Shown here: positions 1 to 49,025 of the stretch, in pieces
Layout: each line of letters opens with the position of its first letter
Position numbering within the stretch: the first letter of the stretch is position 1
Source: Desulfarculus sp.
Lineage (GTDB): Bacteria > Desulfobacterota > Desulfarculia > Desulfarculales > Desulfarculaceae
Assembly (NCBI GenBank): GCA_003605055.1
Contig: QZKP01000036.1
Location: forward strand, 1-49,025
Reading direction: 5' to 3'
Length of the DNA: 49,025 bases
Program-made: the position numbers and the translations under genes
Notes under the pieces: generated by a model
Seen by the model: the letters and a program-made list of their open reading frames with translations, nothing else
What the model was told of the DNA's origin: nothing
Database searches by the model: none

Positions 1-147
1 CATAAAGGGGTGCCCCCATCGGTCCGCCCCCAACGCCTGCCGAGGACAAAACGCCACGCAGTTGCCGCAGCTCTTGCACCAGGAAGGATAGAAGCAAACC
101 TGCGCCTGGTCACTCAGGAAGCAACCCGCCTTTTCGTTCACGGTCAT
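1..147 (-). CDS. KorD-like 4Fe-4S ferredoxin subunit, partial (C-terminus beyond window)
   Basis: Reading the minus strand from 147 to 1 gives 49 open codons that run off the edge. They contain a C-x2-C-x2-C-x3-C-P cluster (CKSCGNCVAFCP) preceded by an aromatic/Trp segment and followed by a short 'QALGADRWGHP' stretch. This is the pattern of the small delta (KorD) ferredoxin subunit of 2-oxoacid:ferredoxin oxidoreductases, which passes electrons from the thiamine enzyme to ferredoxin. The alpha, beta and gamma subunits would be expected just outside the window. The start is uncertain. ATG at 147 has GAGG directly against it, whereas GTG at 141 has GAAGAGG at a normal distance; the frame is open upstream to about 250. 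A different single-cluster ferredoxin is possible. The 209 bases between this gene and the next (148-356) show no other gene. Confidence 0.7.
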   Translation of the reverse strand, partial: MTVNEKAGCFLSDQAQVCFYPSWCKSCGNCVAFCPRQALGADRWGHPFM

Positions 148-356
148 CCTCTTCGTCTTGGCCCTGAGCACAAACACCCGGCCGGTACATCCCGCGGTCA
201 GGTGGGACAACACCGCCACCCCTAGGCGCCAGCAGCCCGGCGCCCTTGGTCAGGCCTACTATTTTGCCAATTATACGCCGCCCGTCAACCGTCCGGGACC
301 CCCTCGCCCCAATCTCCGGCCGCTGGCCGGGCTAAGGGAGGATAAGAAGCTCACCG

Positions 357-1289
357 CTATGGCTCGGGGTCCGCAACCACGGAGCGGCCCACTTGCTTAG
401 CCCCGCGGAACTCCACTCCCAGCAGGTTCTCGAAGACACGCAGCATGGCCCCCTTGCCCAGGTCGCCGTAGCCCTGGGCCAGGGCCATTTGATAGGTGGT
501 GGTGGCGGCCGCGGTCAGGGGTAGGGGTATCTGCTTGTGGGCCGATATCTCCGCCGCGCTGATCATGTCCTTGTAGGCGTGCTTGAGCGGATAGCCCTGG
601 TCAAAAACGCCGGCGAGGGCCAGGGGCGCGAAGAACTCGGCGGCGAAGCTGCGGCCGGTGCCGCTGGTCACCACCTGCGTCACCTGCTCCGGGTCCAGGC
701 CCAGCTTGGCGGCCATGGGCAGCACCTCGGCGATGGCCGCGCAGGAGATGTTGAACAAGAGCTGGTTGATCAGCTTGGTGAGCTGTCCGCTGCCGATCCC
801 GCCCATATTGAACAGTCGGTTGCCCATGGCCTGCAAAGCCGGCCTTAGCTGGTCGAAGACCTCCGGCGGCCCGCCATACATGATAGTCAATTCGCCGCTC
901 TTGGCCCAGGCCTCCATGCCCGACACCGGCGCGTCCACGAACACCACCTCCTGCGCCGCCAGACGCCGGGCCAAATCCAGGGTATGCAGGTAGCTGGTGG
1001 TGCCGCAGTCGCAGATGATCGCTCCCGGCCCAACACCGGCGGCCAGACCCCGCCCGCCGAAGATCACCGCCTCCACCTCGACGGCGCCGGGCAGGCTCAA
1101 GAACACCCACTGGCTGACTGCGGCCAGTTCGTCCGGGCCGGCCGCGACGGACGCGCCGGCCTGGGCCAGGGCCCGCACCTGCATGGGGTCCAGGTCGTAG
1201 ACGGTCAACGCGAAGCCCGCCCGCAGCAGGTTGCGGGCCATCCACCCGCCCATCTGCCCCAGCCCGATGAAGCCGAGCTTGACGCCCAT
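357..1289 (-). CDS. 3-hydroxyisobutyrate dehydrogenase-family NAD(P)-dependent oxidoreductase
   Basis: A cytosolic beta-hydroxyacid dehydrogenase of 310 residues, normal for the family. The N-terminal Rossmann motif GLGQMG lies at residues 9-14. The substrate-binding block DAPVSGMEAWAKSG lies at 119-132, with Met where most relatives have a second Gly. The catalytic Lys172 and Asn175 sit in the GxGxxxKxxN-type segment. Members oxidise 3-hydroxyisobutyrate, tartronate semialdehyde-type or related hydroxyacids; the substrate cannot be read from sequence. AGGAGG stands 7 bases before the ATG. The gene follows the DUF6282 gene by 11 bases and probably shares its transcript and GntR control, which suggests catabolism of a small organic acid. 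Confidence 0.88.
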   Translation of the reverse strand: MGVKLGFIGLGQMGGWMARNLLRAGFALTVYDLDPMQVRALAQAGASVAAGPDELAAVSQWVFLSLPGAVEVEAVIFGGRGLAAGVGPGAIICDCGTTSYLHTLDLARRLAAQEVVFVDAPVSGMEAWAKSGELTIMYGGPPEVFDQLRPALQAMGNRLFNMGGIGSGQLTKLINQLLFNISCAAIAEVLPMAAKLGLDPEQVTQVVTSGTGRSFAAEFFAPLALAGVFDQGYPLKHAYKDMISAAEISAHKQIPLPLTAAATTTYQMALAQGYGDLGKGAMLRVFENLLGVEFRGAKQVGRSVVADPEP

Positions 1290-1300
1290 CTCCCGTCCTC

Positions 1301-2185
1301 CTACAGTCCCAGCAGGGCCGAGGGATTATCCTGAGTCATCTGGCGCACCTGCCTGGCGCTCAAGCCGAAGTTGAGGGCCTCGCCGATGTAGATGCCCATC
1401 TGCTGCGCCGGGATGGGATTGATGCACTGCCCCGCGTCGGTGGACATGATGCTGTGGTCGGCGCCCACCGCCTTGAGGCCCTCAAACAGGGCCTCGCAGG
1501 TCATGGGCTGGCTCACCACGCGGGTGGTGTCGTTGAAGGCGTGCTCCAGCCAGGTGGCGCCCAGGTCCAGCATCTGCTTCATCTCCTGGACGCTGTAGCC
1601 CACGAAGCAGGCCATGGGGTGGGTGACGACGATTTTTTTCACCCCCCGCTTGGCCGCCTCGGTCACCAGCACCCTGGCCTCGGCCTTGGACAGGTGCCCG
1701 GTGGCCAGGCAGGAGTCATGGGCCATGATCAGGTCGAAGATGGCGTAGCACTCCGGCCGCAGGGAGCCGTCGGGGTTGAGCACGCCGAGGCCCTCCAGAC
1801 CGCCGGGAATCTCCTGGGCCAGGCCCTGGACCTGGCTTTTTTGCGTCACGAAGGCCTGGGCGTGCATGGTGGGCATCCACACCAGCTTGGCGCCCATTTT
1901 CAGGGCCGGGGCCACGGCGTGGGGATTCAGCCCGCCCACCGAGCGGTTCAGGGCAATGCCCCCGAAGACCCTGAAGCCGGTGACCTGGCTGGCCAGGGCC
2001 GCGCGGCCGGCGGTCTCGCCCCAGTGGTTCTTGATCACGATGGCCCGCATGCCTATCTCCTGGGCCTGCAGGGCCAGCTCCACATCGTTCTGGATGCGGG
2101 GGAAGATGTCCGGGGCCGAGTGGATGTGGATGTCCACGGAGCCTTGCAGGAGCTCGTGCACCTCCGGGCGAAAACGCAGGTTCAT
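1301..2185 (-). CDS. DUF6282-family amidohydrolase-like metal-dependent hydrolase
   Basis: About 294 residues, with an HxH pair (His20, His22) in 'VDIHIHSAPD' near the N-terminus, then KNHWGET, GHLS and THPMACF segments that supply further candidate metal ligands. This is the signature of the DUF6282 branch of the amidohydrolase/PHP-like TIM-barrel proteins. The reaction is not established; hydrolysis or decarboxylation of a small cyclic or carboxylated substrate is the usual guess. ATG at 2185 is preferred over the in-frame TTG at 2191 because AAGG lies upstream of it, but the choice is not secure. It lies between gntR and a hydroxyacid dehydrogenase, both on the same strand, so a role in the same catabolic path is inferred. 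Confidence 0.8.
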   Translation of the reverse strand: MNLRFRPEVHELLQGSVDIHIHSAPDIFPRIQNDVELALQAQEIGMRAIVIKNHWGETAGRAALASQVTGFRVFGGIALNRSVGGLNPHAVAPALKMGAKLVWMPTMHAQAFVTQKSQVQGLAQEIPGGLEGLGVLNPDGSLRPECYAIFDLIMAHDSCLATGHLSKAEARVLVTEAAKRGVKKIVVTHPMACFVGYSVQEMKQMLDLGATWLEHAFNDTTRVVSQPMTCEALFEGLKAVGADHSIMSTDAGQCINPIPAQQMGIYIGEALNFGLSARQVRQMTQDNPSALLGL

Positions 2186-2309
2186 AGCCAAAAAACCTTC
2201 CTCTCCGATTGGCCGGTTGGTTGCGTTTCGGGGGCCCAGCTAATCCCTGGCCTGGCAGGGGGCCGGCGAGGCTTTTGCCTCCTCGGCGGCCTGACCCCGG
2301 TTGAAAAAC

Positions 2310-3044
2310 TCACTGCGCCCGGCGATTGGAGCTGCTTTCTTCCTGGTCCTGGTAGAACTTCTTCACGCTGGCCAGGAAATCATTCATGTACCGGCGCATG
2401 GCCTCGGCGGCCCCGGCCGGGTCGCGGGCCAGGACGGCCTGGTATATCTCCTTTTGTAAAAACAGGGAGCGCTGGTCCAGGCCGGGGAGCACGGTAAGGG
2501 ACTCGACGGTCCAGCGCTGCATGAACCCGCGGATGGTGGCCAGCAGATGGGCCATGAATCGGTTGCCGCTGGATTCGGCGATGAGCAGGTGGAAGGCCAT
2601 ATTCTTTTCAATGTAGCCATCGGTGTCGCCGCGGTTGAGCAGGCGCTCCATCTGCCTGATCAGAGTGCCCATCTGCCTTATCTGCTCCTGATCGGCGTTT
2701 TGCGCGGCCAACTCCACCGCCCCCACCTCGATCACCCGCCGGGCGTCTATCAGCTCGATGGTGGCCTGATGGTCCTCCATCAGAGGGGCGCTCAGGTGCT
2801 CAGTGTAAGCCAGCGGGGCCCGCGTCAACAGCACGGTGCCGATCTTGGGACGCTGCTCCACCACCCCCAGGATGGCCAAGGTCTGCAAGGCCTCCCGCAG
2901 AACCGTGCGGCTGACCCCCAACTGGGCCGCGAACTCGTGCTGGTTGGGCAGCTTGTCGCCCTCGCCCAATTCCCCTGAGGCGATCATGCGCTTGATCTCC
3001 TCGATCACGGAATCGGCCAGCTTTTTTTTATTTATGGAGGCCAT
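2310..3044 (-). CDS. FadR/GntR-family transcriptional regulator with FCD domain
   Basis: The N-terminal winged helix (roughly residues 5-70) carries the typical 'LPNQHEFAAQLGVSR' and 'LREALQ' segments. The all-helical FCD ligand domain follows. In FCD proteins a metal site is usually built from Asp and three His; here FHLLIAES supplies one His, but the late 'EH' and 'RHL' positions read QKE and RYMND. Metal binding may therefore be lost, as in fatty-acid-sensing FadR itself. ATG 3044 is chosen over ATG 3056 because GGGAG stands 5 bases ahead of it. It is first in a run with the DUF6282 and hydroxyacid dehydrogenase genes and probably controls them and itself. The effector is unknown. Confidence 0.88.
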   Translation of the reverse strand: MASINKKKLADSVIEEIKRMIASGELGEGDKLPNQHEFAAQLGVSRTVLREALQTLAILGVVEQRPKIGTVLLTRAPLAYTEHLSAPLMEDHQATIELIDARRVIEVGAVELAAQNADQEQIRQMGTLIRQMERLLNRGDTDGYIEKNMAFHLLIAESSGNRFMAHLLATIRGFMQRWTVESLTVLPGLDQRSLFLQKEIYQAVLARDPAGAAEAMRRYMNDFLASVKKFYQDQEESSSNRRAQ

Positions 3045-3516
3045 GGCAACTCCCATCCGATTCTTTGCAGAGCCTTGGGGAAACTTTTGGCGATGCCGTC
3101 ACCGTCGGGCCAGGCGACACTCTCTATTTAAATTCACTCCCAGCGGCAAATGCGGCTCACGCGTCGCAGCGGAGATAGGCATGAGTCTCTGGCTTTGCCG
3201 GCGGCTGGGCCTGCTGGCCGGCGCATGGCGCAAGCCTTGAGCAGACAAAACCCCAAAGGCAGACCAGCGCATTAAGCATCTTATAATATTACTTTATTAT
3301 CAAAATACCATAAGATGAGTCAAGTTAAGACTTAGCGGTGAGTTGGCGGGTTCCCCGGCCTGGGGAATGGACACGGAAACCGGCCCGGCAGTGCCTCGGC
3401 CGCGGGTATCAGGAGATGCATCTGGCCCGCCCCGGAGCGGACCCCAGGAAGCACCTTGCCCTTACGCCCGACGGTTGCACCGGCCGGGGGGTCCGAGGGG
3501 CCGTAGGCGGCTTTGC
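3045..3516. other. Intergenic region with AT-rich island, upstream of gntR
   Basis: No gene is visible. The part from about 3255 to 3340 is sharply AT-rich against a GC-rich background and is the likely promoter/operator zone of the gntR transcript on the minus strand. The part from 3340 to 3516 is GC-rich spacer downstream of the ThiF gene with no convincing terminator. Confidence 0.5.
3277..3317. repeat. 8-bp inverted repeat (CATCTTAT / ATAAGATG), possible operator
   Basis: CATCTTAT at 3277-3284 is perfectly mirrored by ATAAGATG at 3310-3317, with 25 AT-rich bases between. It lies about 235-275 bases upstream of the gntR start. A regulator-binding site is possible, but chance is not excluded in AT-rich sequence. 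Confidence 0.3.
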
Positions 3517-4341
3517 CTAGAGCTCCGGGTGCCCCGGGTCCATCAAGAGGCCCACCACCAGATTGGCCTGGTGATGAGCAGCCACACCCACCCGGGGGGC
3601 CATCAGGCCCCTGCCTGGCTGGGCGGCCCGCTCCAGGTCGCCCACCAGGAAGATGCGCTCCCCCAGCCGCCGGGTCTGGATGGCGTTGCTGGCCCCGTAG
3701 CCGGCCAGACCAGAGGCGCCCACGAAGTAGGCCTCGGGCAGGGAAGCGGCCACCGCCTCCATGAACATGGCCTTGGCCGCGGCGGCGTCCAGACACTCCA
3801 CCACCACCCCACAGCCGGCGAACACCTGCTCCACGTTTTCCGGGGTCAGCACCAGGTTGTGGGCGGTCACCTGGACGTAGGGGTTGACCCCGGCCAGGAT
3901 GCGGGTCATGGCCGCGGTCTTGGCCAGGCCCAGGTGCTCCACCATGTACTGCTGGCGGTTCAGGTTGGTGGGCTCCACCAGGTCGTAGTCGGCCAGCACC
4001 AGCTGCCCAACCCCCATGCGGGCCAGGGCGATGGCCACCGCCGAGCCCAGGCCGCCCAGGCCGGCCACGCCCACCCGGGCCGCCTTCATGCGCTGGTGCA
4101 CGCCCGGGGTGTGGCGGGCGATCATCAGGGCCTCCAGCTCCGCCGCTGGCGGCGCCTGGCCTTTGACCACCAGGCTCACCCGGTCGCCGGCGGTCAAAAC
4201 CGTCTGGGGCCCGGCCGGGAAGCCGTTGAGCACCAGCACCTCGGCCCCGGGCAGGACCTGGTCCCGCAACTGGCCCAGGGTCAGGCCGGGAGGAACGCGG
4301 TGCTCCCTCTCGTTGAGCAGGATAGTGACGGCCTCTGCCAA
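3517..4341 (-). CDS. ThiS-like domain fused to ThiF-family adenylyltransferase (ThiF family 2)
   Basis: About 274 residues. Residues ~1-65 form a ThiS-like beta-grasp domain (VTILLNERE...LVLNGFPAG...GDRVSLVVKG). The rest is an E1-like ThiF/MoeB/HesA domain with the nucleotide motif GLGGLGS, the following DYDLVEPTNLNRQQ segment with its adenylation Arg/Asn, and GASGLAGYG. ThiF adenylates the carrier's C-terminal Gly-Gly in sulfur transfer for thiazole synthesis. Here the fused ThiS ends KGQAPP with no Gly-Gly, so it cannot be the carrier itself. The likely start is TTG at 4341, overlapping the neighbourhood of the PAS gene stop (4350) with GAGGT upstream; no ATG fits. No other thiamine genes are nearby, so the pathway is uncertain. 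Confidence 0.8.
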   Translation of the reverse strand: MAEAVTILLNEREHRVPPGLTLGQLRDQVLPGAEVLVLNGFPAGPQTVLTAGDRVSLVVKGQAPPAAELEALMIARHTPGVHQRMKAARVGVAGLGGLGSAVAIALARMGVGQLVLADYDLVEPTNLNRQQYMVEHLGLAKTAAMTRILAGVNPYVQVTAHNLVLTPENVEQVFAGCGVVVECLDAAAAKAMFMEAVAASLPEAYFVGASGLAGYGASNAIQTRRLGERIFLVGDLERAAQPGRGLMAPRVGVAAHHQANLVVGLLMDPGHPEL

Positions 4342-4349
4342 GCCGGTCT

Positions 4350-4724
4350 CTACACCTCGGGGGTGGGCGCCAGGGCCATGGCCGTATGCACCCCGCCCAC
4401 CACCTGTCCGCCCACGATCAGTGGGGTCACCTTGACCGCCAGCTTCCTCTCGTTGCGGGTGATGGTATAGTAAAATTCCTGGCGCTTGCCGGCCCGGAAG
4501 GTCTCCAGCATCTTCTGGAACTTCTGGGTGGAGTGGGGCTGGGTGTGGCAGAGTTGGATGTCGCGGCCGATGTACTCGGGCTTGCGGTCCAATACCTGCG
4601 GGGCGTGTTGGTTGAAGTAGAGCATGCGGCCTTCCAGGTCGAACACCGTAATAGAAACCCGCGCGCCGTCTAAAATGGCGGGGGCCATCTGGGTCAGGTC
4701 GAATCCTGGGCTGACCGGGGGCAT
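4350..4724 (-). CDS. Small single-domain PAS protein
   Basis: About 124 residues forming one PAS fold: 'ILDGARVSITVFDLEGRMLY' start, 'NQHAPQVLDRKPEYIGRD' middle, and 'YYTITRNERKLAVKVTPL' closing strands. There is no kinase, cyclase or HTH output. A small sensor or protein-interaction module, perhaps binding a cofactor, is the most that can be said. ATG at 4724 is chosen because AGGAGG stands 8 bases upstream; the frame is open further 5' but the codons there look non-coding. It lies 62 bases after the ABC gene and 8 bases before the ThiF start, so the three probably share a transcript. Confidence 0.75.
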   Translation of the reverse strand: MPPVSPGFDLTQMAPAILDGARVSITVFDLEGRMLYFNQHAPQVLDRKPEYIGRDIQLCHTQPHSTQKFQKMLETFRAGKRQEFYYTITRNERKLAVKVTPLIVGGQVVGGVHTAMALAPTPEV

Positions 4725-4786
4725 GGCTGCGACCTCCTGGCTGGGGTGGACCGCAGCCCGGCAAGGGCCGCGGCAAAACAAGGCTG

Positions 4787-6340
4787 TTAACTCAAGTATA
4801 TTCCCGGGGCCCGCCCCGGCGCCAGCCCGGCCCGCTGCCAATATTGCTGGGCGCTGCCCTGAAAGACCATGCGGCCCTGCTCCAGCACGGCCACGTGACT
4901 CATGAAGGAGGCCACCTCCTCAGGGTGGTGGGTGACGCAGACCAGGCAGGCGCCGGAGGCGGCCAGGCGGCCCAGCAGGGCCGCGACCTCGGCCCGGGAG
5001 GCCGCGTCCAGGCCCGACAGAGGCTCGTCCAGAAGAAGTATCTCCGGGTCGGTGACCATGGCCCGGGCGATGAGCACCTTGCGCAACTGACCGTAGGACA
5101 GGGTGGTCACGTCGCGCCCGGCCAGCTCGGCCAGGCCCAGGAAATCCAGCCAGCCCTGGGCGGCCTGGCGCTGGGCCTCGCTCACCGGCTGGTGCAGGCC
5201 GATGCTGCCGAACAGGCCCGAGAGCACCGTGTCCAGGCCGCTCTGGCTGCGCACGTGTTGGGCCTGCAGGCCGGCGGAGACCAGACTGATGCGCCGCCGC
5301 AGCTCCCAGAGGCTGGGCCGCCGCGGCTCCCCGAACCAGTTTAGGCTGCCGCCGAACACCGGCCGCAGATCGCCGGCCAGCAGCCGCAGCAAAGTGGTCT
5401 TGCCCGCGCCGTTGGGGCCCAGCAGCAGCCAGTTCTGCCCAGGCGCGATCTCCCAGTGCAAGGCCTGCAGCACGGTTTCGCCCTCCAAGGCCACCCAGGC
5501 GTTGGCTAGGCGGATCAGGTGGCCATAAGCGGGCGTGGGCGATGGCCGGGCCTGACCCGTGGCAAGGCCTCCGGCCGGCCGCAACAGGCGCGCGGCCCTC
5601 TGCCCGGCCAGTACCTCGCCCTTGGGCCCCTGGGCCACGATGGCCCCCCGCTCCAGCAGCAGCACGTGGCTGGTGGCCGGCACCAACTCGTCAAAGCGGT
5701 GGGTGGCGTAGAGAAGCTGGGTGCCCTCCCGGGCCACGGCATCCAAAGACCTGAGCAGGTCTTGCCGGGAGGCGGGGTCCAGGCCGTCGCTGGGTTCGTC
5801 CAGCACCAGCAACCGCGGCCGCCGCACCAGGGCCCGGGCCAGGAGCACCCGCTTGGCCTGGCCTTGGGACATGGCCAGGATGCTGCGCTCGGCCAGCTCG
5901 GCCAAGCCCAGGCGGGCCAGGGTCTCGCGGGCCTGCGCCATCTGCTCAGACCGTGGCTGCTCATACAGCAGGGGGGTGTCGCTAAGGCCGCTGATCACCA
6001 CCTCCAGGCCGCTGAGGTCCCAACCCCGCTGCTGATACTCCTCCAGCAGCTCGGCCGAGACGTAGGCAGTGTGCTCCTTGAAGCCCAGGGGGCTGGCCTG
6101 GGGCCGGCCGTTCGGGAAATAGCGGCGGCGCTGGTGCTGCCCGGGCGCGGGCCACAGGTCCCCGCGCACCAGGCGCAGAAAAGTGGTCTTGCCCGCGCCG
6201 TTGCCCCCCAGCACGGCCCAGTGCTGGCCCCGGGCCAGGCGCCAGCGCAAGTCGCGCAGGATGGCCCGGCCCCCGGCCACAAAATCCACCCCGGCCAGAT
6301 CCAGCAGCAGGTTTGGTGATACCTCATTCTGGGCGGACAT
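4787..6340 (-). CDS. ABC protein with two ATPase domains (ModF-like)
   Basis: 517 residues with two complete nucleotide-binding domains and no membrane segments. The first has Walker A GGNGAGKTT, signature MSQGQ and Walker B LLVLDEPSDGLD. The second has Walker A GPNGAGKTT, signature LSYGQ and Walker B ILLLDEPLSGLD. Both have the switch His (THRF, THHPEE). Twin-ATPase proteins of this shape resemble ModF/PhrA, an accessory protein of molybdate or related transport whose exact role is not settled. No permease lies next to it. It follows the BtuB-like gene but is separated by a terminator, so it has its own transcript. A link to molybdenum supply for the window's molybdoenzymes is speculative. 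Confidence 0.8.
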   Translation of the reverse strand: MSAQNEVSPNLLLDLAGVDFVAGGRAILRDLRWRLARGQHWAVLGGNGAGKTTFLRLVRGDLWPAPGQHQRRRYFPNGRPQASPLGFKEHTAYVSAELLEEYQQRGWDLSGLEVVISGLSDTPLLYEQPRSEQMAQARETLARLGLAELAERSILAMSQGQAKRVLLARALVRRPRLLVLDEPSDGLDPASRQDLLRSLDAVAREGTQLLYATHRFDELVPATSHVLLLERGAIVAQGPKGEVLAGQRAARLLRPAGGLATGQARPSPTPAYGHLIRLANAWVALEGETVLQALHWEIAPGQNWLLLGPNGAGKTTLLRLLAGDLRPVFGGSLNWFGEPRRPSLWELRRRISLVSAGLQAQHVRSQSGLDTVLSGLFGSIGLHQPVSEAQRQAAQGWLDFLGLAELAGRDVTTLSYGQLRKVLIARAMVTDPEILLLDEPLSGLDAASRAEVAALLGRLAASGACLVCVTHHPEEVASFMSHVAVLEQGRMVFQGSAQQYWQRAGLAPGRAPGIYLS

Positions 6341-6475
6341 GGGCCGGGTCTCCGGAGCGCAGGTTATAGGGTCTGGGCAAGGCGGCCTGCTGAGAGCCGC
6401 CGCTTATCAGCAACCAATACCCGAGCCAGCCCCGGCCGGCAACCCGCGCTGCGCGGGAGGCTCGGCTGGACGCCG

Positions 6476-6502
6476 AAAAAAGGGGGCCCCGCTGGGGCCC
6501 CC
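6476..6502 (-). terminator. Rho-independent terminator after the BtuB-like gene
   Basis: GGGGGCCCC (6482-6490), loop GCT, GGGGCCCCC (6494-6502), followed on the minus strand by a run of six T (complement of 6476-6481). It lies 22 bases past the receptor's stop codon. Confidence 0.9.
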
Positions 6503-6524
6503 TTGGCTGGCGGCGATTCGCCGG

Positions 6525-8369
6525 CTAGGGCAGGTCTAGGCGCACCCCCAGGAATCCCGACAGGCCCAGGGTGTTGTAGCCCTGAATCTCCACGTAGTCC
6601 TCCTCGAACAGGTTGACCAGGTTGCCATAGACGCTGAGCCACTTGTTGATGCGAAAGCTGGCCGAGGCGTTGACCGTGACGTAGGCGTCCACCTCTTGGG
6701 TGTTGGCCGCGTCGGCGTAGCGCGGGCCCACGTAAAGGGCCCACACTCGGAGCAGCAGCCGGTCCTTGAACAGCGGCAGGCGCAGGCCCAGGGTGCCCTT
6801 TTGCCGCGGGACGTAGGCCAGGTCCTTGTCCGTGGCTTGATCTTGGGCATCGGTGTAGGTCCAGGAGAAATCCACCCCCAGCCAGGACGCCAACTGGGCC
6901 TGGGTGAAGAATTCCAACCCCTGGCTCTTCACCTCGTCCAGGTTGGCGTACTTCCAGGTGTTCAGATCAAAGTTGATCAGGTTGTGGGTCTGGATGTTGA
7001 AGTAAGTGAGGCCCAGCTTGACGCGCTTGCCCCAGAGATTCTGCACCACCCCCAGGTCCCAGCCCTTGCTCTTTTCCGGCTCCAGGCCCTGGCTGCCGTA
7101 GGGGCTGTAGCGCTGGTAGAGGCTGGGGGCCTTGAAGCCGGTGCCGTAGGTTCCCTTGAGGACGGTGTCGCTGGCGGCCAGGGTGTAGGAGGCCCCCGCC
7201 CGCCAAGTGACCTGGTCGCCGAAGTCGTCATTGTGGTCTTGGCGCAGACCGCCCAGGAGGTAGAGCCCCTGCAACACCTTGACTTGGTCCTGCAGATAAA
7301 GGCCCAGGTTGCCCACGCTCTTTTTATTCAGGGTGAAGCCAAAGACTCCCGGCTCGCTGTACTCGCCCTGCTCTTGCTGCCAATTCACCCCCAGGGTCAG
7401 GATGTTGATGTCCTTGTAGAGCAGGTTGTGCCGCCACTGGGCGGTGGTCAGGTGGGAGGTGTAGGTGGAGCCGTCCTGGTAGTCGCGATCCACCGAGCCG
7501 TAGGAGATGGTCAGCTTGTGGTTCCACCAGGGCAGCGGCGCGTTGGCCAGGCCCAGAATGCTGGTGTAGGAGGTGGTTTTGCTGTTGTCGTTGGTGTCCG
7601 CCAGGCCTTTGGGGCCGAAGCCGTCATAGTCGGTCTTGGCGTGGTTGTAGTAGCCGATGAAGTAGAGCTCGGTGTGGTCGTTGAGGTCGTAGCCCAGGCG
7701 GGCGTTGAACTGGTAGGCCCGGTAGGGGTCGTTCTCACTGCCCACCTGGACCTTGGAGATGCCGTCGGTGGTGACGCCGGCCCCGGCCAGCATGAAGTTG
7801 AAACGCCCCACCTGGCCCTGGCCCCCGGCGGCGCCCAGCCAGGTGTTATAGGAGCCAAAGCCGCTGGAGGCCCAGGCGCTGGGCGGACCCTGCCCGCGCT
7901 TGGTGATGATGTTGACCACCCCAGCCATGGCCTCGGAGCCGTAGAGGGTGGACTGGGGGCCCTGCACCACCTCGATCTGGCCGATGCCGCCGGTGAGCAG
8001 ACTGGCGATGTCCAGGGAGCCGTCCGGGGCGATGGGGTCGGTCAGGCGCACGCCGTCTAGCATGAGCAGGGTCTGGCCCGGCTGGGTCCCGCGCATGCTC
8101 AGGCTAGTGACGCCGCCGAAGGGGCCGTTGCTGCGCACGTACATCCCGGGCAGGTCGCGCAGGGCGTCCACGAAGCTCCATTGGGCCTTTTCTTGTATAT
8201 CCAGGTCGGTGACCACAAAGGTGGTGGAGGGCACCTGGTCCAGCTCCTCCTGGGTCAGGGTGGCGGTGACCACCATTTCTTGCTTGCTGGCCGCCTGGGC
8301 CGGCAGGGCCAGCCCCCAGGCCAGCGCCCCCAGCATGAGCGCCGGCCCCCATGTTTTGATCTGGAACAT
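6525..8369 (-). CDS. btuB: TonB-dependent outer-membrane receptor, BtuB-like
   Basis: About 614 residues. A signal peptide ends at 'LPAQAA'. It is followed by a TonB box-like 'EMVVTATLT', a plug domain ('DALRDLPGMYVRSNG', 'LMLDGVRLTDP', 'IEVVQGPQSTLYGSEAMAGVVNIITKRG') and a long beta-barrel ending '...SGFLGVRLDLP' with a terminal hydrophobic strand. It imports a large scarce nutrient across the outer membrane using TonB energy. The two cobalamin riboswitches directly upstream make vitamin B12 or another corrinoid the likely substrate; a cobQ gene lies just beyond. ATG 8369 has GGAGGAA at good spacing. No BtuCDF transporter is in the window. Confidence 0.88.
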   Translation of the reverse strand: MFQIKTWGPALMLGALAWGLALPAQAASKQEMVVTATLTQEELDQVPSTTFVVTDLDIQEKAQWSFVDALRDLPGMYVRSNGPFGGVTSLSMRGTQPGQTLLMLDGVRLTDPIAPDGSLDIASLLTGGIGQIEVVQGPQSTLYGSEAMAGVVNIITKRGQGPPSAWASSGFGSYNTWLGAAGGQGQVGRFNFMLAGAGVTTDGISKVQVGSENDPYRAYQFNARLGYDLNDHTELYFIGYYNHAKTDYDGFGPKGLADTNDNSKTTSYTSILGLANAPLPWWNHKLTISYGSVDRDYQDGSTYTSHLTTAQWRHNLLYKDINILTLGVNWQQEQGEYSEPGVFGFTLNKKSVGNLGLYLQDQVKVLQGLYLLGGLRQDHNDDFGDQVTWRAGASYTLAASDTVLKGTYGTGFKAPSLYQRYSPYGSQGLEPEKSKGWDLGVVQNLWGKRVKLGLTYFNIQTHNLINFDLNTWKYANLDEVKSQGLEFFTQAQLASWLGVDFSWTYTDAQDQATDKDLAYVPRQKGTLGLRLPLFKDRLLLRVWALYVGPRYADAANTQEVDAYVTVNASASFRINKWLSVYGNLVNLFEEDYVEIQGYNTLGLSGFLGVRLDLP

Positions 8370-8396
8370 GCTTTCTTCCTCCCGCGAGGTGCGCGG

Positions 8397-8537
8397 CTGG
8401 ATGGGTCTTCCGGCTCGGGGCCTTCTACTAACCCGCCTTCCCGCCGCCTGGGTCGGCGGCAGTGGCAATTCGGGTTTTCGTTCCCCTTACGGCTGCGGGG
8501 CAGCGGGCGCTTTGCACGCCACTTCCGGTTCATCCAG
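8397..8537 (-). promoter_or_regulatory. Second (proximal) cobalamin riboswitch, directly before btuB
   Basis: On the minus strand a P1 stem CTGGATG (complement of 8531-8537) pairs with CATCCAG (complement of 8397-8403). Between them are the B12-riboswitch hallmarks: GCTGCCCCGCAGCCGTAA, GCCACTG, GGCGGGAAGG and the B12 box AGCCGGAAGACC. Directly after it, CCTC-GCGG-GAGG can sequester the ribosome-binding site of btuB. There is no T-run terminator here, so control of translation is inferred for this copy. Confidence 0.85.
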
Positions 8538-8571
8538 TCCGGTGGATAATGCGGCCGCAGGCGCGGCCAAT

Positions 8572-8601
8572 AAAAAACCCCCAGCCCAAAAGGGCTGGGG
8601 G
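8572..8601 (-). terminator. Terminator between the two cobalamin riboswitches
   Basis: CCCCCAGCCC (8578-8587), AAAA loop, GGGCTGGGGG (8592-8601), with six T following on the minus strand (complement of 8572-8577). It lies about 95 bases downstream of the distal riboswitch aptamer and upstream of the proximal one, as expected for an expression platform working by transcription termination. Confidence 0.9.
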
Positions 8602-8697
8602 GACTGCACCCAGTTTGCTTGATCTCCCCGGGGGAGCCGATAACGCCTTGAGTCAAAACGCCGCCGGTCGCACGCCGGCCCTGAGGGCTCCCTATTC

Positions 8698-8864
8698 AGG
8701 CCGGCAGGTCTTCTGGCTCCCGGATCATCCTACTGGCCGCGCCTTCCCGCCTCGCTCGGCGGCGAAGCAGTGGCTTCCACAGCGGCTTTTGTCCCCGGTT
8801 ACAGCGGCGGGACCGCGACGGCTTAGAACCGTCTTCCCTATTGAGCCCCAGGGGGCACCGGCCT
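8698..8864 (-). promoter_or_regulatory. First (distal) cobalamin riboswitch
   Basis: P1 arms AGGCCGG and CCGGCCT (complement of 8858-8864 and 8698-8704) enclose a full aptamer: GGGAAGACGGTT, GCGGTCCCGCCGCTGTAA, AGCCACTG, GGCGGGAAGG and a near-consensus B12 box AGCCAGAAGACCTGCC. It starts about 40 bases after the cobQ stop codon and is followed by a strong terminator. Confidence 0.92.
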
Positions 8865-8879
8865 GATATTTACGTACCT

Positions 8880-8908
8880 TTCCTATGCCAAGTCGCGGAC
8901 CGAGTCAA
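8880..8908 (-). promoter_or_regulatory. Possible sigma-70 promoter for the riboswitch-btuB transcript
   Basis: On the minus strand, TTGACT (complement of 8903-8908) and TAGGAA (complement of 8880-8885) are 17 bases apart, immediately before the distal riboswitch. The -35 box overlaps the cobQ stop. The -10 box is weak, so the leader might instead be transcribed by read-through from cobQ. Confidence 0.3.
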
Positions 8909-10431
8909 GAAAGATTTTGGTCGGCCAGAGGCTCCAGCAGGCCGGCGAGGTCCAGATGGCGCTCCAGGTGGTCGGCCAGCAGGTCGTACTGCCGGTCCAG
9001 GAAGGCGGCGTAGTCGGGCAGGCCCTCCAGGCCGGCCGCGCCCCGGGCCCAGGCCAAGAGCGCCGCGCGCAGGCCGTCGTTGTCCAGCACGCCGTGCAGA
9101 TAGGTGCCCACCACCCGGCCGTCGCGGCTGACCTGACCCTCCGGGACGGCCAGGGGCCGGCCCAGGCGCGACACCAGCTCAAAGGCCGGGCGCGCCTCGC
9201 TCAGGGGCCGGCTCTGGCCCATGTGTATCTCGTATCCCTGCACGGGCCCCGGGGCCGCGAAAGGCAGGGCCGGCAGGCAGCGGGCCTCCACGCGGGTGGT
9301 GGTCTTGTCCGCGGCCATGACGGTCTCGACCTCCAACAGGCCCAGGCCCGCGGCCTGGCCGGGCGGACCCTCCACGCCCAACGGGTCGGCGATGACCCGG
9401 CCCAAGAGCTGGTAGCCGCCACACAGCCCCAGCACCCGGCCGCCCAGCCCGTGATAGGCGGCCACGGCCTGGTCCAGCCCGCTGCGGCGAAGCTGGTCCA
9501 GGGCGGCCAGGGTGTTCTTGCTGCCGGGCAGTATCACCAGGTCCAAGCCGGCCATCTGCCCGGGCTGCTCGATCCAGGACAGCTCCACCGCCGGCTCGGC
9601 GGCCAGGGCGTCGAAGTCCGTGTAGTTGCTGATGTGACTCAGGCGCAGCACCCCCACCCGCACCGCGCCGGCGGAAGCCCTAAGCTCGCCCCGCTCCAGG
9701 GCCACGCCGTCCTCCTGGGGCAGGCGGATGTGCTCGAAGCGGGGCAGGAGCCCCAGCACCGGCAGGCCGGCCTTGCGTGCGATGTACTCCAGGCCGTCGC
9801 TGAACAGGGCCGGGTCGCCGCGGAACTTGTTGATCACGATGCCGGCCAGCAGGCGGCGCTCGGCCGGGGTCATCAGGCGCAGGCTGCCCAGCACCTGGGC
9901 AAAGACTCCGCCGGCGTCTATATCCGCGGCCAGGAGGGCCTTGGCCCCGGCCCAGCGGGCCATTGGCAGGTTCACCAGGTCCCGGCGCTTGAGGTTCATC
10001 TCCACGCAGGAGCCCGCCCCCTCCAGCACGATGAGCTGGTGGCGCTCCTGCAGGCGGCCGAAGGCGGCCCTGACCGCGCGCAGCAGCCGGGGCCGCAGGC
10101 GGTAATACTCCGCGCCCGAGTAGTTCCCGATGGCCTTGCCCGACAGCACCACCTGGGAGCCCACCTGGCTGGTGGGCTTGAGCAGGATGGGGTTCATGTC
10201 CACGTGGGGCTCCAGGCCGGCGGCCTGGGCCTGGCTGAGCTGGGCCCGGCCGATCTCGCCGCCCTGGGGGGTGATGCCCGAGTTGAGGGCCATATTCTGG
10301 GCCTTGAACGGCGCCACGTCTATGCCCAGGCGCCGGAAATGGCGGCACAAGCCCATGACCAGCACGCTCTTGCCCACGTGGGAGCCGGTGCCCAGCACCA
10401 TGAGCGGGCGGTATTTGCCTGCGCTATCCAA
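8905..10431 (-). CDS. cobQ: Cobyric acid synthase CobQ (CbiP)
   Basis: About 508 residues, matching the family. It amidates the b, d, e and g carboxylates of adenosyl-cobyrinate a,c-diamide with glutamine and ATP in the cytosol. The N-terminal dethiobiotin-synthetase-like ATPase has a P-loop (GTGSHVGKS) and 'APFKAQNMALNSG'. The C-terminal glutamine amidotransferase domain has the nucleophile Cys in LCGGYQ and the His of GTYLHGVL. The likely start is TTG at 10431, with GGAGGG 7 bases upstream; a longer form from TTG 10476 has no such site. It lies just upstream of the riboswitch-btuB unit. No other cobalamin synthesis gene is in the window. Confidence 0.93.
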   Translation of the reverse strand: MDSAGKYRPLMVLGTGSHVGKSVLVMGLCRHFRRLGIDVAPFKAQNMALNSGITPQGGEIGRAQLSQAQAAGLEPHVDMNPILLKPTSQVGSQVVLSGKAIGNYSGAEYYRLRPRLLRAVRAAFGRLQERHQLIVLEGAGSCVEMNLKRRDLVNLPMARWAGAKALLAADIDAGGVFAQVLGSLRLMTPAERRLLAGIVINKFRGDPALFSDGLEYIARKAGLPVLGLLPRFEHIRLPQEDGVALERGELRASAGAVRVGVLRLSHISNYTDFDALAAEPAVELSWIEQPGQMAGLDLVILPGSKNTLAALDQLRRSGLDQAVAAYHGLGGRVLGLCGGYQLLGRVIADPLGVEGPPGQAAGLGLLEVETVMAADKTTTRVEARCLPALPFAAPGPVQGYEIHMGQSRPLSEARPAFELVSRLGRPLAVPEGQVSRDGRVVGTYLHGVLDNDGLRAALLAWARGAAGLEGLPDYAAFLDRQYDLLADHLERHLDLAGLLEPLADQNLS

Positions 10432-10529
10432 TGCAAAACCCTCCGGCGGCGGCCCTTGCGGGGGAGCCCACGCCAATTCAGCCTAATGAAACCAGAGGCC
10501 GCGGGCAAGGGCTGCGGCCTGCGGAGTGC

Positions 10530-10559
10530 AAAAAAGGCCGGCCCCGCCTGGAGCCGGCC
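10530..10559 (-). terminator. Terminator after the cyclase gene
   Basis: GGCCGGC (10536-10542) and GCCGGCC (10553-10559) form a stem with a 10-base loop. On the minus strand a run of six T follows (complement of 10530-10535). It ends the dehydrogenase-SDR-cyclase operon before cobQ. Confidence 0.85.
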
Positions 10560-10586
10560 CCGAGCCTATGCGCCGCGGCTAGGCGG

Positions 10587-11318
10587 TCAGTCGCTCAACT
10601 CCCATTGGGGCGGCTCTCCCTCGTGCAGGATGGCCACGGGCCGGATGGGCGAGCCGGTGCCCTTGCGTATCCTGAGCGGCAGGGCCATGAAGGTGAAGCG
10701 TTTGCCCACCAGCTTGTCCAGGTTGCACAGGTTCTCCATGTGGGTCACGCCCCGCTCGCCGCATACCGAGTGGCAGGGGTAGGTCTTGTCCAGCCACATG
10801 TCCGGGCTGGTGTTGTCCACCCCGAAGTTCACGCAGCCCTGGTCAATGATGAACTCGGTGGCCTCGCGGGTCAGGCCGGGCTGGTGGGTGGCGTACTCGG
10901 GCTGGCCGTAGAAGCGCTCGTAGTGCTTGGTGTAGAACAACACCGTGTCGCCCTTGCGAATGTCCAGATTCCAGCGCTTGAGTTCGGCCTTTATCTTGTC
11001 GGACCCGAACTGGGTCTGGGGCTTCACGTCGCTGACGTCCAGGCAGATGGCCGAGGTGATGCAGCGCGACAAGGGAATCTCGTCCACCGACTCGGCCTCC
11101 GGATCGCGGATGAAGTGCGATACCGGGTCAATGTGGGTGGGGCCGTGGTCGCACATCATGATGCCGCTGGTCTGGTAGGAGAAGCCGGTGCCGATGTTGC
11201 GCTCGGCCTCGTCGTGGCTCATGTGTTGCCAGATCACCGTCTTGGCGTGGCCGGGATACACGGGCATGCCGTTGTATATCTCCTGGCTCAGATCAATCAT
11301 CCTGCCTTTTATGATCAT
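10587..11318 (-). CDS. Cyclase / kynurenine-formamidase-like metal hydrolase
   Basis: 243 residues of the cyclase family (PF04199). The metal-binding signature H-G-x-T-H-x-D appears as 'DHGPTHIDPVSHF' near residue 59, preceded by the typical 'IDLSQEIYNGMPVYPGH' opening. A glutamate/histidine segment follows late in the chain. Members hydrolyse amides or lactone-like bonds such as N-formylkynurenine, or open cyclic imides; the substrate here is unknown. ATG 11318 has AGGAGA 6 bases ahead. It is the last gene of a three-gene operon after an SDR and a hydroxyacid dehydrogenase, 68 bases after the SDR, followed by a terminator. A catabolic role on a small organic acid is inferred. Confidence 0.85.
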   Translation of the reverse strand: MIIKGRMIDLSQEIYNGMPVYPGHAKTVIWQHMSHDEAERNIGTGFSYQTSGIMMCDHGPTHIDPVSHFIRDPEAESVDEIPLSRCITSAICLDVSDVKPQTQFGSDKIKAELKRWNLDIRKGDTVLFYTKHYERFYGQPEYATHQPGLTREATEFIIDQGCVNFGVDNTSPDMWLDKTYPCHSVCGERGVTHMENLCNLDKLVGKRFTFMALPLRIRKGTGSPIRPVAILHEGEPPQWELSD

Positions 11319-11386
11319 GCCGAATCTCCTTTGCCCATTACTTGTGCGCTGCCAGGGCCCCGCGGCGGCCCCGGTTGTTTACTTGC

Positions 11387-12154
11387 CTAGTGCGCGGTCC
11401 AGCCGGCGTCCACCAGAAGCACGTGGCCGGTGACCAGGTTGGCCGCCGGCGCGGCCAGGTAGATCACCGCGCCCACCACGTCCTGGGGCTTGCCCAGAAT
11501 CTTGAGCAGGTTCTTGGCCAAGGCGTAATCGCGGAATTTGGGGTCGGCCAGCATGTCGCGCGTGAAGTCGGTCTCGATGAAGGTGGGGGCCACCGCATTG
11601 ACCAGGATATTGTGCGGGGCCCACTCCAGGGCCAGCACCTTGGTCACCAGGTTCAGCCCGGCCTTGCTGGCGCAGTAGGCCGCCCGCTTGATAAGGGCCA
11701 CCTGGCCGGTCTGGGAGGTGATGTTGATGATGCGGCCGCCGCGGCCCTGGGCGATCATCACCCGGCCCACGGCCTGGGCCATGAAAAAGGCCGCCTTGAG
11801 GTTGATGTCAACCACCCGATCCCAGGCCTCCTCGGTCACCTGGGCTGACTCCTGGGGGATGTTGATGCCCGCGTTGTTCACCAGGATGTCCACCCCGCCC
11901 AGTTGCTGGATCAGGCCGTCCACCAGCCCGGCCAGATCTGAAACCCGGCTCAGGTCCGCGGCCGCGAAGGCCGCCCGCCGGCCCATGGCCCTTATCTCGC
12001 CGGCGGCCTGCTCCAGTTCGGCCTGGGTGCGGGCCAGCAGCCCCACGTCGCAGCCGAACTCGGCCAGGCCCAGGGCGATGGCTTTGCCGATGCCGCGGCC
12101 GGCGCCCGTGACCAGCGCCTTCTTGCCCTGCAGATTAAACAGCGTCTCTTTCAT
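11387..12154 (-). CDS. Short-chain dehydrogenase/reductase (FabG-like)
   Basis: 255 residues, classical SDR. The nucleotide motif TGAGRGIG is at 16-23 and NNAG at about 93-96. The catalytic Ser147, Tyr160 and Lys164 (Y-C-A-S-K) are all present, and the C-terminal 'VTGHVLLVDAGWTAH' is typical. It oxidises an alcohol or reduces a ketone with NAD(P); the substrate is unknown. An Arg at the end of the second strand (LLAR) is consistent with NADP or NAD. ATG 12154 has AGGGAG just upstream. It lies between the hydroxyacid dehydrogenase (121 bases before it) and the cyclase gene, forming an apparent catabolic operon. Confidence 0.9.
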   Translation of the reverse strand: MKETLFNLQGKKALVTGAGRGIGKAIALGLAEFGCDVGLLARTQAELEQAAGEIRAMGRRAAFAAADLSRVSDLAGLVDGLIQQLGGVDILVNNAGINIPQESAQVTEEAWDRVVDINLKAAFFMAQAVGRVMIAQGRGGRIINITSQTGQVALIKRAAYCASKAGLNLVTKVLALEWAPHNILVNAVAPTFIETDFTRDMLADPKFRDYALAKNLLKILGKPQDVVGAVIYLAAPAANLVTGHVLLVDAGWTAH

Positions 12155-12275
12155 GGTTCTCCCTTGCCGGCGCACGCCGGGGCCCCTGGCGCGGACCGCT
12201 TTATACCTCAGCGCAATGCCCCTTAGTTTAGCGTGGTTATGCTCCGGGGAAAAGGGCCTCTGGCGGCCGGGACTT

Positions 12276-13169
12276 CTAGCCCGGCTTCACCTCGGTGTCG
12301 GACAGGGCCTCCAGACACTTGACGATGGAGGCGTGGTCCCAGTCCAGGCCTCCCATGGCCGCCACCGAGTTCCAGAGCTGCGACAGCAGGGCGGTGCCCG
12401 GCAGATAAATGCCCAGATCCTTGGCCTCCTCTATGGCGATCTCGGTGTCCTTTTTGTGCAGGCGCACCTTGCCCCCGGGCGCGAAGTTGCGCTCCAGCAT
12501 GCGCTGGCCGTGCAGTTCCAGCACCCGGCTCTGGGCGAAGCCGCCCAGCAGGGCCTGGCGCACCTTGGCCGGGTCCACCCCGGACTTCTGGGCGAAGACC
12601 AGGGCCTCGGCCACCGCCGCGATGCCCAACCCCACCACTATCTGGTTGCAGGCCTTGGCCACCTGGCCGGCGCCGTGGCCGCCCACCAGGTTGATGTTGC
12701 GCCCCATCTTCTCCAGCATGGGCTTGACTCGGGCGAATACCTCGGGCTTGCCGCCGGCCATGATGGACAAGGAGGCCTCCTGGGCCCCCACGTCGCCGCC
12801 GCTGACCGGGGCGTCCATCATCTCCAAGCCCCGGGCCGCGAAGGCCTCGGCGATGCGGCGGGCGGTCTTGGGGGAGACGGTGCTCATGTCCACCAGCACG
12901 CCGCCCGGGACCAGGCCCTGGATCAGGCCCTGCTCGCCCAGGGCCACCTTGCCGACGATGTTGTCGTTGGGCAGCATGGAGAACACGATGGATGCCTGGG
13001 CGCCCACCTCCTGGGGCGTGGCCGCCTTTTGCGCGCCCTGCGCGGCCAGCGCCTCCACCGCCGCCTGCACTACGTCGCAGACCACCAACTGGTATCCGCC
13101 CTTCATCAGGTTGGCCGCCATGGGCCGGCCCATAATGCCTAGGCCCACGAAGCCTATCTTTTGCGCCAT
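12276..13169 (-). CDS. 3-hydroxyisobutyrate dehydrogenase / 2-hydroxy-3-oxopropionate reductase-like
   Basis: 297 residues, a standard beta-hydroxyacid dehydrogenase. GLGIMG is at 9-14, DAPVSGG near 129-135, and catalytic Lys182 and Asn185 are in GAGQVAKACN. Unlike the paralogue at the left end it keeps the canonical SGG. Such enzymes interconvert hydroxyacids and semialdehydes using NAD(P). GGGAG lies 6 bases before ATG 13169. It is the first gene of the operon with the SDR and cyclase, with a sigma-70-like promoter about 220 bases upstream. The two paralogues in the window differ in sequence and in operon partners, so they probably serve different substrates. Confidence 0.9.
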   Translation of the reverse strand: MAQKIGFVGLGIMGRPMAANLMKGGYQLVVCDVVQAAVEALAAQGAQKAATPQEVGAQASIVFSMLPNDNIVGKVALGEQGLIQGLVPGGVLVDMSTVSPKTARRIAEAFAARGLEMMDAPVSGGDVGAQEASLSIMAGGKPEVFARVKPMLEKMGRNINLVGGHGAGQVAKACNQIVVGLGIAAVAEALVFAQKSGVDPAKVRQALLGGFAQSRVLELHGQRMLERNFAPGGKVRLHKKDTEIAIEEAKDLGIYLPGTALLSQLWNSVAAMGGLDWDHASIVKCLEALSDTEVKPG

Positions 13170-13702
13170 GTGCAACTCCCTAACCAAGTTGATTACAAAT
13201 CCCCCCAGGGGCCAGCCCAGGCCGGCCCTCAAAGCTCCCGGGGCATACGGACCGCCGCAGCCAGACAACTCACCTGCGGCTCTGCCTCTGCGTGACCAGG
13301 GGCCAGGTCCCTGCAACCCACCTTCCGCAATTTTTCCATGAGCTGATTAACGGTGATGGGCCGCTTCCTATAACCCGCTCTGGATGGTGGGATACTAGCT
13401 TTGCCAAAAACAGGGTGTCAAGGCATAACTTGGACGCCCCGACGCATTGTCCGTTGCGCCATCAATTTGAATTTAAAGGCTTTATTTGGTATAGAGCATT
13501 AGGGGCAAGATAGTGGGCCTCACCTGCTGATTTGGGTTGGGCCTCCCAGAGGCATGTTGCCCTGGATCATCATTGTCCTAATTTCGGCGCAAGTCATTCC
13601 AGGTGGGCCTGGGAACCCTCCGCGGCCCCACAGGCGCGGCCAAGGGCCCAGCCCGGACCCTTGGGCCGGCGGCGCGATAGGACCTCGGTTGCCGCTGAAT
13701 TA
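13170..13702. other. Divergent intergenic region
   Basis: No convincing gene. It holds the promoter of the minus-strand dehydrogenase operon (13392-13421) and an AT-rich patch at about 13460-13510. The remainder is GC-rich sequence whose open frames lack coding character. Confidence 0.5.
13392..13421 (-). promoter_or_regulatory. Sigma-70-like promoter of the dehydrogenase-SDR-cyclase operon
   Basis: On the minus strand a perfect TTGACA (complement of 13416-13421) and TAGTAT (complement of 13392-13397) are separated by 18 bases. This would give a leader of about 215 bases before the ATG at 13169. Confidence 0.5.
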
Positions 13703-13711
13703 TGCTATAAT
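13703..13711 (+). promoter_or_regulatory. Extended -10 promoter element (TGCTATAAT)
   Basis: A perfect TATAAT (13706-13711) is preceded by TG at the extended -10 position. There is no good -35 box at 16-18 bases, as is common for extended -10 promoters. It would drive the plus-strand envelope-protein operon and the short reading frames just downstream. Confidence 0.5.
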
Positions 13712-13767
13712 AGTAGAATACTTAAGAGGATCGGGCATATGGTTTTTTTATCTACCCGACCATCGCC

Positions 13768-14058
13768 GTGGTGTTGATTTCTATGCTGATTCAGACCCTT
13801 CCCCTTCCTGCTCTGGGCCCTGCCACGCCCTCCTTTTGGGTCTCTCTCCGGGGACGCCTCTCTCCCATCCCCGTGAATTTATTCGCCGCCGGGGTCGTGG
13901 CCCCGTGGGGCCTGTCCACCCTGCCGCTGTCGGTCTCCTCCGAAAAACCCAAGAAGGTCAAGACACTGGCCCGCACCGGCCTGGTCAAGGGCAACAGCTT
14001 CAGCACTCCGGTTCATCTCTACCATATGCTTATGCAAAACAAGGAGGTCGTGCAGTGA
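13768..14058 (+). CDS. Possible small membrane/secreted protein, start unclear
   Basis: The frame is open from 13726 to the TGA at 14056-14058. It encodes a hydrophobic N-terminal segment (IYPTIAVVLISMLIQTLPLP) followed by a stretch of strongly GC-ending codons (about 13880-14010) like the real genes nearby. Its stop overlaps the GTG of the next gene in a GTGA, as in translationally coupled operons. No family is recognised. Start codons in frame (GTG 13768, ATG 13783) have no ribosome site. A good site (AGAGGA) and ATG lie at 13739 in another frame, separated only by a run of seven T. It may be a frameshifted gene or non-coding leader. Confidence 0.35.
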   Translation: MVLISMLIQTLPLPALGPATPSFWVSLRGRLSPIPVNLFAAGVVAPWGLSTLPLSVSSEKPKKVKTLARTGLVKGNSFSTPVHLYHMLMQNKEVVQ

Positions 14059-15041
14059 CCAGAACCTTTGCCAAAACCGCGGCCTTGGGGTTGAGCCTGG
14101 CCGTGCTTTTGACTCTCGGCGCGGCCCTGGCTTCGGCCCAGGAATATGTTGGCTACACCTACAACCCCATGGGTTTCTCCTTGCAGGTCCCCAAGCATTG
14201 GCTGCCCCCGGAAAGGAAGGGCACGGGCACCCTGGTTTTCTCCGGCCCCAAAGGCAGCGAACAATACCAGACCACCATCAGCGTGCAGTTGGTGCGGCCG
14301 CCGGCGGGCTCCAGCCTGCAAAAAGAGGTGCAGGCCGTTGAGCAGCAGTGGAGGTCGGCTCCCCAGTACCAACTGCTCTCCAAGCAGACCGGCACCCTGG
14401 CTGGGCAGCGGGGGGTGCGCCTGCTGGCCCAGTACCAGATGCCAGGAACCACCCAGATTTACAAGCAGGAGCAGTTCATCATTGACCGGGCGCCCTACTT
14501 CTTCTGGCTGGGCTACACCGCTCCCCTGCCCCTGTTCGACAAGCACCAGGCGGCCATGGTCAAGGCAGTTAACACCTTGAAGTTCGTGCCTTTCCCTGTA
14601 GCGACCGCCAGCCCCCCGCCGGCCCAAACCCAGACCGCTCCGCCGCCGATGTCCCAGGCCACGTTGCCGCCGCCGGCCTCGCCCCCGCCCGCGGCCCCGC
14701 AGCCCCGCATCTATGACATCCAGCCTTGTCGCGCCGTAACCAAGGCCGGGCCCCAGGGCGTCAGCCAGGTGTTCCCGGCGGATGTGGGCACCATCTACGT
14801 CTGGTTCCGCTTCCGCGGCCTGCCGGCCGGCACCACGCTCCGCTCAGAGTGGTTCCTGGTCCAAGGGGGCAATCCGCAAAAGGTCGCCGAGGCCAGCACC
14901 AACATCCTAGACCCCGCCATCGCCTGGGGTCAGTTCCACATCAATATCAAACAGGGCCTTAAGTTCCCCGTGGGTGAGTACCGGGTGGACATCTACGCGG
15001 GCCAGGTCAAGGAGGCCAGCGTCTCCTTCCGGGTCCAGTAA
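14055..15041 (+). CDS. Secreted protein with PsbP/DcrB-like N-terminal domain and C-terminal beta domain
   Basis: About 328 residues from a GTG start with AAGGAGG 7 bases upstream. The signal peptide (hydrophobic LGLSLAVLLTLGAALA) ends near 'ASAQ'. Residues ~30-180 look like a DcrB/PsbP-type fold ('YNPMGFSLQVPKHW' ... 'FFWLGYTAPLPLFDKH'). A Pro-rich linker (~183-220, many PPP) follows. The C-terminal beta-rich domain has 'VFPADVGTIYVWFRFRGLPAGTTLR' character, as in periplasmic ligand or structural modules. Function is unknown; it probably acts outside the inner membrane. It heads a run of four plus-strand genes, 12 bases before the RDD gene. Confidence 0.7.
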   Translation: MTRTFAKTAALGLSLAVLLTLGAALASAQEYVGYTYNPMGFSLQVPKHWLPPERKGTGTLVFSGPKGSEQYQTTISVQLVRPPAGSSLQKEVQAVEQQWRSAPQYQLLSKQTGTLAGQRGVRLLAQYQMPGTTQIYKQEQFIIDRAPYFFWLGYTAPLPLFDKHQAAMVKAVNTLKFVPFPVATASPPPAQTQTAPPPMSQATLPPPASPPPAAPQPRIYDIQPCRAVTKAGPQGVSQVFPADVGTIYVWFRFRGLPAGTTLRSEWFLVQGGNPQKVAEASTNILDPAIAWGQFHINIKQGLKFPVGEYRVDIYAGQVKEASVSFRVQ

Positions 15042-15053
15042 AGGAGGGCGCAA

Positions 15054-15623
15054 ATGGCCTTTTGCAACCAGTGCGGCGCCACCCTGCAAGAGGGCGACCG
15101 CTTTTGCCCGGCCTGCGGCGCGCCGGTCAAGGGGGCACCGGCCGCACCGGCCGCGGTCCCCGGGCCAGCGGGCGCTCAACAGCCAGCGGCCCCGCAATAC
15201 CAGAGCGTGGGCATCCGCTTCGGGTCCCAGATCATAGACGGAATCATCATTCTCGCCTTTTACATGCTCATGGGCTATTGGGTGGCCTCGACCTACGGTG
15301 GCCTGAAACCGGAGGGTTGGGAGCTGAAGGGCGGACCGGCCATATTGGTAGTGAGCGTTTCCTTCATATTCGCCATGGCCTATTTCATCCTGCTGGAGGC
15401 CTTCTGGAACGGCCAGACCCTAGGCAAGAAGCTCACCGGCATCCGGGTGGTGCAGACCGACGGCCAGCCCATCACCCTGGCCCAGGCGGTGATCAGAAAC
15501 GTGCTGCGGGTGGTGGACGGCCTGGTCTTCTACCTGGTGGGCGCCATCCTGGTCTGGCGCTCGCCGCTCAGGCAACGGCTGGGGGACCGGGTGGCCGATA
15601 CGGTGGTGGTGAAAAAGCGCTGA
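15054..15623 (+). CDS. Zinc-ribbon RDD-family membrane protein
   Basis: 189 residues. The N-terminal zinc ribbon has two CxxC pairs (CNQCG at about 4-8, CPACG at about 18-22). An Ala/Pro linker follows, then an RDD domain with membrane segments near residues 60-80 and 100-120, the Arg/Asp signatures 'GIRFGSQIIDGIII' and 'LRQRLGDRVADTVVV', and the central 'GQTLGKKLTGIRVV'. RDD proteins are poorly understood inner-membrane proteins, some tied to ion exchange. AAAGGAGG precedes the ATG. It shares the zinc ribbon with the next gene, which suggests the two products work together. Confidence 0.85.
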   Translation: MAFCNQCGATLQEGDRFCPACGAPVKGAPAAPAAVPGPAGAQQPAAPQYQSVGIRFGSQIIDGIIILAFYMLMGYWVASTYGGLKPEGWELKGGPAILVVSVSFIFAMAYFILLEAFWNGQTLGKKLTGIRVVQTDGQPITLAQAVIRNVLRVVDGLVFYLVGAILVWRSPLRQRLGDRVADTVVVKKR

Positions 15624-15690
15624 GAGCGGGCCTTATGCCCGGGCCCTTGCAAGCCACGCCGAGACCCGCTGGGACACAGGAGTGAACAAC

Positions 15691-16620
15691 ATGACCGAAA
15701 GGACTTGCCCTAAATGCGGAGCCGCCCTCAGGGAGGGGGCACAGTTCTGTGCCTCCTGCGGAGCCAAGCTCGGCCAGGAGGCCGCAGCGGTCTCGGCCTT
15801 GGCTCCGGCCGCACCGGCCCCGGCGGCCCAGCCGGCGGCCGCCGCGCCCCCGGAAAAACTCAGCCGCCGCGGGCTGGCCTTGGCCCTGGCCGGCGGCGGC
15901 CTGTTGGTGGTGCTCGCCGTGGTGGCCCTGATCTTGATTGCGGGCGAGAAACGGGCCCCGTCTCCGCCCGCCCCGGGGCAAAAGGCCGCCTCCGGCTGGC
16001 AGCCGGACGCGGTGCAGGCGCCGCCGGCCGGCGGGCAGACGCAGGCGCCCGGACAGCAGCCGGGCTGGAAACCGGACGCGGGGCCCTCCGGCGAAAAGGC
16101 GCCCCCGGCGCCGGCCGAATCCGGCTGGCAGGCCGACCGGCCCGGCCAGGCCCCTGCGGGCGCCCCCCCGCAGACTCAAACCAAGCCCGGCGGTCAGCCG
16201 GAGCCGCTGCCTGGCGGGACTCCACCCCAGGAAGCGGCCCCGGGGCAGACGGACCCGGCCGCCTCGGACCGGTTTAACCAGGACGGCCTGCGCCTGGCCC
16301 GGGAGGACAAGCTAAACGAAGCGGCCCAGGCCTTCGAGCGGGCCACCCAGGCCAACCCCGAAAATGCCCAGGCCTGGAACAACCTGGGCTTGGCCCAGCG
16401 CAAGCTGGGCCAGACCGCGCAGGCCATCAAGGCCTATCGCCGGGCCATACAGGTCAGGCCGGAGCACGCCCTGACCTATAAGAACCTGGGCTATGCCCTG
16501 GAGCAGATCAAAGACCTGCGGGGGGCGGCCCAGGCCTACCTGAAATACGTAGAGCTGGAGCCCTGGGCCAGCGACGCGGTCTCGGTGAAAAAACGGGCCC
16601 AGCTCTTGCTTAAGAAATAA
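15691..16620 (+). CDS. Zinc-ribbon, single-TM, TPR-repeat protein
   Basis: About 309 residues. The N-terminal zinc ribbon (CPKCG ... CASCG) is followed by an Ala/Pro linker, one membrane segment (LALALAGGGLLVVLAVVALI), a long low-complexity Pro/Gly/Gln/Trp region with repeated 'SGWQ.D' units, and a C-terminal set of about three TPRs ('NAQAWNNLGLAQRKLGQTAQ', 'HALTYKNLGYALEQIKDL'). The topology suggests a cytoplasmic zinc ribbon and periplasmic TPR, a scaffold for protein contacts. ATG 15691 has AGGAGT at 7 bases; an in-frame GTG at 15682 is less likely. No exact family is recognised. Confidence 0.8.
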   Translation: MTERTCPKCGAALREGAQFCASCGAKLGQEAAAVSALAPAAPAPAAQPAAAAPPEKLSRRGLALALAGGGLLVVLAVVALILIAGEKRAPSPPAPGQKAASGWQPDAVQAPPAGGQTQAPGQQPGWKPDAGPSGEKAPPAPAESGWQADRPGQAPAGAPPQTQTKPGGQPEPLPGGTPPQEAAPGQTDPAASDRFNQDGLRLAREDKLNEAAQAFERATQANPENAQAWNNLGLAQRKLGQTAQAIKAYRRAIQVRPEHALTYKNLGYALEQIKDLRGAAQAYLKYVELEPWASDAVSVKKRAQLLLKK

Positions 16621-16640
16621 TGGGGAGCGGCAGACAAGCC

Positions 16641-17129
16641 ATGCACGGCAAATTAATCGCCTTCATCCTGATAGCGTTGTTCACTTCGGCCCTGGGCTGC
16701 GAGGGCATCCAGCAGCCGCCCTGGCCCCAGCGCGCCCCGCGGCCGGCGCCCGCGCCGGAGACGGCCCCGACGCCGGCGCCGTCCCTGTCTTTGCCCGATG
16801 GCGCGCTGCTGACGGTGACGGCCAGCCGCCTGAACCTGCGCGCCTGCGCGGGCCGCAACTGCCAGATACTGAAGGTGCTGTCCCTGGGCCAGCGGGTGGT
16901 CAAGCAGGGACAGGAGTCGGGCTGGCTCAAGGTGAAGTTGGAGGCGGACGGCAGCGAAGGCTGGCTCGGCGCGGCCTATGTCAAAGCCGCCGAGGGCCAG
17001 CAGGCCGCGCCGCCCGCCCAGACGCCTCCGCCCAAGGAGGAATGGGCCGCGCCCCGGCCGCAGGGAGGGGCTGCGCCGGCAGAGGCTCCCAAAGACGGCC
17101 CGGCGGTCAAGGAGGAGTTCTCCAAATAG
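16641..17129 (+). CDS. SH3-domain lipoprotein
   Basis: About 162 residues. The signal peptide (KLIAFILIALFTSALG) ends in a lipobox with Cys about residue 21. A Pro/Ala-rich spacer follows, then a bacterial SH3 (SH3b) domain ('LTVTASRLNLRACAGRNCQI' ... 'GWLKVKLEADGSEGWLGAAYVK'), and an Ala/Pro/Lys tail. SH3b domains usually bind cell-wall peptides. The start at 16641 gives a normal lipoprotein signal; an alternative ATG at 16620 overlaps the upstream stop codon (TAATG). It is the last gene of the envelope operon. A lipid-anchored periplasmic partner of the TPR protein is inferred. Confidence 0.8.
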   Translation: MHGKLIAFILIALFTSALGCEGIQQPPWPQRAPRPAPAPETAPTPAPSLSLPDGALLTVTASRLNLRACAGRNCQILKVLSLGQRVVKQGQESGWLKVKLEADGSEGWLGAAYVKAAEGQQAAPPAQTPPPKEEWAAPRPQGGAAPAEAPKDGPAVKEEFSK

Positions 17130-17169
17130 AGGCCTGGGGCCGCTGCCCGCAAGGCCCATGACGACTCGG

Positions 17170-18798
17170 CTATATCATTGGGCAGGGGTCGTCCAGGATA
17201 AGCACCCGGGTGCCCCTGAGCCGGAAGGCCTCGTCAAAGGCCTGGCGCAACCGCGACTCGTCCCGGCCCTTGATCACCCGGAGGTAGGGCACCTGGCAGG
17301 CCTCTACAATCCTGGCGATGTCCATGGCCGCTTTCTTGTTCCCCCGCAGGTCATACCCTGAGGCGGGGTTGGGCTGCCTGCCCGTGACGCCGGCGGTGTA
17401 GTTGTAAACCAGCAGCACGATTATGTCCGCCCCCTGGTGGCTGGCGCTGATCAGGCTGGCGACCTCGCTGTGAAAAAACGCGGAGTCCCCGGTGATGGCC
17501 ACCACGGGCCTGTATTTCTGCTGTTTGGCCAGGCCGCAGGCCACTGCGATGCTCGAGCCCAGCGACACCTTCACGTCGAGCATCTCATAAGGAGGCGCTT
17601 CCAAATAGATGGAGCAGCCCGGCCCCCCGGCGAACAAAGGGGCGGCTGTATGGCTTTGCTGAAGATATTGCTTTAGCTGATTGAAGTAATAATCATAGGG
17701 GCAGGAATCACAAAATCCGGGCAGCTCATTGCCGGCCTCTTGGTTTTCAGCCCCCTCAAAATTGATGGCGGCCCCCCTGTCCGCCGGCTGACCAAACCAG
17801 CGCAGAGAAAGCTTGATGTCCTCCAGGGACAACTCCCCTTCCCAGTTGACCTGCCCGGTTGTCTTGCCATAGACCCTGGCCTCTAAGTCGCCTTTTTTGA
17901 CGGCGTTCCTTACTTTTTCTTCCAGGTATGGCTCCACCTCCTCTATGGCCAGCACCTCCTGCACCCCGGCCAGTTGCTTAAGCAGATAAGTCTCGGGCAG
18001 GGGATTGAGCGTGGCCATCTTGATCAGAAGGCATTCCTGCGACAGGCCTTCAGCGGCCAGGGCCTGCTTCACCTTGTTGTAGGTGTAGCCGCTGGTTATA
18101 ACCGCCTTATCTCCAGAGCCCTCAACGCTGTTCAGGCCGCCCCCGGAAAAATCCGCGCTGATCTTTGCTATTTTTTGGTGCAGCTTTTTATGGGCCTCTA
18201 CTCTCTTGAAGGCCGGAGCGAAGCTTCGCTTTATCTCCGTCTCCCCTGCTGGCCGTTTGTCGTAGTTGGGCTCAAACCTAACGGTTGCTTTGGCCTTGGC
18301 AAACTCCTTGCTGAAGCGCAGCAGCACCGGCAGACTGTATTTTTCAGAGACCAAAAACGCCGCCACGGTCAGATCAAACCCTTCTTGCGGCGTGGCCGGC
18401 TCCAAGACAGGTACCTCGGCAAAGGCCCCCAGGACGCGGGAGTCCTGCTCATTGCCGGAAAAGATGCTGCCGGGCACGTCCCCCACCGCCAGCACCAGCC
18501 CCCCGCTGGTCCCCAGCAGGTTGATGATTGTCAGGCTGTCCAGACACACGTTAAGGCCAGCCATCTTTTGCACCGTCAGCGCCCGACCGCCGGATATGGA
18601 TACCCCGTAGGCCGTCTCCAAGGCGATCTTCTCATTGCCGGCCCAGTCCACCTCCATTTCAGCGGGAGTGGTGATGTCTTTTAGGGCGTCCAGGATACCC
18701 GTGCAGGGCATGCCAGGATATCCCGTGGCCAGGTCAATCTTCAGGCACTTAGCCGCCCAGGCGATGGCCTCGCTGCCGGTCAGATCCATCTCTTGCAT
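17170..18798 (-). CDS. IorA-like thiamine-diphosphate 2-oxoacid:ferredoxin oxidoreductase subunit
   Basis: 542 residues. It has the layout of indolepyruvate:ferredoxin oxidoreductase alpha (IorA): an N-terminal pyrimidine-binding domain ('TGSEAIAWAAKCLKID', 'TGYPGMPCTG', 'GNEKIALETAYG'), a middle transketolase C-like domain (~200-340), and a C-terminal ThDP-binding domain with 'ITGDSAFFHS' and 'VYNYTAGVTGRQPNP'. The family makes acyl-CoA from aryl 2-oxoacids while reducing ferredoxin. IorA normally ends with an 8Fe-8S ferredoxin domain; here the chain stops after the ThDP domain, so electrons must leave by another protein. No IorB is adjacent. The start is not well defined by a ribosome site. 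Confidence 0.8.
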   Translation of the reverse strand: MQEMDLTGSEAIAWAAKCLKIDLATGYPGMPCTGILDALKDITTPAEMEVDWAGNEKIALETAYGVSISGGRALTVQKMAGLNVCLDSLTIINLLGTSGGLVLAVGDVPGSIFSGNEQDSRVLGAFAEVPVLEPATPQEGFDLTVAAFLVSEKYSLPVLLRFSKEFAKAKATVRFEPNYDKRPAGETEIKRSFAPAFKRVEAHKKLHQKIAKISADFSGGGLNSVEGSGDKAVITSGYTYNKVKQALAAEGLSQECLLIKMATLNPLPETYLLKQLAGVQEVLAIEEVEPYLEEKVRNAVKKGDLEARVYGKTTGQVNWEGELSLEDIKLSLRWFGQPADRGAAINFEGAENQEAGNELPGFCDSCPYDYYFNQLKQYLQQSHTAAPLFAGGPGCSIYLEAPPYEMLDVKVSLGSSIAVACGLAKQQKYRPVVAITGDSAFFHSEVASLISASHQGADIIVLLVYNYTAGVTGRQPNPASGYDLRGNKKAAMDIARIVEACQVPYLRVIKGRDESRLRQAFDEAFRLRGTRVLILDDPCPMI

Positions 18799-19238
18799 TT
18801 TCTCTTGGCCTCTCAGATGCGATTTCCGACGCTACGCCAGGGGCAAGGAGGCGGCCCTTTAAGGCGCCGGACGCTTGCAGACCAGCGCAGGCGCCGCCCA
18901 GGGCCATTGCGCTTGCCGGTGCCCACCAGCCTCATATTATAGACGACGCCTGTCGCAGGTGATACCCCGCGCCGCGCGGCCGAAGCCCGAGGCTGGCCTG
19001 CACCGGCGCCGCCAGCCATGAGCTGAGGGCCAGGGCCAGGCTCAGAGCCCCGCCGCCTTAACAACTCCTCTCATTCAGCTTTTCCTTTCTAGGTTGACTC
19101 AGCTCCGCCGACGAACCGCCGCCGGTCTTGGCAAATCTTTTCCATTAGCTCCCGTCTGCGTGCCCAGGCCAAGGTCCTGGCCTCGACGCCGCACGCCAAT
19201 CGCCATCCGGCGGGCATGCCGCCCGCCGCGGCGCCCCT
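18799..19238. other. Intergenic region, no gene seen
   Basis: It separates arrD from the IorA-like gene. GC-rich with no coding-like frame. It must hold the end of the arr transcript and the promoter of the IorA-like gene, but no clear promoter was identified. Confidence 0.5.
19209..19227 (-). terminator. GC-rich hairpin after arrD, possible terminator
   Basis: GGCGGGC (19209-19215) and GCCCGCC (19221-19227) with a 5-base loop, 12 bases past the arrD stop. There is no T-run, so it is not a classical intrinsic terminator. Confidence 0.35.
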
Positions 19239-19901
19239 CTACAGGACTGCCTGCGCCGGTTCGCTGGCGCCCACCTGCTCTCTCAGAACCGCTAGCAGTT
19301 CACGGGTGGCGCGGGCCAGGGCCTGGTAAAAGGCGGTGCCGGCCTGCAGCTCCATTTGTTCGCTGAATTGATCCACCCATTGGCCTAAGTGCTGCTCTAA
19401 GAACCGCCGCTGCCTTTGCTGGTAATAAAGAGCCTGCCGGGCATCCCCCTGTTGGCGGGCGGCCACCTCCCGGCAGGCTAAAAAGTGGAGCAGCTCCAAC
19501 TCCACGGCAATGTGGTCCGGCGCCTCGTGGAAGTCCTCGGCCAGATCCAGCCCCTCTTCGGCCAGCCAGGCCCGCACCTGCATGGTGCTCTCGCCCATCA
19601 CCCGGCGCTCATCTTCCAGGTAGACCGAGCCATAGGGCGGAGCCAGCAGGCTGAAAGGGCCCACGAACAGGCGGGCGTAATCCACCTGCAGCGCATTGCC
19701 GCCGCGGGGCCCCCGCAGGCCCTCCAAGCCCAGGGCCATGGGGGCCGCGGCCTGGGGGCAAAGCTCGCTCAGCAGGCTGTAAAGCTCCGACGCCCGGTCC
19801 CCCAGCTCGGCGCTGGGCGGATAGTAGCAGTCGGCCAGCAGGCGCAGGGCCCCGGCCATTTTTTCCAGAGCGGCTCCGGTCAGCTCATGCATGGTCCTCA
19901 T
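19239..19901 (-). CDS. arrD: TorD-family chaperone of the arsenate-reductase-like complex (ArrD-like)
   Basis: 220 residues, TorD/DmsD-type cytosolic chaperone. The family marks are 'DYARLFVGPFSLLAPPYGSVY' (Y-x-x-L-F-x-G-P...P-Y-x-S) near residues 74-94 and 'APDHIAVELELLHFL' near 126-140. Such proteins bind the Tat signal and apo-form of the molybdoenzyme until cofactor is loaded, which suits the Tat-dependent catalytic subunit three genes upstream. AGGAGG lies 5 bases before ATG 19901. It is the last gene of the operon, 9 bases after the membrane subunit. The order A-B-C-D is the same as in known arrABCD clusters. Confidence 0.85.
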   Translation of the reverse strand: MRTMHELTGAALEKMAGALRLLADCYYPPSAELGDRASELYSLLSELCPQAAAPMALGLEGLRGPRGGNALQVDYARLFVGPFSLLAPPYGSVYLEDERRVMGESTMQVRAWLAEEGLDLAEDFHEAPDHIAVELELLHFLACREVAARQQGDARQALYYQQRQRRFLEQHLGQWVDQFSEQMELQAGTAFYQALARATRELLAVLREQVGASEPAQAVL

Positions 19902-19910
19902 GCAATCCTC

Positions 19911-21005
19911 CTAGCTGGTCTGAGGTTCCAGCCGCAGGTAGCGTTCGGCCAGGGTGGCCACCAAAAGCAGCACCGCCAAGGACAGCACCAGCACCAGATA
20001 CTCCCAGAGGCTGGGGGTGTAGCTGAGAACCGCTGGCATCCCCTCGGCCTTGGGTCCCATGGGACGCACCTGGCCGGCCAGGATCACCGACATGTGCAGG
20101 GCGAAGATGCTGCCCAGGGTCACGACGCCGGCCACCACCTGACCCCAGCGGGCGGCGCGCAACGAAGGCACCAGCATCATAAGGAAAGGCGCCAGCAGGA
20201 TCAGGGCCAGGCTGAAGTTGGCGTCGGTGGCGAACTCCGGCAAAGAAGTGCCGGCGCGGTAGACCGCCCACAGCAGGTAGAACAAAAGAGTGATGAAAAG
20301 GCTGAAGACCAGCTTCTTGCCGGCATCGGCCGTCTGCTCCTGCGCGACTCCTTGCCCGCTCTGGCCGCGCAGCAGGTGCACCACCGCGCTGTAGAGCAGG
20401 AAGGCGGCCAGGCCGCTGACCACGGCGATGACCAGGCTCAGGATGGGCAGGAAGGAGCCGAAGAAGGTCGGCCGGGCCTCGGTGATGCCGAACACCGAGC
20501 CCAGGACCAGGGGCCCGAACAGGGCAGTGACAAAGGAGCCCAGCCCGGCCAGCTTGCTCAGCCAGCTGTCAAGATCGCCCGCCATCATGCGCCAGAACTT
20601 CACCAGCAGGCAGACCAGCTCGGCGCTGTAGATGAAGCCCATGATCTGGATGGGCGAGGCGAAGTTGGGCGAGAGGAAGATATAGAGGATGTGGTTGAGC
20701 GAACCCAGCTCCAGGCCGATGGAGATAAAGGCGGCTAGCAAGGTGGCGATGCCCAGCATCACAATACGCTTGGCCGCGCTCTGGTAAAGCTTGTCCCCAA
20801 AGAGCAGGGGCAGGGCCGACAGCAGGCCCAGGCCCGAGCTGGTGAGGGCGAAGAAAACGTAGGCGCCGATGGGCAGGGTCCAGATCACCACGTCGTTGGC
20901 GTTGAAGATCTCGTGACCCTCGGTGAAAAGCCTGAAGGCGGTGAAGAGCCCGGCGAGAATGGCCGCGCCGAGCAGCCCCAGCCATGCTATGTATCTCGCT
21001 TTCAT
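19911..21005 (-). CDS. arrC: NrfD/PsrC-family membrane subunit (ArrC-like quinol anchor)
   Basis: 364 residues, almost all in hydrophobic helices (about nine to ten). It opens 'YIAWLGLLGAAILAGLFTAF' and has the NrfD-type loop 'NANDVVIWTLPIGAYVFFAL'. It is a cofactor-free polytopic subunit that oxidises menaquinol and passes electrons to the iron-sulfur subunit. Its ATG begins directly after the ferredoxin subunit's stop (stop ends 21006, start 21005), which points to coupled translation. ArrC of this type is found in arr operons of Gram-positives and Deltaproteobacteria, whereas Shewanella uses CymA instead. It could equally serve a polysulfide-type reductase; assignment follows the catalytic subunit. 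Confidence 0.85.
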   Translation of the reverse strand: MKARYIAWLGLLGAAILAGLFTAFRLFTEGHEIFNANDVVIWTLPIGAYVFFALTSSGLGLLSALPLLFGDKLYQSAAKRIVMLGIATLLAAFISIGLELGSLNHILYIFLSPNFASPIQIMGFIYSAELVCLLVKFWRMMAGDLDSWLSKLAGLGSFVTALFGPLVLGSVFGITEARPTFFGSFLPILSLVIAVVSGLAAFLLYSAVVHLLRGQSGQGVAQEQTADAGKKLVFSLFITLLFYLLWAVYRAGTSLPEFATDANFSLALILLAPFLMMLVPSLRAARWGQVVAGVVTLGSIFALHMSVILAGQVRPMGPKAEGMPAVLSYTPSLWEYLVLVLSLAVLLLVATLAERYLRLEPQTS

Positions 21006-21731
21006 TTACGCTGCTCCCTTGGTGGACCCGTAGCGGGCGGAGTTGAAGCCGCGGATGTAGAACACGTGCGGCTCGGTGCCGATGTTCTCCCGCAGCCGGA
21101 ATGGACGGTACTTGCCCAGGAGCCGGCTCACCTCGCTGTTGGGGTTTTGGATGTCACCGAAGATGCGCGCGTTGGCCGGGCAGGCCTCCACGCAGTAGGG
21201 CAGATCCCCTTTCTTCACGCGGTGGTCGCAGAAGGTGCACTTCTCCACCACCCCCTTGGGGCGGATGGCGGCGTAGGTCTCGGCCCGGGCCGGGTTGTAG
21301 TAAGGGGTGCCCTTGCCGTCCACCGCCTTGACCTCTGCGGCCGGCGAGGAGGTGCAGCCCTTGATCAGCTCCTGCTCCTCGCGCCAGAACTTGTGCGGCT
21401 TGCCCCAGTTGAAGTAGATGACCCCGTAGGGGCAGTTGAACATGCAGTACTTGCAGCCGATGCACTTGTCGGGGTCGTGCATGGTGATGCCGTTGGGCAG
21501 CTTGTGCATGGCTCGGGTGGGGCAGCCCCGCACGCAGGGCGCGTTCTGGCAGTGGTTGCACAGGGTGGGGATGTAATGGTAGCGCACGTTGGGGAAGGTG
21601 CCCGCGGTCTCGGTGATCTTGTTGGACCAGTAGACGCCCTCGGACACGTTGTTCTCGTTGCGGCAGGCGATGGAGCAAGCGCCGCAGCCCACGCACCTCT
21701 GCAGGTCGATAACCATGGCGTACCGGGGCAT
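21006..21731 (-). CDS. arrB: Four-cluster 4Fe-4S electron-transfer subunit (ArrB-like)
   Basis: 241 residues with four ferredoxin-type cysteine groups: CVGCGACSIAC, CNHCQNAPCVRGC, CIGCKYCMFNC and CTFC...CVEAC. They bind four 4Fe-4S clusters in the DmsB/PsrB/ArrB fold. It links the quinol-oxidising membrane subunit to the molybdenum subunit. It has no Tat signal of its own, as is usual for subunits exported with the catalytic partner. The start overlaps the catalytic subunit's stop (TAATG), so expression is coupled. The length is close to known ArrB (about 230-240). Confidence 0.9.
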   Translation of the reverse strand: MPRYAMVIDLQRCVGCGACSIACRNENNVSEGVYWSNKITETAGTFPNVRYHYIPTLCNHCQNAPCVRGCPTRAMHKLPNGITMHDPDKCIGCKYCMFNCPYGVIYFNWGKPHKFWREEQELIKGCTSSPAAEVKAVDGKGTPYYNPARAETYAAIRPKGVVEKCTFCDHRVKKGDLPYCVEACPANARIFGDIQNPNSEVSRLLGKYRPFRLRENIGTEPHVFYIRGFNSARYGSTKGAA

Positions 21732-24307
21732 TACTTGGCCTCCTTAACTTTCTCCACCCGCAGGCGGGTGAGTCCGTTGCGCGCCGAGCTGCCGCTGAAG
21801 CGGTCGTACTCGGCCGGGATCAGGTCGTTGTTGCTGCCGCCGCGCGGCACCTTGCCGAAGACCTTGGAGGCGATGCGCCCGTAGACCCAATGCCCCTGGC
21901 CGTAGCACTTGGCGATGGTGCCGGGGCGGGTGCCCTCCCAGAGCTTGGCCGTGCACTCCAGCCGGCCCACCGGCGACACCAGCCGGATGCGGTCTCCGTC
22001 CTTGAGGCCCAGCTTTTTGGCGTCGGCGGGGTTGATCTTGGCCACGTCGTCCCAGCGCACGTCGCCGGGGTCCACGTCCTTGAACTCGTGGTACCAGGTG
22101 CAGTTGGCCGAGCGCCCCTCGCGGTTAAGCCGGCTCTTGTGGTCCACGTGCACGAAGGGAAACTGCTTGGCGTCGCCCACCAGGTAGGGTTCCTCGTAGT
22201 GGGGCACGAAGGCCCTCTCCCCCCGGGCCTGGTATTTGCAAACCTCCAGCACCTTGTCCACGCTGACCTTGTGCTTGTCGGCGTGCTCGGTCAGGACCGC
22301 CTTGAGGGTTTCGCTGTAGAACTCGAACTTCTTGGTCTTGGTCTTCATGTGGCCCCAGGACTTGCGGTAGGCGTAGGGAGAGGAGTTCCAAACGCCGGCC
22401 TTGCGGAACTCCTCCCAGCCGGAGAACTTGTCCCCGCCCTTGTACTGCTTGGGGTCCCACAGCTCCTGGGTGGTGTGCTTCAGGCAGTAGAGGGCGAACT
22501 CTTTCTCGTTGCCCGGCGCCTTGCCGGTCTCGGGGTCCTTGATGGTCTTGAAGTAGTCCAGCAGGTTGCCGAACCCGCGCTGGGCCAGCTTCTCGGCGAT
22601 GAGCCAGGGTATCTCGGTCTCGTCGATCTTGGCCTGCCACATGGGCTTGATCACCGGCTGCATGATGGGCACGTGGCGGTAGCCGTTGCCGATGGACTTC
22701 ACATAACCCCACTTCTCGAAGAGATGGTGGGTGTCGGGCAGCACCAGGTCCGAGTACCAGGAGAACTCCGAGGCGTTGGTGGTGATGTGCACCACGAAGG
22801 GGATGGAGGCCAGGGCCCGCTCCCAGCGCTCGGGCTGGGGGGCCGAGAAGGAGAAGTTGTTCATGTAGCCGATGGCCATCTTGATCTCGTTGGGGTCCTT
22901 TTTTAGGATGCCGTCGGCCGCGTAGTTGGTGACCACCCCGCCGCCCGGCTTCTTGTTCAGGGCCGGGAACTCCAGGGTGCCGCGGTGGTCGATCTTTTTG
23001 TGCTTCTTGCCCGCCTTGGCCACCTCGTCCAGGAAGGGCTTCTCGTCCGGGAATTTGATGGTGAAGGCCTTGTTGGAGCCCAGGGGGCCGCCCAGGTTGT
23101 CCACCGCGCCCACCAGGCCGTTGAGGGCGTGGCAGATCATGCTGGTGTAGGCGCCTCGGGTCTGCATGCAGTTGCCCGGGCCCACCCAGGACAAGCAGTG
23201 CGGCGCCGCCTGGCCGAACTCCAGGGCCACCCGCTGGATCTGCTCGGCGGGCACGCCCGCCCGCGGCGCCGCCCAAGCCGGGGTCTTGTCCTTGAGCTCC
23301 AGGTTCCACCACTTGACTAGGCCGTGGGTGAATTTCTCCTGGAAATCCTCCTCCTGTACCTCCTGGCCGGTTTTGAACCGGTTGACCCCGTCCTTGAAGT
23401 CGCCCACGAACTCCCTGTGCCACAGCCCGCGGGTCAGGATCACGTGCGCCATGGCCGCGGCGATGGCGCCGTCCTGGCCCGGGCTCACCGGCAGCCACTC
23501 GTCGGCCTTGGTGGCGGTGATGGACAGCCGGGGGTCCACCACCGCGATGGTGGCCCGGTCCATGACGTCGCCCCAGACGCTGCAGTAGTAGGAGACCTGC
23601 CGGTTGGAGGCCAGGGGATCGGCGCCCCAAAGCAGGACGTAGCGCGTGTTCTTTACGTCGTACTGGCGGTAGTCCCAGTAGCCCTGGGTGTAGTAGGGCC
23701 CGAACTTCTCGGCCTCGGCGCAGATGGCGCTGTGGGAGATGTTGTTGGGCGAGCCCAGGACCTTGGTCATCTTGTCGTAGAGGATGTCGCGCATGTAGGT
23801 ATAGCGGCCGCGCAAGAGCAGGTACTTGTGGATCTCGTTGTTCTTGCGCAGGGCCATGATCTGGTCGGCGATCATGTTCAAGGCCTCGTCCCAGGTGATG
23901 GGCACGAAGCGCGGATCCTGATCGCGTCCCTTTTTGGGGTTGCTGCGCTTCATGGGGGTCTTGATGCGGTCCGGATCGTAGACCTGCTGCAGGGCCAAGT
24001 GGACCCGGGGGCAGGCGGCCCGGCCGTTGACCTTGGAGCGGGCGTTGCCGCGCACCTTGACGGCACGTCCGTCCACTACCAGCACCTCCTGGGCGCACCA
24101 GGAGGTGCAGCCCTGGCAGGTGCTGGCTATCCACTGGCCGGCTGACTTGGCTTTGGTTTTGGTGGCGGCGGCCAGGGCCCGCAAGCTGGGCTGCAGCGGC
24201 GGGCTCAGGGCCGCGGCGGCGCAGGTGGCCGCGGAGGCCTTCAAGAAGCCCCGCCGCGACATGCCGGCCCGTTTCATCACGTTTTCCTTGTGCTTTGCTT
24301 CGGACAT
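21731..24307 (-). CDS. arrA: Molybdopterin catalytic subunit, ArrA-like arsenate respiratory reductase
   Basis: 858 residues. The Tat signal has SRRGFLK at 18-24. The N-terminal 4Fe-4S site is Cys64, 67, 71 and 99. The Mo ligand is Cys196 in 'ISHSAICAEAEKFGPYY'. Residues 166-169 read RGRY, the motif that separates ArrA from arsenite oxidase-type ArxA (GRGWG). Arg168, His192, Cys196, Lys201 and Tyr213 lie at exactly +3 from Arg165, His189, Cys193, Lys198 and Tyr210 of Shewanella ArrA, the arsenate/phosphate pocket as I recall it. 'RFVPITW' and 'ELKDKTP' blocks are also ArrA-like. Expected role: periplasmic reduction of arsenate to arsenite in anaerobic respiration. AGGAGG precedes the ATG. A polysulfide/thiosulfate reductase is the main alternative. 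Confidence 0.8.
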   Translation of the reverse strand: MSEAKHKENVMKRAGMSRRGFLKASAATCAAAALSPPLQPSLRALAAATKTKAKSAGQWIASTCQGCTSWCAQEVLVVDGRAVKVRGNARSKVNGRAACPRVHLALQQVYDPDRIKTPMKRSNPKKGRDQDPRFVPITWDEALNMIADQIMALRKNNEIHKYLLLRGRYTYMRDILYDKMTKVLGSPNNISHSAICAEAEKFGPYYTQGYWDYRQYDVKNTRYVLLWGADPLASNRQVSYYCSVWGDVMDRATIAVVDPRLSITATKADEWLPVSPGQDGAIAAAMAHVILTRGLWHREFVGDFKDGVNRFKTGQEVQEEDFQEKFTHGLVKWWNLELKDKTPAWAAPRAGVPAEQIQRVALEFGQAAPHCLSWVGPGNCMQTRGAYTSMICHALNGLVGAVDNLGGPLGSNKAFTIKFPDEKPFLDEVAKAGKKHKKIDHRGTLEFPALNKKPGGGVVTNYAADGILKKDPNEIKMAIGYMNNFSFSAPQPERWERALASIPFVVHITTNASEFSWYSDLVLPDTHHLFEKWGYVKSIGNGYRHVPIMQPVIKPMWQAKIDETEIPWLIAEKLAQRGFGNLLDYFKTIKDPETGKAPGNEKEFALYCLKHTTQELWDPKQYKGGDKFSGWEEFRKAGVWNSSPYAYRKSWGHMKTKTKKFEFYSETLKAVLTEHADKHKVSVDKVLEVCKYQARGERAFVPHYEEPYLVGDAKQFPFVHVDHKSRLNREGRSANCTWYHEFKDVDPGDVRWDDVAKINPADAKKLGLKDGDRIRLVSPVGRLECTAKLWEGTRPGTIAKCYGQGHWVYGRIASKVFGKVPRGGSNNDLIPAEYDRFSGSSARNGLTRLRVEKVKEAK

Positions 24308-24326
24308 AAGGCCTCCTAATATAAGT

Positions 24327-24722
24327 TCACGAATTGGCGAAGTCGTTATCTGCCTTGGGGGTGGATTTGCCCGCCCGGTTGGCGCTGCGCAGCCAAAAGA
24401 GCAGCTCCTCGGGGTCAATGGGCTTGCCGAGCATAGCGAACACGTGCCGCTGCAGGGCCTGGCTCAGGTGCGGGTGAAAGGGCTGGTCCGAGGCGGTCAG
24501 CACGACTAGCCGTGGGTGGCGCCGCTTCAGTTCGTCCAGGCTCCTCCCAGAGGTGGCCACCGTGTCCAGGTCGATGAGCAGCACACCCTCGGCTGGAACC
24601 TGGCCCAACAGATCATCCCATGCGGTCAGATGACAAGCGGCGTAGCCCTGTTCACTGATATAGCCGCCTATCCTGGCCGCTTGGTCCGAATCGCCGCCCA
24701 ATATAAGAAGCACATTGGCCAT
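24327..24722 (-). CDS. Stand-alone CheY-like receiver protein, first gene of the arr operon
   Basis: About 131 residues, one response-regulator receiver fold and no output domain. Visible marks are an acidic patch near the first strand (Asp11, Asp13), the phosphoacceptor candidate Asp51 in 'LLIDLDT', a Thr/Ser in 'VVLTASD', and the invariant Lys-Pro in 'MLGKPIDPEEL'. It can therefore probably be phosphorylated. The start at 24722 is preferred because it lies about 40 bases after the predicted sigma-54 transcription start; upstream in-frame codons would overlap the promoter. It ends 19 bases before arrA. No complete histidine kinase is encoded in the window, so its phosphate donor is unknown. 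Confidence 0.7.
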   Translation of the reverse strand: MANVLLILGGDSDQAARIGGYISEQGYAACHLTAWDDLLGQVPAEGVLLIDLDTVATSGRSLDELKRRHPRLVVLTASDQPFHPHLSQALQRHVFAMLGKPIDPEELLFWLRSANRAGKSTPKADNDFANS

Positions 24723-24771
24723 GACTCGGGCCCGTCCGCCGATGAAGGCATTATTGCCTATTTTTATACTA

Positions 24772-24788
24772 GGCAATACTCGTACCAA
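24772..24788 (-). promoter_or_regulatory. Sigma-54 (-24/-12) promoter of the receiver-arrABCD operon
   Basis: On the minus strand TTGGTACGAGTATTGCC keeps the invariant GG and GC exactly 10 bases apart and differs from the TTGGCACG-N4-TTGC consensus by a single T for C. Transcription would start near 24761, about 40 bases before the receiver ATG. A sigma-54 activator gene lies immediately upstream. Confidence 0.75.
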
Positions 24789-24891
24789 AAGTTGTTGTTG
24801 GGATGGATTGACTGGAGTGCTGGGCTTATATTGGAATGCGCAGTATAACTAACTTAATTTTATAGTTTAATTTCGCATGCGCCGATTTGAG

Positions 24892-24916
24892 CCAAAAGGC
24901 CGACGCCAACTTTTGG
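24892..24916. promoter_or_regulatory. Candidate activator-binding dyad (UAS) upstream of the sigma-54 promoter
   Basis: CCAAAAG (24892-24898) and CTTTTGG (24910-24916) form a perfect inverted repeat with an 11-base centre. It lies about 140 bases upstream of the predicted start, a normal enhancer distance. AACTTTTGGG occurs here (24908-24917) and again at 25016-25025; CCAAAAGTT occurs at 24785-24793, overlapping the -24 box. Confidence 0.5.
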
Positions 24917-25065
24917 GCCAGCGGCGGCCACGATTGCCAACCAATTGTGTTCAATTTTGTTACACAATAAAACTAACACTATTTTTATATTAAAATTAAA
25001 TAAGTTACCTATGTAAACTTTTGGGTCATGTGAAATTGTGCGTTCATTATTTGGCACTGCCAGGC

Positions 25066-27261
25066 TCAGTGTCGGAGAGGCTCCTGCAGGCCATATTTGC
25101 GCATCTTGCGGTAGAGGGTGGTCCGGCTGATGCCTAGACTCTGGGCCGCGGCCTTCTTGTTCCAGCCGCTTTGCTCCAGGGCCTGGGCCAGAATCTGTTT
25201 CTCGTACTGGTTCATGGGCTTGGTGGAAGGAGGCACGCTGCTGCCCAAAGCCGGGGGCAGGTCCGACACCTCGACCAGGGCGCCCCGGGCCAGGACCACT
25301 GACCTCTCCACCACGTTCTCCAGCTCACGCACGTTGCCGGGCCAGTGGTACTCAAGCAACTGGCGCATGGCCGCCGGGCTGAACTCCGCCGCCTGCCTGC
25401 TCTGCTCTTGGGCGAAGCGGGTCAAGAAGTGGCGGGCCAGGCGGGGGATGTCGTTGCGGCGCTCCCGCAGGGGGGGCAGTTCCAGGGGAAAGACATGCAG
25501 GCGGTAGTAGAGGTCCTCCCGGAAGCGGCCCGCCTTGACCTCGGCCAGGAGGTCCTTGTTGGTGGCCGCCAGGATGCGCACGTCCAGATCCAGGGTCTTC
25601 TCCCCGCCCAGCCGCTCGAACTGGTGGGTCTGCAGCACCCGCAGCAGCTTGATCTGGGCGGACATGGGTATCTCGCCCACCTCGTCCAGGAAAACCGTGC
25701 CCCCCTGGGCCTGCTCGAAACGTCCCGCCTTCTGCCGCGTGGCCCCGGTGAAGGCGCCCTTCTCGTGCCCGAACAGCTCGCTCTCCAAGAGGGTGGCCGG
25801 ATAAGCGGCGCAGTCAATGACCACGAAAGGGTGCCCCCGGCGGTGGCTGCTCTCATGGATGGCCTTGGCCACCAGCTCCTTGCCCGTGCCGCTCTCGCCC
25901 AGGATGAGCACCGTGGAGTCGGTGGGGGCCACGTCCTTGATCAGCTTGTACACGCTCTGCATCCTGGGGTCCTTGCCCACCAGGCCACGGTAGCCCTCCT
26001 CCTTTTCCACCCGGCCGGCCAGGGCCTGCATTTCCTCGTCATGGCGAAGGGCGCGCAGCAGACTCCCGCTGGCCTGCTCGACTATCAACTGAGCCACGTC
26101 CAGCTCGCAGGGTTCGCAGGGCGCATCGGCCCGGCAGGCCACCACCAGGGCCCCGAAGGTTTCGCCCTCACCCCTGAGAGGAATCAAGGATATTTTGGGG
26201 GCTTGGGCCATGGCCGGCGTCAGCAGCGCCGGCGGAATCTGGCGCTGGCTTATGGCCTGCCTGGCTTCCAGCCGGGGCAGCAATCCGGCCACTCGGCCCG
26301 TTTCCGCTTGTCCCTCCAGCAGGTGCAGGCCGCGGCCGTCAAAGGCGTAGAGGCAGCGCCCGCCGCCGCCCAGGGCCACCAGCATGATCTCCCGGCAGAC
26401 CAGCATGGCGCTAAGCCTAGCCTGTAGCAGGCCGCCGATCTGGCCGGGGGTGGCCAGGGCCCCCACCTCCTGCATGATGCGGCAGGAGGTCTGGGTCTGC
26501 TGCTGGGCCCGCTCCAGGTCGGTGGTGCGGCGCTCCAACTGGCCGGTGTAGTGGCTCACTTGGTCCGCCATCTGGTTGAAGGAGCGGGACAGGGACTGCA
26601 CCTCGCGCGGTCCGCCCTTATCGTCCACGCGGACGCTGCGGTCCCCCTGGCTCATGCTCTGCACGGCCTGGGTGAGCCGCTCCAGGGGCCGCACCAGATG
26701 GCGGGCGAACAGCAGGCAGATGCCCAGAGCGACCCCCAGCACGGCCAGGGTCAAGAGCGAGATATTCAGCCACAGCTCGCCCATCTTGTCCCGGTAGGGC
26801 TTCTCGTCGAGGCTCATGCGCAGGTAGCCGGCCCGCCCCTCGAGTATGGGCCAGACCACGTCCAGGTAGCGCTGCCCGCTGGTGGCGGCGATGCGGCTGA
26901 TTCTCTGGGGGCCGGGCCCGCGGCCAGCGATGCCCTCCAGCAGGCCCCGGGGCACCCCCTCCTTGAAGGTGTGGCCCAACACGCGTCCGTCGCGCACCAC
27001 CAGCAGATAGCCGATGCTGGGGTCGCTCTGCAGACGGTGCTCCAACATGCGCTGGATGCCCACTAGGTCGTTGATCAGGACCTTTTCCGTGGCCTGCAGG
27101 GCCAGGGACTGGGCGGCGGTGAGCAGGTGGCTGTTCATGTTGGCCTGCAGGCTCTTGTCGTAGTAATGGGCCACCAGCCAGGCCACGGTGAGTCCGCTGG
27201 CCAGCACCAGGGCCGCCACCGCCAAAATAACGCGGTATTTCAAGGTGCGGGGAAAAAGCAT
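25066..27261 (-). CDS. Membrane-anchored sigma-54 activator with periplasmic sensor, HAMP and GAF domains
   Basis: 731 residues. TM1 ~11-31; periplasmic sensor ~32-163; TM2 ~165-187; HAMP ~188-240; coiled coil ~240-262; GAF-like domain ~265-405 with several Cys, including a CEPC pair at 382-385; AAA+ ~425-660 with Walker [15 protein letters not shown] sigma-54 contact loop (502-507), Walker [11 protein letters not shown] and arginine-finger region; Fis-type HTH ~685-725. There is no receiver or histidine-kinase domain. It thus joins membrane sensing directly to sigma-54 activation. ATG 27261 lies next to the stop of the binding-protein gene. Its target is probably the sigma-54 promoter just downstream. 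Sensor-fused membrane activators of this type are uncommon; most use a separate kinase. Confidence 0.9.
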
Positions 27262-27262
27262 C

Positions 27263-28213
27263 TCAGCCCCCGCCGGCCTGCTTGGCCAGAATGCGCCGCA
27301 CCGGCTGGTACCACTCATCCCGGGCCTGGACGAAGCGTTCGATCCTCAGTTCGGCCAGGATGGCCCGGCCCTGGGGGTTTTGGTGCATGGACAGCAGCGC
27401 CTCCTGCACCGCTTGGCGCGACTCGGGGGATAAGTGGCGCGAGGCCACCACGGGCGGGATGCCGAAGGCCTGCGACTTGCGAATGATCCTGGTGCGCGAG
27501 GTAAGCTGCGGCTCCGTGGCCTGGTAATAATCCCACACCAGCCCGTCCACCGTAGCCCCGTCAACCAGCCCCTTGGCCACGGCCAGGATGGAGTTGTCGT
27601 GGGCTTGGGTGTAAACGACCTCGCTGAAAAACTCCTCCGGGCGCCGGTTCTTCTCTGCCAGCCAATACGTGGGCACCAGGCGCCCGGTGTTGGAGTCCGG
27701 GTCGGTGAAGGCGAAGATCCTCCCCTGCAAATCCTCCAGGGAGCGATACGCGCTGGCAGCGTTGACGATCAAGTAGGCGCGGTAAAATGTCTCGCCCTGT
27801 ACCTGCGGCGCGGCCAACAGGTGCAGGCCCAGCCTGCGGCCACCGGCCGCAAAGGGCCCTGAGCAGATGAAGGCCACGTCTATCTCGCCGGTGTCCAGCA
27901 GATGATTTATCTCGGCGTAGGTCTTTTTCTGCACCAGATCCACCGGCCGGCCCACCTTTTGGCCCAGGTAGGCCAGGATCTGCTGATAGTAGATCATGGT
28001 GGCCCGGGGGGAGATCATGGAACCCACGGCCACCCGCAGGACGGCGCCGTCGCCGGAGGTGTCGGGCCGGGGGACGGGCTTGGTGTTCTTGAAGTCCACC
28101 GTGGTATAGGCCGGGTCTGAGCCACAGCCCGCCGCGGCCAGCAGGGTCAGCAGAAGGGCCAACCATCCCCCAGCCAAGCGCCTTTTAACCACTTTGGCCG
28201 CAGCTGAGGACAC
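27263..28213 (-). CDS. PhnD/AioX-like periplasmic oxyanion-binding lipoprotein
   Basis: 316 residues from GTG with AAAGGAG 5 bases upstream. Lipoprotein signal: 'LALLLTLLAAAGC', lipid Cys30. The rest is a type 2 periplasmic-binding fold of the phosphate/phosphonate (PhnD) group, with 'LRVAVGSMISP', 'EIDVAFICSGPF' and 'FTDPDSNTGRLVP' segments. No permease or ATPase genes are nearby, so sensing rather than uptake is likely. The known relative AioX binds arsenite and signals through a kinase. The only other Cys, Cys117, lies in the ligand loop (FICSGP), which fits an arsenic ligand by analogy. The activator gene follows directly, so the pair is inferred to be a sensor unit. Confidence 0.85.
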   Translation of the reverse strand: MSSAAAKVVKRRLAGGWLALLLTLLAAAGCGSDPAYTTVDFKNTKPVPRPDTSGDGAVLRVAVGSMISPRATMIYYQQILAYLGQKVGRPVDLVQKKTYAEINHLLDTGEIDVAFICSGPFAAGGRRLGLHLLAAPQVQGETFYRAYLIVNAASAYRSLEDLQGRIFAFTDPDSNTGRLVPTYWLAEKNRRPEEFFSEVVYTQAHDNSILAVAKGLVDGATVDGLVWDYYQATEPQLTSRTRIIRKSQAFGIPPVVASRHLSPESRQAVQEALLSMHQNPQGRAILAELRIERFVQARDEWYQPVRRILAKQAGGG

Positions 28214-28560
28214 CGATGCTCCTTTATCTTAGGGGCAGCCTGGAATCTATTTCTTATTATTTTAATATGTTTTTGGCATTTTGTCGCGCGTGGCCCTTGG
28301 TTGTGGCCTCAGGCGCCGGACAAGGCACGGGGCCGGAGTCAGGCCCGGAGGGATAACAACCGCCTGCTGTGTAGGCTGTTATGCGTGCAGCACCTGCCGG
28401 CTGAGCTGGGTGTATTTGGAGACGGGCTTGCAAGGAGCAAGGAAGCTCTGGTTTTGATAGATTGGTAGCTCGAGTGTACAACGTGATCAAGCCCTACTTA
28501 TCGTTGGGCTGCCGGGCTTCTATGTATTCCTACGCGGTGCAGACGCCTCCCCTTGCCGAC
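28214..28560. other. Intergenic region upstream of the binding-lipoprotein gene
   Basis: No gene. A T/A-rich stretch at about 28245-28280 probably contains the promoter of the minus-strand sensor genes, but no clear box pair was found. The remainder may be decayed sequence of the plus-strand kinase fragment that follows. Confidence 0.4.
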
Positions 28561-28562
28561 CC

Positions 28563-28961
28563 CGGGTCTGGGATATTACGAGGCTGGACTCCAAAACAGT
28601 ATGGGGAGACCCCATCCGGCTGGAGCAGGTGTTCATGAACCTGGTGCTCAACGCGCGTGACGCGCTCACGGATATGATGGAGCGCGACCCCAAGGGCCGC
28701 AAAGGGGTAATTTCGGTCAGCTCCTGCCTGGAGAAAGGCCTGGTGACCGTGCGGGTGCAGGACAACGGGCCCGGAATTCCGGAACACGCTCGGCAAAAGG
28801 TGTTTCAGCCTTTCTTCACCACCAAACCAGTGGGAAAGGGGACCGGGTTAGGCCTTTCCATAAGCTACGGCATCGTGCGAGAGTATGGGGGAAGCATCTC
28901 CCTGGACTGCCCCGCCGAGGGCGGGGCGGTTTTCAACATAACCTTTCCGCCGGCGAAGTGA
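28563..28961 (+). pseudogene. C-terminal fragment of a sensor histidine kinase (HATPase domain only)
   Basis: Coding character begins near 28575 ('VWGDPIRLEQ') and runs through N box 'VFMNLVLNARDAL', G1 'VQDNGPGIP', F box 'FQPFFTTKPVG' and G2 'GTGLGLSISYGIVREYGG' to the stop at 28961. The dimerisation domain, the phosphorylated His and any sensor part are absent upstream; the 300 bases before show no frame for them. A GTG at 28629 could start a short protein, but it would begin inside the ATPase fold. It is best read as the remnant of a two-component kinase beside the arr sensory genes. Confidence 0.75.
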
Positions 28962-29999
28962 CTATGAGCCATGCCCCTGCCCGGTGCGCTCCCAGTCTCG
29001 TTTGACCAGGACCAGGATTTTTTGTGCCCGCTCAAATTCCAGCTTGATCCCCTCCCAATGCGGCCGATGGGTTGTTTTCTGCATCATCATGCCGTCGGCG
29101 TCGAACCAGCGGGGCAAAAGGCCTCCGAAGAAGTATCCCCGTGCCCGCAGCTCCTCCGCCGCGGCGCCGACCCAGGGGCAGCCCAGGGGCAGCCAGACCT
29201 GAAACACCTCCGCGCCCTGGGCCAGGCCCTCCTGTTCCTTGGCCTCCAGGGCGGCGGCGAAATCAACTCCGATCTCCCAGGCGGCCAGACGGACCAATTG
29301 GGCGAAGGGGAAAAAGTGAGCCTCCAGGCGGCTGACGCGCTCCGCGGGCGGGCCGCCCTGCGCGGGTCGCAGCTCGCGCTGTTCGTCCAGGCCGGCGTAA
29401 AGCCAGGTTAGCGCCTCCTGATAGGAGCCGGGCAGGTAAACCGCATGCGGCTTGGACCTCACAATGATGAAATCCAAAAGGGCCGCCACCCGGCCCTCGG
29501 CGCTTTTTTCACGGGCATAAGCCGCCGCGGGCATTAGGTCCACCTCCAGGGTAAGGCTCACCGTGCCCAGGGTGCGGGTCATTTTTTGGGAGTAGACATG
29601 ATTGCAAACCGGCTCTCCGAAAACCATCTCCACCCCAAAGCGCGGCGCCGCCACCTCTATGCCGTGCCGGCACATGCGGGAGAAAATATTTCCCTGGCGG
29701 TAGCTGGGCAAAACGACCCCGGCGCCAGATTCGTAGACCTTGGGACTGGGGGCTGAGTTGAAGATGGCATTGTGCCCCACAATGTCGCCCCGGGTGGTGC
29801 GGGCCACGCTGCTGACGATGGTCCCTTGCTGGTTGGCCTCCACCAGCGCAGCGGGCTCCAGGTAGGTCCGTATGGGATAGCCCTGGCCGTAAACGGATTG
29901 GAACAGGGCCGCCACTCCGGGGGCGTCCGCCGGCCGCATTAAGTCCACCGCGAACTCCAGCCCCGGTTCAATCTCCTCAGTGCGCACCTCAGGCCTCAT
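28962..29999 (-). CDS. GNAT-like N-acetyltransferase family protein
   Basis: 345 residues. The N-terminal half resembles the GNAT fold ('LMRPADAPGVAALFQSVYG', 'GHNAIFN', and an acyl-CoA-like loop in 'GAGVVLPSYRQGNIFSRM'); the C-terminal half may be a second, degenerate copy ('WVGAAAEELRARGYFFGGLLP'). An acyl transfer to an amine is expected; substrates are unknown. The ATG overlaps the stop of the MFS gene (ATGA), so translation is coupled. It is the last gene of a four-gene minus-strand operon with an aminotransferase, an exporter and another GNAT-like protein. Confidence 0.65.
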   Translation of the reverse strand: MRPEVRTEEIEPGLEFAVDLMRPADAPGVAALFQSVYGQGYPIRTYLEPAALVEANQQGTIVSSVARTTRGDIVGHNAIFNSAPSPKVYESGAGVVLPSYRQGNIFSRMCRHGIEVAAPRFGVEMVFGEPVCNHVYSQKMTRTLGTVSLTLEVDLMPAAAYAREKSAEGRVAALLDFIIVRSKPHAVYLPGSYQEALTWLYAGLDEQRELRPAQGGPPAERVSRLEAHFFPFAQLVRLAAWEIGVDFAAALEAKEQEGLAQGAEVFQVWLPLGCPWVGAAAEELRARGYFFGGLLPRWFDADGMMMQKTTHRPHWEGIKLEFERAQKILVLVKRDWERTGQGHGS

Positions 30000-31219
30000 G
30001 AGCTAAGCGCTCCTTTCCTGGGCCCGCGGGACCCCAGAAGGAAGGCGGCGAAGCCCGCCAACAGGCAGGCCCCGGCGCAGGACCAAAAAAGGACCTCGTA
30101 GTGCCGGCCCGCCACCAGCAGGCCGCCGACCAAGGGCCCCAGCAAGAACCCGCCCTGAAAAGCCTCGTTGGCCAGGTTGGTGTTGAAGGCCCGCAGTCGG
30201 GGTGGAGTGAGGTCGAACAGCAGGGCAAAGAACATGGTGATGGCCACCCCCCAACCCAGGCCGAATGCCGCGCCCAGGGCCAGGAAGACCGCGGCGCCCT
30301 GGGTCAGCGCCAGCAGGGCGAAGCAGGCCGCCAGCCATAGCGCCGCCGCCGCCAGCAGGCGGCCTTTGGGCGACCGGTCCAGCAGGGGCCCGGCCACGAG
30401 CCGCACGGCGATCTCGGCCCCGGTGGAAACGGTGAAGAACCAGCCGGCTAAGGCCATACCTCGCGCCAAGGCGAAGGGCTGCACCAGGAAAAACAGGGCG
30501 GCGAAGGCGGTCATCAGGACCAGAAAGAATATCAAAAGTCCCATCGCCCGCGCGTCCCGCAGGTTGCCCAGCAGCTCTTGCCGGCCCGGCCGCGCGGCCC
30601 TGCGGGCCTGCCGGTCCAGGCGCGGCACCCGTAGAGCCAGCAGCAAGGGGAAGATGAAAAGCATCACCAGACCGGCCAGGGAGAGCAAAGGGGCGAAACC
30701 TCCCAGCCAGTCCTCCAGCGGCGCCACCAGGGGCGGGATAACCGCGAAGGGCAGCAAGGTTATCACCCCGATGATGCCGAAGGCCCGGCCGCTCTTGTCC
30801 GGGGGCACCTCGCCGGTGACGCCGGCCATGGCCGCCGTGCCCAGCAGGCCGTAAAAGACGCCGTGTCCCAGGCGCAGGGCGATAAGGCCGGGCAGGCCCA
30901 GGCGCAGGTTGTACAGCAGCAGGGCCGCCAGCACCCCGGCCGCGCCCACTGCCATCCACGGCCGGGCGTTGAACGGGGTCAGCCAGGGGCTGAGGATGGG
31001 CCTGAGCACCAGCACGCTGAGCGAAAAGGTGCCCACCACCAATCCCGCCTCCTGGGCCGAGAGCCCCTCTTGGGTGAGATGACGGAAGTAGGCGAAGAAC
31101 ACCGAAACGTTGCAGAAGGTCAAAAAGGCGATGAGGTTGTAAATGATGAAGTTGCGGTTCCAGAGCGCCCGGGGGGCGGCCGCGGGCGGGCCCAGGCGGG
31201 CCGGGTTCTTCCCGGCCAT
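29996..31219 (-). CDS. Major facilitator superfamily transporter
   Basis: 407 residues with 12 predicted hydrophobic helices. It has the MFS loop 2-3 type segment ('LRPILSPWLTPFNARPWMA') and a matching second-half region ('RLVAGPLLDRSPKGRLLAAA'), both typical of drug or metabolite exporters (arabinose-efflux-like). It sits in the inner membrane and moves a small solute with the proton gradient. It starts 3 bases after the aminotransferase stop and overlaps the downstream acetyltransferase start. Export of the product of the neighbouring enzymes is inferred. Confidence 0.85.
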   Translation of the reverse strand: MAGKNPARLGPPAAAPRALWNRNFIIYNLIAFLTFCNVSVFFAYFRHLTQEGLSAQEAGLVVGTFSLSVLVLRPILSPWLTPFNARPWMAVGAAGVLAALLLYNLRLGLPGLIALRLGHGVFYGLLGTAAMAGVTGEVPPDKSGRAFGIIGVITLLPFAVIPPLVAPLEDWLGGFAPLLSLAGLVMLFIFPLLLALRVPRLDRQARRAARPGRQELLGNLRDARAMGLLIFFLVLMTAFAALFFLVQPFALARGMALAGWFFTVSTGAEIAVRLVAGPLLDRSPKGRLLAAAALWLAACFALLALTQGAAVFLALGAAFGLGWGVAITMFFALLFDLTPPRLRAFNTNLANEAFQGGFLLGPLVGGLLVAGRHYEVLFWSCAGACLLAGFAAFLLGSRGPRKGALSS

Positions 31220-31222
31220 GGC

Positions 31223-32329
31223 CTAGAGGATTCCCCGCAGGCCGCGCACGAAGGCCTCCATGGCTTCATGCTGGCCGATGCTGACCCGGATCCAGTTGGG
31301 AAAGCGGAAGCCGGTCATGGAGCGGATCATCACCCCCTGCCCCATGAGCCGGCGGTAGGCCAGGGTGTCGCTCATGGGCAGGCGCACCATCAGGAAGCAG
31401 CCCTCGCCGCTCTGCACCGGCAGGCCCAGGGCGGCCAGTTCCTGGAGCAGATAGGCCTTCTCCCCGCGCACCAGCTCCCGGGTGCGGGCGATGTGGCCGG
31501 CGTCGTCGGCCAGGGCGGCCAGGGCCGCCTCCTGGGCCAGCCCGTTGACCGAGTAGACCACGCAGGTGCGGCGGATCACCTCCACCACCTCCTTGGCCCC
31601 GGCCAGGTAGCCGATCCTCAGCCCCGCCAGGGCGTACATCTTGGAGAAGGTGCGGAACACCACCAAGTTGGGGTGCTCGGCGATCAGGCGCAGGCAGTCC
31701 GGAAAGGCCGGGTGCTCCACGAACTCGCAGTAGGCCTCGTCCACCACCACGATCTGGCGGCCGCCCACCGCCGCCAGGAAGGCCCGCAGGCGGCCCAGGT
31801 CCCACCAGGTGCCGGTGGGGTTGTTGGGGTTGCAGATGAAGATGATCTTGCTGCGCTGGTCTCTGCGTTCCCAAAGGGCCTGTTCATCGAAGGCGAAGTC
31901 CTTCAGCGGCGCCAGGCGGGCCTGGAAGCCGGAGAACTGCGCCACCCACTCATAGACCGCGAAGGTCTTGTCCGCGGTGACGATGTTGTCCCCCGCTTGG
32001 CAAAAGGCCTTGATGGCGAAGGCGATGACCTCGTTGGCGCCGTTGCCCACCAGGAACTGATCCGGGTGCAGGCCGAAGCGCTCGGCCAGACGCAGGCGCA
32101 GATAATAGGCGTCGCCGCTGGGGTAGATGGCCGCCCGCGGCGGCGGGTAGCGGCTTATGATCTCCCGGGCCTGGGGCGGCGGGCCCAGCGGGTTCTCGTT
32201 GTTGTTCAGACGGTGGAGATGGTCCACCCCGTAGAGTTTCATCAGCTCCTGGTCGGGCTTGGAGGGGATGTAGCACTCGAAGCCCTTCACATAGTCCGGG
32301 ACCAGGTTTTCCAGGTGGAGCGCGGCCAT
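31223..32329 (-). CDS. Class I/II pyridoxal-phosphate aminotransferase, HisC-like
   Basis: 368 residues. The fold type I aminotransferase has the HisC-like 'LNNNENPLGPP' opening, 'VGNGANEVI', 'FICNPNNPTG', 'VVVDEAYCEF', the Schiff-base Lys230 in 'FRTFSKMYALAGLRIGY', and the C-terminal Arg of 'WIRVSIG'. Histidinol-phosphate aminotransferase is the nearest textbook member, but no his genes are nearby, and the context (two GNAT-like proteins, an exporter) suggests a dedicated amino-compound pathway such as PLP-dependent decarboxylation or transamination. The start at 32329 fits the conserved N-terminus, with a modest ribosome site; it lies 5 bases after the preceding stop. Confidence 0.85.
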   Translation of the reverse strand: MAALHLENLVPDYVKGFECYIPSKPDQELMKLYGVDHLHRLNNNENPLGPPPQAREIISRYPPPRAAIYPSGDAYYLRLRLAERFGLHPDQFLVGNGANEVIAFAIKAFCQAGDNIVTADKTFAVYEWVAQFSGFQARLAPLKDFAFDEQALWERRDQRSKIIFICNPNNPTGTWWDLGRLRAFLAAVGGRQIVVVDEAYCEFVEHPAFPDCLRLIAEHPNLVVFRTFSKMYALAGLRIGYLAGAKEVVEVIRRTCVVYSVNGLAQEAALAALADDAGHIARTRELVRGEKAYLLQELAALGLPVQSGEGCFLMVRLPMSDTLAYRRLMGQGVMIRSMTGFRFPNWIRVSIGQHEAMEAFVRGLRGIL

Positions 32330-32334
32330 GTCGC

Positions 32335-33246
32335 TCACTGTGCCCCGTGCTGCAGGATCAACAGGTCCCCGCGGCCGCCGTGGGGCAGCACCAGGCGCGG
32401 CCCAAAGCCGGCCGCCAGCAGGTCCCCTCCCAGCTCGGCCTGCCAGGCCAGGCCCAGGTCTATCTCGCACAGCAGGTTGGCCACGCCCTCGCTGCTCAGC
32501 AGCTTGACGTGCTGGGCCAGGTTTTGCAAGGCGTCCTGGCCATCCCACATGGGCCGCAGCACCGCGCTGGCCGTGGCCCGGTTGAGCTCCGTGGCCAGGA
32601 CCGAGTGGGCCGGCCGGCGCTGGCCCTCCGGGTGGGTGTGGTTTATCTGCCGGGCCAAGGCCAGGCCGCGGTAAAAGCCGCGCAGGAAATCCACCAGGGC
32701 GGGATGGGCCCAGACCGCTGCGCCCAGGTCTTCGTTGAGTTGGCGGTAATAGCAGGGCTGCCGACGCCGCTCACCCGTAGGATCGCCCGCGTAAAAATAG
32801 CCCAGGGGCTCGAAGTAGGCCGCGGGCAACTCCGGCGGCGGGGCCAGGCAGACCACCCCCAGGGCCTCGCTCTTGCCCAGGCTGCCCAGTGCGGCCTCCA
32901 CCAGTTGCGCGGCCATGTCCGACCCCGGCGGCTGGTTGAACAGATAGGGCCCGTAGAGGCTGGCCGTGCGGCCGCCGGCCAGGTTGTAGACCAACAGCCC
33001 GCCCAGGCGGTCTACCTCGTCGCGCGCGGCCAGGGCCCCGTATTCGCCGCTGGCCACCATGTCCATAAGCCTGCCCGGCCGCTCCAGGCCGGCGGGATAA
33101 AACTCCGCCGCGTAATGGACCGGCAGATAGCGGGCGGCCAGGATCAGGGCCTCGGCCGGCGCCCCCTCCACCCGGAAGGCGGCCAGGGGCTCGGCCGGCG
33201 GGGGGGCACCCTGGGCCGGCGGGTAGCCTTTGTCCTTGCTTAGCAC
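32335..33246 (-). CDS. GNAT-like acetyltransferase family protein, 5' end uncertain
   Basis: About 300 residues if started at GTG 33246; ATG 33264 and GTG 33171 are alternatives and none has a ribosome site. The N-terminal GNAT-like part ('ALILAARYLPVHYAAEFYP', 'LGGLLVYNLAGG', 'YFEPLGYFYAG') is followed by a helical C-terminal region. It aligns in outline with the acetyltransferase at the other end of the operon. Function is unknown. The 5' end runs into sequence that reads as the coding region of the plus-strand molybdenum hydroxylase gene, leaving no room for a promoter or leader. The original start region may have been lost. Confidence 0.6.
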   Translation of the reverse strand: MLSKDKGYPPAQGAPPPAEPLAAFRVEGAPAEALILAARYLPVHYAAEFYPAGLERPGRLMDMVASGEYGALAARDEVDRLGGLLVYNLAGGRTASLYGPYLFNQPPGSDMAAQLVEAALGSLGKSEALGVVCLAPPPELPAAYFEPLGYFYAGDPTGERRRQPCYYRQLNEDLGAAVWAHPALVDFLRGFYRGLALARQINHTHPEGQRRPAHSVLATELNRATASAVLRPMWDGQDALQNLAQHVKLLSSEGVANLLCEIDLGLAWQAELGGDLLAAGFGPRLVLPHGGRGDLLILQHGAQ

Positions 33247-35392
33247 CAGGCGGGCCAAGGCCATGCCCGGGGTGGAGGCGGTGCTCACCCATGCCCAGGT
33301 CCGGGGCAGCAACCGCCAGGGGGTGATCCGCAAGGACCAGCCGGTGTTGGTGGACGACAAGGTGCGCCATTGCGGCGACGCGGTGGCCCTGGTGGTGGCC
33401 CGCGACCAAGGTACCCTGGCCGCGGCCCTGGGGCTGATTGAGCTGGAGCTGGAGCCCCTGGAGCCGGTGCTGGACATGACCCGGGCCCTGGAGCCGGACG
33501 CGCCCCTGGTGCACGAGGACCACCCCACGGGCAATATTCTGCTGGCCGGCGAGCTGGTCAGCGGCCGGGGCCAGGCGGCCCTGGCCGACTGCGCCCAGGT
33601 GGTGGAGCTGGCCCTGGAGCTGCCCCGGCAGGAGCACGCCTTTCTGGAGACCGAGGCGGGCTGGGCCATCCTGACTCCGGAGGGGACGCTGGAGATCGTG
33701 GCTTCCACCCAGACCCCCTTCCGCGACCGGACCGAGGTGGCCGAGGCCCTGGGCCTGGAGCTGGAGCAGGTGCGGGTCAGCGCCCCCTACCTGGGCGGCG
33801 GCTTCGGCGGCAAAGACGGCGTCACCGTGCAGAGCCTGCTGGGCCTGGCCGCCCTGGCCTGCCCGGGCCGGCCGGTGAAGATGTGGTGGAGCCGCGAAGA
33901 GAGCTTCCTGGCCGGAGTCAAGCGCCACCCGGCCCGCCTGCATTATCGCCTGGGGGCCGAGAGCGACGGCCGCCTGCGGGCGCTGGACGCAGACCTGTGC
34001 TACGACACCGGCCCCTACGACCACCTGGGCGGGGTGGTCATGACCCTGGGCCTGGAGCACGCCGGCGGCCCCTACCGCATAGAGCACGTCCGCCTGCGGG
34101 CCCGGGCGGTGTACACCAACAACCCGGTCAGCGGGCCCTTCCGGGGCTTCGGGGTGCCCCAGGCGGCGGCGGCCCTGGAGCAGGCCATGGACCTGATGGC
34201 CCAGCGCCTGGGCCTGGACCCCATAGAACTGCGCCGGCGCAACCTGGCCCGCCGCGGCCAGCGCGTGGCCTCCGGCGCGCGCCTGGACTGCTCCCACGGC
34301 CTGGAGGAATGTCTGCAAAAGCTGGCCGGGCACCAATGGTGGCGCGGCCGCGGGGCCTGGAAGGCCCAGGCCGGCCCTTTCAAGCGCCGGGGGGTGGGGG
34401 TGGCGGCGGTAATGCACGGCCTGGGCTATGGGCCGGTAGTGCCGGATGTGGCCAACGCCAAAATCGAGCTGACGCCCCAGGGCAAAATCCGGGTCTACAG
34501 CGGCGTGGCGGACATGGGCCAGGGCAACGCCAGCACCTGCTTGCAGATCGCCGGGCAGGTGCTGAACCAGGGCCTGGAGAACATGGAGCTGGTGCTGCCC
34601 GACACCGAGCGCACCCTGCCCAGCGGCTCGGCCTCGGCCAGCCGCACCACCTTCACCTATGGCCAGGCCCTCATCGCCGCCTCCGGCCAGCTCCGGCGGC
34701 GGCTGCTGGAGCGCGCCGCCGACCTGCTCTTCGTGGCCTCAGCCACGGAGCTGGCCCTGCTGCCCGGCAGGGTGCGCCATTCGGCCAGCGGCCGCGAGCT
34801 GCCCCTGGCGCGCCTGGCGGCGCTCATGCAGGAATCCGAGCGGGTGGCGGTGGGCCGTCACCGCGCCCCGGTCAGCCAGGAGCGCCCCACGGCCGACGAG
34901 GCCCTGCGCCTGCACGGCCTGCCCCACGCGGTGTTTTCCTTCGCGACCCAGTTGGCGGCGGTGGAGTTGGATGAGCTCACCGGCCAGGTGGAGCTAAAGG
35001 GCTTCGTCTCGGTCTGCGACTGCGGCCGCCTGCTCAACCAGCAGCTCGCCGAGCAGCAGATGCAGGGGGCCATGGCCCAGGGCCTGGGCTACGCCCTGTG
35101 CGAGGACTTCGCGGTGGCCGGCGGCCGGGTGCAGACCCCGGACCTATCCACTTATCTGCTGCCCACCTCCCTGGACGCGCCGGATATGGACAGCCTCTGG
35201 GTGCAGGCCCATGAACCCAGCGGGCCCTTCGGACTCAAGGGGGTGGGCGAGGTGGGGATGGACGGCCCTCTGCCGGCCATCTCCAACGCGGTGGCCGACG
35301 CCTGCGGCCTGCGCGCCCAGCGTTTCCCCCTGACGCCGGAGCGGGTGCTGGCCGTCTTGGGCCGCCCTTGGGCCGCGGGAGGCCGGCCGTGA
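33230..35392 (+). CDS. Molybdopterin-binding large subunit, xanthine dehydrogenase/CODH family, N-terminus missing
   Basis: Open from 33227 (after a TAG at 33224); about 720 residues if translated from TTG 33230, without a ribosome site. It begins in mid-domain: the family's first 50 or so residues ('KVTG.A.Y...LPGML...RSPHAHA') are absent and the chain enters at 'RAKAMPGVEAVLTH'. The rest is intact: 'GGGFGGKDG', 'GPFRGFGVPQA', 'MGQGNAST' cofactor loops and the catalytic Glu of GVGE near the C-terminus. It is a cytosolic hydroxylase of N-heterocycles or aldehydes with Mo-cytosine dinucleotide. The GTGA overlap with the 2Fe-2S gene shows an L-S-M operon. It may be a pseudogene. Confidence 0.75.
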   Translation: MSLLSTRRAKAMPGVEAVLTHAQVRGSNRQGVIRKDQPVLVDDKVRHCGDAVALVVARDQGTLAAALGLIELELEPLEPVLDMTRALEPDAPLVHEDHPTGNILLAGELVSGRGQAALADCAQVVELALELPRQEHAFLETEAGWAILTPEGTLEIVASTQTPFRDRTEVAEALGLELEQVRVSAPYLGGGFGGKDGVTVQSLLGLAALACPGRPVKMWWSREESFLAGVKRHPARLHYRLGAESDGRLRALDADLCYDTGPYDHLGGVVMTLGLEHAGGPYRIEHVRLRARAVYTNNPVSGPFRGFGVPQAAAALEQAMDLMAQRLGLDPIELRRRNLARRGQRVASGARLDCSHGLEECLQKLAGHQWWRGRGAWKAQAGPFKRRGVGVAAVMHGLGYGPVVPDVANAKIELTPQGKIRVYSGVADMGQGNASTCLQIAGQVLNQGLENMELVLPDTERTLPSGSASASRTTFTYGQALIAASGQLRRRLLERAADLLFVASATELALLPGRVRHSASGRELPLARLAALMQESERVAVGRHRAPVSQERPTADEALRLHGLPHAVFSFATQLAAVELDELTGQVELKGFVSVCDCGRLLNQQLAEQQMQGAMAQGLGYALCEDFAVAGGRVQTPDLSTYLLPTSLDAPDMDSLWVQAHEPSGPFGLKGVGEVGMDGPLPAISNAVADACGLRAQRFPLTPERVLAVLGRPWAAGGRP

Positions 35393-35865
35393 AGCTGCGC
35401 TTCACGCTCAACGGGCGGCCGGTTGAACTGGAGACGCCCTCCGACCGGCGGGTGGTGGACTTGCTGCGCGAGGACCTGGGTCTGACCGGCGTCAAGGAGG
35501 GCTGCGGCCAGGGCGAGTGCGGGGCCTGCACCATCCTGGTGGACGGGGTCAGCCGGCTCTCCTGCCTGATGCTGGCGGCCCAACTCACAGGGAGCAGCAT
35601 CACCACCATCGAGGGCCTGGCCGCCCGCGGGCGACTGCATCCGGTGCAGGAGGCATTCGTGCAGCAAGGCGCGGTGCAGTGCGGTTTCTGCACGCCGGGC
35701 ATGGTGCTGGCGGCCGTGGACCTGTTGGGCCGCGACCCCCAGCCGAGGCGGGAGGAGATTCGCGACGGCCTCAGCGGCAACCTCTGCCGCTGCACCGGCT
35801 ACCAAAAGATCGTGGACGCCGTGGAGCAGGCCGCCCAGCCGCCGCAGCCGGAGGAGGAGCCTTGA
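35389..35865 (+). CDS. 2Fe-2S small subunit of the molybdenum hydroxylase
   Basis: 158 residues from GTG with GGGAGG 6 bases upstream. The N-terminal plant-type ferredoxin domain has 'CGQGECGACTILVDG', and the C-terminal helical 2Fe-2S domain has 'CGFCTPGM' and 'CRCTGYQ'. All eight cysteines of the CoxS/XdhC type are present. It carries electrons from the Mo site to the FAD subunit. It overlaps the genes on both sides by 4 bases (GTGA; TTGA), so the three subunits are made together. Confidence 0.92.
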   Translation: MKLRFTLNGRPVELETPSDRRVVDLLREDLGLTGVKEGCGQGECGACTILVDGVSRLSCLMLAAQLTGSSITTIEGLAARGRLHPVQEAFVQQGAVQCGFCTPGMVLAAVDLLGRDPQPRREEIRDGLSGNLCRCTGYQKIVDAVEQAAQPPQPEEEP

Positions 35866-36707
35866 CCGCGGTGCTCCTGCCCAGCGGCCTGGAGGAGCTC
35901 TGGGCGCTCTGGGAGCAGCATCCCACCGCAATGCCCTATGCCGGCGGCACGGACCTCCTGGTGCGCCTGCGCAAGGGCCTGGCCCAAGCCCCAGCCCTGA
36001 TCTGCCTGGAACGGTTGAAGGAACTCCAGTGCATAGAAGAACGCGGCCCAGAGCTGTTTCTGGGGGCCCTGTGCACCCATCAGGAGCTTCTGGAGCACCC
36101 CTTGCTGCGAGGCCGCCTGCCGGTGCTGGCCCAGGCCCTGGCCGTGCTGGGCTCGCCGCCCATCCGCCACATGGGCACCCTGGGCGGCAACCTGGCCACC
36201 GCCTCGCCGGCCGGCGACACCCTGCCCCCCCTGTATGTGCTGGGGGCCGAGGTCGAGCTCTGCTCGCCAGCGGGCGTGCGCCGGTTGTCGCTCACGGACT
36301 TCATCCGGGGGCCGGGGCAGGTGACCCTGGGCCCCAGGGAAATCGTGGGCGGCGTGTGGGTCGCTCCGCCGTCGGATTCCGTGCGGCAGCACTTCGAGAA
36401 GGTAGGCCTGCGCAAGGCCCTGGCCATCGCCGTAGTCAGCCTGGCCGCCCTGATCGACCTGACGCCGCAGGGCGTGGTGCGCGGGGCGCGGCTGGCCTGG
36501 GGCAGCCTGGGGCCCACGGTGGTGCGCTCGCCGCGGGCCGAGCAGGCCCTGCTGGGCGGCCGCCTGCGGCTGCCCGAGCTGCGCGCCGCCGCGGACATCG
36601 TAGCCGACGAGGCCGCGCCCATCGACGACCTGCGGGCCACGGCCGCCTACCGCCGGGAAGTAGCCGGCAATCTGCTCTTGCGGTTGGCGCAGTACGGTGG
36701 CGGCTGA
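35862..36707 (+). CDS. FAD-binding medium subunit of the molybdenum hydroxylase
   Basis: About 281 residues from TTG 35862 (GGAGG 4 bases upstream; GTG 35871 is an alternative). CoxM/XdhB fold: the N-terminal PCMH-type FAD domain has 'YAGGTDLLVRL' and 'MGTLGGNLATASPAGDTLPPL', and the C-terminal CO-dehydrogenase flavoprotein domain has 'FEKVGLRKALAIAVVSLA'. It passes electrons from the 2Fe-2S centres to NAD or another acceptor. It is the last gene of the L-S-M operon; no maturation (XdhC/CoxF-type) gene is in the window. Confidence 0.9.
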   Translation: MTAVLLPSGLEELWALWEQHPTAMPYAGGTDLLVRLRKGLAQAPALICLERLKELQCIEERGPELFLGALCTHQELLEHPLLRGRLPVLAQALAVLGSPPIRHMGTLGGNLATASPAGDTLPPLYVLGAEVELCSPAGVRRLSLTDFIRGPGQVTLGPREIVGGVWVAPPSDSVRQHFEKVGLRKALAIAVVSLAALIDLTPQGVVRGARLAWGSLGPTVVRSPRAEQALLGGRLRLPELRAAADIVADEAAPIDDLRATAAYRREVAGNLLLRLAQYGGG

Positions 36708-36790
36708 GGGCATAATGGATTAAGGGCAAGCCCCATCGGGCTTAAGGGGTGGATTCAAGAGCGAAGGCGCGCAAGGGAGGCCAAGGTAGG

Positions 36791-37126
36791 ATGGATGCCC
36801 GCTGTGAAAAGTGCGGCCAGGTCATGGTGCTGGCTCTACAGGGGCGCTTGGACACCATGGCCGCGCCCGCCTTTGACGCCGAGGTGAACCGTTTGCTGCA
36901 AGCCAGCGAAAGGCTGTTTCTGTTGGACCTGAGCGGCCTGAACTACATTAGCAGCGCCGGGCTGCGCAGCCTGCTGATGCTGGCCAAGCAGGTGGACGCC
37001 CGCGCGGGCAAGCTGGTCCTCTGCGGCCTGGAGGAGATGATCAGCGAGGTCTTCCAGGTGGCGGGCTTCGAGGCCATATTCAACATTTGCCAGGACCGCG
37101 CGGCCGGCCTGGCCAGCTTGGCCTGA
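36791..37126 (+). CDS. STAS-domain anti-sigma-factor antagonist
   Basis: 111 residues, single STAS domain. 'VLALQGRLDTMAAPAFDAEV' strands are followed by the phospho-switch loop 'LLDLSGLNYISSAGLRSLLM' with the Ser (S-S-A-G). When dephosphorylated such proteins bind the RsbW-type kinase and free its client. ATG 36791 has GGGAGG about 10 bases upstream. It is followed by genes for an RsbW-like ATPase and a SpoIIE-type phosphatase, which completes a partner-switching module. Confidence 0.9.
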   Translation: MDARCEKCGQVMVLALQGRLDTMAAPAFDAEVNRLLQASERLFLLDLSGLNYISSAGLRSLLMLAKQVDARAGKLVLCGLEEMISEVFQVAGFEAIFNICQDRAAGLASLA

Positions 37127-37143
37127 GGGCGGGACCCGGAAGC

Positions 37144-37617
37144 ATGGCCAAGGGAGGCGCACGGGCCCAGGGCCCCGGCCGGGGCCAAAAGGCGCTGGGG
37201 CGGCTGAGCCTTCCGGCGCAGCTGGGCAGCCTGCCTGCGGTCATGGAGCTGGTGCAAGCCGCGGCCGACCGGGCTGGCCTGGGGGAGCGGGAGGCACGCG
37301 AGGTGCTCCTGGCCGCCGAGGAAGCGGCGGTCAACATCATCAGCCACGCCTACCCCCAAAGCAAGGGCGAGCTGCGCCTGACCTGCCGCCTGCCCGCCCC
37401 GGGCCTGCTGGAACTGGTGTTCAGCGATCAGGGCCTGCCCTTTAACCCCTTGGCCCACGCGGAACCGGAGCCCGCCGCCGGCCTGGCCGGGCGCCGGATC
37501 GGCGGCCTGGGGTTGCGGCTGATCAAGCGCAGCGTGGACCTGGCAGTTTATTGCCGCCAAGGAGGGCGCAACGTCTTGACCCTGCGCAAGGAAAAAGGCA
37601 AGAGGCAACGGCCATGA
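37144..37617 (+). CDS. RsbW-like serine/threonine kinase (HATPase_c_2)
   Basis: 157 residues. GHKL ATPase of the anti-sigma kinase type: 'LAAEEAAVNIISHAY' (N box), 'VFSDQGLPFNPL' (G1), 'RRIGGLGLRLIKRSVD' (G2). It should phosphorylate the STAS protein encoded 17 bases upstream and sequester a sigma factor or other client; no sigma gene is adjacent. Its stop overlaps the next start (ATGA). Confidence 0.88.
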   Translation: MAKGGARAQGPGRGQKALGRLSLPAQLGSLPAVMELVQAAADRAGLGEREAREVLLAAEEAAVNIISHAYPQSKGELRLTCRLPAPGLLELVFSDQGLPFNPLAHAEPEPAAGLAGRRIGGLGLRLIKRSVDLAVYCRQGGRNVLTLRKEKGKRQRP

Positions 37618-39536
37618 AACCCAGGCGCCTGGGGCTGCGCGCCCGTTTCATCGTCTTCGTGCTGGCCGGGGTGGGCGCGGTGACCGGCGCCATGACCTGG
37701 GCCAACTACTACCAGGCCCGCGAAAGCGCTCTGGCCGCCAGCCAAGAGCGTCTTTCCAGCCTGGTCAGGCTGCGCGCCGCCCAGCTTTCGCGCCGTGTAA
37801 GCCAGGTGGCCCAGAAGCCCACGGACCTGGCCGCCACCCTGGAGGCGGCGCCGCCCGCCGATGAGTCCGAGCTGCTGCGGCTGCTCAGGAGCCACCTGGC
37901 CGCGCCGCCGCCGGTGGTTTACGGCATGGCCGCCGCCTATGCGCCCTATGCCTTCCAGCCCGACCGCCAGCGCTTTTCGCCCTATGTCTACCGTTCCGCC
38001 GGCGGATTGAAGGCCAAGAACCTGGACAGCCTGCAATACAACTATCCCCAGGCCGAATGGTACCTGGCGCCCACCACCTTGAAACGCGCCGTATGGAGCG
38101 AGCCCTACTTCGACGAGGGCGGCGCCGACGCGGTGATGACCACGGTGTCGGTCCCCTTTTTCAAGGCGGGCCGGGTGCAGGGGGTGGCCACCGCGGACTT
38201 GGTCCTGGACAGCCTGCAAAAGGACGTGGCCGCGCTGACCATCGGCCGGGAGGGCTGGGCGTTTCTGTTGAGCAAGAAAGGCACCTTCCTGGCGGCCCCT
38301 CAACCGGACTGGCTGCTGAAGGAGTCCATCTTCTCCCTGGCCCAAAAGACGGCGCGGCCGGAGCTGCGGTTGCTGGGCCAGCGCATGACCGGCGGCGAGG
38401 CCGGCGTGCTGCGCCTGAGCGCCTGGCGCGGCAACAGGCCGGTGTGGCTGGCCTTCGCGCCGGTGGAGGGCACCGGCTGGAGCTTCGGCGCCGTGGCGCC
38501 TGAAAGCGAAATTATGGCCCCGGTGGTTCAGTTGACCCGGCGGCAGGTCCTTTACGCCGGGGTGGGGCTGGCGGCCCTGGTGTTGGTGGTGCTCTTGCTG
38601 GTGATCGGCCTGACCCGGCCCCTGAAGCGCCTGACCGCGAGCGTGGAGCGCCTGGCCGGCGGGGACCTCTCCAGTCAGGTCGAGGGCATCCCGCCCGGGG
38701 ATGAGGTAGGAGATCTGGCGGCGAACTTCAACCAGATGGTCGGGCGCCTCAGGCACTACGTCGCTGAGCTGACCAAGACCACCGCAGCCAAGGAGCGCAT
38801 GGAGGGCGAGCTGGAGCTGGCCCGCCAGATACAGCAATCCATCCTGCCCCGCGCCTATCCCGCCTTTCCGGAGCACGGGGAGTTCGACCTGCTGGGGCGC
38901 ACCATCCCGGCCCGGCAGGTGGGCGGCGACTTCTACGACTACTTCCTGCCGGCCCCCGGCCGCCTGGGTCTGCTGATCGGCGACGTGTCCGGCAAGGGCA
39001 TCCCCGCCGCCCTGTTCATGACCGTGGCCCGCACCCTGATCAGAAACGCCGCCAGCCACCACCTGGACCCGGCCGAGGTGCTGGCGGAGGCCAACCGCCA
39101 ACTGCTGCCGGACAATGATCTGTGCATGTTCGTGACCGTGGTCTATGGGGTTTACGAGCCGGCCAACGGCGCGCTTACCTATGCCAGCGCCGGCCACCCG
39201 GCGCCCCTGCTGCGCCGGGCCGCGGGCCAGGTGAGCCAGTTGCCCCGCCCACGGGGCATGGCCCTGGGCGTGCGCGAACGGCTGGGCCTGGAGGTGGGCC
39301 GGGTGAATCTGGAGACCGGCGACAGCCTGCTCTTGTACACCGACGGCCTCAACGAGGGCGCCAACGCCAAAAACGAGATGTTCGGCCTGGCGCGAACCAG
39401 AGAGTGGCTGGACGAGGCGGAAATGGCCAGCGCCCCGGAGATGCTCGCCTCCCTGCTGGCGTCCCTGAGGCGCTTCACCGGCGACACCGAGCAATCCGAC
39501 GACCTAACTTTGCTTTGGTTGCGCAGAACCCGCTGA
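37614..39536 (+). CDS. Membrane PP2C/SpoIIE phosphatase with dCache sensor and HAMP domain
   Basis: 640 residues. TM1 at about 13-30; periplasmic dCache-type sensor to about 305 ('NLDSLQYNYPQAEWY', 'PYFDEGGADAVMTTVSVPF', 'GREGWAFLLSKKGTFLA'); TM2 about 310-332; HAMP about 333-390; coiled linker 'LELARQIQQSILPR'; PP2C domain with 'GGDFYDYF', 'GDVSGKGIPAALFM', 'SAGHPAPLL', 'YTDGLNEG' and the late Asp-Asp ('SDDLTLLWL'), so all metal-binding acids are present. It senses an extracellular small molecule and dephosphorylates the STAS partner. The ATG overlaps the kinase gene's stop. Confidence 0.92.
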   Translation: MKPRRLGLRARFIVFVLAGVGAVTGAMTWANYYQARESALAASQERLSSLVRLRAAQLSRRVSQVAQKPTDLAATLEAAPPADESELLRLLRSHLAAPPPVVYGMAAAYAPYAFQPDRQRFSPYVYRSAGGLKAKNLDSLQYNYPQAEWYLAPTTLKRAVWSEPYFDEGGADAVMTTVSVPFFKAGRVQGVATADLVLDSLQKDVAALTIGREGWAFLLSKKGTFLAAPQPDWLLKESIFSLAQKTARPELRLLGQRMTGGEAGVLRLSAWRGNRPVWLAFAPVEGTGWSFGAVAPESEIMAPVVQLTRRQVLYAGVGLAALVLVVLLLVIGLTRPLKRLTASVERLAGGDLSSQVEGIPPGDEVGDLAANFNQMVGRLRHYVAELTKTTAAKERMEGELELARQIQQSILPRAYPAFPEHGEFDLLGRTIPARQVGGDFYDYFLPAPGRLGLLIGDVSGKGIPAALFMTVARTLIRNAASHHLDPAEVLAEANRQLLPDNDLCMFVTVVYGVYEPANGALTYASAGHPAPLLRRAAGQVSQLPRPRGMALGVRERLGLEVGRVNLETGDSLLLYTDGLNEGANAKNEMFGLARTREWLDEAEMASAPEMLASLLASLRRFTGDTEQSDDLTLLWLRRTR

Positions 39537-39625
39537 AGGCCCTCTCTGGCGTCTCGGTCTCTACAGCCCCCTGGACCACAAGACCCCGGAGGAGTTTATC
39601 GAAGCAACCTGCCAGAGCTGGAAAT

Positions 39626-40462
39626 CTATACTTCTGGCCGGTGCCGGAAATGGGTGAAGTTCACCTCCAGTCCCCCCAAAAAAGCAAGCACCGCCTTATT
39701 GCAGGCCTCGGGCTGCTCCACGAGGATTTGGTGGCCGCCGCCGGGAATCACCGCCAACTTGGCGCCGGGAATGCGCTGGGCCAATATCTTGGAGTTGCCT
39801 GGGGGGATGAGCACGTCTGCGTCGCCGGTGAGCACCAGGGTGGGGGCTTGTATCCGGGGCAGGCGGTCGTAGGCGTCGTGACCCAGCACCGCGTTCCACT
39901 GTCTGGTGAGTATGTCAGCCCCGGCGGGATGACGCAGACTCACCTCGGCGTATTCCTCCGCCACCTGGGGGCGCTGCTCAAGGGTTTTGGGATCGAACAG
40001 AGTGGGGGCGGCGGCCCGCTTGGCCTCGGGGGTGGCCAGGTAGACCATGTCCCTGAACAGGGCCTCCACCTCGGCCGAGGGACGCACCTGATTGGCCCCG
40101 CCGGGGTGGGTGCAGGCCAACACCAGGCCCGAGATCCGTTCCGGGTGGTTGATGGCCAACTCCTGGGCGATCATGCCTCCCATGGATAGGCCGAAAACCA
40201 AGGGCCGCTCCAGGCCCAGGGCGTCAAGCAACCCCAAGGTGTCGCTGGCCATCTGGCGCACAGTGAAGGGGCCACCGGGATCGCTGGAGCGAGCCATGCC
40301 CCGGTTGTCAAATGTGACGACTTGGTAGCGGCCGGCCAGGGCCGGCACCTGGCTGTACCAGTGGTCGGCGTTGCTGCCCAAGCCTCGGATCATCACCAAG
40401 GGGCGGCCCTGACCGTGAAATTCGTAATACAAGGTGGTTTCGCTGACGTTTGCTTCGGGCAC
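39626..40462 (-). CDS. Alpha/beta hydrolase
   Basis: 278 residues from GTG 40462 with AAGGAG 8 bases upstream. Oxyanion region 'MIRGLGSNADHW', nucleophile elbow GLSMGG, catalytic Asp in 'TGDADVLIPP' and His in 'GGGHQI'. It resembles 3-oxoadipate enol-lactonase/esterase-type members; the true substrate is unknown. It is the last gene of an operon with two CoA-transferases and a TRAP transporter, so it probably hydrolyses an ester, lactone or thioester in that catabolic route. Confidence 0.88.
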   Translation of the reverse strand: MPEANVSETTLYYEFHGQGRPLVMIRGLGSNADHWYSQVPALAGRYQVVTFDNRGMARSSDPGGPFTVRQMASDTLGLLDALGLERPLVFGLSMGGMIAQELAINHPERISGLVLACTHPGGANQVRPSAEVEALFRDMVYLATPEAKRAAAPTLFDPKTLEQRPQVAEEYAEVSLRHPAGADILTRQWNAVLGHDAYDRLPRIQAPTLVLTGDADVLIPPGNSKILAQRIPGAKLAVIPGGGHQILVEQPEACNKAVLAFLGGLEVNFTHFRHRPEV

Positions 40463-40494
40463 TGCTGTTGCTCCTTATATTGGGCGGCCGGGAC

Positions 40495-42570
40495 TTATTG
40501 CGCTCCGGCCATCTGGCTGGGCAGCCACATAACCAAGCTGGGGAAAAAATAGAACAAGACGATGTTGACCAAAAACACCCCCACGAAGGGCAGCACTCCG
40601 TAGACGATTTCCTTCAGAGGGATGTTCCCGCTCATTCCTTTCAAGATAAAAAGAATCACTCCCACCGGCGGAGTGATTAGGCCGATTTCGATCATCATCA
40701 CCAGCACCACCCCAAACCAGATGGGATGGAAACCCAAGGCGGTGACGATGGGGAAGGACACCGACAAGGTCATGAGCATCATGGACACCGGGTCAATGAA
40801 CATGCCCAGAATCATGTAGATGATCACCAACGCGGTAATGACCAATCCTGGTGTAAGGTCTGCTCCTTGCATCACCTCCACCAGCACCTTGGGCAATCGG
40901 ATGTAGTCAAAGGCGTAGCCCATCACCGAAGCGGCGGCCACGATGAAGATCAAAAACGAGGTGACCTGGGCAGTCTCCTTCACCGAGTCCATCAACACTT
41001 TCAAGGTCATCTTCTTTTTATAGAGGCACAGCCCGGCAGCAATGAGCGCCCCCAAGGCACCCGCTTCGGTAGGCGTGGCCACGCCCAGGTACAGCGAGCC
41101 CAGAACTCCCACGATAAGGATAAGGAACGGCAACACCCCGGTAAGTGAGCGGAGCTTCTGACCCCAGGTGTAGTGCGCGCCGCGGGGTGCCGCCGAGGGC
41201 CAGATGTAAGACCAGCCGAAGACCACCAACATGAAGGACACCATCAAGAACACCCCGGGCAGGATGCCCGCGATGAAAAGGGCGCTGATGGGTTCGCCCA
41301 CCAGGGAGCCGTAGATGATCATGGCAATGCTGGGGGGGATGAGGATGCCCAGGGTGCCGCCAGCAGCCACCACCCCATAGGTAAGGCGGGGGCTGTAGCC
41401 CCGCTGGGTCATTTCGGGACAGGCGGTCATGCCCATGGTGGCGGCGGTGGCCAAGCTGGAGCCCGACACCGCCGCGAAGATTCCACATGCGCCCACCGTG
41501 GCATGGGCGAGGCCCCCGGGGAAGCGGCCCAGCCACTTGAGCATAACCCCGAAGAGATCGCTGGTCACCCCGCTACGCAGCAAAAAGGCCCCCATGAGAA
41601 TGAACATGGGCACTGCGGTGAAGGCAAATGAGTTCACGTTGGTCCAGGCTCGCTCGGCAATTACTTGAAGCTGGGGAGTTGGCAGCAAAAACAAGACTCC
41701 CAACGCCCCGATCATGCCCAGGGAGAAGGCGATGCGCACCCCCGCCGCCATGAGCACCAAAAGGTAAAAGGCCATCACCGCACCCTGGGCCAGGGTGGAA
41801 AAGCCAGCCGCCCAGGCGAAGAGCAGGCCGCCGCCCACGGCCAGCGCGGCCACCCCGGTGGCTATGTAAAATCCATTCCACAGCCAGGCCACGACCAGCA
41901 CCGCCACCACCACCGACACGGTGCCCCAATCCAGGGAGGTGCCGGCCACCGAGGGAGGCTTCAGGCCCATGATGAGCAAGGCGGTAACCATGGCCGCCAG
42001 GATGGCCAGTCCCGCCAACTCACGGCGGGAGTCAATTCCGGGGCTGAGTTTGCGGGCCTCGCTGAGAACCGCCAGGGCGAACAGGGTCAGACCCACCGCC
42101 ACCGGAGTCTCGGGGATCCACAAAGGAGTGGCCAACAGGCCCCAGGCCCTGGCCCCGCCTTCGTATTCCGAACCCACGAACAAGATCATCTGCCAACTGG
42201 CCACCACCACGAACATAAGGCCCACCCAGGCCGAAACCTGCCAGAACTTGTGGCGCATGGGGCCCGAGAGATTGTTGAGCAATATTTCGACCCGGATGTG
42301 GCTGTCCTCCAAATGAGCGTAGGCCGTGCCTAAAAAGCTGGTGCCCACGAAGATGTAAAGGGAGTATTCGGTCACCCAGGAGGTGGGGTTGTTGAACAAA
42401 TAACGGCAAACCACCTCGTAGGCGATGATTAAGACCATACCCAGGGTAGCCAGACCGCAGAAGGCCCCCACCGCGCCCGACACCCAATCCAGGGCCCGGG
42501 TGAGGTGGCTGCTCGCGGCGGGAATGACAGCGGCGGTGGGCGATACTGCTGGAGCGGCGTTTTCGGTCAT
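40495..42570 (-). CDS. TRAP transporter fused permease (DctQ-DctM)
   Basis: 691 residues. Residues ~25-190 form the four-helix small subunit (DctQ: 'VVCRYLFNNPTSWVTEYSLYIF', 'HIRVEILLNNL'). The rest, after a linker of extra helices, is the large DctM permease with 'PMFILMGAFLLRSG', 'CGIFAAVSGSSLATAATMG', 'LIPPSIAMIIYG', 'ATPTEAGALGAL' and 'MFIDPVSMMLM'. It takes up organic acids driven by the sodium gradient together with the adjacent binding protein. Fusion of Q and M is known in the family. Neighbouring genes suggest the acid is activated to a CoA ester after uptake. Confidence 0.93.
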   Translation of the reverse strand: MTENAAPAVSPTAAVIPAASSHLTRALDWVSGAVGAFCGLATLGMVLIIAYEVVCRYLFNNPTSWVTEYSLYIFVGTSFLGTAYAHLEDSHIRVEILLNNLSGPMRHKFWQVSAWVGLMFVVVASWQMILFVGSEYEGGARAWGLLATPLWIPETPVAVGLTLFALAVLSEARKLSPGIDSRRELAGLAILAAMVTALLIMGLKPPSVAGTSLDWGTVSVVVAVLVVAWLWNGFYIATGVAALAVGGGLLFAWAAGFSTLAQGAVMAFYLLVLMAAGVRIAFSLGMIGALGVLFLLPTPQLQVIAERAWTNVNSFAFTAVPMFILMGAFLLRSGVTSDLFGVMLKWLGRFPGGLAHATVGACGIFAAVSGSSLATAATMGMTACPEMTQRGYSPRLTYGVVAAGGTLGILIPPSIAMIIYGSLVGEPISALFIAGILPGVFLMVSFMLVVFGWSYIWPSAAPRGAHYTWGQKLRSLTGVLPFLILIVGVLGSLYLGVATPTEAGALGALIAAGLCLYKKKMTLKVLMDSVKETAQVTSFLIFIVAAASVMGYAFDYIRLPKVLVEVMQGADLTPGLVITALVIIYMILGMFIDPVSMMLMTLSVSFPIVTALGFHPIWFGVVLVMMIEIGLITPPVGVILFILKGMSGNIPLKEIVYGVLPFVGVFLVNIVLFYFFPSLVMWLPSQMAGAQ

Positions 42571-42660
42571 GGCCGGTACTTATCTCCGTGAGAGGCCCTG
42601 GGCCGCCCGTGGCCCAGAGGCTGGACGGGCGGCCCAGGACAGGGTGGATTGCCTAAGGGT

Positions 42661-43689
42661 TTAGTACTTAAGGTCCTTGCCTAAGATCTTTTCAGCCTGT
42701 TTCACGTAGGCCTTGCCGTCAAAACCAGCCTTTTGGGCGCGCTCAAAGAAAGACTTGTACACCATGGCAATGTTTTTGGGCTGAAACATGAGCTTGACTT
42801 GGTCCTGGGGGGCCACGTAATACTGGGCGCCCTTGGAGGCCCATTTCTTGGGCAGGGATTCCATCTTGCTGGTGTAGTCTTCAAAGGCCATCTGCTCCAG
42901 CTTTTTGCCGGCAGCCGCTACCTTGTCCTGCAGATCCTTGGGCAGCTTTTTCCATTCGTCGTTGTTGATAACAATGGGGAACGGGAGGATGGTGGAGATG
43001 GGCCATAGGGTCACGTACTTGGCTACGGTGTAGAAAGCCTGGCCGTAGGCCCAGGCCGAAGAGGTGAACACGCCGTCGATGATGCCACGCTGCAAGGCAG
43101 GCAGCACTTCGGAGGCGGGCATGGGAGTGGGCTTGGCCCCCAGGGCGGACACCAGGGTCGCGGTTTCGATGTTGTGAACCCGGATTTTTTTGCCCTTGAA
43201 GTTAGCCACGGTGCTTATGGGCTTGATGGAAATGAGGTTTTGAGGAGCGAACAGCCCCCAAGTCAGGACCTTGCAATGATATTTATCGTTCAGGATGCGA
43301 TTTAGATCTTCACGCCAAAAACCGTAGAATACGGCCTTGAACTCTTTAAGGTCGTCCATAAGGCCGGGGAGTTGGGACAGGCCGAACTGGGGGTTGGTGG
43401 CAGAATAATAGCCAGCCAGGATGGTGGCCAGTTGCACCCGGTCGTCGCGCACTGACTGGGCCAACTGGGTTCCCTTGACCAGGGAATCGTTGAGAACGAT
43501 TTCCACTTGGCCGCCCGTGGCCTCCTTGACTCTCTGGGCGAACATCTCGGTCACTTCCACATACAAGGTGCCCTTGACCGGTAGATAGGCCAGGGTCAGT
43601 TTGTGGGTGGCCGCCATCGCTCCCCAAGCCCAAGCCAAGAGCAGCATGAGCGTCAGGGCGCTTACAGCCAGGGTCTTTTTCAACTTCAT
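42661..43689 (-). CDS. TRAP transporter solute-binding protein (DctP family)
   Basis: 342 residues. Signal peptide 'LAVSALTLMLLLAWAWGAMA', then the DctP fold: 'HKLTLAYLPVKGTLYVEV', 'VEIVLNDSLVKGTQL', 'FKGKKIRVHN' and the carboxylate-clamp region around 'VSALGAKPTPMPASEVLPAL' and 'GVFTSSAWAYGQ'. GGAGG lies 7 bases before ATG 43689. It delivers an organic acid to the fused permease encoded next. The ligand is unknown. Confidence 0.93.
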   Translation of the reverse strand: MKLKKTLAVSALTLMLLLAWAWGAMAATHKLTLAYLPVKGTLYVEVTEMFAQRVKEATGGQVEIVLNDSLVKGTQLAQSVRDDRVQLATILAGYYSATNPQFGLSQLPGLMDDLKEFKAVFYGFWREDLNRILNDKYHCKVLTWGLFAPQNLISIKPISTVANFKGKKIRVHNIETATLVSALGAKPTPMPASEVLPALQRGIIDGVFTSSAWAYGQAFYTVAKYVTLWPISTILPFPIVINNDEWKKLPKDLQDKVAAAGKKLEQMAFEDYTSKMESLPKKWASKGAQYYVAPQDQVKLMFQPKNIAMVYKSFFERAQKAGFDGKAYVKQAEKILGKDLKY

Positions 43690-43834
43690 GGTTTTTCCTC
43701 CTTTGAGTCCATTGCCGATGTTATCCTCATTCAGCACATTAACGAGTTTCTTGGCCATTTCTGTGACGCCGGCTCACCCCAGAGATTGCTATTCACCGGC
43801 GCAAATTCAGGCATTGCTAATCAGCAGGTTCCGT

Positions 43835-45181
43835 TCACAACACACCTTGCTCCCGCAGCTGGCTCAAGTGGGCGGGTCCGTAACCTAGATACTTTCGGTA
43901 AACAAAAGCGTTGTCATAACCCACCGGGCGGCAGACCCACTTGGTTCGAATGGGGGTCTCGGTCATTTTGTGCTGGGCCTGGACCGCCACCACCCGGCCA
44001 TAAATCGGGTCCTGGGTAGGCGCGAAGACGCCCCGCTCGTTCCAGTTGGTGTCTTCCATGGCTTCTTTGGGAGAAAGAATGGGGGCGATGACCGTGGTTA
44101 TGGGGGCTAGGCGGCCGCTTTGGCTGTAGTCCACCGCCATGCGCACCAGCTCCTCGCTGGTGTGTTGCCTGGTGAACTTGGCGACCTCGGGGAAATACTT
44201 GAGCTGGGCCTCCTGGTTCAAGAAGGGCGACAGGGAGTCCCACTCGCCGACTTCCCACTCATCCCACTTGCCCATCATGTCGCAGAAGGCCTGCCACATC
44301 TCCAGGCGCAACCCGCCCAGAAACACTCCACCGTCGCTGGTTGGGGCAAAGCAGTAAAGCCACAGGGCATTGTCCAGGCCGCCCACCCGTTCGGTGACGT
44401 GTCCGCCGCCTTGGAACCAGATATGGGTATAGTTGTCCAGTCGCATGTAAGCCTCGGTGGTGGCCACGTCCAGGGCCTGGCCCTGGCCGGTGCGGCAACG
44501 CCAGTGCAGGGCGGCCAAGATGCCGGTGGCCATGAAGGTGCCCGCGCTGCACCAGGCGATCCAGGGGCCGGCCTTAGTGGAAACCGCCCAGGGGCAAGTG
44601 GCCACGTCTTCTTCTGGGGGCAGCATGGCCCCGGTGGCATACTGGATGCCCGATTTGGCCTGGGCAACGTTGTCGTAGTCTGGCATGGGGTCGTTGGCCT
44701 CGGGGCCAAACTGACCGTGGGCGGTGATGGAGGCGAAGATCAAACCAGGGTTGGTCTTTTTCAGCTCCTCGTAACCCAAGCCCCAGGTGTCCATGGTCCC
44801 AAGAGGGAAGGTCTCCAGCAACACGTCGGCTTGGGCGGCCAAGCCTCGCAGGATATCCCGTCCCTCCTCCAGGTTCAAGTCCAAGGTGACGTGGTATTTG
44901 TTGCGTCCCTCAGTGAGGTAATTGAGCCCCTCACCCTGGTGCAGTAGGCCGTACGGGGTGCAGGTGCGCAGGAAGTCGCCCTGGGGAGGCTCCACCCTTA
45001 TCACCTCGGCCCCGAACTCGGCCAGCATGGAGGAGCAATAGGCCCCGGCGTAACTCTGGCTGCTCAGATCCAAAACCACCAGGTCGTCCAGCGCTTCAGG
45101 TTTGGGCCCGGCCATCCGGGGGTCGTCATTTTCCCGCACCCAGTCGGCCCACTCGGCCCATTTCGGTCTTTTAGCGCTCAT
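43835..45181 (-). CDS. Type III CoA-transferase (CaiB/BaiF/Frc family)
   Basis: 448 residues. Family hallmarks: 'VVLDLSSQSYAGAYCSSML' and 'AEFGAEVIRVEPPQGDFLR' at the N-terminus, 'NKYHVTLDLNLEEGRDILR', and the catalytic Asp in 'PMPDYDNVAQAKSG'. It moves CoA between carboxylic acids through acyl-aspartyl intermediates. GGGGAG lies 9 bases before ATG 45181. It follows its paralogue by one base. The paired genes may form a heteromer, like (R)-benzylsuccinate CoA-transferase BbsEF, or handle two acids. Confidence 0.9.
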   Translation of the reverse strand: MSAKRPKWAEWADWVRENDDPRMAGPKPEALDDLVVLDLSSQSYAGAYCSSMLAEFGAEVIRVEPPQGDFLRTCTPYGLLHQGEGLNYLTEGRNKYHVTLDLNLEEGRDILRGLAAQADVLLETFPLGTMDTWGLGYEELKKTNPGLIFASITAHGQFGPEANDPMPDYDNVAQAKSGIQYATGAMLPPEEDVATCPWAVSTKAGPWIAWCSAGTFMATGILAALHWRCRTGQGQALDVATTEAYMRLDNYTHIWFQGGGHVTERVGGLDNALWLYCFAPTSDGGVFLGGLRLEMWQAFCDMMGKWDEWEVGEWDSLSPFLNQEAQLKYFPEVAKFTRQHTSEELVRMAVDYSQSGRLAPITTVIAPILSPKEAMEDTNWNERGVFAPTQDPIYGRVVAVQAQHKMTETPIRTKWVCRPVGYDNAFVYRKYLGYGPAHLSQLREQGVL

Positions 45182-45182
45182 A

Positions 45183-46550
45183 TTACTTTTCTCCCCGCGC
45201 CGCCTGCGGCGATGCTTGGTCCCGGGACAGGATGAGATCGCTGTTTCCGTCCCAGTCCGGCGGCGGCCGCCTCCCGGGCCGGTCGGCCCATTTGCCCAGG
45301 GCTCCGATCCCATAAAGCGCCTTGAGTTCCTTGTCGCTTGTGTTCAGGAGTTTTTTCATGACGTATTCGTTGTCAAAGCCCACCGGTCGAGCGGCCCACT
45401 TTTTCTGGGGGGGCGTGGCGCTCATCATCACCGGGAACTCGTGGTCCCGGTACTGGCCATACATGGCGTCATCCACTTGGGTCATGAAGCCCCGTTGGCG
45501 GATGTGCTGGTCGGCCATCACTTGGCTGGCGTCGCGCACCCGGCTGGCCGCGAAGCCGTGCTCCCGGGCAAGGTTCTCGATCTCCTGGGCGGGGCGCTGG
45601 GCAACCCATTCGGCGATGATACCCAGCAGGATGGGAGCGTTTTCCTCCTTGAGCCTGGTGAGGTGGTCGGCGAAGCGTTCATCTCGGGCCAGTTCGGGGT
45701 GGCCCATGGCCTCGCAGAGTCCGGCAAACTCGACCGGCGCGGCTGCGGCCAAGCTCACCATGGAGCCGTCGGCGCAGCAAAAGGTATCGGCCGGGCAGAC
45801 GGATACGTCGCGGTTACCCGCCGGGGCCGGATTTTGCCTGGTGATGTCCAGGTAGGGCCAGATCCAGGACATGGTTCGCATTATGCTTTCGGTCTGGGAA
45901 ATTTCGATGTACTGGCCCTTGCCGGTGCGGTCGCGGTGATGCAAGGCGCTTAACACCGCCACTTCGGCCAAGAGGGCGCCGTACATGTCCGAGAGGTAAA
46001 TCATCTGCTTGACCGGGGTCTGGCCAGGAAAGGTGCTCAACCAAGCGAGGCCGGAAAAGGCCTGTGAGGCCCCATCGTTGGAGGGGCGGTTTTCCTCGGC
46101 GTAGGGCCCCCACTGGCCAAAACCATTTTTCTCCAAGTAAATTATGCCCGGGTTGATCTTTGCGATCTTGTGGTAGTCGACGTTGAAGCGCTCCATCACG
46201 CCGGGCCGCAGGTTGTTCTCGATGATGTCCGCCTTGGCGGCAAGCTGGCAAAAAATCTCCTGGCCCTCGGGTTTGTGCAGATCCAGGCCCAGGTAATATT
46301 TGTTGATGTTGTCATGCAAAAACAGTGGGCTCTGCTCCTTGAAACGGAAGCCAGAGCAGCTCAGGTCGCGCTCCAGGTCGCCCAAAGGCGGAATCTCCAC
46401 CTTGATGGCCTCGGCACCCATCTCGGCCAGCCAGCTAGGCCCGGATGGCCCAAAGACGATGGTACAAACCTCCAAAACCCTGAGGCCGGTTAACGGGCTG
46501 GGTTTCTTGCCTTTGTTTCTCACATAATCGCGCCAGGTTGCTTCCGCCAT
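45183..46550 (-). CDS. Type III CoA-transferase, paralogue
   Basis: 455 residues. 'LRVLEVCTIVFGPSGPSWLAEM' start, 'AEAIKVEIPPLGDLERD', 'NKYYLGLDLHKPEGQEIF', and catalytic Asp in 'RPSNDGASQAFSG'. It is similar in plan to the downstream gene but clearly diverged. ATG 46550 has GAGGGAG close upstream. It is the first gene of the CoA-transferase/TRAP/hydrolase operon, with possible operators just upstream and an AraC-type regulator beyond. Confidence 0.9.
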   Translation of the reverse strand: MAEATWRDYVRNKGKKPSPLTGLRVLEVCTIVFGPSGPSWLAEMGAEAIKVEIPPLGDLERDLSCSGFRFKEQSPLFLHDNINKYYLGLDLHKPEGQEIFCQLAAKADIIENNLRPGVMERFNVDYHKIAKINPGIIYLEKNGFGQWGPYAEENRPSNDGASQAFSGLAWLSTFPGQTPVKQMIYLSDMYGALLAEVAVLSALHHRDRTGKGQYIEISQTESIMRTMSWIWPYLDITRQNPAPAGNRDVSVCPADTFCCADGSMVSLAAAAPVEFAGLCEAMGHPELARDERFADHLTRLKEENAPILLGIIAEWVAQRPAQEIENLAREHGFAASRVRDASQVMADQHIRQRGFMTQVDDAMYGQYRDHEFPVMMSATPPQKKWAARPVGFDNEYVMKKLLNTSDKELKALYGIGALGKWADRPGRRPPPDWDGNSDLILSRDQASPQAARGEK

Positions 46551-46959
46551 TGCTCCCTCGACCATGTTGGTTAGTCAGGCTACTTCGTGCAAGGCATGCA
46601 TTGGGCATCACCAGCCGCCCAATGGCTCACCCGCTTTTCCTCTTACCCTTCACCTGCCCGCAGTGACCCCGCTCATACATCGGGGTCCATGCGGCCGGCC
46701 TTCGGATGGAACAGGCGGGCGATGGCACGTCGCCACGAATCATGGCGAGAAAACTAGAATCGCATTTAAGAACTTATGCGGTTATCCAAATGCGGGACCG
46801 CCAAGAGATGTACAGAGTTGTAGTCTGCGATCCAGTATTCAAGCGTTGTATTTGGATAGCATTAAGCGTCAAGCATGTCTTGACTGTAGGTGACCAATCT
46901 TTTAACTGAGAATGGACTGCGGGCTGGGTCGGCGGCGTAAATGGGCGGATTGCGGTGGT
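46551..46959. other. Intergenic control region with two inverted repeats, upstream of the CoA-transferase operon
   Basis: No gene. CATTGGGC (46599-46606) mirrors GCCCAATG (46617-46624) about 50-75 bases before the first gene. GTCAAG (46868-46873) mirrors CTTGAC (46879-46884) near the end of the araC-type gene. Either may be a regulator site; no clear promoter boxes were seen. Confidence 0.4.
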
Positions 46960-47946
46960 TCAGTGCTCCCCCGGGCACTCGCGGGCGTCCCTGGGTGATT
47001 GGCCGTAAAGGCTTTTATAGGCCCGGCTGAAATCCGAGGGATGCTTAAAGCCCACCCTGTAGGCGATTTCCGTGACTGATAAGCCAGCCAAGTCGGGTTG
47101 GGTGAGCAAGCGCTTGGCCGCTTGCAGGCGCTTTTCGCGTATCACCTCCACCACCGTTTTGCCATAGGGTTTAAACACTCGATGCAAATAGCTGACCGAT
47201 ATGCCCTGCTGTTCGGCAATGGTTTCAGGGCTCATTAACTCTTGCGAAAGGTTACGGGAGATGTAGTCAAGGATGCGTCCTCTATGGGCCAACTTAACGC
47301 TGGTATCATTAGCGTCAATGCCTTTTGAGTTATCTTTAAGTACAAAGGCCAGCAGATTGAGCAGGTTGTTTTCCATGAAACTGGCTTCGTCTTCTCTACG
47401 AAACGGCAAGCACCCATACAGGCTGCGCACGAAACTTTGCAGTATGCTGGCTTTCTTATTGTTCTGATCCAAGGGTAAAATGTAGCGAGTCTCCAAGGTG
47501 GGGATAAGGTCTCGCAGAAGTTGCGTCGGGATTATGACATTAAAGGTGTCATATCCATTTTTATCTTTTGATTTGTAGGGGATGGAATTACAAAGCAAAT
47601 AGGCATTGCCCCGCTTCAGGGTAAAGGTTTCGTCCCTTAAGTTCATCTGCCAAGGATCGCCGAAGGGAAATGCCAACACATAGAAATCATTATTCATATT
47701 TGCGATGTTCCGGGTTGTCCGATGAATGTTGTGCCCACGGAAGCTTATTTCATTAAATAATAATTGATTTGCTTTTACGCTGCGAATACGGCCTTCAAAG
47801 CAGTCAATGTTGGTGGGCTCTATCTGGATATCCCCCCATATTTCACCGAGCGTTTTGGTCCAATAGTCCCTTTTGGCAAACTTGGGCAAATGATAGGTAG
47901 AGGCCGTAAAGATGCCGACGTCCATGTCCCTAACCTGTTTACTCAT
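46960..47946 (-). CDS. AraC-family transcriptional regulator
   Basis: 328 residues (or 321 from ATG 47925, which has a slightly better upstream context). The N-terminal cupin-like AraC-binding region contains 'RGHNIHRTTRN' and 'PFGDPWQMNLRDETFTLKRG'. The C-terminal double HTH (~220-320) has 'LMSPETIAEQQGISVSYLHR' and 'VTEIAYRVGFKHPSDFSRAY'. The base composition is less GC-rich than its neighbours, which may mean recent transfer. It lies upstream of and in the same direction as the CoA-transferase/TRAP operon and probably controls it. The 258 bases upstream of it (47947-48204) are AT-rich and hold no gene. Confidence 0.9.
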   Translation of the reverse strand: MSKQVRDMDVGIFTASTYHLPKFAKRDYWTKTLGEIWGDIQIEPTNIDCFEGRIRSVKANQLLFNEISFRGHNIHRTTRNIANMNNDFYVLAFPFGDPWQMNLRDETFTLKRGNAYLLCNSIPYKSKDKNGYDTFNVIIPTQLLRDLIPTLETRYILPLDQNNKKASILQSFVRSLYGCLPFRREDEASFMENNLLNLLAFVLKDNSKGIDANDTSVKLAHRGRILDYISRNLSQELMSPETIAEQQGISVSYLHRVFKPYGKTVVEVIREKRLQAAKRLLTQPDLAGLSVTEIAYRVGFKHPSDFSRAYKSLYGQSPRDARECPGEH

Positions 47947-48215
47947 TGCCAGGGGGGTCTCTTTGCTAAAAATTTCAGCGTATTAATATACCATATCTCC
48001 GCCAGAAATATCAAATAATATCACTAGCCTATTTTGGACGAAGCGGGCATGTTCGCCAATGGGTCACTAACCGTTTCCCGCCCTGGAAGCCCCAACTATT
48101 TTAAACCTATAAGATCTGGCGCAGAACGGCCTGTGGTTTTTGGCGTTTTCGTGTTAGGGTAGCCTCAGCATAACTTAATGATAATACAAATATAACACTA
48201 ATAATCACGGGTAAA

Positions 48216-48234
48216 CCCCTGGCTCTGCCGGGGG
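48216..48234. repeat. IS200-type subterminal hairpin (element left end)
   Basis: CCCCTGGC (48216-48223), TCT loop, GCCGGGGG (48227-48234), preceded by TAAA. This is the typical hairpin recognised by Y1 transposases at the left end of IS200-like elements, about 85 bases before the transposase start. Confidence 0.7.
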
Positions 48235-48268
48235 ACTGACAGAGTTTGACAGTTCCAGGAATAAGGGG

Positions 48269-48314
48269 GAGCCTCCCCGACCGAACCGCTCGAAGTTCGG
48301 GACCGAGGAGGCTC
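48269..48314 (+). promoter_or_regulatory. IS200 leader hairpin sequestering the transposase ribosome site
   Basis: GAGCCTCC (48269-48276) pairs with GGAGGCTC (48307-48314), and inside it CCGAAC (48281-48286) pairs with GTTCGG (48295-48300). The outer arm contains the GGAGG of the ATG at 48317. IS200 elements are known to silence their transposase by such leader structures. Confidence 0.65.
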
Positions 48315-48316
48315 TG

Positions 48317-48440
48317 ATGGAAGACAGCCAGAGTTTAAGCCACAGCGTCTGGGAATGCAAATACCGCCTCGTGTGGATACCGAAGTATCGGAGGAAGGCC
48401 CTTTACGATCAGATGCACCGGCATCTTGGGGAAGTGTTCC
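48317..48440 (+). pseudogene. IS200/IS605-family Y1 transposase, N-terminal fragment
   Basis: About 41 codons match the start of IS200-type TnpA ('SLSHSVWECKYRLVWIPKYR', then 'RHLGEVF'). At about 48440 the sequence switches to what appears to be the end of an IS256-type element. The HUH motif and catalytic Tyr are therefore absent and the gene is dead. Confidence 0.8.
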
Positions 48441-48490
48441 GGCCAAGTCCGTCAAGGTGGTGTATGAGGATCGCGGCATCCTGGATGAGA

Positions 48491-48961
48491 TCAAGCTGCG
48501 AACTGCTTGATCGCCTCTATCTCCTCTTGATGCTCTTGTTGGTCTACCCGGGCCTGCTCCAGGGCTTCGGCCGACATGTACCTGCGGGCCACGGCCCACT
48601 CGTCGTTCTGTTCGGCCAGCACCGCGCCCACTAGCCTGATGATGGCAGAGCGGTTGGGAAAGATGCCCACCACCTCGGTGCGGCGCCTGATCTCGCGGTT
48701 GAGCCGCTCCTGAGGGTTGTTGGACCACACCTGCCGCCAAACGGCCTTGGGGAAGGCGGTGAAGGCCAAGATGTCCTCGGCCGCCTCGGCCAGCATCTTG
48801 GCCGCCTCGCTGAAACGCTTCTCCAGTTGCTCCACCACCCGGCCATGCTGGGTCCATACCTCCTTGGCATCACGCTGGGTGAAGATCGAGCGCACCAGAG
48901 TGGCCACCAGGTCCTGGGCGCTCTTGGGGCGGAGGCACCCATGATTACCGTTGGCGGCCAA
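48491..48961 (-). pseudogene. IS256 (Mutator)-family transposase, C-terminal fragment
   Basis: The minus-strand frame encodes the conserved C-terminal part of IS256-type transposases: 'PKSAQDLVATLVRSIFTQ', 'LAFTAFPKAVWRQVWSNNPQ', 'ERLNREIRRRTEVVGIFPN', 'LVGAVLAEQNDEWAVARRY', stop at 48491. Upstream of 'PKSAQ' the frame loses similarity and meets a stop near 49000, so the N-terminal and catalytic parts are missing here. The 50 bases after the stop (to 48441, GGCCAAGTCC...) look like the element's end, lying inside the IS200-like gene. Confidence 0.75.
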
Positions 48962-49025
48962 GCTCCGGGCGCTCCATCCCGCCGATGCATGGATGATCTA
49001 TCGGCAGGCGAAGGGGCGGTGAGGG

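Follow-up and report, generated by a model that had tools for sequence, protein, structure and literature searches.

Transmembrane signalling to sigma-54 promoters usually involves a kinase and a response regulator. A stretch of 49,025 nucleotides from Desulfarculus sp. (hereafter the window), which spans one entire contig in a draft assembly of 3.6 Mb and 78 contigs (94% complete), raises the question of how a periplasmic oxyanion sensor might control such a promoter when neither is encoded at its side. The genes concerned lie on the minus strand. An ArrX/AioX-like periplasmic-binding lipoprotein (sensor SBP; 27263 to 28213, 316 aa, starting at GTG 28213 or at a later codon) is followed after one base by a membrane-anchored sigma-54 activator (25066 to 27261) and, beyond a 343-bp gap, by genes for a stand-alone receiver-like protein (24327 to 24722, 131 aa), an ArrA-like molybdopterin catalytic subunit with a Tat signal (21731 to 24307), an ArrB-like iron-sulfur subunit (21006 to 21731), an NrfD-type, ArrC-like membrane subunit (19911 to 21005) and a TorD/ArrD-type maturation chaperone (19239 to 19901). 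The one-base spacing given in a preliminary description of this DNA holds, the activator ATG at 27261 adjoining the SBP stop codon. The same description had the pair directly preceding the arr operon; an arrABCD-like operon does lie downstream, but the receiver-like gene intervenes before arrA.

The operon is identified by similarity to known arsenate reductase components. The catalytic subunit scores 1140 bits against the ArrA of PDB entry 6cz7 and 1288 bits against NF041714, below the cut-off of 1600, which no protein passes in any of the 60 genomes searched (own genome included). The iron-sulfur subunit likewise stays under its cut-off (NF041715, 332 versus 450 bits), and the membrane subunit and chaperone match Pfam NrfD (1.2e-11) and Nitrate_red_del (5e-35), respectively. 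Seven residues that we take, with this numbering, to form the active site of Shewanella ArrA (Arg165, Tyr166, His189, Ser190, Cys193, Lys198 and Tyr210) are all identical in the window protein aligned to 6cz7.

Beside the pair, neither a complete kinase nor a receiver-type activator was found. Where XSR systems have a sensor histidine kinase gene adjoining the binding protein gene, the neighbour here encodes the sigma-54 activator. A separate regulator combining receiver and output domains is likewise missing, since Pfam detects no Response_reg domain in the activator and no further domain in the receiver-like protein. Pfam also detects a 110-aa HATPase piece nearby (ORF 28629 to 28961). Inspection by eye of the three upstream forward frames revealed no HisKA-like stretch, for which reason this ORF was rejected as partner kinase and taken for a 5'-truncated relic. 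The adjacent gene at 28962 to 29999 has no Pfam or NCBIfam match and, when sought in eight genomes of the genus, was present only in the window's own.

The lipoprotein carries a lipobox (LAAAGC) with Cys30 as the lipid cysteine, matches the Pfam family Phosphonate-bd (PF12974) at 2e-65, and has ArrX as its best PDB match (1e-70). Cys117 is, as previously pointed out, its sole cysteine besides Cys30. It aligns with the arsenite-binding Cys106 of AioX and is a cysteine in 84 of 84 aligned sequences, a set that includes the window and, because L068 and L024 are one and the same contig, one duplicate. The excerpted text of PMC5908839 lists Tyr88, Cys106, Tyr131, Ser161, Ser163, His192 and Asp210 as pocket residues of AioX. 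The SBP combines a class II periplasmic-binding-protein fold with these AioX pocket residues, and the pocket is largely kept across the 84 aligned proteins. Loci were chosen by the peptide patterns VQ[KR]KTYA[EQ] and [IVT]FAFTDPD, which by themselves account for part of the conservation seen at Tyr99 and in the FAFTDPD stretch; Cys117, Tyr144/147, His205 and Asp223 fall outside these patterns. By eye, Asp223 is altered in L050, L072, L073 and L101 only, four loci to which no reductase is assigned.

The activator (731 aa) reads, from its N-terminus, as transmembrane segment, periplasmic sensor domain, transmembrane segment, HAMP, GAF-like domain, AAA+ domain and Fis-type HTH. Hydropathy peaks lie around residues 11 and 167, the motifs GESGTGKE (455), GAFTGA (502) and FLDEVGEI (524) are intact, and Pfam matches HAMP, Sigma54_activat and HTH_8; the protein thus has the AAA+ domain with Walker A, Walker B and GAFTGA, joined to an HTH, that marks an enhancer-binding protein. 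With regard to the layout originally proposed, two membrane helices, HAMP, AAA+ with GAFTGA and Fis-type HTH were recovered, but the GAF domain has no Pfam match. Pointers to a GAF-like domain are a predicted alpha/beta domain at about 272 to 405 and two GAF-bearing kinase relatives, L102 and L105. An AlphaFold2 model (pLDDT 84, pTM 0.40) has the secondary structure in the expected order, and the 50 Foldseek matches listed for the whole activator are all chains of sigma-54 activators or of complexes thereof. Across 53 activators, cysteines of the GAF-like domain are conserved at positions 289 (47/53), 376 (52/53), 380 (45/53) and 382 (50/53). The window protein retains C289, C376 and C382 and has C385 in place of 380; the L025 activator has lost the CPxxCxC set. 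A redox or Fe-S input through the GAF-like domain is possible.

The preliminary description had suggested looking for the same gene pair in other genomes, and the pair does recur. Among the best 80 of 113 confirmed relatives, the gene directly downstream of the SBP gene encodes a membrane activator in 70 loci, a kinase in seven and another protein in three. The 70 activators comprise 66 full-length proteins, three that end at a contig end and one N-terminal part only. This set holds some redundancy (L034 and L062 stem from one MAG, and L085/L089, L065/L069 and L083/L087 are close relatives); the pairing exceeds chance. In a sample of 395 genomes drawn from the phylum, the SBP is present in 44. 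Besides the window, 47 loci of this sample were read, at least eight of which, all with a membrane activator, already belong to the first set. Their partners are a membrane activator in 18 and a kinase in 22 (13 by ATPase motif, nine by Pfam), with one sensor relative (L149) and six loci in which no partner was found or the contig ends. The phylum therefore holds both designs. At the level of the order, the SBP occurs in only three of 21 genomes (own included), once as a fragment. Distances between SBPs correlate with those between activator sensor domains (r = 0.83 over 58 loci, shared vertical descent not removed), the corresponding values being 0.68 for SBP versus ArrA (14 loci) and 0.26 for SBP versus TtrA (16 loci). 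Among the matches listed in a search of titles and abstract beginnings in the openly licensed literature, with subscription journals mostly outside, no description was encountered that couples a PhnD/AioX-type protein to a membrane-bound sigma-54 activator. Of the proposal that a sensor and a membrane activator operate here without kinase or phosphorelay, the conserved pair without an adjoining complete kinase or receiver-type activator is thus borne out, and activation would, by inference, be kinase-free.

Kinase-linked relatives suggest where the activator may have come from. The sensor-TM-HAMP region of 15 activators aligns over 231 columns with that of nine proteins from loci lacking a membrane activator, namely eight kinases and L097 (hhalign probability 100, E = 8e-47). 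The L102 and L105 kinases read sCache_3_2-HAMP-GAF-HisKA_3-HATPase; Pfam HAMP is absent in the kinase partners L096 and L098. Because the kinase relatives share the sensor-TM-HAMP module, a sigma-54 output seems to have taken the place of the kinase core, and a swap in this direction is how the homology is best read. An SBP tree was built from the first-set SBPs plus the window, L024 and L025, leaving out rows L027, L068 and L100; the kinase-linked loci of the phylum sample lie outside this tree. The seven kinase-linked SBPs, together with L097 and L106, share one side of a branch with 99% SH-aLRT support. The partner label needs four changes, with three rows labelled 'other', a pattern that would be compatible with a single exchange of output.

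Ahead of the arr operon, the sigma-54 promoter asserted at the outset is indeed predicted: a -24/-12 match, TTGGTACGAGTATTGCC, lies at 24772 to 24788 on the minus strand and scores 21.0 of 23.5 with a consensus and weights that we presume to describe sigma-54 sites. Of 51 loci, 47 have a site scoring at least 19.5 ahead of the receiver-like gene, versus four with such a site on the opposite strand. Two of these four (L077 and L084) are divergent loci in which the SBP's own promoter is also sigma-54-like. A sigma-54 promoter before the SBP gene was rejected as a general rule, given 39 forward versus 38 reverse matches in 70 loci at score 17; upstream sites scoring 21 or more were found in L038, L077, L084, L086 and L092.

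Upstream of the promoter, the motif TGTCC-N7-GGACA is present in 10, 24 and 40 of the 51 loci at zero, at most one and at most two mismatches, respectively, and dinucleotide shuffles give 0.05, 0.1 and 3.65. The two best matrix sites are 63 to 67 bp apart in 25 of the 51 loci, window included, where a rough estimate predicts about 1.8; by analogy, such spacing may suit cooperating activator dimers. Upstream of the window promoter, no TGTCC-N7-GGACA site occurs at up to two mismatches. A candidate proximal operator, TGTAACAAAATTGAACA, lies at 24948 to 24964 (minus strand), 176 bp ahead of the promoter match; weak by itself, it has three mismatches to the motif and a leave-one-out matrix p of 0.04. 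The second-best matrix site, TGACCCAAAAGTTTACA, is found 64 bp from it at 25012 to 25028 (minus strand) and constitutes a candidate distal operator. This pair is a weak candidate, put forward only from the leave-one-out matrix and the 64-bp spacing.

Whether the pair always sits beside arrABCD was a check proposed in the preliminary description; as a general rule, this association was rejected. A reductase is in reach at 42 of the 70 activator loci (best 80 of 113 relatives), being ArrA-like in 19, TtrA-like in 19 and PhsA-like or other in four; in the phylum sample, which overlaps this set, a TtrA-like gene accompanies 15 of 18 activator loci and an ArrA-like gene accompanies none. These classes are scores against two seeds, the window ArrA and the TtrA-like protein of L024, and the NCBIfam check covers ten reductases besides the window's, two of the four Phs-like ones among them. 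The TtrA-like proteins so checked reach 468 to 549 bits, where the TtrA cut-off is 1750. In L063, L076 and L091 the arr genes run on the other strand, out of position for transcription from the promoter downstream of the pair. Since the reductase class differs between loci, a strictly arsenic-specific system is argued against.

There is a real, if minority, chance that the ligand is another respiratory oxyanion or a wider range of them (sulfur or selenium oxyanions, or the substrate of each neighbouring reductase) and that the window arr operon is only one of several targets, as the 23 TtrA-like or PhsA-like genes among the 42 loci just described and their prevalence in the phylum sample would suggest. 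Enzyme class also changes eight times on the SBP tree by parsimony. However, as few changes arose in none of 200 shuffles, so that class is clustered on the tree, and its well-supported branches force at most one change per class. By eye, moreover, no AioX-pocket position in the alignment separates the enzyme classes, position 176 being Thr or Ser within classes, and AioX, ArxX and ArrX bound neither tetrathionate nor thiosulfate in ITC (PMC5908839, excerpted text). Arsenite efflux-type Acr3 genes further speak against this reading, as they lie near TtrA- and PhsA-linked loci too. Acr3 is found no more than about 10 kb from the SBP gene in 10 of the 70 activator loci versus 0.15 to 0.3 expected, a post hoc comparison based on an assumed average genome of 3.3 Mb; four of the ten are Arr, one Ttr, one Phs-like and four unassigned loci. 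Acr3 was called by similarity above 300 bits to two seeds that both pass the NCBIfam Acr3 cut-off; these seeds, first spotted by eye, are themselves two of the ten matches and the only ones checked in this way. Among the activator genomes listed in a further Acr3 comparison, G158, G161 and G197 have Acr3 about 4, 10 and 7 kb, respectively, from a TtrA-linked SBP gene, and in G105 and the window's own genome it is on another contig. Arsenic sensing, as first proposed, accordingly keeps the support of the ArrX-type pocket, the arr-like operons and the clustered Acr3 pumps, but not that of a constant reductase. On these three grounds arsenic is the leading candidate ligand.

The receiver-like gene means that phosphorylation may still enter. 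In the window protein, Pfam Response_reg matches at 8e-4, under the gathering cut-off. Among 51 aligned sequences, from 48 of the 70 activator loci plus the window, L025 and L026, Asp73 is conserved in 50, the Ser/Thr in 50, Pro106 in 51 and Lys122 in 45, and an HPEL stretch is kept; the proteins look like a family of their own. Such frequency and conservation would fit an unlinked kinase that phosphorylates the receiver-like protein, which in turn gates the activator. We nevertheless consider this unlikely, because the acidic pair at the N-terminal end is, by eye, variable and reads Gly-Gly in the window protein, and because in 34 of the 37 loci where a reductase is also seen the gene precedes it in the same orientation, hence going with the regulated genes and not with the sensor genes, to which it is opposite in strand in 7 of 48 loci. 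Five loci with a reductase have no detected receiver-like gene. A kinase or receiver-type enhancer-binding protein elsewhere in the genome could also act on the promoter.

That the SBP is a phosphate or phosphonate scavenging transport protein lying beside the regulator by chance is very improbable, for in spite of its PF12974 membership and PhnD-like fold, ArrX and AioX outrank PhnD as matches by sequence and by Z, it is the sole strong PF12974 protein of the genome (221.6 bits; next 31.2), and the activator follows it in 70 of the best 80 of 113 relatives. An ABC-transport role was rejected: no ABC component lies near the pair (Pfam, ten ORFs scanned, 17170 to 29999), as already stated in the preliminary description, and no PhnE permease scores above cut-off in the 94% complete genome (best 29.6 of 216.7 bits). 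C17 of this genome carries weak matches to PF12974 (31.2 bits) and PhnE (25.6 bits), that is, some other transporter.

From the computed domain layout, the conserved pairing, the homology that links the sensor module with the sensors of kinases and the family promoter and operator, we infer that a respiratory oxyanion reductase is activated across the membrane by a switch that needs no kinase, a reading to which we assign a probability of about 0.7. The lipid-anchored lipoprotein would bind an oxyanion, in the window most likely arsenate or arsenite, in its ArrX/AioX-type pocket and, once loaded, dock on the periplasmic domain of the activator. From there the signal would cross TM2 and travel via HAMP and the GAF-like domain to the AAA+ ring. 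This ring, positioned at the tandem operator about 180 to 240 bp upstream, would remodel sigma-54 polymerase at 24772 to 24788 directly, without phosphorylation, and so switch on rec-arrABCD, with any role of the receiver-like protein being likewise conjectural. In evolutionary terms, an ArrX/ArrS-type sensor would have had its kinase core replaced by a sigma-54 output. The label 'one-component' suits the single membrane-bound activator, but is loose for a system of two proteins with perhaps the receiver-like protein as a third.

Of the known systems, ArrXSR of Chrysiogenes arsenatis, whose ArrX binds arsenate (PMC5908839, excerpted text), is closest to the window sensor by sequence, and the window gene likewise adjoins an arr-type operon. 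ArrXSR, in contrast, relies on a histidine kinase together with a CitB/FixJ-like regulator that lacks an AAA+ domain (PMC5908839, excerpted text), both replaced here by one membrane-bound sigma-54 activator. Regulation of arsenite oxidase by AioXSR and ArxXSR shares the binding-protein sensor with a pocket cysteine, the sigma-54 promoter and the AAA+ activator. Their activator is, however, an AtoC-type response regulator, AioR being phosphorylated by the kinase AioS, whereas the window activator lacks a receiver domain and has two transmembrane segments. In the one-component sigma-54 activators of Desulfovibrio vulgaris, too, an attached sensory domain sets activity and the target operon is often adjacent; unlike here, GAF and PAS are the commonest sensing domains, and pairing with a binding protein goes unmentioned in the excerpted text (PMC4641369).

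What is new is XSR-type oxyanion sensing in a variant form with a membrane sigma-54 activator. A more far-reaching reading, which we regard as doubtful, is that a bacterial lineage swapped an arsenic-sensing phosphorelay for the kinase-free transmembrane activator and added redox input via the C...CPxxCxC cluster of the GAF-like domain, feedback by the new receiver-like family and TtrA- and PhsA-like targets; given the invariant pocket cysteine, these targets would include unrecognised arsenic oxyanion reductases. The widespread two-protein alternative offers a simple, testable case of signalling from the periplasm to an AAA+ domain with promoter and operator in hand, a possible part for arsenic biosensors, and a handle on which molybdenum reductases of sulfate-reducer relatives act on arsenic. 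In sulfate-reducer-type bacteria, the pair appears to turn on genes for arsenate reductase or related respiration directly.

A cysteine cluster (C...CPxxCxC; residues 289 and 376-385 of the window protein encoded at 25066-27261) is conserved among the membrane-anchored sigma-54 activators, lies in their cytoplasmic GAF-like domain and suggests a metal, Fe-S or thiol redox site. Stand-alone receiver-like proteins (24327-24722 in the window), with an HPEL motif and a degenerate acidic pair, are sited upstream of Arr-, Ttr- and Phs-like reductase genes. The window also encodes a 110-aa HATPase_c fragment (28629-28961, forward strand), apparently the remnant of a truncated histidine kinase; a convergent gene without a Pfam or NCBIfam match (28962-29999) abuts it.

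At five loci of other genomes (L136-L139 and L141), matches to the periplasmic-binding protein fall in proteins of 570-618 aa. Each has a kinase beside it, along with a sigma-54 response regulator, and in L137-L139 an arr-like operon is also nearby. Pfam places two PF12974 stretches in the L136 protein, the one checked. In Desulfovibrio cuneatus (L059:9938-12821), a gene of the sensor pair's binding-protein family is convergent with a methyl-accepting chemotaxis protein gene and no activator was found for it at this locus; chemotaxis toward an oxyanion is perhaps its role.

An ArsR-type regulator and an Acr3 arsenite pump are encoded just upstream of the sensor pair at L054:8186-9795 and L088:3790-5391. 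After the pair in L072 and L073, no Mo subunit was detected, and there are genes that resemble, by eye, multihaem cytochromes. Cytochrome-based reductases may be further targets of the sensor-pair switch.
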